A stretch of DNA of 64,000 bases, from contig NC_089316.1 of assembly GCF_036669915.1 (NCBI RefSeq), forward strand, positions 22,918,997 through 22,982,996, written 5' to 3'. The notes under the pieces were generated by a model that was given only the letters and a program-made list of their open reading frames with translations, did not search any database and was not told where the DNA came from. This stretch comes from Pocillopora verrucosa. Lineage: Eukaryota > Cnidaria > Anthozoa > Scleractinia > Pocilloporidae. Positions 1-64,000 of the stretch are shown piece by piece (within the stretch, counting starts at the first letter, position 1; each line of letters begins with the position of its first letter). The translations under genes were made by a program, and so were the position numbers.

Positions 1-49
1 CCCCAGCAGAGTTTCAAGACTTAAAAAAATGGCGGCCGTTATCGCATGG

Positions 50-386
50 ACTTGCGACTAAATACAGGAATGGCTCCGACCTGTGATTGGATGATAAAAA
101 TAATAAAAGTTAATAAGTTATATCTTAACTCCTTGCTCGTGAGTATTGTTAACCGCGTGTTTCGAAGCGGAACAATGAAATATCAATGTGACAACACCGA
201 TGAGTCAAACAAGAAATGGCTACTTACATAACGAAGAGAGGGAAGAGTCGATCTTGTTCAGTGAGGTCGTTCAGCGATATTCCGGCGATGAGAAAGTCAC
301 CTGCTGACAAGCTCCGCTGACAAAACTCATTTAGTGAGTTTAGGCGGACGACCAGAGACTGGAGCCATTCGTGTATTTCACCGCAG
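50..386 (+). repeat. Left inverted arm of foldback element
   Basis: Imperfect inverted partner of 1632-1972. The outermost ~7 bases match poorly and similarity is strong from cgactaaata inward. Confidence 0.8.
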
Positions 387-1631
387 ACAGGAATGGCTCC
401 AACTCACGTGTATATTAATTTTTTTTAGTTCCGGCTAAATAATTTATACGCTGAGATAAAAGCTGAAAGAGCGATTTATTAGGTTCTGCTTATGTTGAAG
501 TCTACAGTGCTTGCAAATGAAGCCCTCTTTTATTACTACAGGGCCATAGAGTCTCTAAGTTGAGTTACTGCATGTCACGTTTGGAAAATCACGCAATGTT
601 GCGTGACGCTGCTACCGACGTTTTTAATTTACCGTATGCTCTGCTGGAGAAATATGGCTTGGCCGCAATCGAGGGATTTTTTTTTTCGCGGAAAACTGAT
701 TTTCTAGGTTATTGTTCACGTGAAGGACAAATCCACAAACGTGCTCTTCATCTGTTTTTGCATAACACCTAAAGGAAGAAAGTCGCGGATTAATTTTGCT
801 TGGTAATTTCTAACAACTCCATTAGACCTAAAAAAGGAAAAAGAAAAAACAAACAAACCAAAAAAACGTCTTACCAGTCAAACCAGTGGTAGTAGCTCTG
901 GCACTGTATCATGTCAAAGTACCTTGACTGTTTGCAATGATGGTACAACCGATTTTCGAACAGTTTTCGGCTATAACAAGAAAGGGTAAAATGATTTTAT
1001 AGAACTTGTTCTAAAATTAATGAAGGCTGTTCATCACATGACGCTGTATTGGAACGAGTATATCTCGTTTGCTATTGTATCACACTACTGTTTTAGACAA
1101 GGCATATATACCACTTAAACTTAAGAAAGAATGAGTAGAACATAAACCACATTTTCTGTAAATTACAAGAGCCATCCTAACATAATTTGCCAACTGCTTG
1201 CCAGGCATCATCTGTAAAAAAACCGCTTCAATTTTTCAAATTTCATAATTTTTAGCTAAGACCGTGGCTCTCAAAAATATTTCTCACCTTGCCTAAAAAA
1301 TTTTCAAAAGAAATTTTCAAATTTTTCAAAACTTTGCCTATTCCTGCTCGTAGGTCCAGCCAAGCCCTTATGGTCATTGGCCCCCGCAGTATCCACTTAC
1401 AATGGCTTACAAATGTAGGTGTTTAGTGTTAACTTGTAAAAACTACCTGAAGAAGTTTACGACAGTTAGACGAAACGCGTCAGAGAATAAAGAAGTATTA
1501 CAACTACTGTTCGCACAGCGCTGCTCACTAGTTTAGTTTTAATTTTTTCAATTTTTTTTTTTAAAATTGTTAAAAAAAAAGTTAAAAAAATTATTGAAAA
1601 AAATAATTAATAAAGGTTTGATTCGGAACTA

Positions 1632-1972
1632 TGCGGTGAAATACAGGAATTACTTTAGTCTCTGGTCGTCCGCCTGAACTGACTAAATCAGTTTAGTCAG
1701 CAGAGCTAGTCAGCAGATGACTTTTTCGTCGTTGGGATATCAGGCTGAACGACCTCGCTGAACAAGAAAGGCTGTCATCCCCTCGCTACGTAGGTAACCA
1801 TTTCTTGTTTGACACATCGGTGTTTTCACTCGCATTGATATTTCATTGTTCCGCTTTGAGATACGCGGTTAACAATACTCACGAGCAAGGAGTCAAGATG
1901 TAACTTATTAACTTTTGCTATTTTTATTATCTAATCACGGGTCGGAGCCATTCCTGCATTTAGTCGTTTGTC
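1632..1972 (-). repeat. Right inverted arm of foldback element
   Basis: Reverse complement of 50-386 with scattered substitutions and small indels. It ends one base before the right TCGCATGG duplication. Confidence 0.8.
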
Positions 1973-1976
1973 TCGC

Positions 1977-2097
1977 ATGGCGCATTCAAAGTTTAGATCA
2001 GAGAGCGTTTACGCTTTTAAGGAGGCGAAGATGGATATCTACCGAAAAATTTTTTACAATACGTTGTTTTCGTGCAGATGTGGGGTCTATAGCTAAG
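1977..2097 (+). other. Possible first exon next to the foldback element (weak)
   Basis: An ATG at 1977 opens 38 codons (MAHSKFRSESVYAF...). The reading stops at TAA immediately before a good donor context (aag|gtgagt near 2097). It could be a 5' untranslated exon or a chance ORF. No family is recognised and no partner exon was found downstream. Confidence 0.15.
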
Positions 2098-2133
2098 GTG
2101 AGTGGTAGTTTTGTGTTTAATTCGACAAATTAG

Positions 2134-3037
2134 CTCTAATTTGCCGTAGCTACCATAATGCTCTGAGGCGTAAATTCAAATAACGGACGTTTCATTCAAG
2201 GAAAGTGCATTTTTTCGTTTACTAAATTATGGATTAAAATTAGTTTTGGTATGTTTCGAAAATTTTCCATTCTCGTCAATGTAGGATGAGGTGGAAATTG
2301 ATAAACTGCGGAGTGAAAACTTACCCGTAGCGTAAATTTAGTTTGTTTATCAAAATTAAATACCTTGGCTAAATCCCGAGTTAGAAATTTAACGGCGATT
2401 TACAGTACAACACTTTTGTGGGTAAATGTATCTAAGTGAGCTTCAACAAAGAGAATTTATAACTCAGTCTACAAGGCATGTAAATTTCGAATTAATTAGA
2501 TATAAATAGAGCAAAAAACTATACGTCAACAGATGTGTTCTTATACATGTGCAGCGAAATTAAAAGTAAATATTTATATGTTTTAGATTGAATCGATCTC
2601 AAGAGAGGTAACAGACTGAATTGGGATGTCGTGTTTCACCTTGGTTAACAATGACTTCGATTTGCTTACCTGTTACGAATAACACAAACATTCTCAATCA
2701 TACATGAACATGGTAAATAGGAATCTGAACATTACCTTTTCTTAACTATGATTTTTATTTACATCATTATACAACTTCCACATTCGTCAGGGCATGTTAT
2801 GCAACTTGTGAAATTAAAGCCATCTAGCATTTGAAGTCAAATAATGTAAACTAAGTAAAAACTGTTGCACGAGACTTCTTTTCTAATTTCATGTTGACAG
2901 TGTATTTTTTTCAATCCATAGGGGCAAGATAGCTCAACAGCACAGCTATCTTGCAGTCAAACATAATCTTTGACTTGCTTATGATGAAGGTGAGCAATTA
3001 GTAACTTAAGTGTTAATTACCAGTAACAAATTTGCTC
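2134..3037. other. AT-rich spacer
   Basis: No exon-like reading frame, tandem repeat or inverted repeat was found here by eye. Confidence 0.5.
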
Positions 3038-4126
3038 TTAATCCAAAGCTGATGGACAACAATCACTTTCAAGCAATTTATTACCTTTTTTAAATAGCCT
3101 GACTAAATAATTTAAGGGAAGAAAATTAAGTAAGAATGCTTGATCAAAATACTTTATAAATGTACTGTAATCTTCCAGGATTGTAGTGATTTCAGAGCAA
3201 CTTTCTTTTGTGAAGAGTACTTGATACCTCATCTGATAACTCATAGTCATCAGGATTGGCAAGCTGGTTATTCTGCATTAAAAGGTTGCATTCCATAATT
3301 TTATATCAGACTGTAGTTACTTAGTAGCCTTTAGGACAAGAACTTGTATTTTTTCCAGGTGGTTTTCATACCTGTTGGCACAATATTTGGATTTGGGGTT
3401 GCGGTTGAGGTTGTTGCACAATTTTTCAAGCTGTATCACTTCAGGTGTTTTACCTAGTACAACCTCTGCTGCTTTTGCTGTTTTTGAAGTGAGGGGCTGG
3501 TTACTTTCATCTGACCTAGAACAAATCTCATGCTCTGAAAGCTGTGGAAGGTGGTTTTGCTCTAGAGGCTCTGCTATTTTCTTGAGGTTATTGTTCCTTT
3601 CCTTGGTCTTTGTCACCCTGTAAGTAGTCATGTAAGTTTTCAAGTTGTGATTCTTCTCTAAAAATAACTGCAGCAACTTCCTTGTCATCACCATTGTCTA
3701 TGTCCTCACAAGATGGTTCTTGAGAAAAGAAAAAAAAGGGACTAGACTATAATTTAATTGCTGCATTTGTTTTATTATGTAAATGAATTTCCTTGTAGTA
3801 TTGATATAGTACTTTACATACGCCTAATTACTCTCAGGCAAAAATCAAGATCTATACCATGTAACTAAGGAAGCAATTTAGTTCTCAATTGCTCATTTTT
3901 CTGTGCTAAGATGAAGCCACAGGAACAAATATGTTGTGTGTATTTTGGTTGCTTATTTTCCTTCACATTTTGCGTACATGTTTCATTTCACTGAAATTCT
4001 ATCATTGACTACTATAATAACTTGAATGCAAAATACTTTGTGGTTGGGTGATGAGATCAGTTTCTTCTGGCTGACATTCTTCAGCGGCTGAGGGGCTGTC
4101 ATCATCAAGATGTAACTTGTTGTAAA

Positions 4127-4861
4127 CTAAACTAGTTCCCCACTCTTACTTCTCAGCTGGTATAGAGGCAGTTCTTCGGGTTTCTCAGAACATTTTTTCC
4201 AAGCAGTCTCCAAACTGGTTTGAATGGGTTTGACTGAACTAGACCTGAAATGAAAGACACGAGGACCCTCAGGGTGATGTGTGGCTTCACTAGGACCATC
4301 ATGGAACTCTACTGAACCATCATCTTTCCAGTGCCACCAAACCCCTGGTCCTGGAAGCAGGAAATCACCTATTACCTTCAGCTGAGCCTGGCATAATCTT
4401 GCCTTCTTCATTAACAGGTCTTTGCATACTGTTGTGTTTGCTCTGTCAGGTAACCTCTTTGCCAACTTTGTAATTTCCCATTCTTGAATGCTGACTGTAT
4501 TTTCCTCTACAGTGATATCTTCTCCCAGTATGTGAAGAAATGCATTCGGCACCAAATCTTAAGCATGTTTGCTCCATGTCTTTCTTGTTATGTCTACAAT
4601 TCTGTCCAAAAACCTTTCCAACAACTTAGCATTGATGGATGAAAGACACACCAGCATGTAGATGACAGAAGCATGATGCACAGCAATGTGATAGTAGATA
4701 CCATACAATTTACAAATGGTCATGGTCTTGTGTGGGGCTAGTATGGCTCTCATTGCTGGTGTATGTTTAAATAAAAGGTTTAGATTACTGCATTTTATGT
4801 AAGTACAATGGGAATACACCTGCAGGCGGAACATGTACTTTGGATTTTGTAGGTTGTTCAT
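4127..4861 (-). pseudogene. Best-preserved block of the decayed gene, one in-frame stop
   Basis: The open frames 4861-4559 and 4555-4127 are in the same register and separated by one TAA, so they look like one former exon of about 244 codons. The block is rich in Trp and His around the sequence PGVWWHWKDDGSVEFHDG, followed by FHFRSSS. No signal peptide or membrane helix is obvious. If the TAA is an assembly or polymorphic error, this would be a live exon of an uncharacterised protein. Confidence 0.4.
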
Positions 4862-4964
4862 AATTCATATGCCTTTCTTAAAGGCCACCTGAAAAAGCTA
4901 CAGCATATGATGGGTTTGATATGTCACAAATTTTTGAGAGCCCAGAAGGAAAAGAGGGACTAGG

Positions 4965-5357
4965 AGGAGTGGGGTAATGGAGTGTTGAGGGGGTAGGAGT
5001 GGGGTAATGGAGTATTGAGGGGGTAGGAGTGGGGTAATGGAGTATTGAGGGGGTAGGAGTGGGGTAATGGAGTATTGAGGGGTAGGAGTGTGGTAATGGA
5101 GTGTTGAGGGGGTAAGAGTGGGGTAATGGAGTGTTGAGGGGGTAAGAGTGGGGTAATGGAGTGTTGAAGGGGTAGGAGTGTGGTAATGGAGTGTTGAGGG
5201 GGTAGGAGTGGGGTAATGGAGTGTTGAGGGGGTAAGAGTGGGGTAATGGAGTGTTGAAGGGGTAGGAGTGTGGTAATGGAGTGTTGAGGGGGTAGGAGTG
5301 GGGTAATGGAGTGTTGAGGGGGTAGGAATGGGGTAATGGAGTGTTGAGGGGGTAGGA
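4965..5357. repeat. 30-bp minisatellite, about 13 copies
   Basis: The unit is close to ggagtggggtaatggagtgt plus tgagggggta. About 13 units run head to tail, and one unit near 5078 has lost a base (29 bp). Variants alternate tattgagg/tgttgagg and gtggggt/gtgtggt. On the minus strand the repeat translates as a Pro/Leu/Asn/His decapeptide, which is most likely fortuitous. Confidence 0.95.
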
Positions 5358-6319
5358 GACTTTAAATGTATGGAAGGGTTTACATGTATACCTCAAGTGT
5401 CTGTAAGAGTACAAAGTGACACAGATCTTCATGCACAATATTTAATTTGCTGGTGTCCATGATAGCAAAATACTTACTCTTTTTCTGATCAAATGTATTA
5501 GTGTTGACTCCTCAGGACTTTAGGTACTCCTTCAAGACTTGCCCAGCTTTGGGTGGTGGAACACTTGCCCCTTTTCTTCTTATTTGATACTCCTTGGCCT
5601 TCTCAGACCAGTTCACAGTCTTCCAGTCGTTCACATCCAGCATTAGCTACTCTAGGTTTCCATCCACAGTACTGGGAACGTGCGACCTCTTCTGTCGCTT
5701 GGGGGCATTTTTTACCCTCCTTTTGGCTTCATCAATGGTTTCAAACATTCTACCATTCTTTGCCTTTTCCTGGCTGCGAAAGATTTTCGTTGAGCCTGGT
5801 GAAGGTTGATATCATTATTTTTTCCAGGAATTTTCTACCTTTTTTTTTAAAATTTTCTCTTTTCTTTACGGATTTTTTTTTTGCCTCAACAGGTGAAACT
5901 TTCTTTGTCAACCCAGCCTTGGGAACCATGGACATTCCTTCTCCAAAGGACTTTCCCAGTTGCTCCTTACATGCAGAGTTGAATTCCTTATCTATTACTG
6001 ACCTTATGTTTTTTACTTCTTTTTTTGTTGGTTTGAAGATTTTTTTTTCCTGGAAGCTCTTTGGCTTGTCTTTTTACTTCTGTGGATGCCTCCCTTCTGC
6101 TCACCACACAACCTGTGCTTTTTTTGAAGAGGCTACTCTCTACTGGTGTTGTTAAGAGACAACATTTGCATTCTTCTACTTGGTGCATAGTTTTTTTACC
6201 CTGGGCAGTCTTCTCCCAGCTTTCCATAGAATATGCATTTAGATACTGTTCCTTTTTTTTCTGGCAGCGACCACTGTGAAATTTGGCTATCAATGGCCTT
6301 ATATTTCGGATCAATATCA

Positions 6320-6419
6320 ATATCTGGGCAACTGCCCACCTACCCCTCCCCTAACCCAACAACAGTCTATTGATAACAAGTGAGGGTTAATGTTGGGGTA
6401 GGGGAGGGGTAGGTGGGCA
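6320..6419. repeat. Short palindromic MITE, copy 1
   Basis: The arms cccacctacccctcccctaa and ttggggtaggggaggggtag are inverted around a ~30-bp loop. A second copy of the same family lies at about 25934-26063. The left outer arm (gatcaatatcaatatctggg) is present and the right outer arm is missing here. Confidence 0.7.
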
Positions 6420-6420
6420 T

Positions 6421-8544
6421 TATTAAACCTTTACACTGTAACATCAGTAAGCATAGTCTCCTTACTGTTCTCAATACATTTTTGTTATGTGCTGGCAGGG
6501 AGAATTTGTTTAACAATCAAGAGGTTGTTTAGTTTGTTATTATTGCCTTTATTCTCATAACCCTAATGTTTGATTCAGGGGTGATATTGAAAGGGGAAAT
6601 TTGACGCTAGACACTATCAGGAATTAAAGGGTTAAAGGAAGCAGGTTATTAAAAAAAATATAACTTTGATTCAAGCAAGTATTTGAATATGTGAGTAACA
6701 TTTGATGTTTTCACATGTAACAGGATGATCCAGCTGAAGATGGCCTCAAAAAGGAGTGAACTCCACTGCAACAAATAAGTCACTACTTTTGAAACTTGAG
6801 CACTTGGTAAATACACCTTGGTTTGCAATTCTGATGATTACAGTTTGCTGAAGTAATTGAAATGTCAGTCTCCAAGCAGGGACCATCCACATGACCTGTA
6901 GAGTCATAAGCCATGAGATAACTTTAGAGAAATGCATTTGTGTTAGTAGAACTATTGTGAGTACAGTACCACCTAGTGACAAAAGTTAATGATTTCCTGT
7001 AAGTATGAATGTTTGGGAGAAGTTATAGTGGTAACTGATGCTTTTTTGCTAAAATGCATAGGATTTAATGATTGTAAAGTATATCTCTTAGCTTTTAAAC
7101 TTTCAAATTTGTATTAATTGTAACTGTTTACCATATTTATTTCTTTGTACCTCAAGCCCTCAAAAGTTGAAGCAAGTTAGTCAATTACCTGATTTCCTGG
7201 TTTAGAATTGTGAGATTGATTGATTTATTATTGATTGATTTATAATTTTGCTGTGTAAGTTGCCACATTATAACATGTAATATTATTATTTGAATTGCAT
7301 TAAATACTCTCACCCAAGCTTTCATTAATGCATGGTGTTTCTTATCAATACTCATACCCAAATTAAAGATTGATATTAGGAATTGGTCACAAGATATGTA
7401 AGTTTTAAATGATGGGAAACTGGAGAGGAAAAAATCCCTCTTCAATTAGGACTAAAATTAAAGTGGGCTCTGCTATTTGAATTCATGTTTTTACTTTGAC
7501 CTGCATGAAAGTAAAATTAATTGGCATCCGCATAATGCACAAAGCAAGAATATAAATGACTTAGCTTAATAAGTTATAAAATTACAATAAGAAAGTTGTG
7601 CAGACCATAATCTTGCCTTTTATCCTTCTCTGGATATTTACTCAAATAGCATAGTCACTATCAGTCTCTTGCACTCTCACTCTCACTCTTCACTGAGCAT
7701 GTGGAAAGATGATAACCTTGGGAAATTTTTTTAAATGAAGAGAGGAAAGCTTGTCCTCTTACCACAGATAGTTCTTTTGTACGTCATCAGTACATACCTA
7801 GTCTTATTTGTACATTAAGTTGATTGTTCTAGGTAGGCTAACCTAATAAATTAGTTGTGAAAATTTCTTTGTTTGACTCAATTTTACCTGACAAACCTAA
7901 ACTGAATAATAGAAACTTGAAATTTATTTCTTCTCCTTTTGAGGTGTACATCAAAATTTTGAAGTCATGGCAGGCTTGAACTACAGGTTTATAAGAAATC
8001 TGCATATGTGTATGTGTGTTTTAACATATAAAACCGGTGAAAAGGTTGCTTAACTTTTTTCATTAGTACACATTTCTTTTTCTTTTTCTTTTTCGCTAGA
8101 TTTAAAAATATCTAGAAAGAGAGTTTATTCGAAATCGTTTCCGAGAATCATGTGCATATGTAGACAGCCTGGTGACGTCAGTTTTCTTTTTACTTAGTTC
8201 GAATAATGTTATCTTTCTTCTAAGCCTGCTGACACATCCAACGCTTGCTTCTATCAGTTCGACTTCTTCCTTATATTAATTTCATTTTATCAATTTTTTC
8301 AAATTTCAAATCAAATTACCATGAATAAAAACAGGCTTTTCTCACCTCACAATCGACATTCCTTTCTTAGCAGCATGAAGGAAGTTTGTCATCATAGACT
8401 CAGTTAAACGATCTGCCACGAGTCTCCTACAACTCAGTGGAGGAGCATCTGAAGTACTAATCGGACGGTCGTAGCTCCGACTCCTAATTGTAGCACACCG
8501 AGTTCTTTTTTCTTGAGTATACCTGTGTCATTCCCTGAAGGACA
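6421..8544. other. AT-rich spacer
   Basis: No supportable exon was found. There is a short TCTTTTTC run near 8078-8095 and a CTCTCACTCT run near 7672. Confidence 0.5.
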
Positions 8545-11141
8545 TCATCTTTCATTGTTTGTTTCCCTGGAAATGTCGTCTTTTTGGCTGGAAGGTGTGA
8601 GAAAGCTTTCGGAATAATCTTTTGTTGTGCAATGTTCCTTCATTCTGATATTTAGCGATGATAGAAAACAAATACGCATGCATAGCATATTTTTGTTTAT
8701 ATTTTGATAATGTAGTTCCTTTATCTTTAAATACATTGTAGAAACCATGACCAGATTATAGGCCTCGCGCTTGAGCCGCGAATCAAAGCGGAATAATAAA
8801 AAAAACTCGCTCCTGAACCTACAGTACTCAAGTGGAACTCGGGTGAGTAAAAGATGTGGGTTATTCATTAATTATATAACCAAAACTAACGAGACCTGAA
8901 GTGTTACTTAGAAGTCTTGGGTGTTTTTACACCACAAGAGAAACACAGATACCGAAAGCATAGTGAAGGAAATTTTCCTATTAATGATGCAGGCGATTTG
9001 TCGGCCTGGAAACTTGACGATTTTTTTGGAAAGGTTGACCAAGTGAGCTGTAATTCGACGGATGAGTGAAAAGGAATGACATAAGGCCAAAGTTCGCAAA
9101 AAGTTACTGTATAGCGAATACGAATAACAATGCAAGGTAAAATGAAATCCGATTTTCTTCGACTGGATAACGTGGAATTCTCGAAAATTGGGAAATTTCC
9201 GTCTGTTGGAATACAAATACTAGTGATTTTTTTTGGTTTGCCCAATCGGAAAATATCCAAAACGTGGTAAAAAATGATGAAAAACACAAAGATATTTGAA
9301 CTTCCTAATTTCTTTTGGCTACTATTAAAGAGAAAGGTGTTGTAGTGGATTAAAGCTTTCATTTCGCATACTATTTGTCAACAAATTAAACATTCCCATC
9401 CATAACGATCCAAACTGGCACAGAGATGACATCCCAACACTTAAATGAGAGCTATGTTGAAATGAATTACTAAAATGGCGTTGGTGTTCAAAACAGAATA
9501 ATAATAATGATTATAATGATAATTCAAAAGATAAAAACAGATTGATATAAAAAACACTTTGAAATTACATTGCCGAACTTTCATACTGTATTTGATCTGT
9601 CGTCAATGCTTTAAAAGTACAAAAAGCAATTCATTATTTATTCAATACCAAAGCCTATTGCATTTTCGTTCAATCAAGTATGAAAAGAGTAAGCCTCTCA
9701 CCATGTGATATAGTCTTATACCATTCTCAAATTACCACAAAACGTTCCTTAGCTTAGCAATTTGCACAATATTTAAAGATCTCACGAACGTGCTAAACAA
9801 CCCTGGCAGTTCTTGTCATCATTGACAAAGAAATGTCAGGTAAATTTTAATGACTTCAAGTACCAACTGAAAGGCGAGCTTTTCCAGGTACCAGTGATGC
9901 AAATTTTGATAATCATTAATAATTGAATTTTGATATTAACTTATAAGCAAGGCGTAGGCAGCAAAGTGTAGATGAGGTGCTATTCCATGCTTGAAATGAA
10001 TCTCAGGTCATTTCCAGTAAATTGCTGCGCTTTTACTTTCATTTTTTTGGGAATTTGGTTTACTCGTAAAACGAATGCAAGCCAAGGTAAGAAAATTGTA
10101 TGATAAATACCAATTTGCTTTCGCAAGTCCTGGTAAAAGTTGCCGTGAAAGAACTCGTTTGACTTGAAAGTGTATATTGCATTGTTGATGCATTCATTGT
10201 AATAAAGATTGATTAGTTGTTCTGATATTACGACGTGGAAAAGAAATGAAACTTGGAAAAACAATTACGCGTGAGACTTTGAAAAAAGGCAATGCCTAAA
10301 GAGAAGCATTATCATAATTTCACATGAAAACGAAAAAATGAGGTTAGCTTTTCGCTTGGAAATTGTCGACCGTCTCGGGGTAGTTTTTCACTGTAAATGG
10401 TTAATGTATTTGCTGTGGAAGGATGTGTCTCCTGTCCACCGTGCCTCCACTGGTCTATCGTGTTTAAGATTAACACCCTTTTTTTTTATTTAAAGCACAT
10501 ATGAGAAGCGCACATAATGCTCAGGGTTCCACGTCTTTGAACAAATGCTATCAGATTTATATAACGCAAAAATATTAAACCAAAAAAAGAAAAAAAAAAC
10601 ATAGAAATTACACCCGCCAAAGTTGCAACTCTACTTTGGTTAAAATTCATTTATGATGTTTGGGCGACATGGAAACAAACTGGTCCTTAATCATCTCCAA
10701 GCTTAAGTCTTGGCTTAATTTATTCAATACTCGACCGTGAGGCGTCCGATAAGTCTCTTTATAGATTTATTGATATACTTTGTTCCATGCAAGACCGAAG
10801 CTACTGAAGCTAACCTATCGCGGCCAATGCACGCAACCCAACCCGCCACACAAGTAGTTCATCAGGGACCCTAAGGAAACTGCGACAGCGGCAGCAACGA
10901 GGATGTGGCAAAGCATTACACTTAGTTATACAAACATTACTTGCAAATGTAATAATGCTTATGCTGTTGACAGTACTTTCAATACTTTAATACAATACTA
11001 CTCGCAGCATCAATATTCAAGATTAAAGTAGCAAGGAAACTAAGAGATTTTTAGGGCAATAAGATATCTTTTTCTTACCTCGCATGATCATGCAGGTTTT
11101 CTTAGAGAATCCTTAAGATTTTGCTTTCAATTAATTATCAG
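8545..11141. other. Spacer upstream of PAN-EGF-glycine-rich gene A
   Basis: A 152-codon minus-strand ORF at 9362-8904 has no recognisable domain and shares its span with two other open frames, so it is probably chance. The leader exon expected for gene A should lie in this stretch or farther upstream, but I could not identify it. Confidence 0.4.
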
Positions 11142-11428
11142 GTATTTGTCGACGTTTGAAGTTTACTACAACAGTTGATGGATATGCTCTTAAAGGTCAT
11201 GTGATCAAGAATATCTCCGTCAAAGCTGCTATTCATCTGCACAGTCATTGTAAAAACCTATGTATAATGGAGGATACCTGTGTATCTATCAATATAGGTC
11301 TCTTAAAAGGCAGATTTCTTTGCCAGCTGAGTAACTCTGACCACATAAAACATCCAGGAGATCTTGAGAACGAGGAAGGATTCACGTATAGAGGCAGAGA
11401 GGGGAGCAACCCGCTCAATAACACAATG
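11142..11428 (+). CDS. Gene A exon: PAN/Apple domain
   Basis: Acceptor ttaattatcag, donor atg|gtaagc. The exon encodes about 95 residues from ICRRLKFTTTVDGYALKGHV onward, with five Cys in a PAN-like arrangement. It enters in phase 1 and leaves in phase 0. Gene C carries the equivalent exon at 21869-22132. Confidence 0.8.
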
Positions 11429-14400
11429 GTAAGCAAATTTATACCAAATTCAGACGATCAGATCTGCTAGTGGTCGATGCCAGGATCTGTCCGCCTACAG
11501 GAGCAGAAATGACGTCACGTTGCTGTGATCTGTCAGAGTACAGTCGCACAACTGACGCCACGTTTCTTTGCGCCGTTAATGCGCAAAGAAATTATTTTAA
11601 AAGCCATGCAGTTTGAAGTCAGTTCTTCATTTTCCTTGCTGGTGAACTGTTATCAAAAAACAAAAAACTATTAAAATCTAATAGAACAACCTAAATCAAA
11701 AAGAAAATATGTTTATGATTAAAGTTGACTAAGCTATAGTTTTGGTTTGGTTTCAGAGCGCGTGCCACACCAGCCCGTGTCTAAATGGAGGCACATGCCA
11801 ACCTGGAATAACGGTTATGGACTATACATGTGTCTGTCAATCAGGCTTTACGGGAAAAGGATGTGAAAAAGGTAAAAAGTTACGTCGGTTATAATAGTAG
11901 TTCGCACGCCTCCGGATCCCCACCCCCTCCCCCAGCACCCATTTGTCGGTGGCCGACAACCCTACGATCAACAGAAATCATGTAATTCATCTGAAAAAAA
12001 GAAACTTGAAAGCCCCCTTCTCCCTCCAAACAATATTGCCTGGAATCGGTGAACAGTTTGTTAACATCAGTGAAATGGGGGGAAGGAGAGAGAAATGAAA
12101 TTTACAGAAAAAATTCAAAAAGTAACAGAGCGTACCATTTATTGTAGTTAAATATTGCTGACATTGTGTATTTTTTAATTGACGGATCGCGACGACTTAC
12201 AATCAATTCTCTTGAAATAATTATTAACTTTAATTAGTCGGTTGTTATTGATGCAAGCTAGGCCGTTGTAACATTTAGCAATGAATACGAGAAAATTACG
12301 CGCTTAAGATTGGCTAAAAACGAGTACATTCTCATTTAACACGAGTGCAAATCATAAGTAGCGTCCTCTATCTTGCTTTTTTCTGATGCTTTTTTCATGT
12401 ACCTCATTACCAAGTAATAACATGATTTCTCTTGCAATTTGGTGTGCTACGCACTTGTAAATTTTTCAAATTATACCCGCCCTAAGGGCTCGTGCACATC
12501 TGTTGTCATTGAAATTTTTTATTCCTGTTTATCAACACCAAAATGCAATCGAAATCATTTTACTACCTATACGTATAAAAAGGTCAAAATCTGTTTTTTT
12601 TCTTTGCTCATAACATCAGTAGCTTACTGTAAGGATAAAGTTTAGATCATAAAAAGGGAGTATCGTTTCGTTTCAATATATTCTTAAAATACCAAAACTA
12701 CTTCGCTAGCAAAGTAATCAATTTGCTTAGTATTAGAGTGGCTTTTCCTTTTTCATAAAAATCTTGTCAATGGTTTTTGTGATGTGTTATGACCATAGAA
12801 ACCAAAAGGCTGTTTTTATTTTCTGGCTTGAAAGCTCCGTTTCCTTCCTGGTCTTGTCCCAATCTCACCCCTTCAAGTTTTAGCACAGTGAGAGAGGTCT
12901 TAGTAAAATGTAACCCTTGGTAACTGACATCTAGGTTTCCTCACTCAAGATTGGTTTTGTATAGGTAATAACATGATTTGGAATGCAATTTAGTGTTTTG
13001 AAAGACAACAAAATTGCACGAGCGCGTAGGGCAAATGCAGTTTGTTGTCTTTGAAAAATTCCAAAGCGCTTAGTACACCAAACTGCAAGAGAAATCATAT
13101 CATTACTTGTTAATAATGCATGCGACAAAACATCGCAGAAAATCGAGATAGACGAAATGTTTGCAATTTATACTCGTGTTACAGCTTTGCACTCGAGTTT
13201 CAACTTTGCACTCGCGTTACATGAGAATGCATTCGTTTTTAACCAATAAGAAGCACGTAATTTTTTTCATGTACATTATTGGATCAGTTATTCAGCATAT
13301 TTCAGGGTTCAACGCCGTATTTACAAACCTGGACAGAACAGGACGCACTGGTCCCAAATCACTTGACAATCATTACGCAGGTCAGGATCACGATGGACAA
13401 GTTTCTTTGTCGAGAGGTATTCAACTCTGGACTGTGCCTTATTCTGGTCACTACAGAATAGAAGTAATTGGAGCCGCAGGTGGTTACAATGAGCAGCACG
13501 ACGGCATATACGCCGAGTATCGAGGAAGAGGTGCAAGAATAAGCGGGACTTTTGTATTGATTAATGGAGAAATCATTCAAATTCTCGTTGGCCAGGAGGG
13601 GGGCAAGAGTGAACGCACAAGTAGTGGAGGGGGTGGATCTTTTGTAGTCAAAGAAACAAACGACTGCTTGGTAATTGCTGGAGGAGGTGGTGGTGTAATC
13701 GACCCGCAATCAAGACATGCAGGATGTGATGCCAGTGCAAACACAACGGGGAATCCTGGCTATAGATCATGGTCGGGGGGGAGCAATGGACATGGTTCCC
13801 AGACGGTTGATGATTGTAAAGCAGGTCAGGGTCTATATTATAAATAAAACGTGACGATAAGTAATGGTAATGGAACTGAGTTTGAGTCCAATTCGGTCTG
13901 TAATCATACGAGTGATAACAAAGTCGGACGACTGGCAGCGGGAGTCTGTTTTGTTTATCAGGATTTATTACTCAAAAATTACATTTACCGAGAAAAGAAG
14001 AATGGCCAAGTTATGAAAGACAAAGAACATTTGTCTGTACACTGATTCTATGGTTGTTGAGTTCAAGGTTGCGATTGGTTAATTTTAATTACAACTTTGA
14101 ATATGATTGGCCTATTGAACTGTCCAATACTAACAACTTGGCAAGTGAATTAGTGGAAAGTAGGAAATTATCAAACCAATCACAATCGAGGAAATTGTTA
14201 TCTTAATGATAACAACAGGAAGATTTCGTAGTTATAATTATCGTTAGAATTTTATTCGAGGATGGTTCCAACTGAACAGTTCACTTAAGCTGTTGTTAGT
14301 CTGAAATCGTGATTATTTACACCAAATTGAATCCGAATTTGTTTGACTACCTATACCTATAGTACTGATATTTATTATTTGATGTTCAGGTGGCGGTGGC

Positions 14401-14739
14401 GGAGGTTTTTACTCAGATGGAAGGAGTGGACTGGAATATGGAGGAGCATTAGGAAATGGCAGCGAAGGTGGTAAGGCTTTTCTCAACGGAGGGAAAGGGG
14501 GCAGGGCCCCAATACCTATTATGTTCGGCGGCTTTGGTGGCGGTGGTGGAGGTACACAATATAAAGGGGGTGCAGGCGGTGGAGGGGGGTACTCTGGAGG
14601 AAGCAGTGGGGCTGGTGTAAGCGATTCCTGTGGGGGTGGAGGTGGATCGTTTAACTCGGGAAGAGATCAGCAGAATGAATGTTGTTACAACTCAGATGGG
14701 CATGGTCAGGTGACCGTAACATTGCTGAAAGGAAACTAG
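11142..14739 (+). CDS. Gene A: secreted PAN-EGF-glycine-rich protein (5' leader exon not found)
   Basis: Four exons are supported: 11142-11428, 11757-11871, 13306-13824 and 14390-14739 (stop TAG). Phases match at every junction (in 1, then 0, 1, 1), giving 423 residues after the missing leader. The first exon is a PAN/Apple-like domain with Cys spacing HCKNLC...DTCVSIN...FLCQLSN. The second is one EGF repeat with six Cys (ACHTSPCLNGGTC...YTCVC...GKGC). The last two form a glycine-rich module like that in the ALK/LTK ectodomain (Pfam Gly_rich): WTVPYSGHYRIEVIGAAGG, EYRGRGARISGTF, ILVGQEGG, and at the end CGGGGGSFNSGRDQQNECCY. There is no transmembrane segment, so it is presumably secreted; its ligand is unknown. 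Paralogues B and C lie downstream on the same strand. Confidence 0.85.
11757..11871 (+). CDS. Gene A exon: EGF-like repeat
   Basis: Acceptor tttggtttcag, donor aaag|gtaaaa. The exon has 38 codons with six Cys in canonical EGF spacing, and no Ca-binding Asp/Asn signature is evident. Confidence 0.85.
12285..13275. mobile_element. Foldback MITE inside intron 2 of gene A
   Basis: About 12285-12595 and 12950-13275 are imperfect inverted copies. The left arm reads aaaattacgcgctt, then gattggctaaaaacgagtac, then tgatttctcttgcaatttgg. The right arm reversed reads aaaattacgtgctt, ttggttaaaaacgaatgc, tgatttctcttgcagtttgg. The right end stops about 30 bp before the acceptor of the glycine-rich exon at 13306. 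No transposase frame was seen and the target duplication is unclear. Confidence 0.65.
13306..13824 (+). CDS. Gene A exon: glycine-rich module, first half
   Basis: Acceptor catatttcag, donor gcag|gtcagg, phase 1 in and 1 out, 172 full codons. Contains AVFTNLDRTGRTGP, then GQDHDGQVSLSRGIQLWTVP, then HAGCDASANTTGNPGYRS. The exon at 18614 in gene B aligns almost residue for residue. Confidence 0.9.
14390..14739 (+). CDS. Gene A terminal exon: glycine-rich module, second half
   Basis: Acceptor gatgttcag, stop TAG at 14737-14739. Long Gly runs end in SCGGGGGSFNSGRDQ, NECCYNSDGHGQVTVTLL, matching gene B's last exon. Confidence 0.9.
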
Positions 14740-16702
14740 CAGTTTACCGTATTAGGGCAACGGAACGTACACGATATGCTACGATATTACGTTAAAGAAC
14801 AGACAAAAAATACGGACAGTTTCTGTTTTCCCTCGCCCTACACAGGGATTGGAAAACATTCACGCGTATTATTCGTGAAACCATCGAATAAGTTGTAATT
14901 ATTGACCACTAACGTAAAGAACGTAGAGATGAATCATTAATGGCGATTAATTTCAATGAAATGCGGCTACGGCCTTAGGAAGACCGCACATACCATTGAT
15001 TTTAATAGAAAAGAGAGATAATTCAAAGTTGTAATGGTGTGTGTAGAGATTTCATATGTTTGATCACATGTTTGAATAAAAATTTCCTTTACTCGAGCCC
15101 TTCGGCTGCTGCCCTTTTTAATAACATGCGAAGGTAAACTTTAACCTCGGAACGTGTAATCCTGATGCCTTATTAAAAAAAAGAATAACAGGGAGGCAAC
15201 GCCAAGGAAGACATCGATTGGAATTTTCATCTTCCTTTATAAGTTTTCAAATGGCTGGACGTGTTTACCGTCTCTTGAGGCGCCCACCTCAATTCGGTCA
15301 AACGTGTGGGAGCAGCCATGAGTTAAACATGGAAAACATGAATCATTTAACGTCGGGGTTAAAGTTCTCAGACCATGCAAATTTTTGATGATTTCAACAT
15401 GTTGTTTTGCACAGGACGGCTAAGAGACATGTAAAGTTTTAAAGCACACGCGCTGAGGCATTTTTCTGCCCATTAGATATTTTGTTTTGTCACTTCCTTG
15501 TTATCGTCCCAATCGTGGTTTGACTTAGTTCCTTTTATTATGACTAATTAAGAGCCAATTATTTTCCGTCCTGTTGTGCCGTAATTTATGGTTGATAAAC
15601 ATATCCTATAAGACATTTTGTGTGTAACATTGCAAAGTATTTTTATAAATTGTGCCGTATATTTACAATCCCGCAGGGCGAGTCAAAATAAAAATAACAA
15701 GTAGATATACCAAGCGATATCACACCCTAATCCGTCTACTAAGTTACTTTTATTCAGCTGATTATTTTTATGACCATTTCCTACAAGGCAACGACGAAAA
15801 AAAATAAAAATAGAAACAAAAAGCGGTTTTTTGTCAGGTCTTGTGTTACGCTCATATCGGGCATGCACATGAGACGTCAACCTGTCAAACAAGGTTTTAC
15901 AACGATTCAATGTTGAGATAGAAAGTGACATATTATCAATGACAACTGTTTGAATAATTAATTTATTGCCAGTGGAAAAAAACAGTATGCCTAAAGACAA
16001 ACTCTCAAAGACATGAATGAGCTTTAGGTATTTGACAAAGGTGCTTAATCAGAACTTCAAAACTACAGTTCTTTTTTCATCATCCACCCCAATCACATGT
16101 CGACAATGCTCCGGCGTAGTAGTCTGCTGCTGATACTTGGTGAGAAGATGGCTGTTAACCAAGAGCGATTTTCAATCCATTTTCATTTCTTCTTTGATAC
16201 AATTTCGAACAGTTTTTTTTTCGCAGCGCAAAGTAATCAAATGTCTAAAGATCGCTTGATATTTTAACTGGATTCGCCCATTATTTGTACTCAACGAAGC
16301 GAAGTTGCTCGTATCATGTCACGACTCATTTTTTCGTTTTCTGTGTTTACTTAAAAAAAAAACATCTGTCCATTATGCATACACATAAGGGACACAGAAC
16401 ACAAAACACACGATAGCTCTAAGCAGTGTTGAACCGTGTAATTAAACTTTTACAGCTACAGATCAAGTACACAGAAGAGGTATCCATGTTTTATAGCATC
16501 ACCTACGTACTATTAAAAAAATGGTTGTGTGTTCTTCAAAAAAGCGTGAGTAACAGAAAGTTTGCTTGAATTACATAAATATTTGATAAGTTGTGTGTGG
16601 CCGTTTTTTGCAAGGATCCAATTGCTAATCAGTTGGTGATAAGTATATTTCTGCTTATATCGACCATTCTTTCACCTCGAGAAATTACGCCCAAAAGTAG
16701 TC
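14740..16702. other. Spacer between genes A and B
   Basis: AT-rich, with no exon or tandem array found. One minus-strand 105-codon ORF (16000-15683) has no recognisable features and is probably chance. Confidence 0.5.
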
Positions 16703-16796
16703 ATGAACGCGTATTTTACAACTTTGCCTTTGTTCTTTGAATTTGTCCTTTTATTTGGAACTTGGATGTGTATACCCGTAGAAGCCAAAAATCGCG
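16703..16796 (+). CDS. Gene B leader exon (signal peptide)
   Basis: ATG at 16703 is followed by a hydrophobic core (LPLFFEFVLLFGTWM) and an AXA-like site near PVEAKNR, then donor gcg|gtaagt. It has 31 codons plus one base. Confidence 0.75.
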
Positions 16797-19700
16797 GTAA
16801 GTAAAATTAACAACAACAACCACAAAACCTCAAAAAACACGCATTTTTTCAGATTCACAAAAGATGCTCCACCGAAGAACGCGCCTATTTTAAGAATATC
16901 ATAAAACACTCAATCAGATACTAATAAAATTGCGCCCGTGCTTGATTAACTCAAGTTGTAGAGCGCCGGACTGCCGTGCGTGAGGTCGAGCCCTAAAACG
17001 GACAAACACTCAGAATATTAAAATAACTGGGGAGACTTTGTTGCCTCTGCCATAACATTCGCAAATGGTTAGACATTCTATTCTGTACCTTCCCCACCAT
17101 TTTCTCTGCACAGGTTAGTAGAAGAAGTTAAGGAACCCACGCACTTCTCGCAGAGAGTGGGGAACATAACTAACTATGTTGTGGTCTGGCATTGTCAGTG
17201 TTTTAAACCAGCTATGAGTAGAACTGGTCCACTCCGTCGAAATATTGCAACTACATACGATACGTATTCACTCAATACATTTTCTTGGTCAACTGATATC
17301 GGTGGATTTCAGAGAGAATTCTACAAAGGAATACATTATTCAGTGAATATTGACTCCTCCATGATGTTTACATCGGTTGAGTCAATTTGGTCCAAAGAAG
17401 GCAACCTTTGTAAAAACCTTTTACGGATCTATGTGTACTTAAGAAATCTGGTCAAACAGAGTTTATTTTAAAAAAAAAAAAGGGGGGGGGGTAATTTTCG
17501 AAAGGAACTGTGGTGCTGAGTTAGCGGGAGGTTTTATATGATAATTTGGTTTACAATGATAACAGTGAATTTGTCTATCACTTTTATGATAAAATATTCG
17601 ACAGCACTTTACCGTTTAAAACAAAGTGAAAGTTAGGATATCAAACTTCAAAATATAAAATAGGACCTACAGAATATGATGGGACCGAATGTCATAGATT
17701 TTTTTGAATAAGCATGTCTTAAACTGTTTCTGAAAAGTAACCAAGTTCGGAGCCGTTCTAATCAACATTGGAAGCCAAGCGAATATCAACTGATCGATAT
17801 TCTCTTGTGAAAGCTTTTTCCTCTGAGGTGGACCAGCAAAGGCAAAAGCTTGATCAGCAAAAGTCTTGCAACTGGTACGAGGCACCTCTCAAAAAGCAAG
17901 ATTGTTGGATCGCAGAGAGATAGGTTTCTTTTTTCCTGATGCGATAAGGGATATCCCTCACTTTGTCACGGCGAAAGATGAGGGGCTAACGCTCGTAACG
18001 TTAGCTTTAAAGCTCTTTACGGAGGTCAATTTACATATAAGCTAAGTTGATAACACAAAATTTACGTTTACTTGAACTTACAACAGCTCATTGCGTATCT
18101 CTCTTCGGTGAAAGATCTCTCTGAGCCTCAAGTTAGAATAAATAATACAGTCTTTATTTATGTTAGCCTCTTTTTTTAATAATTATCTTCTCGCTGAGAT
18201 TAACTTATAATTAATTTTACCAAAAAAATGCTGGTTCCAGCAACCCCTGTGCCCACGGTGCAACATGTCTCAATGGATTCACAGACAAGAAATACATTTG
18301 CCTGTGTCCACCTAAAGCCATAGGTGAAAACTGCGAGAATTGTAAGCAACATTGTAACAATTATCGGTAGTTACGGTTTAGAAGCGTAATCACTTTAACA
18401 TGAAATCCTTCAAGCTAGTGATTGTGTCATCTAGATGTCTAAGTGAAAGATGAATGACATGTCGACAACCTGAACGGAGCATCGAATGTTTTCTTAACGG
18501 ACTACGAATTAACAAGCACATCAAGTACGGCATCAATGATGTAATGGTTTTTACTATTATTTTCATTATTATCATTATTACAGTTATTATTCTTATTATT
18601 ATTTAATTTTCAGCATTCTCTGCGATCTTCTCAAATCTCGGTGCCACCGGAAGATATGGCCCAACAACGCTGGGCAGTCACTACACAGGTCAGGATCATG
18701 ACAGACAAGTTACATTGTCCAGCGGTATTCAACAGTGGACTGTGCCTCACACTGGTGACTACAGAATAGAAGCAATAGCAGCAGCAGGAGGGTACGATTC
18801 ACACCCTAATAGCGCTCAGTATCGAGGAAGAGGAGCTAGAATGATCGGAACGTTCAGTCTGATTAAAGATGAGATCATTCGTATCCTTGTGGGACAGGAA
18901 GGGGGCTCTGAAAATCATGACTGGAGTTCTGGCGGTGGTGGAGGTACATTCGTTGTCAGACAAAACAACACGCCTTTGATAATAGCTGGAGGTGGAGGAG
19001 GTCTGTATTACTTGACAAAACGGCATGCAGGGTGTGACGCAAGTACAAACACAACTGGGAATCCTGGGTACAGATCAACAGGGTCAGGCGGAATCGGTGG
19101 CCTTGGCGGGCAGAGTGGCAATGCCAGCTACGCAGGTGAGGGAATTTCCGGGGGCCTCGCGAGCTGGAGAGTGAAACAGGCGAGAAAGAGGTCCGCTAGA
19201 GAAAACCTGCAGACTCCTCGACACCTCGCCCCACCCACACCTCGACTTTCGGAAAACTTTCTGGAAAGCCAGAGGTGTACTTGTCTCAGCAGCAGCATTT
19301 ATGAAAGCTTGCTCGTAGGCTATGGGAACACCACATCCAGAATGAATCAAAAAATTCGATTCTTGCTTATGGAAATTGACATCCGTATTGTAAAATTCAG
19401 GGAGGAATTTTCTCCCACTAAACGATTCGTTTAAATAAGGTTATATCAGTTATTATCGTTAAAAAGAACCTTTTTGGTATAATTGGTTTCATTTCACTTA
19501 TTTAGAGATTTATTAACATCTTCTTTTCTATCATTTTTTCTTTTTGTCTGTTTAAGTTGAATCCCCTTTTAATTCTTTTAGGCGGCAGCGGTGGAGGCTT
19601 TTTTTCCAACGGATCGGATGAGAACGCAGACGGTGGCAGAGGATTTCTTCAGGGAGGAGTGGGGGGCAAAGGCAATAGGTTAAAAGCCAACGGTGGGTTT

Positions 19701-19892
19701 GGGGGAGGAGGAGGAGCTTACGGAGGAGGGGGTGGTGGTGGGTATTCCGGCGGAGGTGGCGGAGGTGGCGGAGAGATGAACAAGGATTCTTGTGGAGGAG
19801 GGGGTGGCTCTTTCAACTCAGGAAAGGATCAGAAAAATGAGTGTTGTTACCAATCTGATGGACCTGGTCAGGTTACGATAACATTACTGTGA
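16703..19892 (+). CDS. Gene B: EGF-glycine-rich paralogue, possibly damaged
   Basis: The leader exon 16703-16796 encodes MNAYFTTLPLFFEFVLLFGT..., a convincing signal peptide, with donor cgcg|gtaagt in phase 1. The EGF-like exon is 18241-18341, and the glycine-rich exons are 18614-19135 and 19582-19892 (stop TGA). The last two match gene A throughout, including intron position and phase. Two oddities: no PAN exon exists between 16796 and 18241, and the EGF exon starts in a phase that does not fit the leader. Its first Cys (TGC at about 18229) is out of frame, and only five Cys remain in frame. Either an exon was missed or the copy is broken. The 1.4-kb intron holds a SINE and a LINE remnant instead of the PAN exon. 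Confidence 0.7.
16932..17190 (+). repeat. tRNA-derived SINE in gene B intron
   Basis: A degenerate tRNA head is visible: A-box-like aactcaagttgtagagcgcc and B-box-like gaggtcgagccc. A body follows: aaataactggggagac, then attcgcaaatggttagacat, then gttaaggaacccacgc and gttgtggtctgg. A second copy lies inverted at about 35600-35770. The 104-codon ORF beginning at 17157 starts inside this repeat. Confidence 0.75.
17667..17895 (-). mobile_element. Degraded non-LTR retrotransposon 3' coding end
   Basis: The minus-strand frame reads SCKTFADQAFAFAGPPQ...LPMLIRTAPNLVTFQKQFKT, CLFKKIYD. This is the usual C-terminal tail of CR1/L2-like reverse-transcriptase ORFs (sequence family from memory). It is heavily truncated, and no RT domain is left here. 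Confidence 0.55.
18241..18341 (+). CDS. Gene B EGF-like exon, first Cys out of frame
   Basis: Contains NPCAHGATC, YICLCPP, GENCEN and ends in phase 1 (aat t|gtaagc) like gene A. It enters with one base, which gene A's EGF exon does not. Confidence 0.6.
18614..19135 (+). CDS. Gene B exon: glycine-rich module, first half
   Basis: The acceptor is preceded by a TTATTA-rich tract (18553-18605); the donor is gcag|gtgagg. The exon has 173 full codons, including SSGIQQWTVPHTGDYRIEAI and YRGRGARMIGTF. Confidence 0.9.
19582..19892 (+). CDS. Gene B terminal exon: glycine-rich module, second half
   Basis: Acceptor aattcttttag. A Gly run follows, then CGGGGGSFNSGKDQKNECCY and GQVTITLL, stop TGA. Confidence 0.9.
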
Positions 19893-21353
19893 AATCACTG
19901 TATAGAATGATTGATTAAAATTATTTAATCAACCATTAAAATTTCTTCAAATGTGATTGGTGCGCTAACTGCTTTAATTTTCATTAATTTTTTTGGAGAG
20001 ATGTAATCGGACAGTGTGAAGCAGTCAATCACACCAAATCTACTAAGCTAGCTCCACCAATCATAGAATTGATCACAATAACCAAATATCACTCATTTGA
20101 AGGAAAATTGGGAGTTTCCAGGATGGACGGATTTTTAACTTTAGAGATCTTTGGAGATATTTGTTCTAGATGTGTTTGTTTTTTCGGAAATTATAATGGC
20201 TACGATTAATTGGTAACAGGGCTTCGTGTCGTCCATGTCTGTCTGTTATCATACTTGTGATTAACAAATCGTAGTTCTGAATTTCCAGCCATTTAAGGTA
20301 GTTGAAGCGAGAACAAAAAGAGGTTTTAGATCCCTTTTAGAGGTTTTACTTGTGATGTTTGATGGAGAATGAAGCATGGCAGCTGCATTATAGAGAGGTA
20401 TCCTAACTTTTCTTGAAAATGTAATGATGAAATTCCTAACAATATGTAATGTGTAACTTAATTTACAATGTAAGGAGGTATACTTTAATGAGCCCGTACG
20501 GAGTAATTCAGATTACGCATTAAAAATTAATATCGCTTCTAAGACCCGAGAAGTGCATCCTCACTGTTAACTATCTAACCTCGTTTGGAATGAGTTCCCC
20601 AAGATTCACCGAAGCAAGAAGGTAAGCCACTGGCTAACTGTGAATTTCACCTTTTCATTTTTTGGGGGGGATTTATGTAACTATCAAAATGGAAATACAA
20701 AAACAAATGAAGTATTAAGAAATGAATCAATACGAGCAAGACCAAAATACAAAAATTGTCTTAGAAAAGTTTTAAATCCTTGTAACCTGTCTCTCTATAA
20801 AACTTTGCAAAATTAACTTTTAAATAATGTAAGAATAGAAATAAAGAGAGCCTTGTAGTAGACGCAAAAAAATCATTAGAATTACGCAGAAAACCTTTCC
20901 AAATTGTCAGCGCTTCGCCCGGTAAAACCCCAAAGTTTCTGATAATACCAATCAAATATATAAAAAATCTTTAATTTTAGCAACATCGCCTCTTGAAAGG
21001 CTTTCCTGAACGTTAAGTAGTCGGTGTTTATTCCCTTTTCGTCTGATTAATTTTTCATAACTCATAAATTGAGCAGAGGAAGGGAAGAATAAGTCATATT
21101 TAAAATGAAAGCAGACCTAGTTTGATCTTTTTTGATTTGAGTTTTATAAGTGTCTTGTATTCATACGGAACGTGATCCACCGGAGTCGCTGATACGAAAC
21201 CCATCAAAAATAAACGCGCAGACTCTCCTGGTGACAATTTCCGTTCAAGGACGTTGCTTCATTCATCGATAGACTAATAAGCAACAATAAATTCTTACGG
21301 TGTACGTACTTTTAATTATGATAACCAAAACCAGGCTACTTAAGTGTCTCAAT
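19893..21353. other. Spacer between genes B and C, with duplicated 3' flank block
   Basis: About 19945-20110 (gattggtgcgctaactgctt ... ctccaccaatcatagaatt) is repeated at about 22565-22725 downstream of gene C. The rest is AT-rich and featureless by eye. Confidence 0.55.
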
Positions 21354-22132
21354 ATGGCACCCTACCAATTTGCACTGGCAATCGGGATATACATTTTTTT
21401 ACTTATTTCTCAGCGAGATACCTCAGAAATTAAGTTTTACTCTAATTTTCGTTACTAAATATAACGCAAACGCTATATTTGGTGGTGGCTGACGGTAGAT
21501 TTTGATTGGATCCACATTCCAACGGAATCAGATTTTGCTATATCGAAATTAGGAATATGAGATATTTCTTCATGCATGGTTTATTTGCTGTGGACACGGA
21601 TCAGTTTGGCTAATTTTTATGAAGCAGCGTCTCTTGCTTTCATTAAAAGAAATTCATGTCCAGTGAAGTTTGATTTCGAACGTCACGAGGCAGTAAATGT
21701 TTCTGGTCCAATTCTCTGGCGGTGCGCAATGTTCAGACCGCCTGCTTACCAATACATCCACCTCTTTTTATTATTTTCGGGCTGAGCTCCACATCAGCTG
21801 AGTTTTTAGTTGGAAAAATGTACCTTGTGCGACGGGATTGTATGATTACATTCTTCTTTATATACCAGCTGCCCTTATGAATTCTTCCGTGTCTTGTCGA
21901 TCCGAACGTTCCATTTATGGGATGATGCTCCACGGACACACATTCAAGAAAACCAGGGCAGAAAGCTTGACAGAGTGTGTGATGGCGTGCAATAATGGTG
22001 CCATGTGCCAAAGTGTGAATTACATCATTAATGAAGACGTTTGTGAATTGAATAATCGCACGAAGGAGGCCAGACCAGATGACCTCGTTCCCCACGAAAA
22101 TAGCATATATATGACACGATTTAGTGAAAGAG
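21354..22132 (+). pseudogene. Gene C: PAN-only remnant of the same family
   Basis: A candidate leader exon 21354-21450 (MAPYQFALAIGIYIFLLIS...) ends in phase 1 at a weak donor (c|gttact) and is nearly the same length as gene B's leader. The PAN exon 21869-22132 has acceptor tatataccag and donor gag|gtattg. It holds CRSERSIYGMMLHGHTFKK, ECVMACNNGAMCQSVNYI and CELNNRTKEARPDD. No EGF or glycine-rich exon follows before the 3' flank repeat at 22565. It may be a truncated copy, or a short PAN-only secreted protein if an unseen terminal exon exists. Confidence 0.5.
21869..22132 (+). CDS. Gene C exon: PAN/Apple domain
   Basis: 87 full codons, phase 1 in and 1 out. The five Cys follow the PAN pattern, with CQSVNY and CELNNRTKEA close to what coral PAN proteins show. 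Confidence 0.75.
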
Positions 22133-25100
22133 GTATTGGTCGAGACTCGAGGGTAGTCATGTAAAGGACACTTGTAATTGAGGCTGACAGTTGCTCACGT
22201 TTGGATGATCTGAGTAGAAGTCATCGTTATTGAATCTGATAATGACTCTCTTCTTGGCTGTCAAAACGTCTTTTGCTGTTATCGGGGTCAGTCCTCTATA
22301 CATTTCTCACTTAGCCGGTTAGACTACACGACACGAAAACATTTTACTCCTGGGTTCAAAATATTTACTGCAACAGTGATGTTATTAACAGAATAGAAAT
22401 ATATATATAGCCAAGGCTATATCGTCATATCCCCTGCATTTCTAAAGACTTCAATTAGACTGCGGGACGAGCGTTTCTTCGCCTGCAGGAGAGTTTTCGA
22501 AGGCGCAACGATGGCTATCAAAAAGGCATCATTGCTTTGTACCTACCTTAATCATGGCTATAACAGTTTCCTCAAATCTGATCGGTGCCTTAGCTGTAAT
22601 CGGCTGTATTTGAACAGTTGGCTGTGATCGAACAGTTGAAGCAGCCAATCATACTAAGTCCACTCAGCCAAATCCACCAATCACAGAATAAATCGCAATA
22701 ACAATAGAAACAATCACTTATCCTAAAAGAACTGAGATATTTCCAAAATTAAGAATTTTTTCTTAGTTTAGGCATTGTCTCCACTGGAGATCTGTGATCC
22801 TCCCCCTCCCCCCCCCCCTCCTTCCCCATGAGGATCCTCAGTGTTTTAATTATCCTCCTCCTTTCCCTCTCATTGGCAGTCAGTTTTCCGTAATCCCCTT
22901 TGAACTTTGTTGGAGACGACTGACACCCCATTCGTTTCCCCTGAAAACCATAATGATCCCCCACTGCGACACCCCTGGGGGATAACATAATGACCGGGCC
23001 TTAAACAGCTTAAAAGAGGACATGAGCAAATCACTTAGTACTTTTAACACAATCGCAAATTGCTCGATAGCACAGCATATGCAGCGAAATTGTGACAACA
23101 TGTCTAAGTTTTTGTTTCGTTTTGTTTGTTTGTTGGTTTTTGTTTTGATATCAATTTTTTTCTTTCCTTTTAATTCGTGAAACTTGGTTAGAATGTATAC
23201 ACTATCAAGCTTTGACAAGTGGTGATAGGCGAGAAACTAACGACGTGCATCCCCTCCTTTGCGACAAAGACCTTGGTCCTGCCTGGTTCCGTTTTCTTGG
23301 AGATGCGGTATCTCTGAGATTCTTGAGAATCCATCTTGTGGTGCTACCCTTGAAACCACGTACCCATTTACACTCCCAACCCAAAGGGGATAAACGGAAC
23401 CTCCTCCATGGCTCTTTTCTGAAAATGATTATATATGCTATCGTCAGTAGACATGTTCTGCTGAAACATTTACGTCGACGCAGTTTCTTAAATCTGGGGT
23501 GAAGTCAAAATATCAGGGCTTACAGACTGAACATAACAGGAATGCCCGGTGATCTGCGACAACGCTCATTAATATTTCCTACACTCGAGAAACTACACCG
23601 ACCTAAGGTACCTCCCATGATGAGGACGCTTTCTATAAACAGAATAAAGCACCATCTTCCAAAGCCAAAGGTAATTTCTTTTTTCTTGCCTCTTCAACGA
23701 TATACATGCTAAAGAAGCGCGTCGCGTGACAACCTAAGGAACGGCTACCAAGTTAAGTTAACAGTTATAAAATCTGAAAATATCGAAGTTTATATCTCAT
23801 TTGATAACTTTATCCAAGGAAATGGGAAGAAGTTGAGCGAATGAGACATAGGTGCGTTCACTGCTTCAAACGACAAGATGTGACAAAACATCCTGTCACA
23901 TAACGTGCTTAAGATGTGCGTCGCGTGACATCCTAAGCAATGGCTGCCAATGATCAATATTAGCAGTTATAGAGTCAAAAAATATCGATGTTTATCTCTC
24001 ATTCAATAAACCTATTGAAAGAAATGGACAAATGTTATCAAGCGAACAAGACATAGCCGCACTCACTACTTCAAACGACAAGAAATGGCTTGCGCAGGTT
24101 GACGCAGAAATTTTCTTCCCTTTTTTATTGATTTCCTCTTCCATTCGAACAAAATACCAAGCGACTTGTTTCATTGTTTGACATTCAAATGTGAGTTTAT
24201 TGTACTTAGATAATAGGTAAACAGTCTAATGGAAGAACCTAAATAAAATCATTTGGCTCCAATTTTCTAGCTCGTTCTGAGTTTCTCTCAATGCTTTGTA
24301 GGCCAGTAACTAAAATTAAAATAAAACTTCTCGTTTTGCCTTCGGACGACTAATTCAAACAATAGACTTGAAATGCATCATTCTTCTTGTAAAAAAGTAA
24401 CACAATTCATCGCATTCAAAATTAAAGGAGAAATCTCAGAATATTAACAAATACCAAGACTAAATCCTAGCCATTACGGCTAAAATCTGTAATTTTCAAG
24501 TCCAGATAAACCAAATTCTGATCGGCAGAAACTAACTTTAAGTACCAATGACTGGGTAAAAATTGTCGAAAATTTAATCACAATTTCCATCTTACATAAA
24601 CTAAGATAATCGAGCAATCGGACAACTGATTATTTTTCAATTTCCATGGAAATTCTCCACACAAAAAAAAAACTCTGGGAAACATTTTCAAGACGTTTCA
24701 ACTTCGACGTCAATGCAACGCCCAAATTCGCTTAGTAGATAATACTTAGATTAAAAAATTATTTTTTACATAGCTAGTCATGATAATCTCAAGACATATG
24801 AGAAAAACAACAGTTTCAGCAGGATATCAAAGATGAAGGTCGTAAAAGCAGTTCAGAAAAGCAAAAAGTCAACTTTTGAATCAAAGGAAATCCGTTCTCT
24901 TGTTAAACTTGACTTCAGCCGTCTTTTGATTCATCCTGCTTTGAAAAGAAGACTCTTGAAAAAGATTTCATCGGTAGCATACTGGTTTCTGCGTATCAGC
25001 GTTTTTATGTATCCGAAAACTCCCTGGGAATCCAATGCTCACAGCCTTAACTAAAAAATAAAAGAATCTAAGTTTAGGGAGGATAGTTGAGTTGCCATGA

Positions 25101-25603
25101 AATATTTCCTACCACATGAAACGATACATTGCACAACAGGATTGTTTTAAAAGAAATTTGCTATTCTACTCCTATCATGTTTCCTAACGAGAATGTTATC
25201 ATCGTAAACGTGTCCACTTGATTGTACTGCATCATCCAATTCGTGACCCAAATGAAAGGAAAATAACACGCAAGTATCAGTGCTCATACAAAAGCTATAA
25301 TTATGATTTAAGGTAACTTTGTATTGAATAGAAGGTATAAACAGAATATTTACTTGCTTCCATAGATGGAAGAAAGGAAATGAAGATGAACAAATTATAT
25401 TATAGTCTATGGCTCCTATGAAATCTCATTGTCATCATCAATTAATTGTGTTTATTTATGCAAATTTGTGGCAAGTTTCCCTGGTATTTTCTCAGTAAGC
25501 CACACCCCAGATTTGTTATGAAAATTTAGGGAAAAAGGTGCAACTTTCTCTCTTTTTTCATTTTTTTTCCTGTTTTGAGCTGTGCATTACAATGTACAGT
25601 ACC
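22133..25603. other. Gene-poor stretch with small repeats
   Basis: Holds the duplicated flank block (22565-22725), a C-rich run (22799-22825) and a diverged direct repeat (23712-24087). No supportable exon was found; the ORFs at 23212-23502 and 24833-25054 lack family features. Confidence 0.5.
23712..24087 (+). repeat. Diverged direct repeat, two units of about 195 bp
   Basis: Unit 1 starts near gcgtcgcgtgacaacctaag and ends near cttcaaacgacaagatg. Unit 2 starts near gcgtcgcgtgacatcctaag (about 23912) and ends near cttcaaacgacaagaaatgg. Confidence 0.7.
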
Positions 25604-25736
25604 TTAGAAAGTTTACTCTCTCCAGGATCCCATCCCATGGAATAACTTGTTTTCTTGTTCACTGATTGGGTAACTTTTCCACCATATCTTTTTATCAAAT
25701 CAGCAGCTTCCTCTCTCTCAATACTTTCCAAGACTC
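25604..25736 (-). CDS. RFC1-like: Isolated exon matching RFC1 BRCT domain
   Basis: On the minus strand an acceptor (ttgttattacag) is followed by [44 protein letters not shown] and a donor (aag|gtactg). This closely follows the BRCT domain of replication factor C large subunit, which loads the sliding clamp. The segment TSYSMGWD is one residue shorter than the usual TNYLVMGRD-type segment. No flanking RFC1 exon (BRCT start, AAA+ domain) was found nearby. It is either one exon of a gene with very long introns or a captured or duplicated fragment. Confidence 0.8.
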
Positions 25737-25933
25737 CTGTAATAACAAAGTAATGTCAGTCCATCCAAACAGTTTTATGCTCCCTAAAAAATAAATTATC
25801 ATGTGCATGCATGATTCAAGATGAGCAGACAAATAATTAATTCTTCCCTTGAAGGCCTCTTAACACTGTCCAAACTGAAAAGTTATAAATGACAAAAAAG
25901 TAAATAACTCCGTAGCTACACTATAAACATTTG

Positions 25934-26063
25934 GGATCAATATAAGCATGTGTACATTTACCCCTCCCCTAACCCAAAAAACCATCAAATGATAGCAAGT
26001 AAGGGTTAATGTTGGCTTAGGGGAGGGGTAGGTAGGCAGTTTCTCAGATACTGACATTGAACC
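25934..26063. repeat. Short palindromic MITE, copy 2
   Basis: Same family as 6320-6419. The arms tttacccctcccctaaccca and ttaggggaggggtaggtagg face each other, with outer arms gatcaatata... and ...atactgacattgaacc. Confidence 0.7.
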
Positions 26064-26112
26064 AACATTTGAACAACAACTGAGAGTAAAAGGATAAAAT
26101 ACATTTTTTTGT

Positions 26113-26324
26113 TTAACCCTTTAACTCCCATGAGTGACCAAGACAGAACTTCTCCTTACAATATCAATACAATATCATGCAGACAAGTGATGAGAATAAA
26201 TACAAATATCAGCCAGGGGATTATTAGTTGATCCAAGACCAAATTCTCCAAACTAACATTACAAGACTTGTATAACAGACATTAAGGTGAATTACTACTA
26301 AGGTCTTGGAAGTAAAAGGGTTAA
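26113..26324. repeat. TTAA-ended MITE
   Basis: Begins ttaaccctttaactccca and ends tggaagtaaaagggttaa, an inverted pair bounded by TTAA. The TTAA ends recall piggyBac- or Kolobok-type target sites, which is inference. Related pieces lie at about 26485-26560, 28670-28790, 35336-35560 and 40315-40508. Confidence 0.65.
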
Positions 26325-27058
26325 TCAAAGCATTTTTTCAATAAACTGTATCTGCAGATTTTCCAAACCAGCTTTAATTCTAATAATCTTCATTTTCCTT
26401 TGTCTTGCATCTCTCATTAAAATTTGAAAGGATGGAAAACAAACCATAAAGAGCTTTGAGAGATAATAATTTAACTACCAGAAGAAATTAACATGTAACT
26501 TCTCCCAAGAATATCCATACATTATCCAGCCAATAGGTGAGAATACTAAAACTCATCAGGCACATGTGGCTGTGCTATTAAATATCTTAGACACCAAAGG
26601 ACTTATCCCTTTAAGGGGGTCCATAGTGTCGTTTTTGCCAAAACTATTCCTCAATTGGTCACTACCCATTAATTTTGTGACATGGTATGTGTTCACTGTA
26701 GTTCATCCTGACACAACTATAACAGATTGGCAGAGCATCTACCTACAAGGAATGCTTGATTAAGCCAAAAATTAACACATGATGCATGAATTTTACAGAA
26801 AGGCAAGGTATGGTGAGGTTTAAAGTTTTCCCTGTTCAATGCATGATGCATGAAGTACTGTCAAAAATACTCAGGATGCCTGATTTTTTTCTTTAAAAAA
26901 AATTGTGGGCAAAACAAGAATAGTAAGTTATTCCCCTTTTTTTTCTTTTGGCAAATGTTTTCCTGGATTCCCTTTCAACTGAAGTAGAACCAAAGAAATC
27001 AAGTGCAGAAGTTGTTTTTTCTCTTTAGGTTTGACTGGACTGAAGCAAGAATAACAAT

Positions 27059-28507
27059 CCGTTTACTATCCGTTTAAACCCTTTTAAACGGTTCATGAAA
27101 GCGTTTAAATGGTTTGCTCAACCGTTTAAAAAAATTTGCATCCGTTTAACGCTTTAGCTAAAACATTTAAGCGGTTTGCTTATCCGTTTAAAAAAATTTG
27201 CATCCGTTTAACGCTTTTGGTAAAACGTTAAAGCGGTTTGCTCATCCGTTGAAAAAAATTTGCATCCGTTTAAAAAAATTTGCATCCGTTTGACGCTGTA
27301 ACAAAAACGTTTAAACGGTTTCTTAATCCGTTGTAAACAAATTATTTCCGTTTAACGTTCCAAGGAAAACTTTCAACTGTTTATTTATCATTCTGTTATA
27401 GGCAGTTCGAAGTATCAATCTTATGTTCGCTCGATACCCGCCGGTTCTTGAAATGCAGAATGACCGTACCTTATTTTGGCTTTATCTTTTTCGTGATCAT
27501 AGAAAGCGAGTAATCGTCGCATCCTTGGATAAACGAGTTAAGTTAAAATATCCGTTCGTACAAACGTAGAGCATCGACAGCAAATGAAGCCATTCACTTG
27601 ACCATGATCTTGCCATCGATCTTGTGTAAACAGTGCGCCTCAGATCTTGTTTACAGATTGGTGAAATCGAGATAACCCTATCTTGGTTCCCGTGCCATGG
27701 TTTCGCTAAATTGGCTACTCTCTATCTGTTTATATCATCTTAATTCATCTTTCCTGATTTTACTGACAATTATTTCAACGGCCGCGCTTAGTGCGTGACA
27801 CCGATTCGACCTTTTATTTGCTAAAGAACTTATACATTGCGTGATTTGACCCTGAAGCGTCTCGGCTTCAGACAAGGTCGCGGCATTGCGTCTGCAGACT
27901 TGTTTCGTGAAACACATGAAGTTTATTTTCAATAATAATAAGAATGAACAAAGGAGGAGATTGTGTGTTTCTCGCAATAGCCGTTTAGGGTACTTGGCAG
28001 CGAAGCTATTCTCAGTAAATTGCGCTTATTTCTTTAATGTCACACGAAAACGGTAATAGTTTACCCAGAAATAAAATGCGCTAGTGTATCCTAGTTATAG
28101 TTTTTCAAATTATTTTGCTCAATGTTTTCGCTTCAAGATAATTATCCATTGTCGCTCGGAAAGTTTTTCCGCAGAAGATCTTACCGGCTCAACCACAACC
28201 GTTTACATTAATTTTTAGCTCTCTGATTGTCGATTCTGGTCAACCGTACGTTTCTCGGTTTACGCTATCCGTTTTTGGACTTTGGTCAACCGTTTAACGT
28301 TTCGAGCCAACCGTTTTAAATTTTGGTCAACCGTTTGAGGGCCTAAGCTATCCGTTTTTGGACTTTGGTCAACCGTTTACAATTTTTACCATCCGTTTAA
28401 GCGGTTATGGAAACCGTTTAAACGCTTGAGCTAGCCGTTTAGTATCCGTTTAAAACCGTTTTTCTAGACCGTTTAACGGAAAAGCGTTAGTGTCCGTTTT
28501 CCCATGG
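27059..28507. mobile_element. Element I: ends made of CCGTTTAAACGG-type palindromic words
   Basis: The left array (27059-27375) and right array (28230-28507) are dense in ccgttta, taaacgg and their fused palindrome ccgtttaaacgg, with spacers such as aaaatttgcat (left) and ggtcaa (right). The 0.85-kb interior lacks these words. An 80-codon minus-strand ORF (27977-27735) is the only candidate reading frame and has no known domain. Exact termini and a target duplication could not be fixed. Confidence 0.55.
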
Positions 28508-28814
28508 AGGGTCACAAATCATGAAATAGGTATTAGTATTGCATACTGCAAGTGCTCTGCAGAGTTAGTAAGCTGCAGTTTGAACAAATTTGTAGGGAAT
28601 GTTAATGTCCAAGATATTTCAAACTTAAGTGAAATTTAGGTGGCAGTGTATCACAACACACTGTTTAATCTTCAAACTCTCAGAGGTAATTAACATGTAA
28701 CTTCTCCCTAGAATATCCATACAATTTCCAGCAAAAGAGTAATGAAAAAGTTGTTATCTTGATCTAACAACAAATTCCTATAACAAATGTGACTGTGAAA
28801 GGCAAAAAAGACAC

Positions 28815-29890
28815 TAATGGTTATCAGTTTGAACAGGTAAACCATTCGTTATTTGTTCATCATCCATTCAAACACCTAAAAAAATCTGTTCAAAGTGTTC
28901 AACAAACTGTTGAACAGTTTGCATATAAGTTCAAAATACATGAACATCCGTTCAAAGTATTGTGACATCCGTTCGAATGGTGTCGACATCTGTTCAAACG
29001 GTTTTTGCATCTGTTCGCCAACTAGAAGTGTGCGTTCGGAGAACTGTAGCATCCCTTTGAATGGTTTTGGCATCCATTCAAATGGTTTCAGCATCCGTTC
29101 GACAACTAGAAGTGTCCATTCGGAGAACTGCGGCATCCATTCAAACAGTTTGATGTCTGTTCTGTTCATCCATTCGAAAGGAGAAAATTGAACTCATCAT
29201 TTCTCTACAGATATTCAGTATAGCGGTCGAAACGTTACAATCCACATCTCTGTGACTAAATTGTAAGACAAACAATTAACTATGATGACAAACACCTTTC
29301 ATGAGATATTCAGTAGTTCAAGACAATAACTATAAACGTTATTTCAATGACAAATTGAAATAGTCTCCATTTTTGATCGTGAGAATAAAGGCCTTGAAAT
29401 TGACTACAACAACAAATGAAATGAAAAAAAATACACAACAACATTGCCCATTCCCTGATCAAGCCATGCGCTAGGAATGGTTTTGCAAACTGTTTAAGCA
29501 ATTTAGTCATCTGTACGATTGGTAAACCAATCGTACAACCAATCATACAGATTAATAACATTTTCATCTGTTCGAATGGCTAGCCAGTCCATTTGACATT
29601 ATCTGTTTTACTCATCCATTTGAATGGCTACACAAACCATTTAAGCAATTTATTCATCAGTATGATTAGTGAACCAATCGCACAACCAGTCGTACAAATT
29701 AATAATATTTTCATCCGTTCAAATAGCCTGCCGGTCTGTTCAACATTATCTGTTTTACTCATCTGTTCAAATGGCTGACCAAACCATTCACATAATTTAT
29801 TCACCCATTCAAATAGTTAGGCAAAATGCTTAAGGACCGTTTGCTAACTGTTTGTCATCCGTGTGTTTTCGCTGTTCAAACAGTTTTCCG
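28815..29890. mobile_element. Element II: ends made of CCGTTCAAACGG-type words
   Basis: Arrays at about 28815-29165 and 29510-29890 repeat catccgttcaaa, ccattcaaatgg and gttcaaacagttt. A perfect 12-bp hairpin, tgtacgattggt/accaatcgtaca, sits at about 29512-29540. The interior (29170-29500) has no reading frame of note. Same architecture as element I but a different centre to the word. Confidence 0.5.
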
Positions 29891-30379
29891 TCAGAGTCTG
29901 TTCTGCCTTTCAGGCTCACAAATGTACATGGGAATGTGTAGCAACAAGAGGAGAGAATTAGCAAACAGATCTTAGGAGTTAAAGGATGAATACAAAATTG
30001 CTTCATTTTACAATCCTGTTTAGGATAAAAATGAAAAAAGGTAAAACACTGTAACTTATCAGCCTCACTCAGGTACCCTGACATACTCTGACAGGCTATT
30101 GAAAATTATGCTAACAAAGTTAATTAATACACAGTACCACACCATTTCTCACATTCCAATCCAGAAAGATACCTTGGGTTAGATATATGTAGATGAATGA
30201 AACTCTTGGTTAAAACATGTTGTAAAATTATCTACCATGTGCTAAATAAAAGATTCAAGACAAAGGAAATTTTACCATGTATGACAACAAGTACCAACTT
30301 TGGCAAAATAAGGTATTCCCCCGCCCTCCTCCCCGAGAAGATAGATGGGAATGTGAATTGCAGAGTACATAGATACACA

Positions 30380-31080
30380 TGAATGAATGAATGGATGAAA
30401 AACTTTATTCATGTGTCAAATCGATCTAGCCGAGGGTAAGAAACCCTCTACTAATAGGGGACACCTAAACTCAATACAATAATTTAAAATTCAACTAATT
30501 TAACTATTTACAATAGATAAAATTTAAATACGTCATTGACATTAAGAACTAAAAGTTTAAAACTACCTTATTTAATACTCATTATTAAATCAAATAAACA
30601 CATAGAGCGTTCCTGAGCCAGATAATTGTTCATGTGCTACATAGAACACAGTTCTCACAATCGTATTCTAATTTAGACGAAAGGTTAGTTAAACAGATCT
30701 GTTTTTTAAAAGATTGTTGAGAAGGTGAGGTTTTTATGTTAGTTGAAAGTCGATTCCACAGCAAAGGGCCAATATATCTTAGGGAATGTTTTCCATAGGT
30801 AACAGTATTAAATCTAGGAATGTGGAAATCTGCGCCTCTGAGGTTGTAAGTGGAACTTTTCAATGAAAATAAATTTTTGACAGTCGGTGGGCACAGATTA
30901 TGCCTCACTTTAAACATTAAACAAGCTATATCCTGTAGCCTTCTTTCATGAAGAGATTTTAAATTAGCCTTCTTAAGTAATTGCTCATATGTAGATTTAC
31001 TATCTCTGAAGACTGCACGCAAACCCCTCTCCTGAGTGCATGATGATCGATTCAGTCAGACAGGGGCTGTGATATAGCAG
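30380..31080 (-). mobile_element. 5'-truncated CR1/L2-like LINE
   Basis: The minus-strand frame from about 31045 to 30630 reads CTQERGLRAVFRDSKSTYEQ, LLKKANL, ERRLQDIACLMFKVRHNLCP, GKHSLRYIGPLLWNRL and ends DCENCVLCST. This is the C-terminal region of non-LTR reverse-transcriptase ORFs known from CR1/L2-type elements. A 3' UTR with an aataaagtttt-like signal and a short tttttcatccattcattcat tail end the copy near 30380. RT catalytic motifs are absent because the copy is 5' truncated. Confidence 0.75.
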
Positions 31081-31157
31081 ATCTTTTCTCCGTCATCTCT
31101 AAAGTCGAATTCCCTGATAACATAAATATCTTTCTCTCTCAAATGCTACATTATCCA

Positions 31158-31245
31158 TTACTTACCTTGCTTTTCGTTCGGCTCTTTCCTACATCTTGCT
31201 TCGATAATGACTTTGCAGTAGAATCTTTGCCGCGCTTATTTTCTA
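31158..31245 (-). other. Possible Lys/Ser-rich exon with good donor
   Basis: On the minus strand VSKVENKRGKDSTAKSLSKQ, DVGKSRTKSK runs into aag|gtaagt. The acceptor is unclear and a stop lies just upstream. Composition resembles the disordered N-terminal part of RFC1, and the strand agrees with the BRCT exon at 25.6 kb, but linking them is speculative. Confidence 0.25.
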
Positions 31246-31271
31246 CTTTCGAAACGCCTTACTTCGCTGTC

Positions 31272-32640
31272 TTTCCAAGCAGGGCTGAAGAACGATCGGA
31301 TATCGTGTAGAAATATATGTAATTATAATTTAAACACCGGTTAAAAGACTGCCGCTGAGAACCAAAACGACTTACAAACCATTTTAGTGTAGTGATGTGT
31401 TCACATTACACTACGACATTTCGCGCTATCTTTGATAATCTCCTGTACTTCAGTCAGCGGTCACCAACCTAGCTAGCTTCCAGACTCCTGCTATTTCTCT
31501 TCCGCTAAGTTTCCGAGAAAAACAATAGGTCATAAGATAACCATAATCTAATTCGAATTCGCGGAACCAAATGGAAGGAGCTGTCAGACGAGGGAGGTTG
31601 AACCACGTGCAGTTGCCCCAATAGATTGCTTTGGAAATGGCGAATAGATCCGCGGAGAACACTTCTCAAGGGTACGTACTCTGTTGTGGATGTCGATATT
31701 TCCATTAATGAATGCGCCCTAGATTCGCGCACGCTCGTTCAGTGATTTGGTTATTTCGTTTCGCTATTGTCTCCTCGAGGTATATTGTTTGTTTATTGAA
31801 AAATACTCAAAATTCGCAGAAATTTGCAAAAAGTTATATGTAGTTTTATACGCTGTCATTCAAAAACAATTTCATTTAATATAAAATGACTCTATAGAAA
31901 AAAAAAACTACGTATAAAAGTTTTACCGATTGGACTGGAATGGAATAAATGTGGTCGTGTTACGATTAGTGCGTTTTTTCCCAAACTTGAAATTACACTC
32001 GTTTCTAAATTGTATCTGCTTAAGTAGTAGCAGATGATGGAGTTTATGCGCAGAATTGGATACAACTGAGTCAAAGAATTAACGCTTGTAACACTGTTCT
32101 TTGCGCCTGTCATTCAAAGGTCTGATGCCATACAATGCATTTGGTCTCTATTGTAAAACTAGAATCGACCATATCTCCGGAATTTTTTAGAGCTCAGTGT
32201 AAATTGCCAAACCAAACCAAACGAACTGAAAATATGAAAATCTCCGTGGTGTTCTTGGCTGAATCTTCACTACGTTCGCGAATATATAAATCCTCTTCTG
32301 TATTTAAAAGAAGGACTGTACCATTCAGCCATAAAATGCAAATCTATAATTAACCTTAAAATTCCGTGAGGCTGCAGCTGTCCGATTTACAAGTTGTCAA
32401 GTATCGATGTTCGTAGTCGATAAATAATTCGATTGCGTGACATGACACCTTCCCTGAAAAATATCGCGTGACTATAGTTGGTTTGCAGCATGTTTCTGAT
32501 CGAAAAATAATAATTAAAAAAGTTTTCGTTGAGGTTTCAGTAACAGTAATGGTCGTTCTGTTATCATTTGAATGATCTGTAGACTGAACTGACCGATTCA
32601 TCCTTAAGGGGGGCATTGGGATTTTCTATACTTTTTTTTG
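31272..32640. other. Spacer
   Basis: No exon, array or inverted repeat could be supported. Confidence 0.45.
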
Positions 32641-33060
32641 AGATCGGGTTTTGTGCTAAAATAAAATAATTTCTGTTTTTCGGATTAGGTATTCATTGCG
32701 GTTTGCAAAATTTTCCGTTCTTTAGCATTTGGTTTTCGGTTTTCGTCAAAAATACCTGTCTAATGGGTTGCGGATTTGGTTTCCGATGAAGTTTTTGGAC
32801 TGTCCTATTTGGATTCCGTTTTCTCTTCGATCCAAGCGTCCATTATGCGCCTCTGCGCCTCCACTGATCTCGAATAGCCGCGAAACCTCTGTATGCTCCA
32901 CTTGTCAACACCGTAGCGGATCGATTAGAGTTTTGAGAACTGGGATGTGAACATTTATCGGTTTTGACTGTTTTGCATGCGGTTTCCGGTTCTGGTCGAA
33001 TTTTTTTGCGGTTTTGCGGTTGTGGATGATTTTTTTCGACGGCTTTGAAGTTCCTAATAG
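32640..33060. repeat. Array of GGTTTTCGG / GCGGTTTT words
   Basis: ggttttcggttttcg near 32731, then gcggttttgcggttg near 33010, with gcggtttgc and gcggtttccggttc between. Possibly the remnant of another array-ended element (class IV). No inner gene is visible. Confidence 0.4.
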
Positions 33061-34439
33061 ACCCTCTCATACTTCCGTACAGTGGAGTTCTACACGGATT
33101 TTTGCTTTGCAAATTGAAAATCTCTCTTTCTAAATTTACAGATCTTTCCTTTTGTTATGTTCCGTGTCTTAAATTACAGTAGGCCTTGTTTAGTTATTTC
33201 CTCTGAAATTGTATGAGGAATTCTTTTAAGTTTATATTTTAAATTTTCTTTTTTATTTTTCTGGAAATAAGTGCTGTTGTCTTTCTCACTTCAAACTTGA
33301 ATATGGGACTGAAAGTGAGGGGAATGTGGGCTGAAGGCTGAGGTGTCCATGCCAGACAGCTTGATCCTGCCTTTGTCTGCATTATTATGTATTAACTTTT
33401 TAATTTTCCATTCCAGCATGAATTTTTAATGTTCTGTAACACCTTTTTTTCTTCTTGAATACTAATAATATCACAAATTTATTTTAATCCAAAGATGTCT
33501 TTGCAATTTTGTTTTTTGAGACATGCTGATGGATTTTCAATCTCAAAAATTATCGATTTAGGTGCCCCATAGTTATCAAGGAGAGTCTGTTTGATCTTGG
33601 CTGTCTTCCTCCAGCTGTAAGTGAAATACTGAAGTAACTTTCATCAAATAATGACAACAAAATTGTTTACATGTAGCAATGATTTGGTTTAGCGCCCTCT
33701 TTCCAATAAGCACCCCCTCTGGAATAGGTGCCCCTCTCCCCCCTTGTTTTAAGTCAGAAAGTTTGAAAGGTGTTCCTGTTTTGCTAAAACTTCATCTGCA
33801 ATTTCATGCTTGCATGATTCATAATAATTATTACATGTATTATTATTTTTAAGCTCATCATTATTTTTATACTGTCCTTTGTCAAGCAAAGGGTCAAATC
33901 TGGACTTCAAAACTGCAATGGATTTCCTGGTTTGCTGATGTGAGTACAGAATTGATTAATCAAGCAAAAAGGTCAAGGCTTACATTGAAGGTCAGCAACA
34001 TAAAGTCTGATCATTGTGTACTTTTAAGTTATTGTACCTAAGTCTAAGTGACTCCCAGCTACATGTACTTTTTTCGAAAAAGTTGCTACTTGTAATACAA
34101 GGCAAGGGGATGTGCTGCTAATTCAGCTGGCATTTTCATAACTCCCTTAACTATAATGAGGTTACATTTTCAGTAGAGTTACAAGAGTGGGGACTAACAC
34201 ATTTTCATGATTTGGAAAATTTTCCTACATCAAAGTAAGGATTTACATACGCAGCAAAAATTGACCCAAAAACTCCCCCACCCCTGATCTATCAGGAAAT
34301 TGTGCCATTTCAGTTAGAATATAAACACAGTGCAATAATATGAGGCATTCCCTTATTGAATGGGTTTAATGGGAGTGTATTTTTAAGTGAGCTATTTGAG
34401 TGCTACTGTTTTACCAATGTTTGTGTGGTTTCCTTTCAG
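33060..34439. other. AT-rich stretch upstream of STRA6-like exon
   Basis: A possible small exon at about 33562-33617 (CPIVIKESLFDLGCLPPA, donor ct|gtaagt) was seen but not verified. Otherwise featureless. Confidence 0.3.
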
Positions 34440-37400
34440 ACCATTTGATTTTTGCTGTTATGTTTGGTGCCACTTCTAGCACATGCTTGAATGTCTTTTT
34501 ACAACCAAAAAATGGAATTTTTCAGATGCCTGACCCAGCTGGATGGGTGCAGGGTAAGTGGTCATACCATGGCAACCTAATTTTGAACAAATTGAGTGTT
34601 TGTTTGTTTTGCTTTGTTTTTTCTCTCACTGTTAAAATCATTTTAAAGACTATAGTAGCTCTAGGCTAACTCAGTTACTGTGGACCAGTATTAGTTTATG
34701 AACAAATTTTAATATTAATAGTTATATAGAATTTAACATACAGTTTAAATGACTAAGAGGAAATACATGCATTGTCAGGGTTTTCAGGCATTTGGTTTGT
34801 GTCTTAAGCCAGCTGTTAGCATCTGTGCAGTATTTATTGCATTCTCCAGAGTTTGCAGTAGTACTCCTTTGGATGTTAAGGCCCTGGGGCCGTCCTCATC
34901 CAGTGGTATACCTTATCAGTGCATGTGTTGTTCCACCATGTGCCTGTGTTGTGTTTGCTCTTCTCTAGCATGGGATTCTTGTCCCTGAGGATAGCAGTTC
35001 TTGGTGTTTCCCCCCCCCCCCCCTCAACCCTAATTGCAGGGTTTCTTTTGCGGGGTCCATTTCAGCAAGCTGCCACTTTAGCCTTGGATAGGCCAGTTGG
35101 TGTTCTAGCACCTTGGGGTGTGACTGTAGTTGCAGCTCCTGGGCCCCTTGGGCACCTAGCCTCCATTTGTGATGAGGGTGTGAACTTGATATTAAGTTAT
35201 TTATTTGGAATATTTAGACAGGCTGGCTTAGTTTGGCTTTTAAAAGCAGGTGTAAATGTGGGCTTCTATAAATGATAACAAGGCCAGATGACCACACTGG
35301 GAACCACATTTGTTACTCTTTGTTGAAGTCTGTCAGTTGTTTTACTCTTTAACTCTCAAGATCTGATTATTAATTAATTCTCCCCTCTAGCTGCTGCACA
35401 ATTGCATATTCATCAGTTATGAGAACTTTTCTGTTGGATCAAGAAAACATCTTCTACCTGAGAAGGTTTGGGTATTCTCATCACTTGTTTGCAAGATAAT
35501 GTAAGGATATTATAGGGAGAAGTTACCTGTTAATCATTTCTGGGAGTTAGAAATAATGTTCCCTGCTTATAACCAGTACAGAGAAGATGTAGGAGAGTAT
35601 GGGGCCTATGGTTTATCATCCTTAGCCAAGAAGACTAGAACGTCTAACCATTTGCAGATGTTGTATCAAAGGCAGCACATTCCCCTCAGTTATTTTAAGA
35701 CCCTAAGTGTTGTTGTGGTCTGAGGCTTGAACCCTCAACTACCAACACAGCCTTAACACCTTCACTATATAAAAAGAAATGACAAGGACACATCCAAACT
35801 GATCGCTAGATACTTTAATCTCCCTAATCATTCTGGGCGGCATATGGCACTTTGTGGCCTTTCCCTACATCTAGGTAGTTTCCCTTGCGAAATGGCTTTT
35901 GGAATTCCTAGGAATTCCTGGGAATAAAGGTGTGAATTTTCACGGTAAATTCGGACTGGGAATTCCTAGGAATTCCTAGGAATTCCCAACCATAACAACT
36001 CTGGTTCTAAAAACCTAGAAATTCCTAGAAATTCCCAGAAATTCCCAGAAATTCCAAGTTTATAGCCAACAGGACTTGGAATTCCTAGGAATTCCTAGGA
36101 ATTCCTAGGAATTCCAACTCAGAGAACCAATGACTTTCCCTGAAAAGCTGTATATCTAAAAAATTCCTAGGAATTTCTGGGAATTTCTGGGAATTTCTGG
36201 GAATTTTTGGGAATTTTTAGGAATGTTTAAGAATTACTGGGAATTTTAAGCAAAAATTTGAGGCTTATGATATAAAATAAATACTTTAAATTAAAAAAAA
36301 CCCAGCTAAAATTCAAGTATTCAATGAAATTTATTTAAAAGCTTGATTAAGGCGTACATGTAAAATATTTTTGATTAATTATTAACATCAATGTGTGGTA
36401 ATATTAGGATGGAATTTGATTTATTTTTCTTTTCTTGAAAACTTCATACAGATTAATCCTCAATTACAGCTATTCATATAAAATAGTTCTAATCAATCAT
36501 TAAATTTGGTTTGACACAAATTGTGAATAAAATCTGTTGATTCTTTTCCAAAAAATACAATATCCTAAGTTATATTTATATAGTTATATTCTTGGGAGTG
36601 AAGGGGCTAATTACAGACAAATAAAATTGATTTTTTGATTAAAATCTTGTTATAACTGTAACAATAAATTAGAATGAAGTTATCCTAAACTGCAAACTTA
36701 GCTGCTGTTTGTACTGTTTGTATTTTTTTTCCTGGACTCACAATGAGTTGGCCTTGAATGAGGTTGTCAACAAGAACCTTGACCATTTTGTAACTGGATT
36801 CCTTGACATCTGAATTTGAAAACAAAAATAATATATTAAAATATGTATGTTTAAAGCTCAGACCAGGCTTTTAAGATGGCTATGAGGAAAAGGGCATTCA
36901 TTGGATTCTCAAATTGAGAAATCTCTGTTATATTGAGTGACTTTTATATTGGAGTTAGTACATCTCTCTCATGGATTTTACTAAAAAAGGGCTGAATACA
37001 TTATTTTGTTTTTACCAAGGAGGGCTTCTTTATGTACTAAGGTTTGTTATGAATCTTGAATGTTCCCAAACGTGACTAGAGGAATCTTGAAACCTTACTG
37101 ATAGGTTTATTTCATTGTAAAGCATAAGCTTAAGAAACTGCGGCATGCAAGTGACCGATTCGATTCTCAGAATTATTCTAGTTTCAGTTGCGCCGAGCGT
37201 TATGTAAGCTTAATTCAACCCGCTACATCTATTCTTTTATAAGATTTTGATCACAACGAATATCGCAATTGTTACTCACCACAAACTTTCAAAATCGTAG
37301 CTTTACAGATGGCCACTCGACCCTTGTTTGTACCGGTCCATATGTCAACTGTTGTCCCTACTTTTAACTCCACGGCGCCAACGACTTTCTTCTCTTTTAC

Positions 37401-40048
37401 AACGCTCACGCTATTCTCGTTTTCCCATTGAACCACAATAAAAGCTATCTTTAGAAATGTTATATTAAGCAAAACAGTTGAGAAAAGCGATCAACCGATG
37501 AAAAGTACATTCAAAGATGAGCGCCAAATGGAGTCTTCTTTGTTTCCGATCACCGGCATGATCACGTGGATCTTTTAGGACTTGTCATTGGCTAGCAGAG
37601 TGAATCCGCTGGCTTGCCGATTGCAGTGTTAAGAGAAGCGCCGAACTTTATTTTGACTTCTCCGACCGGTTCTCTGCTTCTAGAAGATGGATAGCTTGGT
37701 GATATAAATAAAAATGTGAGCTCACTCTATGTAGAAATAATCGACAAGAATCGATCGTATTACAAATGCACGATTTGTGGCCGAAAGTTGTCGAGGAAAC
37801 AAAGACTCGAAACTCACTTGAGTTGTGTTAATGGCAAAGGTGAGAAATAACACAAGCCAATCACAGTTTTGAATGCGACTACAAATCGTCTTTTACCCTC
37901 ATATTTATAAAAGGAGGATACCACATTCGGAAGTGTAAGAGATACATAGATGATCCCAGTGTACCAGTACCTAAATCTACAAAGCTTGACCGTAGCAAGC
38001 GTTCAGCAACACGTTCCAACGCCGCCATCTCGATTCCTCAGTCAGTCGTTTCCACTGAACTTAAAGCAGTATTGACAACAGAGTAGAGTGCGTCTTACAA
38101 AGGAGAAACATTTGTACAAGAGACAGGAGTAGCTATATGCGATTACAGAGGTGCGTTGGAACTCTGGTCCACAAATAGTTATGCACTGCCCGAAGTATAA
38201 AACAATTTTGTTGATAGCTGACAGACAGAGAAGAACAACAAGTAAACTTAAGAGCTGTTATTACTGAAGTGTGACTAGCACTTTTCATTTTTATATAAAG
38301 AAGGACTTGTAATTTGCACCAAAAATAAAAAGATGTAATATTTTTTTGGGAGATCCAGTGATTGGGACATTTAAGAAATTAAGTTATGAAAGGAAACTTG
38401 GTTGGTACTTCTCACTACTAACAAGTCTTGTTGACAAATATTTTCAGATCAGAGTTTCAAATAAAGTAAATTGAAGACGTCATATAAAAGGTGTTTTTCC
38501 TCAAAGGGTACATTGACTACCTCTGTCTTGTCTGCATGCCAAATGTTTGCAAAGTGTGTGGATGATCCACAAGTATTGGAACTCTTACAAAAATGTTTTG
38601 TAAGAATAAAAACAGCAAAACAAATTACAGCAATTAGTCATGAAAATAGAGCAAAAAACTGAAAAAAAGCAGCAACAACAATCATGAAAAAAGAAAGATT
38701 AATTAGGTGTTGAATTTGTTTGTCTAAGGCATGAAATTTCTACTAAAAGTATTGTCAACAAAAAGTCTCTGACAGCGTTTGAGGCAACTGAGCTTGACTG
38801 TTCCAAGGTTTTCTAACAAAGGCAACCAGTAATGTAGGTTAGGGAAGTAAGATAACAATGTAATTATTGTTAATTATTGTGGAAGTTGGCAATTTCCATT
38901 TAACATAACTGACAGCTGGTTCATGAGAAAATCCATATTAATGTAAAGATTTACTAAAACTTAGTTTGAGTAATAAATTTCATGATCTTTAAGTTATAAA
39001 CATGTACATGTATGTATATCTCTTGGTAAGTTTTGTATAGCATACCTTTTATTGAGCCAAAGTTTTAAGCCTCTGAAATTACTCTTTTTCTTAAAACCTT
39101 CACATTCAAGGTATTGAGAATTTCTTAGAATTTATGTGGACCTCAGGGTATTAAAATTGCCTCAAATTCAATTCCCAGCAATTCCCAAGAGTTCCACACT
39201 TCTTAAATTATAAGTAGTTTGTAAAGCTGAGAATTCTTAGGAATTCCTAGGGATTCCAAGTCCTCACAAAACTGGAGTCTTCCTAATTCCCAGAAATTCC
39301 CAGTAATTCCAAGCTTTTTAAATCAGAGTTAATTTGCATAGATGGGAATTTTTGAGAATTCCTCGGAATTCCTAGGAATTTCTAGGAATTCCTAGGAATT
39401 CCTAGGAATTCCCAGAAATTCCCAGAAAACTGGGAATTCAGTTTGCAAGGGTCATTTGCATAATTGGGAATTTTTGAGAATTCCTAGGAATTCCTAGGAA
39501 TTCCCAGAAAACTGGGAATTCAGTTCGCAAGGGTTGAAGGGTCGCAAAAAACTTCAGAACAAAAGTATCTCTCAAATAGGCACTCTTAAACCCCACGGTA
39601 TCAACAACTAATTTATTCTTGTTTTCTCATCACCATATTCCCACCGATAGCATAGCTCCATTTTCTGCCTAGAAATACACACACAACCCACAGTTCCTCC
39701 AACTGCTCTGACGAAGGGCTATTGCACGCGAAATGTCAGCTTTTAAACTCTATAAAGTGGCCAATTTCCATTATCAACCCAGTCAATGATACTAAATTAC
39801 CTTGTTATACTCTCCCACTGACGTGGCACCACAGTTTCTATACAAACTTACCCCCTTTACCTGCACAGCAGTCCAACACTCAACATGAGCTAGCAGAAAA
39901 AAAAAATTAATTCCTCTGTTTTAATTAGTTTTTCAGAATATTGTCGCTGTTCTTGCATACAGGATCCTGTTCTACCCATTTTTTGCCTGTCTGACAACTG
40001 ACAACAGACTGGTTGGGTCCTTGCTGGGTTTTCTTTATGTTACGATCA
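34440..40048 (+). CDS. STRA6-like (RBP receptor family) membrane protein, partial
   Basis: Two exons are supported: 34440-34553 (acceptor tttcag, donor cagg|gtaagt) reading HLIFAVMFGATSSTCLNVFL, and 39937-40048 (acceptor tttttcag, donor cag|gtgagc) reading NIVAVLAYRILFYPFFACLT, TDNRLVGSLLGFLYVTI. Order and content match the second and third hydrophobic segments of STRA6-type proteins, which move retinoids across membranes in vertebrates. Splice phases (1 out, 0 in) do not join directly, so a small exon between them is missing or lost. No further exons follow before the retroelement cluster at 40.5 kb, so the gene may be broken there. The intron between these exons contains a SINE, a MITE and element III. 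Confidence 0.5.
35008..35026 (+). repeat. Poly-C run
   Basis: About 15 uninterrupted C residues (tttcccc...ctcaacc), a likely length-variable or error-prone site. Confidence 0.8.
35600..35770 (-). repeat. SINE, second copy, inverted
   Basis: The reverse complement contains B-box-like gagggttcaagcctc, cacttagggtcttaaaataa, ctgaggggaatgtgctgcc, and atctgcaaatggttagacgt. These are the same landmarks in the same order as 16932-17190. Confidence 0.75.
35899..36245. repeat. Left GGAATTCC palindrome array of element III
   Basis: At least five clusters of ggaattcctaggaattcc-type words (10-bp period) separated by 20-60 bp spacers. The innermost cluster drifts to gggaatttctgggaatttct. Confidence 0.85.
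36719..37472 (-). CDS. Small two-exon gene inside element III, unknown function
   Basis: Exon 1 is 37472-37279 on the minus strand, from ATG (MLNITFLKIAFIVVQWENEN...) to donor gtgg|gtgagt. Exon 2 is 36811 to about 36687 (acceptor aaattcag), reading DVKESSYKMVKVLVDNLIQG, QLIVSPGKK and ending in TAG. Phase 1 to 1 is consistent and the product is about 106 residues. The middle (VVQWENENSVSVV...VGTTVDIWTG) has the look of a small SH3/Tudor-like barrel, which is inference only. It starts about 220-270 bp from the oppositely oriented zinc-finger gene, so they may share a promoter. Confidence 0.5.
37741..38086 (+). CDS. Small zinc-finger gene inside element III
   Basis: Exon 1 ends at 37839 (gcaaag|gtgaga) and contains YYKCTICGRKLSRKQRLETH, LSC: a C-x2-C-x12-H-x2-C finger. 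Exon 2 is 37914-38086 (acceptor ataaaag), reading GYHIRKCKRYIDDPSVPVPK, a basic Ser-rich tail, and stop TAG. Phase 1 to 1 fits. No ATG is visible in frame after the upstream TAG near 37690, so an earlier exon or a non-ATG start is needed. Likely DNA binding, unproven. Confidence 0.45.
39165..39520. repeat. Right GGAATTCC palindrome array of element III
   Basis: Same words as the left array. It also holds an internal partial duplicate of the terminus (actgggaattcagtttgcaa at about 39429 and actgggaattcagttcgcaa at 39511). Confidence 0.85.
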
Positions 40049-40511
40049 GGTGAGCTAGCTATATTACTTTGTTTATGAATACCAATTTAATCAGACTGTG
40101 AGTTTGTTTTTTTAATTATCAAATACAGTTCTCAGAACTCTACAATTGCCAATACTTAATTCAAATATTACTCTAATGTGGAATACTACTCTTGGCTTTG
40201 AAAGAAGTGATGTTTGTGTTAATTTTGGACCATGTTTTGTACACATGTCCTGGTAAATAGGGAACACAGCATGGCTTACATGCGATACAATAGACTAATT
40301 TGGTTCTCTCTGCTTAATTAACCCTATCAGCCCCAAGGGTAGTCAGCATGTAAGTTCTCCCTCCAGTAATATTGCTGAATCATTCATTGAGATCATTACA
40401 ATATGAATTCTTCTCATCAGTACCAATGAAAATTTATAGTTAAGAGTCTAGAGAATATGGATATTGATCTTAACCCTTTAACTCCCATGAGTAACCAAGC
40501 GAGAACTTCTC
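40049..40511. repeat. MITE pieces next to Penelope fragment
   Basis: A ttaaccctttaactcccatg copy at about 40472 is interrupted at acttctc by the Penelope fragment; a related piece begins near 40319. Confidence 0.5.
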
Positions 40512-41380
40512 GTAATAGTGTAGTTTGATCGTCCGGGTGAGTGTAGTCCTGAGAAGGACTGTTGTCGGTAGTGGTGACTGACGTTTCGACAACCTGAGCG
40601 GAAGTCATCTTCAGAGTCAAGTGAATAGTTGTTGTCAGTCGAATGTTCTTAGTCCGGTTTGTTTAAACTGATTGTCGGCTTTGCCGCGATGTTATTGGCT
40701 GTAAAACTCAAGTGGCGTAGGTCGGTCGTGATTGATCAGTCTCGATCCGTTAGTAAAGTTAGGTCGTTCTGTTCAGTTCGTTTGTAATGTTAATGTCATG
40801 GATGAGTCGTTTATATGGTGCCGATAGTGGTTGACACCTGTTGAGGGGAGTCTGTTCCAAGCTAGCTTTCCAGAGTCAGTCGTTGAAAGTAGTTGGAGTT
40901 GTCGGTTAGGCATTGCGCAGAGTCCTAGTCAATAGTGTGGTTCGTAAGTCGCTGTTGTTCAGCAATGTGATTCTTGACATCGCCTTTCCTCGTCGCTCGT
41001 TTGTGTTCAGTCAGTCTGGTTGTGAGGTTTCTGCTAGTCTCACCGATGTAGGAGGCGTGCCAGTCGGAGCAGTTGACCTTATAAACTGCTCCCTGTCTGT
41101 GCCTCGGTTCGTCTGGGTCTTTGACGTTAGTCAGTAACAGACGTGGTGTGGTAATGGGTTTGTGAGCGACGCGGATATTGAATGGTTGTAGGATGCGCGA
41201 GATGTTCTCAGATATGCCCTTTATGTGCGGTATAGTTGCTGTAGTCGTAGGATTTGCGTTGTCGTTAGGTTCGGTAGTAGTAGTGGTTAAGGTCGGTGAG
41301 TGTTTCGTCTGATGAAGTCTTCGTTATAGTTGTTCGTAGAAAAAACAGGGTCAAGGTACTTGTTCTCGTCAGATAATATC
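40512..41380 (-). mobile_element. Penelope-like element 3' fragment with GIY-YIG endonuclease, inactivated
   Basis: The minus-strand frame from about 41300 to 40860 reads PHIKGISENISRILQPFNIR, then GAVYKVNCSDWHASYIGETS, NLTTRLTEHKRATRKGDVKN and HIAEQ. This is the GIY-YIG nuclease domain diagnostic of Penelope-like elements, with the YK and YIGET motifs visible. At least two in-frame stops lie after NHTID and near FQRLTLES, and a frame change occurs near 41290. The reverse transcriptase part is absent. Confidence 0.85.
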
Positions 41381-42531
41381 AAAATATCTGCGGTACGTAG
41401 TTTAGCAGATATTTGTTTTCTGCACGTTCTGTATTTGGTATTCTTAGTGTGTTATACAATTAGGTGTTTCAGTTACGCAATACGCGTTAATTACATGACG
41501 TATATTTAGCTGTTGTCAGTTCGTGATCTTCCTTCAGGTCTGCTAACGCCACACGCTCACTCCACCGTTCTTTAGCATGAGCAACTCTGAGGAAGCTAGG
41601 GCACGTTTTAATCGGAACGATGGAGTTTGAGATCCTTCTGTCGGTGCTGTTATACGGTCTACCGTTTCTGAATCGATGGGTTCTTTAACCGATAACCTCA
41701 CTATAGGTTATTGAATCTCGGCTTAGCGATTTCGCGAAGCGATTTTCCGTGGAGAACAGCTCTTCCGTTGAACAAGCAGCCAAGAGAGCTCGGCGCGAAC
41801 AATATACCTGCAAAAGGAAAGGAAACCAGCAGCAGTTGGATCATTCCCTCCGGTGATGGATAAACTAGACGAAGCATCCGACGCTCTCAAGCAGAAATTG
41901 TACGAGAAAGTTAAAGTTGCCCAGGAGTCAGGTACTGAATTAGTTTCCAAGCGTGTTGAAGCCACTGATTAAGCTAGTTGACAAGAGCGAATTTGGATAG
42001 GCGACCGTTAACGAATATTTGTCTGACGAACTCACCTCTGACTCCGACGACGAGAAGAGAATTTACCGGGCCGAGAGGAGAGCGGATAAAGAGAAGCGTC
42101 GTCATGTCCGTTCTGACGAGAAAGGAAGCGGTTCCTCCGCTGTACACTGCGCGGCTTCTTCGTCGAAATTCTCGTCTAAGGATTTGGCTTCTCGTTCGGA
42201 AGCTAGACCAGCTCGTCGTTTGGTGCCTTGTTTTTACTTCGTCGATTATGGCGTTACACTCAGGCCATAATCCAATATTCTCCATGAATTGCTGTTTTGC
42301 AGTATTTCGTTCTATAGACTAGGTTAGTGCAGAATATCGAAATATCTGCGGTACGTAATTTAGCAGATATTTGTTTTCTGCACGTTCTGTATTTGGCATT
42401 CTTTATTGTGTTAGACAATTAGGTGTTTCAGTTACGCGATACGCGTTAATTGCGTGTCGTATATATAGCTGTTGTCAGTTAGTGATCTTCCTTCGGGTCT
42501 GCTAACGCCACACGCTACTCCACTGCTCTTT
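41380..42531 (+). repeat. Direct repeat of DIRS 5' region (two ~193-bp copies)
   Basis: 41380-41572 and 42339-42531 share aaatatctgcggtacgta, agcagatatttgttttctgc and the run to gctaacgccacacgct. The copies differ at scattered bases. Confidence 0.8.
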
Positions 42532-42774
42532 TATTTTTCTACTGTGGATTTTATTTTCATGCTGTTGTGTGTTCCCCTTTTTTCAGTTTGGAGGTTTTGG
42601 TCATTTGAGCTTGACATGCACGAAACCTGCGGACACTTCAAAGAGAAGCGCTCGCCGTGATTGACTAGATCGCGGTTTGTTGACCACTGATGATACTGAT
42701 GTCCAGCAGGTTGAGTGTGATTTTTTAGCGACTAGTTTAGTGTTAAAGGCGGTAGCAATGGCGTCAAAGGTCGC

Positions 42775-43407
42775 TTGAAATCCTCGCTTAATTTCTGGGT
42801 TGAAGCATTAAATGCTTCAGATTTTGTGCTTGACATGATTAGGCGTAGTTGCAGGTTACCTTTTGCCCATTATCCTTCACAGTGCTTTCTAAAGAACGAC
42901 AGATCTGCGCTTCAGCATCCAGAATTTGTGGCCGAAGCAATAACCGAGCTACTTAATAATGGTTGTATTGTTGAGCATGTCGTTCCTCCGTTCTTCATGA
43001 ATCCTTTAACAGTCGCGGAAGGAAAGAAGTTGCGTCTCGTTATTGATCTTAGGCGCGTCAACAATTGTTTAGTTAAACCCAGATTCAAATATGAAGACTT
43101 AAGCTCGCTATCCCAAGTTCTGGATGAAGGACACTGGTTTTTCACATGGGACCTTAAGTCCGGCAACCATCATGTTGATATTTTTCTTGATCACCAAAAG
43201 TATCTCGGTTTTGCTTGGCCCTTTTCCGGCGTTGTTGGATATTTTACCTCTGCAGTTCTTCCTTTCGGCCTTAGTAGTGCCTGCTTTTCAGCTTCTCTAG
43301 ACGGCACCGTTTTCAGCGGCATGTGGGAACCCGAGGATATCGGCCAAAGTTCTACGTTCCGCGAACTGAAAGCTATTTATTTCTTATTGCTTTCCTACGT
43401 TGCTTAA
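42775..43407 (+). pseudogene. DIRS-like reverse transcriptase with internal deletion
   Basis: The 210-codon frame holds RT landmarks in order: KLRLVIDLRRVN, FFTWDLKSGNHHVDI (motif A Asp), and LPFGLSSACF (motif B). The frame then jumps directly to SSTFRELKAIYFLLLSYVA, which belongs to the start of RNase H. Motif C (the catalytic Asp pair) is therefore deleted. A TAA interrupts the frame just before the RNase H DN motif, so the protein cannot be active. Confidence 0.8.
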
Positions 43408-43671
43408 TTGAAACACAAGAGAGTTAAAATCTTTACTGATAATCAGGGCGCCGCCAGAATTGTTCCTATCGGAAGCTCCTGTAAACTGCTCTCCGTAGTG
43501 AGTTGTCGTCAGGGCTTACCACATCAGGGCTTTAGATAGATTGTCGAAACGTCAGTCACCACTACCGACAACAGTCCTTCTTAGGACTACACTCACCCGA
43601 ACGATCAAACTACACTATTACATGTTACCCCCGGGTTAACACCATTTACTGTACAGAATTTCTCCACACTC

Positions 43672-45245
43672 AACGAAATGTTTTACAAAAGAACCCTAAT
43701 GAGTTAGTGCTGTAATTACGGCAAGATCCTCCGTGAACTGAACAAATTTTGAGCGAGTAAATGGTAGTCGAAACAGACTGAGGTAATGCAAATTAAAGAG
43801 AGGCTTCACCGAAATATTTTTATTTGTGTATTGAAAAAAGTGATTTAAAAGGCTTCTATAAAAAAACTTTGAAACATTTGTTTCACAAGTATCTGTCACA
43901 GTCTGACACCTGTCAATTAGAGGGCGCGTAAGAAAAAAGGACAACAACAACAACGGCGCTGGTTGGCAAATAAACTTACGTGAAAGTGATTGTAATTAAA
44001 TTTAAAAGTATATTTTGAAGCTATGGGAGTTTGCTCGTTTATTTAGTGCAATCACGCGAGTAACTCTGGTCTTTCATCAAAAGGGGAATTTTAATGCAGC
44101 TTTTTATTGCTGAATTCCTTCGTATTCTGTTGTGAAATTACGGAAGCGACTGTCCGATTTGAACGCACTTGCAACGACTTGCCGAAAGCGTATTTAAAGT
44201 ATAAAAGACTTCGCTCACTGGTTTTTAATGAACAACTTGTTTGAGATTCAGATATATGATAAATGAAATTTCCACTGATAATTTCAATTGTAAAGAAATA
44301 CCTCACCTTTAACCTTTCTGAGCTTCTTCTACTGAAGGTTTAGGTTAGTCGCAAATGGTTTTTAGGCCGCGCGTCAACCCATTCAATGACATACTCGCTA
44401 CCAAAATTCATTTAAAAACCAAATTTTTGGCTGGCAACCAAAGTGGTTTGAGAGAGAGAAATTGAGGATCAACAAGTTGTTAATCGGCTTGATTTTCTGT
44501 CAAATAATTTGCTTAAAAATACTGCCCAGCTGGCAAAACGAAATGTATTTACGAAAAATAGCAACAAAGTTAGGCATGTAGTGCGGGGTTTGCGCAAGCG
44601 ATACCGTGCAAGAGGGCAGAGATAGGAAAATCCGGACCGCACTTATGGCCAGTAAGATTACAGGATTCGTTACTGCGCCCTCTGAGAAAGACAAAAAATA
44701 AATACAGTTCTTTCCAGAAAGGCTGTCGGAAGAAAGCATGTCGGAAGTGCAAGGGATAACCCCGAAAGGTATTGCGGGTAGCTTTTATGTCATGGTTAGA
44801 CTTGACCTCAGGATTTCGGGGAAAGCTAAGAAAATGTTAGTTTAAGGAGGAGGCATCACAGGTTTGATCAACCTATTTTATTTAAAACACTGACTTTAAA
44901 TTCTAAACTGTATGAAAACGAGAAAAAGAACGAACTAACACCAATTGATTATCTGTACTGTTTATGTCCGTATTGATTACCGTTACCCAGATAATCTTTT
45001 GAGATTGTCGCGTGCACTTTAAATTTTTGTTCTTTTTTTCTGACAAACTTTCCGGTAACAACTTTATAAGGTTAACTGCGTATCTCTAATTGGACATTTA
45101 TGATAACTTGCATTCACATTTAATTTATGTTTTTTCTAAGTCTGTTCAGGTGGGAGAGGAAGAAAGAAGTGTAGGGGCGGGGGAGGTGCAGCTCAACGAG
45201 GAACTAATTGATATTCAAAAACTCAACTACAAGAACTACACAAAT
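43672..45245 (+). repeat. Duplicated intron block, copy 1
   Basis: Matches about 51555-53090 (gagttagtgctgtaa..., attttgagcgagta..., ggaggaggcatcac..., caacgaggaactaatt...) with moderate divergence. In copy 2 this block lies in the intron between the two lectin exons. Confidence 0.8.
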
Positions 45246-45632
45246 TCTCCAACTTTAACTACATAATATGAGAGAAAAGATTCTTCCCCTTCCTTGTTAA
45301 TGTTCTCTTACTGTTTCACATTGATATACTAAGGTATGTTTTTCGCGCACAAAAAACTCATAAAAAAACATTGAACAAGATGAAAGGGGCAGTAAGAGAA
45401 GTAGATTGAAATTTTTCATTCAGTTTAGACACTTAAGTTGGCGATTTCTTTCGCACTTTGTCAGATAATCAAAGCTCCCCTGTTGGGATCTCTATTCCCT
45501 CTTTTAAGATCTCTTTCTCTTCATCCCGCGCTTGCTACCAAACTAGTAACGTCTCTGGCAAGGATCCTCTCTAGCTTTGGCTATTCGACAATCATATCTA
45601 AATAATCAATTTATTCCAATTGTATTCTTCAG

Positions 45633-46583
45633 CTCAACACCTTGATACTCGTACGAGTCATAAAGGAGATGATCAATTTGTTGCAGCCAACTGGGGAAGA
45701 CAACCATTTTCAGCAAATACGGTAAGATTCACAACATGAAACTAAAACAAAATAGTGGAAGAGGCAGCCATGTCCTCCTGTGAGGCTCTATTCGCCTAAC
45801 TTCCTCATTCCTTAATCAGTAAGGCCTTACGATATCTAAAAATGAAAATTAATTGTCAAAGGAAAATGAATGAATGTTTTCTTTTAACTCCGAGGATGGG
45901 TGTCGAAACATGGGTGGTGATGATTCCCATGCTGGGTGTCACGCGGCTATTCGGTCTCCTCTCGCCTGTACATAAAACTTTCGTTCACATCTTCACCATA
46001 CTCAACTGTGCTCAGGTCAGTGTTCGATGGTAACTGCCAAAATCATTCAATTTCTATCATTATTTTACTTTCTAACCAAGTGAAACACCATTACGATGGT
46101 CACATGATATTTTTTGGAAGTTTAAAAACAACAATTCTGTTAACTATGCAAGAGAAGACAGACTTCTTTTTTAATTATAAGACATGCAATTCTCTTTCCT
46201 CTTGGAAATCTTAATAGGTATTTTGTCTAATTTGTTTGCATATTGTAAAAATTAATGATCTTGAAATCATGTTTATGCTGCAGGGTTTCCTGATTTTCTC
46301 TCTACACTGCATGCGAAACACTCAGGTAAGGAAAATAAACAAACTAATTGTTAACTCCATATCATCAAGTTTTAGTTTTTCGAGAGATATCCGAGTACAA
46401 GTGCTAGGAATGTGTTTCGCGTCGCTCGTCTATCTGCAGATCAGAGAGCGTTTCAAAAGAAAGATGAACATCGTTTTTCGATCTTCTATAAAGAGCAACT
46501 CCACAAGGAAGAGCTCACAGGTCAATCCAAGTGAGGTTGGGGATGTATGGGCAGTTAAATTGCAGTCTTGTGCTCAGTTTTAA
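45633..46583 (+). pseudogene. Adhesion GPCR copy 1: only the last four exons remain
   Basis: Exons 45633-45721, 45895-46015, 46284-46325 and 46440-46583 correspond one-to-one to the last four exons of copy 2. They encode the third cytoplasmic loop (LNTLILVRVIKEMINLLQPT), TM6, TM7 (GFLIFSLHCMRNTQ) and a tail beginning IRERFKRKMNIVF. The upstream lectin, stalk, GAIN and TM1-5 exons are absent. TM6 reads MLGVTRLFGLL, whereas copy 2 has QLGVTWLFGLL; the Trp lost here is strongly conserved in adhesion GPCRs. The frame is open to a TAA at 46581-46583, but the gene is headless in this window and probably dead. Confidence 0.75.
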
Positions 46584-48967
46584 TCGAAATCGCACCTAAC
46601 TTAAATAACTGGATCCAGCCAACCGGAAATGACAGTCAATTACTTATTGCAATCACTTAGTTAACAGCATAAAGTCGGTTACGATCGATCTGACTTGCGA
46701 TCTGCAGCTAAAAAGAGGTTTTTCTTTTCATAATTGTTTAAGCACTCAACTAACTGTAATTGTAATCTATCTTCTTTACGATAACAAGTTTATTTTCTGG
46801 GCGATAGTATACTTGAAGGCAAGATTCATCGAAATAAACAAATCTATAAATTCAAATTTCTAATAGCTCAGTATCTTGATGACTTTCCTTCGAGTAAGAA
46901 CACAGTCCACTACAGACAAGGCGGGAATTTAAGCCAAGATATCACGAATTGTCTTTCTTTAAGAAGCACTCTAGCACGCAGCTTTAATTGAATGTATTTA
47001 TCTTTCGATTCTTGCGCGCTAAATTTCTGCGCTTACTGCATGATTATTTCATATTCGATATTTCACTCATTGAGTTTACAAACTTCTCACCAAACACTGT
47101 TATTACTTTAGATAATAAGCTATGAATAATGACTGAAACTATTGGTTTCTAGAAATTTCGAGAATGCCCAGTCATGCAAAAATGCATACCAAGGGACCTT
47201 CTGGAGTATTTTAGTAGGTTAAATAGTTATGATGTAACACTACCAATATCGTTGTGTTGTAAGCGTCCGGAATTTGCGAGAATACTTTGTACATAAGGAC
47301 ACAGTCGTGCAGCAGTAGTAATTGTTGTCGGGAGGGACTGACTTTTCAGAAAGCTATACCGAGAGAGAGCAACCGTGGAAGATTGTTAATCTCGAGTTAC
47401 TTTGGAGACAACTTCGAGATTGTGTCAGTGGTGAGCAAAGAAATAGTTTGTGGTTGTCTCTTTAAGGATAATTATTCTACTTCTTTAAGAGTCGCTCCTT
47501 GGCAAGAATATTACAAGTTGTTTAATAAATTAATTGGGTCTGTTGATAAATGATGCTCTTTTTGTCTTTTAAATTGTACTGTTAAAAATAATACTAATAG
47601 TCTTAGCAGCTAACGCTGACATTCAAAGCTGTTGCTTAATAAATGAATGGATCGACACGTAAATGTTTGAATAAGTAAACAACTTCTTTAGAAAGAACAG
47701 GAAAAAGCCCCTTATGACTGGATCTTTTTTTGGATCAGTTACATGTACCCGTTTTTTTTTCGCATTCCTGAAATAAGGAGTGTCGTTTTAAATCGAAAAC
47801 ACATCGATTAATTTGGAATTGAATTGGCGCAATGTTAGCCTTAAATGGCATAAACCAAGAGATTATAAACTATTCGGCACACATTATTAAACAACGATTA
47901 ATGAACTTTTACACAGGGTATACAATTTAAAGGAAAAAGCTTAGCGATAGAAATGCAGAATATTTCGATGGGCCTGGTTTTCAAATATCATTACAGTGAA
48001 ACTTAGCATTGCAGAGGAAATTCAATGAGGGAGAGAAGGAGTCCATTATGTAGATGTGCTTAACAGTTTGTAATAATCTAATTTACGTCATACCCATTTA
48101 TAAATAAACATGGATGACGAAGCTTGCGATTAAGACGGAAGAAGTTAAAATAAGAATTATTCTGAAGTAAACAAGCACTTTCCTCTCTACACTGCTCAAA
48201 TGCGATGGGTCAAAACGCTTCAAGCTTCGATTGACCTAATATATCGCAGCTAAGACGAGCGAATATTCCAGAATAAATAATAAATTATTCCATGAGCGTG
48301 GAGAGATACTGAGAGAGTAGAATGTCTCGCCCACAGAGCACATCACTATGACCCAAGAACGTCTCGCACTAAGAGCTTTTGACTCACCGCTCGTTCTAAA
48401 TTGTTGGAATTCAAACATTTGGACAGAAAAGTGATGGTCTGCATGACGCTTTTGAAGAGGAGAGTTATTTTGTAGGCTGAACACTAAACTTTGGCCGTTA
48501 GCCACAGTTGTTTTAAAGGCATACGAAGTAATTAGCATGTCACAGGCGATATGAATAAATAACAATAATTCTCATTTATGCATAACGAACAGATGGCATA
48601 CTAGCTTAAGCTGCCCGTTGATAAAACAGAATTTTGTTAAGACAACTTTCATATAACAGAGCTCATAAAACAATTACTGTTCTTACCATCAAATATTTTT
48701 TAGCTGCTTCTTCCACAACACTTCAACTACAAAAAGTATTTTAATGCCGTGAAGTTTTCCGATTCTATTAGAAAAACAATGCTCCACACCAGGTGCAAGT
48801 GGCTTTTTGTCCATTGGTCCGTCTATGACAGAAAAAAATGCCATGAACATGTGTTCAGAGATCATGATTTGCATTAAAGTCTAACTCGCACGAAAGACTT
48901 TTTGTGAGGATGCCGCAAATCCGCAACTCTCACGCGGTGTGAATCAAATATAAGTGAATCCTGCAAA
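46584..48967 (+). other. 3' flank of copy 1 and promoter region of copy 2
   Basis: Collinear with 60499-63489. A former tail exon near 47924 (cf. 62414) has a stop soon after FKYHYSET. No other exon was found. Confidence 0.6.
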
Positions 48968-50364
48968 ATGTTCAAAACATCGGTGATATGTTGTATGCTG
49001 GGTGAGTACGACCCTAGTTATTCCTGTTTATTCTGCGGTAGCTATGAAACCGTCAAAATTGACTTTTATTTGTAAAATATTTATTTCGACATTTACCTTA
49101 CGGAACTCTAATAACTAAACAAACCAAACTCTTAACATGTCCTCTCTAGTTGTTGTCTAATTATTAAAGCTAATTATCATCATTATCGTTATTATTAGTT
49201 TCTCGATATTTTTCTCTTTCCTTACAATGAAAAATAATTGAATAATAATCACCCGTAATGACACATTCGTATAAGTTGTACGCTAGGTTAGTACCACCTT
49301 AATTATATCTTGACTTTCCATTTGTGACACATTTATATCCATTTTTGAACGTCCTGTGAAATTCAGCCAAACCAAACAGAAAAAAAATAGTCAGGTGGCG
49401 GATATTTGGCACTGTTAATTAAAACAAAACAAAACAGACTTTAAAGATTTCCGCATTGAACTTTCAGTTCTTAATTAGAAATGGATCTCTTATAAATTGG
49501 ATTCCTGAAGCCTTTTAGATTCCATATAGTGGAAAGTAGGTTTCCTTGGAGCGTTCGGATGAGGCTTTAATCAGATATCGCGGTACCCAAATCTTTAGAG
49601 CTTTCAAATTATTGTTCTGTTAGTAACACTCAGAGTAGATGACTGCTTACTGCTCGCCAAGTTGAACGTCATGGTTAATTAAAACATATTTCTCTTCTAA
49701 ATTATTCTTCTTTATGCCCGAAAGCAAACTTTATACTCAACCCATTGCTCTTCTTTTAAAAAAAAATATATGGGCCCTGGAGGTTCCGCAGGTTCCGCGG
49801 TCTGCTGATCCATAGTTTTGTAACTCCCAAGAATATGGAAAAATCCTCACAAAATTTTGGAGACCAACCCTTCAAGATTCAAATTGTGCAGAAGTTTTAT
49901 TTGAGCGCTCAGATTTGATATCCGATTCATTCGCTTAAAATGCGAGCTCAAACGAAACATTTTTTTTCTCTGGATAGCACATTTTACATCCTTTTCATTC
50001 ATTTATAGTTCGGTTGCGCTCCGAATAACCCGTTCAAAAAAATTTTCCGAAGGACATTCCTAAGGGTCTATCGTATCCTTAAAAATGTTTCCACATGTGA
50101 CAAGTTTTGTTGAGATAGTTGGTAAATTGCGGAGGTGCTGCATTTTTTTATAATTTCTCCGTTAGCTCCCTAGGAAGGTAATAAAATTCATGAATAGATG
50201 TTAAAGGGCATGTAGCAAATAAAATGAATTAGTACTCGTTTTACTCGAAATCTAATAAACTTTTTCATTGTTTCAAATGTTACTCCTGAGATAACAAGCA
50301 ATTTATTTGTCCATTTTCTCTTCTACAGACATCCTTCGTTTGTTGATGAAATTGCCAGGGACAG
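48968..50364 (+). CDS. Copy 2 leader exons 1-2
   Basis: MFKTSVICCML from 48968-49001 (donor ctgg|gtgagt) joins DILRLLMKLPGT from 50329-50364 (acceptor ttctacag, donor acag|gtgagg). Together they make a modest hydrophobic leader. Exon 1 aligns with 63490-63562, which has a longer N-terminus. Confidence 0.6.
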
Positions 50365-53300
50365 GTGAGGCAGCTTCATTCCGATGTAATATTTATGTTC
50401 CTTAAAATGGATGGGAACAAAAGATAATACCTGACTAATTATCATATTAATTAGTTATGAACTTCCTGTTAAAATTACATTGGATTGCGATTCAAAACGT
50501 GAGTTGGAAAGCAAAACAAAAAGTCAAAGAATAACGGTGCTATTACCCTGATCTCTCCAAGATCCACTTTTAAAACCTAGCCTAATTCTAATATTTGCTT
50601 CATTGATGTAGAGGGTTTTGATGCCCATCGTTTGTTATTAAAATTAATAATATAAAATAGACCATCTCGTCTTTATCATTATCGCCTTCACTGTTGTTAT
50701 CATAGTATACATTTTTACGTTTATTTATTTATTCATTTATTTTCTTCTTATAGAGTGCCAACCAACCTGTTTCAAAAACTCCTCTTACATATTTTCGAAA
50801 GGCAAAATTTACAGGTTTCATAACAATGAAGTCTGCTCAATCTTGGGAGGTTATTTAGTCTCCATCGAGACTGAGGAAGAATGGCAGTTTATCAATCATG
50901 AGATTCAAAAGCGTGGTACTTGGAATACTTCGACTTTTAATGCGTGGCTCATTGGTTTGGAGAAGAAAGATGGGGTTTGGATATGGAAGAGTGGAGAACA
51001 GCTGAATATTTCGAAATGGCGAGATTCTGAACCAAATGTGAACGATGAAAGGGCGGAAATATCCATGAATGGAAGCCTCTTTAATGGTATCCCTCGGAAC
51101 GATAAAGGAGATGCCTACATTTGCGAGATGCCCGGAGGTAAGATCACATTTCAACCATAAAGCATATAATGTGCTGAAATATTAGCAGTCTTGCACGTGT
51201 GTCATGAAAATTGCTCTTGCTTCTTAAAAGTAAAAAAAACATTGTTCACAGAATATACTCAGCCCACCTAACTTGTACGTGTGAGCGATGAATGAACTTT
51301 TAGGCGCGCATAAGTAGTTGAACACGCTGCCCGTGAAATTTTCGGTGTATGCTTGTTGTTTTGAACATAACACATCGAAGTCCTTTTATTCTTGTGTGTC
51401 CGGGTGTGTGTTTCTTGTACAAGTCAGTGATCAATATGTTATTCACCGGCTGGAAGGTCTGTATTGAGCACCGGTAGTTCAGATAAATGGCACAGTTTTT
51501 CCCAATACGGACCGACCTAGGCTGGTGAATAACATTTTTCTTTTCCTTGAAATTAACGAAATGTTTTCCTTAAGAGTCCTAATGAGTTAGGGCCGTAAGT
51601 GCGGCAAGACCTTCCTTGAACTGAACAAATTTTGAGCGAGTATAAATGGTGGTTGAAACAGATTGAGGTAATGTAAATTAAAAAGAGGCCTCACCGAAAT
51701 ATTTTTATTTGGGTAACGAAAAAGGTAATTTAAGAGGCCTCCAAACAAACTTTGAAACATTTTTTAACAAGTATCTGTCACAATTTGACACCTATCAATT
51801 AGAGAGCGCGGAAGAAAAAAGCGCATGCACCCTTTAAAACGAATCAACAACCACAACGGCGCTGGTTTGGCAAATAAGCTGAACTGGAAAGTAACTTTAA
51901 GGAAATTTAAATCTATGTTTTGAATTTGTGGGAGTTTTCTTGTGGAACTGGTCTTTCATGAAAAGGGGAATTTTAATTCGTTGAATTCTTTCGTTTACTG
52001 TTGCAAAATTTCCGGTACCAATGTCCAGTTTGAACGGACTTACAAAGACTTACCGAAAGCGTATTTGAAGTATAGAAGACCTCGCTCACTGTTCTCCGAG
52101 GAACAAATTATTTGAGAGAATTCAGATACATAATGAATAAAATTACCATTAATGAATTCAATTGCAAAGAAATACCTCACGTTTTAGTTTTCTGGGTTAC
52201 TTCTAGCACGGTTTAGGTTAATTACAAGCGGCTTTTAGGCCGCGCGTTAACTCATCTAATGACATATTTGCTACCAATATTCATCTCAAAGTCAATTCTT
52301 TTTACAGGCAAACAAAGTGATCTAAGAGATAGAAACAAAGAATTAATGTTATCAATCGGCTTGATTTGCTCCACAACGATTTGCTTAAATATACTGTCCA
52401 GCCGGCAAAACGAAATAAATTTATGAAAAATGGCAACAAAGCTTGAGATGTAATCGGCGGCTCGCTCAAGCGATACCGTGCCCGTGGGCAGAGATAGGAA
52501 AACCCGCACCGAATTACCAATAAGATTCCCGGATCCGTTACCGTGCCCTCTGAGAATAACAAATAATAAATGCAGTTCTTTTGAGAAAGGTTATCGGAAA
52601 AAGCGTGTCAGAATTGTAAGCGATAACCTGAAAGGTATTGCTGGTAGCTTTTAAGTCATGGTTAGACTTGACCTCAGGAATTCAGGCTAATCTAGGAAAT
52701 GTCACTTTAAGGAGGAGGCATCACGGGTTTGAACAACCTATTTTAATTGCAAGACTGACTTTAAATTCTAAACTGCTCTAACCCTAATTAATTTATCTTT
52801 AATTTTCATGTCCCTATTGATTATCGTTCCCCAGATAATCTTTTGAGATTGTCGCGTGCACTTTAAAGTTTTGTTTTTTGTTACTTTGCCTGTAACAACT
52901 GTATACGGTTAAATGCGTATCTCCAGTTGCACATTTATGGGAACCTGCATTTACATTTAATTTTACTTTTTTTAAGTCTGATTAGATAGAGGAGGAAGAG
53001 TAGGGGGCGGAGTGGGAGAGGTGTCAGCTCAACGAGGAACTAATTAATATTCAAAAGCTCGACTACCAAAATTACATGAATTCACAAATAACCTTATAAT
53101 CATAATCTTAGCTGATGTGAAGTTAACTAATCCACAAAAGCAGGCCAGGGTGGCGGACGCCGTAGTGAAGAAAGATGTATAGTATTGATTGACACTGATC
53201 AAACAAATACATATGATGTAAAAATAGAAAAAAAGGAATTAATTGGGGAATGAGTCCCATTTTCTGTCTCATTCATTTTTTTCCTTTATTGTGATTGTGG

Positions 53301-56300
53301 TTATAATCTTTTCATGTTATCAATGCTATTATAATTATCACTTTGTGTATCATCATTAGGATAATTGGTATTTTTGTTTTCATCTTCATCATCATGTAGA
53401 ATGCCCAAATATAACTTTTAAAAACTCTTGGTACATAATTTCGGTGGATGGAGAGCCCTGGTACTGGGGCAGACACACTTGCTCAAGTCTAGGAGGGGAC
53501 CTAGTTTCCTTTGAAACCCAAGAAGAATGGAGTTTAATTAATGACGAAATTCAAAGGCGAAATACTACGAACAATGAAAATAAATGGAGAATTGGTTTAA
53601 GAAAAAGGGCCAGGAATTGGACCTGGGTGAGTGGAAGACCGCTGACTATTTCCAAATGGGGACAAGGGGAGCCAAGTGGTGAACACGACGCCGCTTTCAT
53701 GTACAAGAGGTTCCGTAATGGGGAACGGGGCGTGTTTGGAAGCCAATGTAATAATGAAAGTTGGAAAAAACCGCACGCTTATATTTGTGAGATCCCCAAG
53801 GGTGAGTTGATATGTTGTTGTTGTTTTTTTTATTTTTATTTTTTTAAATACAATGGAGTTATGTTCAGTTTTGCAATTAGGATCGACTAAATTCGGATCG
53901 ACGTTTGAATCAACTGCCGCTCTTAATAATAAACTGACCATCGTGCATCTAATTCGAATATGGCGGACATTTCGATCGACTCAGCAACCATTACTCTATA
54001 ACGAGGTTGGTAAGGATTGCCTCAGTTCTCATATATCCTCAGAGGGCGTAGATGCACTTTCTTGTCTAAAAGATAGCCAATTAAAAATTGGTTCATACGT
54101 CAGCGTGCGTTCATCGAGATACGATGATAAACTGACCATCGAGACGATGGTCAGTTTATTATGTTCACTGCACATTTTGCATTGCATTGAAATTAGCCCT
54201 TACAACTTTACAGTTCAAACGATCGGATATTAAAATAGAACACAGTAGACTTAAAATTGATTCGAGATGAGCACGAAAGATGCGTAAGAGTTGCGCGAGG
54301 CGTAGCCGAGAGCAACTTTAGCTTCTTGAGTGGAAAATGTATTTTCCCGAGGGATTTGTTTGCTGACGTCATGAGCGTGCACAATAGGAATATGAAGCAC
54401 GTTCGCGCAATTGAATTTGATAAGACAAATTTACTTGCTATGTTGTAATACTGGGAAAAGTCTTCAGAATATGTTTCATTCTCTAGTATTTTAGTTTGTA
54501 GTTTTCGAAAAACATCCTACAGCCCTATCTAAGCAATAATCACTCAAGACGTGTGCCAAAGAAACAATAGGAGCTTTCTGTATAACTAATAAAAAATCGA
54601 GTGCGTTTAAGAGTTTTGAACGTTATTAGCGGCCATTTTGTTACTCCCCTTTCCGTCCGCAGTTTTGCCCTCGCAGTGTAATAGTAAGGCAATTTTTTTG
54701 TATGATGTGGTCTTGATTAACATTTTTCTTTAAAGATTCCTCAATATCTTCAGTAACTTCGTCGCCTTTACTATCACCCAGAATAGCAACCTCACCATCA
54801 CCATCGGCACCGCCATCGTCGTCGCCGTCGCCACGACCATCGCCCTCGTCATCGCCATTCCCCTCGCCATCACCATCGCCACCGCCGTCGCCGTCGCAAT
54901 CACCATCGCCATCGCCATCACCAGTTGAGCAGCTAGTATGTTCTCTAAATAGTCATTTACCGTTTTTATGCATTCCGTTTTTCAGGATCTCTTCTGTTTA
55001 CAAACGTGAGAGACAATATTTTTAATTTTAGGCAAAGGAGTATATTTCAAAATTTGGCGGAATAAATATTACCAGAAGGACTTCCCTACAGGTATCTAAT
55101 TCTATATGACTTAAAGGCTTTTTAACTTTGGTGTATGTTTTTAAACGATAAAAAAGTAAATATCTGACCTTTAAGGATAAACCACCATTAAGCCATATGA
55201 GGTAAAATGGTGAAGCTTAAAAAATAATCCAGGCCCCCAAAAGAGTTCTCTGGCCAATGAATACCCTGGACACCATTTGGATCCTTAGTATGAATTGTAT
55301 ATACAGTATGAGACTGCCTGTTTAATGACCTGGAAATATTTTACGTAATTTTACGTAATTGTAGGTGGCTGTTACTGTGTTTGAGGATTTCACCTTAAAA
55401 ATCAAGAACGTCACAAAAGACAAGGCCGGCATAGAAGAGGTTAAAACACTGAAAACATCCATCTTTGAGGTGGCAGAGGCCGTTGAGAAATTTGCTCTTA
55501 ATTACGGCAACCGACACCTGAGAGGAATGAGGCTTTCAGAAAGGATCGTTTCCCCCAAAATGGGTGAGTTTGCGGCCTTCAATCCTGTTTAGTTTCAAAG
55601 TCTATTCCTCTGTTACTTACTAACTTACTGACTGTCCCACTGAGTTGTCTAATTTCCTATGGCGTGATGTAAGAACTCAGCTATTAACCCAACTTATCAG
55701 AAATGTTATTGTTAGATGTCATCGATTCATCTGTTTTTTTTTTTTTCAATTTGTTTGGTGGAGAAGGAAATTGAACGTTCTCTTAAACAATCAACAAGAG
55801 AGAATAGGAATCCTTCAAATTGTGAAACCGTTCTTCTCGATCTGTTTATTGAAACTTTTCTTAAATAATAGATTGGTGAGTAACACTTTACTAACTAAAA
55901 TTGTCAAATCTTAGAAATACTTTCCGCTTACTTCATACCGTACACTGAGCTCAAAATTGGCCAATCGTCTGCGATGCACATAAATGCAAGATTTTTAACC
56001 GTACTCGTAAAAATTTCCTAATGAACTTTATAGTTCTCTAACGAAACGGTTCGAGGAACGAATTGAGTTTTCACAATTTTAGTCCGTGCAGCACTACGCA
56101 CTTTTTCATCAGTTTTACATTGAAAAAACGTTGTAAAATGGTTGAATTCGTCGAATAGTCGTTGAAGGGCAAATAGGATACAAACAATACACTTCCATCC
56201 AATAAGATTATGAAATATTTGCGTACACCGCAAAACGCATGTTTGTGTAGGTGTGCTATTGCAAATTTCACCGTAGGTGCTTTCATTTGTCATTTTTTCT

Positions 56301-59300
56301 TTCCGACAGTTTTGGTCATTCAAAAAGCCTATCACTTGAATGCAAGTGGCTTCGACTTTGAGGAACAACAATGGCGAGCGAGAATCGATATCGCTTCTTC
56401 AAATTTTGAGGAAAATGGTTCGTATTAACTACTGTGGTAACTTTACAACTTTTAGTATTACCTTGGTTTCTCCAATAGCAATTTCTTTATTGAAATAAAG
56501 CTTCATGTAAAGGCGCTTCCTTAGTTTACATAGTCTATCTTCTTCAATCATTCGCCTTCCCTAAAATGTCACATACCTCAGAGGCTGATAAACTTTTCAA
56601 TATTGTTCTTTTGTTGTTGTTTAAAAACATTTTTTGTTGATTCTTGGGGCGTTTAAAGGATCAATGGTAGTTGCGTTTTTGTACAAGGATCTGCATGACC
56701 TACTTCTGACAGATCAAGCCATAAGGAGTGAAACAGACAACCAAAGGTGACGTTATTTTCATATTACTCCATGTCGTTTACCTCTAAAAACACATAACAC
56801 GGAAACACATAAGATCTAAGTTCAACTAAACTGAACTGACACACTTTCCAAAAACCCTAACTAAGGTTGGAAGACTCCCTGCTTGTCTCTGACCATTCCA
56901 CCTTCATGAAAAATTGGCTAATTGAATCTACCAAAAATATGTAATATTACTTCCGTGGTTCTGGTCCATTTTTAAATACAATTTCTTCATAGGTATATCA
57001 ACTCCAGGATAATGGCCGTAACTATGGACCCCAAGCCAGAGAAATTGCGAGAAAATGTCATCCTAAACTTCAAAAACCTAAAGGTAACATGAAAATTAGC
57101 TGCTATGCGTTGTTTTGATTTATTCTGACAAGATAAAATCTATTTTCAGGTCTTGACAGCAGAGAAGCGCTGTATGTTTTGGAGTAGCCGCAGCAAAAGG
57201 TAAAAAAACTACAATATATAATTGCACAGTATTTATTCCTTCTGAAATTAAATTGAGTATGTAGGACAATGAATGAACTTTCTCAGATGTTTTTGCGCAG
57301 ATTAACACTTTCCTGGAAGCCAACATGTTGTCGTTTTTAGAGAATGGAAGTCTGATTGAAATGTTCTCGCAAATATGACTACAGTGGAAGAAAATCTTAG
57401 CGCAAAATTCTCAAACCACCTTTTACCCAAACGATGAATAATTTTTTAACTTTACTCTTTTTTCATGTGTGACAGCTTTTCAGAGGAAGGTTGTCATGTA
57501 GTTACGTCAAAAAGTAACTCAGAAGAAACAGTTTGCAGTTGCAATCATTTGACGCATTTTGCTGTCTTACTGGACTACGACGGTAGCACAAAGGTAATAA
57601 AGTTAATTTTGCCTTACTTAATAGTTTTATGGGCTCAATGAACTAACTCAATGTTGTCCTTTAATTTTTCTTTTCTTGACACAGCTCACCGAGGAGGACG
57701 AAACAATTCTGAAAGTTGCCACCTACGTGGGACTGAGCCTTTCCATAATCGGGATACTTTTAACATTAATACTTTATTCTTGCCTCACGTAAGCAATGCA
57801 CTCGATTAATAATGAGGTAGATTCTTAACTCCCCTCAACAAGGCTGGTGATAGAAGAGATCTCAATGCCAGTCTCCATGCAAACAAGAACAGTCATGTCG
57901 GATAATTCACAAACTCAAGCTACATTTCATGCCCCATCACGAACTTTTGAACAACTAATGGTTTCACTTTTTATGAATTTTTTAGGCTTTAGACATTTTC
58001 TTCGCAATATTTTCTTTTTTGTCCTCTCTGGAGCTATTTAATGACTTTCTTCTTTCCTTCGCTGTCAAGATTTAGTTAATTTTTTGCCATTTTTTCCTGT
58101 GTGTTGTTGCTTTTGTCTCATTCATTCTTCTTGTTTTTAATATTATTTTACCAGAGATGTTCGTAAACCTCTCTCTCAAATTCGACTGAGTGTTTCTATT
58201 TCCCTTGGAGCTGGACAGATCATCTTCCTCGCTGGAATAAACGCCACAGAAAACAAAGTCAGTGGCCTCTCCTTCTATCCATAGAATGTGTTTACTCTTT
58301 GCACCGTAAATATCTTGTCGAAAGAAGCACGTTAAGAATTATACGAAAACTCGTCCTTTCCACAGGCTGCCTGTGTTACAATAGCAGCTCTGATGCAGTA
58401 TTTCTTTATGGCCGCTTTCTGTTGGATGCTGATCGAGGGAATTTATCTCTACTTCTTCGTCGTGAAAGTTTACAACATTAACACCAAAATGTACATGTAT
58501 CACGTCATCTCGTGGGGTAAGTTTATTATTTTAAAACATGCACTGGTAACTGTAACCATGCTTTCGGATCGCCAAATCTGGTGTTTTCATGCAGTAAAAT
58601 GTTTTGATTTCCTTTCTTTCTTTATGGGTAGGTCTTCCAGTGATCATGGTGGCCATTTCACTTGGCATCGCTGCTGGAAAAGAAGGGTTACAAAGCTATA
58701 CGAGTGATAAATAGTGAGAAAAAAATTCAAGGGTTTCTTCTTGCTATTCTCCTTTTAGTTCGTTGCATTTAATTCTTTGTTTTGTTTTTGGATATAGTTT
58801 GAAATAGGTATCATTTTATTTTCTGACAATTTGTGTTTCTTTCTTGTGTTTCACTTCCTCGAGTTTAGTTGCTGGCTTTCCTCAACTAACAACCTGATCT
58901 GGATATTCGTCGCCTTGGTGGCTTTTATTGAAGTTGTGAGTTAATGATTAGTGTTTGTGATTGTGATCGGTATACCTGGACTAATTGCTGCTAAAGATTT
59001 TTTCCTCTGCTCTTTAAAACGAATTAAATATTTATGATATGACCCAAGACAATATATATCATTTTCTTTTCCCTATTTACTCACAAAAAGCTTTGAACGT
59101 AGCCGCTGTTTGTGGGGATGCTGGTCAATTTTAACCTACTGATGGTCTTCAATAGCGAGAAAAACCTGTGGGGGCAATGTCCTCACAGGCATAAGAGAGC
59201 TTCATAAATTCTCCAACTTTTACTACACAGTATGAAAAAAAAACTTCTCCCCCTTCCTTCAACGCAAAAATAATCCATGAAAAAAAAAAAAGAAAAATGT

Positions 59301-60498
59301 GAAAGGAGCAGGAAGAGTAGGATATATTTATGTATTTTATATAATTTAACATAAGGCTTTACTTGGCGTGGTTCTTCCAGTTTAGACACTTTTGTGCGCG
59401 ATTTCTATTGCTCATTGGCAGAGGATCGAAGCTCCTAATCTTGGTCCCCCTGTTGGGGGATCTATTCCCTGTAAATTACTCTTCATCCCACGCTTGTTAC
59501 CGAATTAATAACTTCCTTGGCAAAGATCCTCCCCTGCTTTGGCTATTCGACATCCATATCTAAATAATCACCTTTTTTTGTATACTTTAGCTCAACATTT
59601 TGATACTCCTACGTGTAATAAGGGAGATGACCAATCTGTTGCAGCCAACAGGGGCAGACCACCATTTTCAGCAAATACGGTGAGAATCACATCATAAAAC
59701 TAAAACCAAATAGTGGAAGAGATTGCCATGCCCCCCTGTGGAGCTATATTTGCCTAGCCTCCTTATTCCGTAATCACTAAAGCATCACAATTTTTAACAA
59801 TGAAAATTCATTGTCAGAGGAAAGTAAAAGAATGTTTTTTTCTAACTCCTAGTCTTGGCATCAAAACATGCGTGGTGATGATTCCCCAGCTGGGTGTCAC
59901 GTGGCTATTCGGTCTCCTCTCGCCTGTACATAAAGCTTTCGCTTACATCTTCACCATACTTAACTCTACTCAGGTCAGTATTCGATGGTAACTGTAAAAA
60001 GACATTAATCTCTTTCTGACCAAGTGAGACACCATTAGGATGGTCAGATTACATTTCTTTGGAATTTTTAAGACAAATAGGTGTCAACTATGCATGAGAA
60101 GGCAGACTTCTTTTTCAATTATAAGATGTGCAATTTTCCTTCCTTCTTGGAAATCTTAATAGATATTTTACTAATTTGTTTGCATATTGTAGAAATTAAT
60201 GATCTTGAAATCATTTTTATGCTGCAGGGTTTCCTGATTTTCGCTCTACACTGTATGCGAAACACTCAGGTAAGAAAAAACATTGAACTGATTATTAACT
60301 TTATATCATCAAGTTTTAGTGTTTCAATAAATATTCGAGTGCTAAGAACCATATTTCGTGTTGCTCGTCTATCTGCAGATCAGAGAGCGATTCAAAAGAA
60401 AGATGAACATCGTTTTTCCATCTTCTATAAAGGACAACTCCTCAAGGAAGAGCCCACAGGTCAATCCAAATGAGGTTGGGAGTGTATGGGCAATTTAA
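48968..60498 (+). CDS. Adhesion GPCR copy 2 with two C-type lectin domains (complete)
   Basis: 21 exons: 48968-49001, 50329-50364, 50754-51137, 53400-53801, 54736-54935, 55032-55091, 55365-55563, 56310-56417, 56659-56746, 56993-57083, 57150-57199, 57476-57593, 57685-57788, 58155-58257, 58366-58516, 58632-58713, 58869-58935, 59591-59679, 59853-59973, 60228-60269, 60379-60498. They sum to 2,649 bases (882 residues plus stop), and every junction phase agrees. Order: short leader, C-type lectin 1, lectin 2, Ser/Pro stalk, GAIN domain, GPS with CNHLTHFAVL (cleavage expected between Leu and Thr), seven helices, short basic tail. Expected at the cell surface, split into two non-covalently held parts, signalling through G proteins. 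The ligand is unknown; lectin domains suggest glycans. The start rests on a short, weak signal peptide shared in phase with copy 3. Confidence 0.88.
50754..51137 (+). CDS. Copy 2 C-type lectin domain 1
   Basis: Acceptor cttatag, donor ggag|gtaaga. Shows ECQPTCFKNSSYIF, LGGYLVSIETEEEWQFI, AWLIGLEKKDGVWIWKSGE, SEPNVNDE and AYICEMP. The EPN motif and a downstream ND resemble mannose-type Ca-binding lectins. The penultimate conserved Cys is missing (FNGIPRNDKGDAYICE), so one disulphide is lost. Confidence 0.88.
51555..53090 (+). repeat. Duplicated intron block, copy 2
   Basis: Partner of 43672-45245; lies in the intron between the two lectin exons. Confidence 0.8.
53400..53801 (+). CDS. Copy 2 C-type lectin domain 2
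   Basis: Acceptor catgtag, donor aagg|gtgagt. Shows ECPNITFKNSWYIIS, CSSLGGDLVSFETQEEW, WRIGLRKRARNWTWVSGRP, GSQCNNESW and AYICEIP. All lectin Cys are present. EPS replaces EPN and there is no WND, so Ca-dependent sugar binding is doubtful. It looks like an exon duplicate of lectin 1. Confidence 0.88.
53878..54170. repeat. Hairpin-bearing repeat in copy 2 intron
   Basis: ataaactgaccatcg/cgatggtcagtttat forms a perfect 15-bp stem with a 3-base loop at about 54126-54158. A direct copy of its left half (aataaactgaccatcg) occurs at about 53929. Confidence 0.65.
54736..54935 (+). CDS. Copy 2 Ser/Pro-rich stalk exon
   Basis: 66 codons, acceptor ctttaaag, donor cta|gtatgt, phase 1 in and 0 out. 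This phase shift is exactly what the neighbouring exons need. It encodes a mucin-like run of Ser-Pro pairs (SPSPSPPPSPSQSPSPSPSP) from an imperfect TCGCCA hexamer repeat, so length polymorphism is likely. Confidence 0.8.
55032..57593 (+). CDS. Copy 2 GAIN domain and GPS exons
   Basis: Seven exons begin AKEYISKFGGINITRRTSLQ and VAVTVFEDFTLKIKN. The middle has LVIQKAYHLNASGFDFEEQQ. The GPS has C-MFW (RCMFWSSRSK) and the paired CSCNHLTHFAVLL. This matches the GAIN/GPS fold, which self-cleaves in the ER in adhesion GPCRs. The residues needed for cleavage (His-Leu-Thr) are intact. Confidence 0.88.
57685..60498 (+). CDS. Copy 2 seven-transmembrane exons
   Basis: Nine exons. TM1 VGLSLSIIGILLTLILYS; TM2 RLSVSISLGAGQIIFLAGI; TM3 FCWMLIEGIYLYFFVVKVY; TM4 GLPVIMVAISLGIAAGKEG; TM5 after CWLSSTNNLIWIFVALVAF; TM6 QLGVTWLFGLLSP; TM7 ILNSTQGFLIFALHCM; then IRERFKRKMN as helix 8. 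The EGIYLY and CWLS...LIW signatures are typical of family B2 receptors. The tail is short, stopping at TAA 60496-60498. Confidence 0.9.
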
Positions 60499-61375
60499 TT
60501 GCAGTCATGTGCTGAATTTGAATCGAAATTGTACTTAAGTTAAATAACTTGATTAAGCCAATCGGAAATAACAACCAAATACTTAGAACAATCACTTAGT
60601 TAACAACAGTAAGTCGCTTACGATCGGTCTGAGTTACGATCTGCAGGTAAAAAGAGGTCTGTGTCTGCATTATTGTTAAGCATTCAACTTGATGTCTTTG
60701 TAACCTATCATTTTTATGATAATAAGTTTATTTTCTAGGCGGTCGTATATTTGCAGGCAAGAATCATCGAAATAAACCAATCTATAAATTTAAATTCCTA
60801 ATGGCTCTGTATGCTGATGACTGCTTTGTTTCACTTACTTAGTTTATAAACTTCTTATCAAACACTGTTATTACTTTTAACTATAGGCTATGGATAGTCA
60901 CTGAAATTATCAGTTTCTAGAAATTTCTAGAATACGTAGTCATGTTGACATGCACACGAAGGAACTTTCTGCAAATTTTTATTAGGTTGCGTAGCTATGG
61001 TGTAACACCACCAAAATGGTTTTTGTAAGCTTCTGGAATTATCTGGAACACTTTGTACAAAAGGACTCAATCGTGCAGCAGTAGTAGTTGTTGTTGTCGG
61101 GAGTGACTGATTTTTCAGAGAGTTATAACGAAAGAGAGCTACTGTGGAAGATTGTTAATTTCGAAGAACTTGGGAGACAACTGTGAGATTGTGTCAGTGG
61201 TGAGCTAAGATGTAATTTGTAGTGGGCTTAAATAAGTTTATTTAGCATAAAAGTGTACTTCCTTTAAGAGTCGCTCCTTAGTAAGAATATTAAAGTTGTT
61301 TAATAGTGTTCTTTCTGTTGGTTAAATTGTACCGTAACAAAAAAATGCCCATAGTAGTAGCAGCTAAAGTTGACG

Positions 61376-62117
61376 TTCAAAGCCATATCATGGTTCAACC
61401 AGGAAAATGATACCGACATTACACTTTCAAATAAACAAATAACTTTTAACGACATCCCCCGTTTAACTCACCTAACCGATTTCCCAAGACACAGACTACA
61501 CCTTTTCATTATTATTCTAATTATTCTAATCAAATCTATTTAATCTAATTTATCTAATTATTCATTTACCCTTGAAAATGTTTCGACAAGAAACCAAACA
61601 TGCAGGAATTTAAAGAAGCTCATCCCTAATTCACAGATTTTCCCGCCAAGCCTTTTTTTCCTGATTTAACCAGCCAATTTAAACAGACACACTAAATCAA
61701 AGCCCAAAATCTTATCTTTTCTTTCTACCAACACTGTCTCTAAATTTACTTTGTAGTGTTCGTAGAAGGTAATTAAGGTGCCGTTTCGTAAAGTACTTAA
61801 GTAATTATAGGTAGGCAAGTGAGCTTAATTAGTGAATTGCGAGTTTTGTATTGTAATGTATTGTAAGTCATGTTCTGTTTAGTAACGTTATGTAAGTAAC
61901 ATGACGCTGTAAGTGACTGTTACTAAGTGACTGTTAGTATAAGTAAGAAATAAGTAAAAGTGACTTATCCAATAAATACAGTAATGTAATAAGTAGAGTG
62001 ATGTTGAGTGATGTAAGTAGAGTAATGTAATGTAAGTTTAGTTTTGTACAAATGTTTCTTTAATAAATGTTTATTAAATTAAAAAAAAAATTAAAAAAAT
62101 TAAGTTGACATTCAAAG
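61376..62117 (+). mobile_element. Poly(A)-tailed retroposon insertion
   Basis: Absent from the paralogous position in the copy 1 flank (about 47615-47630). Flanked by near-identical 16-mers aagttgacgttcaaag (about 61367) and aagttgacattcaaag (about 62102). It ends aataaatgtttattaaatta followed by an A-rich tail. The body contains TAAGTNA-rich simple sequence (61850-62040) and no recognised ORF. It could be a SINE, a LINE 3' end or a processed transcript. Confidence 0.75.
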
Positions 62118-62413
62118 TTGTTGGTTAATGAACAAATAGATGAATACGCAAATGGTTGAATAAATAAACAGCTAATTTAAAAGGACAGAAAAACCCGCAT
62201 GATTGGATCGTTTTTGATCAGTTATATTTGCCAGTTTTATTCTTTTTTCTTTTTTTTCGCATCCCTAAGATAAGAAGTAGCATTTTGAATCGAAAATACA
62301 TCGAATAATCTGGAATTCATTTGGGGCGATGCTAGCCGTAAATGGCATTAACCAAGAGATTATATTTTCTTGCGCAAACTTCATTACACAGCGATTAAAG
62401 AACTTTTACACAG

Positions 62414-62636
62414 AGTAGACAATTTAACGGGAAAAAGCTCAGCGATAGAAATGCGGAAAATTTCCAAGGGCCTGGCTTTTAAATATCACTACAACGGAGA
62501 GGCTAGCATTGAAGAGGAATTTCAACCAGCGAAAGAAGGAGCTGAACATGTAGATGTGTCTAACTCGGTTTACAACAGCCTAAACTACGTTACACCTCTT
62601 TATAAATCAGCATGGATGAAGAAGCGTACGATTTAG
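62414..62636 (+). other. Possible alternative C-terminal tail exon of copy 2
   Basis: After tttacacag a frame reads VDNLTGKSSAIEMRKISKGL, AFKYHYNGEASIEEEF and ends NYVTPLYKSAWMKKRTI with a stop. It looks like a receptor tail, but no donor in the 60379 exon gives the right phase. It could be joined through an alternative donor or be decaying. Confidence 0.3.
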
Positions 62637-63489
62637 GCGGAAGAAGTGATATCTCACAAGCTTCGATTGGCTAACTTTATTGCAGCTAAGGCTACTTCAT
62701 ATTTTGACCCCGCCGCTCCTTCTAAAATGTTGGAATTCAAACATCTGGACACAAAAGTAATGGTCTGCATGACGCTTTTGCATGGGAGAGTTGTTTTGTA
62801 GGCTGAACGCTAAACTATGGCCGTTGGCCTCCGTTGGTTTTTTGATCAATTAACGATCAACTTTACGTAAACTCACATCGAGTTCACGGTCTAAGAAAAT
62901 CGAGAACGAATCCTTTGACTCGGAGTTTGCCGTGCTGTAAAAATATTAATACATGTTATTAACACATGAGTGAATTAATCCACCAAAGTTGAAGGCCAGC
63001 GAAATAATTACCACCACCCACCAACTGAAACGGCAGCATAAACAATAATCATTTCCGTTTATGCATACGAACAGATGGCGTGCTAGCTTTAGCTGCCGTT
63101 TGATAAAACAGAAGTTGATTTAAGAAAACTTTCATTTAGCGGAGCTGATAAAGAAATAATCATTCTTAACATCAATTATTTTTGAGCTGCTTCTTTATAA
63201 AATTGGAATTATTAAGAGTACTTTAATTCCGTGAAGTTTTCCGATTATATTAAGAAAAACAATGCTTCACATCTGGTGCAAGCTGCCTTTTATCTATTGT
63301 TGCCTCTTTGACGGGAAAAAAAATGGAGACAAACGTCGGGAACAAGCTATCAGAGATCATAATTTGCATTAAACTCTGTCTCGTGCAAAAGGGTTTTATA
63401 AGATGCCGTATATCCGCAACTCTCAAGCTGGGAGAATCAAATATTAGTGTAACGATACCTTTTAACAGCAACCTTTGCATATCTTGGCC

Positions 63490-63562
63490 ATGATGAAGTG
63501 GATGATGAATGGAACTGAATCCGGAAAAATTTTCAAAACTCTATTAACATGTTGTGTGGTGG
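63490..63562 (+). CDS. Adhesion GPCR copy 3, first exon (continues past window)
   Basis: MMKWMMNGTESGKIFKTLLT, CCVV then donor gtgg|gtaagt in phase 1, the same phase and position as exon 1 of copy 2. The following intron (63563-64000) aligns with intron 1 of copy 2 (about 49320-49560), including tttttgaacgtcctgtgaa and attggattcctgaagcc. Confidence 0.65.
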
Positions 63563-64000
63563 GTAAGTACGACGCTAGTTATTCCTGTTTGTTGTGCGGT
63601 AGCTATAAAATTGCGCGATGAGTACAACTGAATCCCACAAAGAGAGCAAAACCTTTTTTAAAAGTTGTGCACTAGTATAGTAATCACCTAATTATATCTT
63701 GATTTTCCTTTTGCAAAACATTTATATCGATTTTTGAACGTCCTGTGAAGTTTGGCCGAAAGAAAATGTCAGTTGGCGGATATTGGCACTGTTGATTAAA
63801 ACAAAACAAACCAGATTCTAAAGGTGTCCGCATTAAACTCTGAGTTCGTAATCGGAGAAGGATCTCTTACAAATTGGATTCCTGAAGCCTTTTAGATTTC
63901 ATATAGTGCAAAGCAATTTAAGATCAAAAAGCACAGGCGAGACATTCATGCTGTGGTCATGTTGTTTGCGTCATAGTTGTCTGCACAACAGCTTTAGCAG

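Follow-up and report, generated by a model that had tools for sequence, protein, structure and literature searches.

VANDAL elements are relatives of the MULE transposons, and hAT elements are flanked by target-site duplications (TSDs) of 8 bp. In the VANDAL elements of Arabidopsis, tandem short motifs that lie in noncoding and terminal sequence and vary between related elements are bound by the element-encoded protein VANC, for which both binding and demethylation have been shown (PMC5735166). Hermes, a hAT element, carries many short sites at both ends, the AAGT subterminal repeats, whose binding by a BED zinc finger has been proposed and partly shown (PMC10368747). Muta1 and other Aedes MULEs of the type-2 foldback kind have subterminal tandem repeats of 9-15 bp and nonautonomous derivatives, with 8-9-bp TSDs and long true terminal inverted repeats (TIRs) (PMC5225508). 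Sola2 elements have short TIRs and AT-rich 4-bp TSDs of the form AWWT (ATAT, AAAT, ATTT), and the accessible part of their description mentions neither subterminal word arrays nor a BEN gene (PMC3627910). Among coral nonautonomous elements, the CMITEs of Acropora are about 100 bp long and piggyBac-like, with a TTAA TSD and, in the accessible part of the source, no word arrays (PMC2872659).

Here we analyze 64,000 nucleotides of Pocillopora verrucosa (the window), for which an initial annotation had described a cluster of elements ending in arrays of short self-complementary words. The arrays are genuine and sit at the ends of three DNA transposons, elements I, II and III. They resemble the VANDAL motifs, but VANDALs are plant elements and the coral reader is a putative one; Hermes differs in its hAT transposase, its word and its protein; and in contrast to the Aedes repeats, the left and right coral arrays are not inverted copies of each other. 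We consider it probable that Sola2-like transposons of the cut-and-paste kind gave rise to the copies I and II, that III is a second, different DNA transposon of like architecture, and that the arrays are platforms for an element-encoded protein.

Elements I and II

A single group takes in both elements I and II, with TIRs starting GTGA, a 4-bp AWWT TSD and words of the form CCGTT-NN-AACGG, or half-sites of it, spaced by about 21 or 43 bp. Their features are as follows.

27056..28515, plus strand: element I, family-I copy of about 1.46 kb, whose alignment with L025 starts at element position ~51 and covers 27056-27703 and 27705-28516
27058..27400, plus strand: left array of I, made of CCGTTT words at a spacing of 20-21 bp
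28250..28515, plus strand: right array of I together with its right TIR (inward GTGACCCTCCATGGGAAAACGGACACTAACG)
28785..28788, no strand: TSD AAAT left of II (4-bp reading)
28789..29919, minus strand (orientation relative to the L033 element as retrieved): element II, 1,131 bp, TIR GTGACTGTGAAAGGCAAAAAAGACACTAATGG
29920..29923, no strand: TSD AAAT right of II (4-bp reading)

Shared boundaries, TSDs and empty sites for two insertions bore out the proposal that these are mobile elements present in repeated copies. AWWT TSDs were found in 10 of the 13 two-ended copies read, although in L031-L033 this pattern was presupposed by the end search and only the match between the two sides was free to vary. 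The TIR-pair listing, which includes the right TIR of I (C5:22947481-22947511; this end was also read directly), holds 13 pairs, of which six were retrieved. An 8-bp TSD fitted the window copy of II alone, but as L004 and other copies fit only the 4-bp AWWT, the 4-bp reading replaces it. TSDs were thus neither the 8 bp of hAT elements nor the 8-10 bp of MULE/Mutator elements, being 4 bp in I, II and the L031/L032 family and 2 bp in III. The earlier statement that no standard superfamily is defined in this way is doubtful, since the AWWT TSDs of I, II and the L031/L032 family match those of published Sola2 elements (PMC3627910), a likeness that extends to the short TIRs. In viral and prokaryote contigs no relatives were confirmed.

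Element I is without its first ~50 bp, that is, without its left TIR, and, judged by its alignment, arose by internal deletion from a family-I element of greater length. The arrays of four copies are 99-100% identical, which suggests recent activity.

The word arrays of II lie at 28789-29200 and 29480-29919. By sequence comparison II is a CpG-decayed relative of the L033 element, and its CCATTCAAATGG words are decayed forms of CCGTTCGAACGG. The latter word was first predicted as the ancestral word of II; the genome proved to contain 76 instances of it, against 15 for the control, and they lie in the arrays of related elements. For the degenerate form C(cg)TT(cg)AA(cg)G there are 8 matches in II, and none in the rest of the window or in 500 shuffles of II.

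Element III

The boundaries of III, set from its copies in L012 and L015-L017 and read directly, enclose a divergent pair of small genes.

35880..35881, no strand: TSD TT left of III
35882..39533, plus strand: element III, 3,652 bp, TIR CCCTTGCGAA
39534..39535, no strand: TSD TT right of III
35901..36246 (array region 35882-36250), no strand: left array, GGAATTCC/TTCCTAGGAA on a 10-bp grid
39100..39533, no strand: right array
36685..36809, minus strand: later exon with stop (DVKESSYKMVKVLVDNLIQGQLIVSPGKK...), read by eye; tblastn with P0001 and P0002 covers 36724-36813
37275..37490, minus strand: exon containing VVQWENENSVSVV, its splice donor GTGAGT identified by eye
37695..37847, plus strand: C2H2 zinc-finger exon (PF00096, E 5.5e-4, 20.7 bits, below the cut-off of 25.2)
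37927..38086, plus strand: next exon of the same gene, start set by eye
38436..38439, no strand: single AAAT, the empty site of a family-I insertion present in the L012 copy of III

The TSDs of III copies are 2 bp long (TT, TA, TT), and no transposase was recognised in the frames read. In the window copy a stop codon breaks the frame of the second plus-strand exon, through which several relatives read. For the minus-strand protein the structure model was useless (mean pLDDT 38.6), no homology to the N-terminal piece of the BEN gene described below was found, and sequence searches gave no convincing relative of solved structure. CpG content was rejected as a clock for III, because this element, poor in CpG as it is, differs by so little between the window and L012 (98.6% identity). 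The window copy of I shows no excess of CpG changes relative to L004 (16/170 CpG positions against 47/319 other G/C positions).

Composition and spacing of the words

All three elements have arrays at both ends, with words common to the two ends and different from those of the neighbours, as first proposed. Vocabularies do not map strictly onto families, given that two families with different TIRs both use CCGTTCGAACGG. Exact matches to the words originally quoted were absent for CCGTTTAAACGG and CCGTTCAAACGG and single for CCATTCAAATGG, whereas GGAATTCCTAGGAATTCC occurs 9 times in the window (6 left, 3 right). The reported difference in central dinucleotide between I and II exists, but it is TA in family I versus CG in family II, not T versus C. 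The fourth patch (32640-33060) found no support as an element: its quoted word GCGGTTTT occurs twice in the window, once outside the patch, its palindromes do not exceed chance, and no similarity to it was detected among the 24 loci L001-L024.

Self-complementarity holds for III, and for II once CpG decay is allowed for, but the words of I are mostly polar half-sites (CCGTTT 9 left and 13 right; AAACGG 2 left and 0 right). Counting perfect palindromes of at least 10 nt, with overlapping centres taken separately, III gave 11 and 9 against shuffle means of 0.5, above all 300 order-1 Markov shuffles, while the counts for I, II and the fourth patch fell inside the shuffle range. The perfect palindromes of III, which reach 42 nt, would fit selection for cruciform formation; yet I has mainly half-sites and the words of II are 12 bp on a grid. 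Both the grid and the prevalence of half-sites in I speak for protein binding, and we regard the cruciform explanation as very improbable.

Concerted homogenisation of the two ends, also suggested at first, was not supported when arrays were compared within and across copies: among five copies the left arrays share 84-100% identity with one another, whereas left and right arrays of the same copy share 49-58% (L012, with a nested insert, and L015, interrupted, were left out).

Growth by slippage of functionless tandem repeats at transposon ends is an unlikely origin of the arrays. TRF does find tandem repeats in them, L011 has one 20-bp unit more than L004, and the left array of III has 14 AATTCC words in the window and 10 in L012. 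However, words change about half as fast as spacers in two of three comparisons (this conservation fails in the third), the differing words of I, II and III keep a near-helical spacing everywhere but in the right array of II, and words stand at both ends of every element. The original suggestion that the arrays are sites for a sequence-specific factor gains support from the partial word conservation, the near-helical spacing and a BEN-domain gene in the family, and most likely they offer many binding sites to a DNA-binding protein that the element itself encodes.

A DUF7869 gene and parts of a BEN gene in longer family-I copies

One long family-I copy contains a 594-aa DUF7869 ORF and the 5' part of a BEN gene. 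The predicted fold of the DUF7869 protein is DDE-integrase-like, with the RNase H-like core and conserved acidic triad of a candidate DDE/D transposase preceded by about 300 residues in the model. Sequence searches gave no relative of solved structure, and a limited literature search no paper on DUF7869. A second copy (L025), in which the gene start is cut off, holds the 3' part of the BEN gene with its BEN domain (Pfam PF10523, 33.7 bits against a curated cut-off of 23.2). No complete BEN gene, and no copy with DUF7869 and BEN both whole, was seen in the copies read, and neither gene was found in longer copies among three more single-TIR loci (L027-L029). In the reading that we favour, the DUF7869 protein is the candidate transposase of family I, the neighbouring gene, presumably in an intact form, supplies a coiled-coil protein with a BEN domain as the candidate reader of the words, and short copies would be internal-deletion derivatives moved in trans.

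The arrays could instead be bound by the transposase alone, as in Hermes, with the BEN gene a passenger captured once, a possibility of real weight though short of an even chance. Hermes ends carry 17 and 14 such sites, one pair of them quasi-palindromic (PMC10368747), the DUF7869 model places some 300 residues ahead of the catalytic core, and the BEN-domain exon was present in only 1 of 29 loci, with no complete BEN gene in the copies read. Against a passenger, the surviving parts of the BEN gene are open and keep canonical splice sites and a poly-A signal, two copies agree at 99.7% over its 5' part, and the palindromes CCAATTGG and ACATGT are examples of BEN-domain targets (PMC6911014, PMC7764960).

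Discussion

In the mechanism that we favour, the arrays would be many-site landing platforms, mainly on one face of the DNA, for a sequence-specific protein encoded by the element. Once bound, this protein would mark and pair both ends for the transposase, and it may also shape their chromatin. A bolder version, which we rate as rather improbable, is that transposon-encoded BEN oligomers bind end arrays of CpG palindromes only if these are unmethylated and keep them so, the central dinucleotide (TA/CG) switching family specificity; this would be an animal counterpart of VANDAL/VANC built from another protein, as the BEN domain is different from VANC.

Through these observations the functionally uncharacterised Pfam domain DUF7869 gains a candidate role as a transposase. 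BEN-domain proteins have been discussed as host chromatin and insulator factors, and a BEN-domain gene is now tied to the ends of transposons, where palindromic words with CpG abound. In cnidarians methylation is reported to be highest on young transposons (PMC8857917); if a transposon protein can read unmethylated CpG palindromes, anti-silencing by animal transposons would become directly testable.

Structure of the elements

Elements I, II and III are DNA transposons with patterned ends, and the arrays of short words that the initial annotation had placed at their flanks were confirmed in the window.

Window: C5:22918997-22982996, forward strand, placed in the 353.4-Mb assembly
27056-28515: element I
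28789-29919: element II, target site duplication (TSD) AAAT
35882-39533: element III

The 12-mers quoted there were mostly absent letter for letter (window counts: CCGTTTAAACGG, 0; CCGTTCAAACGG, 0; CCATTCAAATGG, 1), and two other quoted words, GCGGTTTT and GGAATTCCTAGGAATTCC, were counted 2 and 9 times. III was the only element in which perfect palindromes 10 nt or longer outnumbered those of all 300 shuffles.

Family I copies and insertion sites

Genome-wide, CCGTTTAAACGG was found 69 times versus 25 for the reversed control, and both ends of one element type were present in 7 of the 24 loci fetched around it. The terminal inverted repeat (TIR) of this family I is GTGACCCTCCACGGGAAAACGGACACTAACG; a search with the TIR 31-mer, allowing either C or T at a single position, returned 50 exact matches, versus none for its control. 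Among the listed matches, pairing by hand gave 13 convergent pairs, six of which were read, and 8 of the 13 were spaced 1,429-1,456 bp apart. TSDs were ATAT in L004 and L011, AAAT in L008 and L012, and ATTT in L010 and L025, and the copies in L015 and L018, read at both ends, had none; the same data would fit a 2-bp duplication within A-WW-T. The L012 copy is nested in a copy of III, with its empty site at window 38430-38445. As window I matches the family-I element only from position about 51 onward, its left TIR has been lost, and therefore no TSD was found for it. The copy in L002 lies within an extended minisatellite whose units resemble GTATAGAGAACAGTATCAACACCATAAGAAAT. L029, where a family-I end is truncated, has an open frame of 709 aa (L029:4062-6188) that is possibly another mobile element.

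A predicted ancestral word common to two families

The pattern C(cg)TT(cg)AA(cg)G, where cg is CG, TG or CA, occurred 8 times in II and was absent from the rest of the window and from 500 shuffles. With the fixed letters C..TT..AA..G alone, these dinucleotides filled 36 of the 42 variable places in the 14 matches within II, and 7 of 51 in the 17 matches outside I and II. This pattern predicted an ancestral word, CCGTTCGAACGG, which was then found 76 times in the genome versus 15 for a control, with many runs at 21 and 43 bp among the first 50 matches listed. Five loci at such sites were fetched, picked for these runs. With an end pattern that required AWWT beside GTGA, leaving identity of the two sides as the free test, L033 was a relative of II (73-80% identical; TIR GTGACCGTGAAAGGCAAAACGGACACTTACGG, TSD AAAT) and L031 and L032 a separate family (TIR GTGACCTCTCACGCGAAAACGTTCCTTACGG, TSD ATAT), both ends of which were present in L030, without a TSD, and one end of which was visible in L034. 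The word is thus common to two families. GTGACC ends were common to the copies read, except window II (GTGACT, GTGAGC) and one L018 end.

Element III

The ends of III, CCCTTGCGAA, were fixed by copies in L012 and L015-L017. Duplications of 2 bp flank the window copy (TT), the L012 copy (TA) and a copy within a family-I right array (TT; left side read in L017, right side in L015). A duplication of two equal bases is weak evidence alone; the empty site of the copy that entered the family-I array, found in L004, is strong evidence. Over 3,527 aligned sites, and with the nested family-I copy excluded, identity between the window copy and the one in L012 is 98.6%. L015, L016 and L017 (C6:9.55-9.62 Mb) have their flanks in common and all contain III nested in a family-I element in the same way; they look like duplicates of one region, by local duplication. 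The target sites in the window (35875-39542) and in the L004 array have nine bases, GTTTGAAGG, in common, through either chance or target preference.

The core holds two small divergent genes. Relatives (E <= 1) made up 449 of 451 candidates for the minus-strand protein, and 100 of 107 candidates were relatives of the plus-strand C2H2 protein; the best named relatives of one III protein came from Pocillopora. Neither core protein looks like a transposase, and no superfamily could be named for III. Longest-contig sizes coincide in the sources of P0005 and P0142 (9,703) and of P0030 and P0207 (8,899); short of proof, these pairs of protein entries suggest that the two genes travel together. The longest contigs were also equal (57,010) for P0081, a relative of the minus-strand protein, and P0292, a DUF7869 relative, a match that may place III-type and DUF7869 elements on one contig. 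P0124, labelled as coming from a brown alga, Hapterophycus canaliculatus, matches the III zinc-finger protein at 98% identity across 62% of the query, through either contamination or transfer.

Evolution and spacing of the arrays

The initial annotation had proposed concerted change of both ends of an element. Across five copies, left arrays match one another at 84-100% and right arrays at 89-100%. The two arrays of a single copy were not more alike than arrays across copies (49-58% in either orientation): homogenisation within copies is absent. Arrays do differ in length, L011 being longer by one unit.

Best periods, computed without a null, were 10.35 bp (power 13.5/15) on the left and 10.45 bp (6.5/9) on the right in window I, 10.50 bp (7.3/10) on the left and 9.80 bp (5.2/8) on the right in window II, and 10.05 bp (13.4/21) and 10.30 bp (14.7/24) for the arrays of III. 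For L004 (10.34 and 10.38 bp), periodicity of the right array exceeded all 500 random placements and that of the left array lay between their 95% point and their maximum, with a slight bias favouring the data, since the null was scanned at coarser periods. This near-whole-turn spacing, from which the right array of II departs, could partly be a product of slippage by one unit length. Changes from L004 to window I affected 15/232 word versus 74/536 spacer positions (equally good mask shifts, 5/767), from L004 to L018 21/265 versus 89/645 (19/909), and from L018 to window I 9/213 versus 41/595 (116/807).

Genomic setting

The region from 25 to 40 kb (stretch 25000-40400) is almost devoid of CpG, with observed/expected values of 0-0.1 at many places, apart from elements I and II, 31.0-33.1 kb and the III core (37.0-38.2 kb); judged by composition, the depletion would resemble that of a methylated gene body. 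An exon near 39966-40050 may belong to a STRA6-type membrane protein, which it resembles. The CpG-rich 2-kb stretch at 31060-33080 has a retrotransposon-like fragment on one side and the CpG-free gene body on the other; CGGTTT is loosely repeated at the right end of the stretch, which showed no similarity among loci L001-L024. The fragment (30390-31055, minus strand) contains a 141-aa frame and resembles the C-terminal part of a reverse transcriptase from a non-LTR retrotransposon. The translations of frames at 40925-43407 resemble a GIY-YIG Penelope-type element on the minus strand and, on the plus strand, a reverse transcriptase.

Classification and a putative reader of the words

TSDs of 4 bp, AWWT, are reported for Sola2 elements in a portion of PMC3627910; likened by TSD alone, Sola2 would be the closest superfamily for the AWWT families, and two of the three window elements are probably Sola2-like. 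Named relatives of the transposase-like DUF7869 protein among the 120 matches listed were stony corals; together with the Pocillopora relatives of the III protein, they suggest a stony coral host. The term DUF7869 was not found in the literature searched. VANDAL/VANC, Muta1 and Hermes are, in the source portions consulted, known cases of repeated subterminal words; the titles and abstract openings searched described no transposon carrying a BEN gene. The window elements are DNA transposons whose ends are patterned, and family I also carries a BEN-domain gene next to the DUF7869 transposase candidate.

Words near whole turns that change less than their spacers would fit a row of protein sites along one DNA face. 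According to excerpts, BEN proteins recognise palindromic sequences, CCAATTGG among them (PMC6911014); unmethylated CpG motifs are favoured by BANP and BEND3, and BANP shows this preference only as an oligomer, held together in part via a coiled coil (PMC11472053). The element's BEN gene encodes both a coiled coil and a BEN domain, and each word contains two CpGs in I and three in II. The element-encoded BEN protein would bind the words of I and II.
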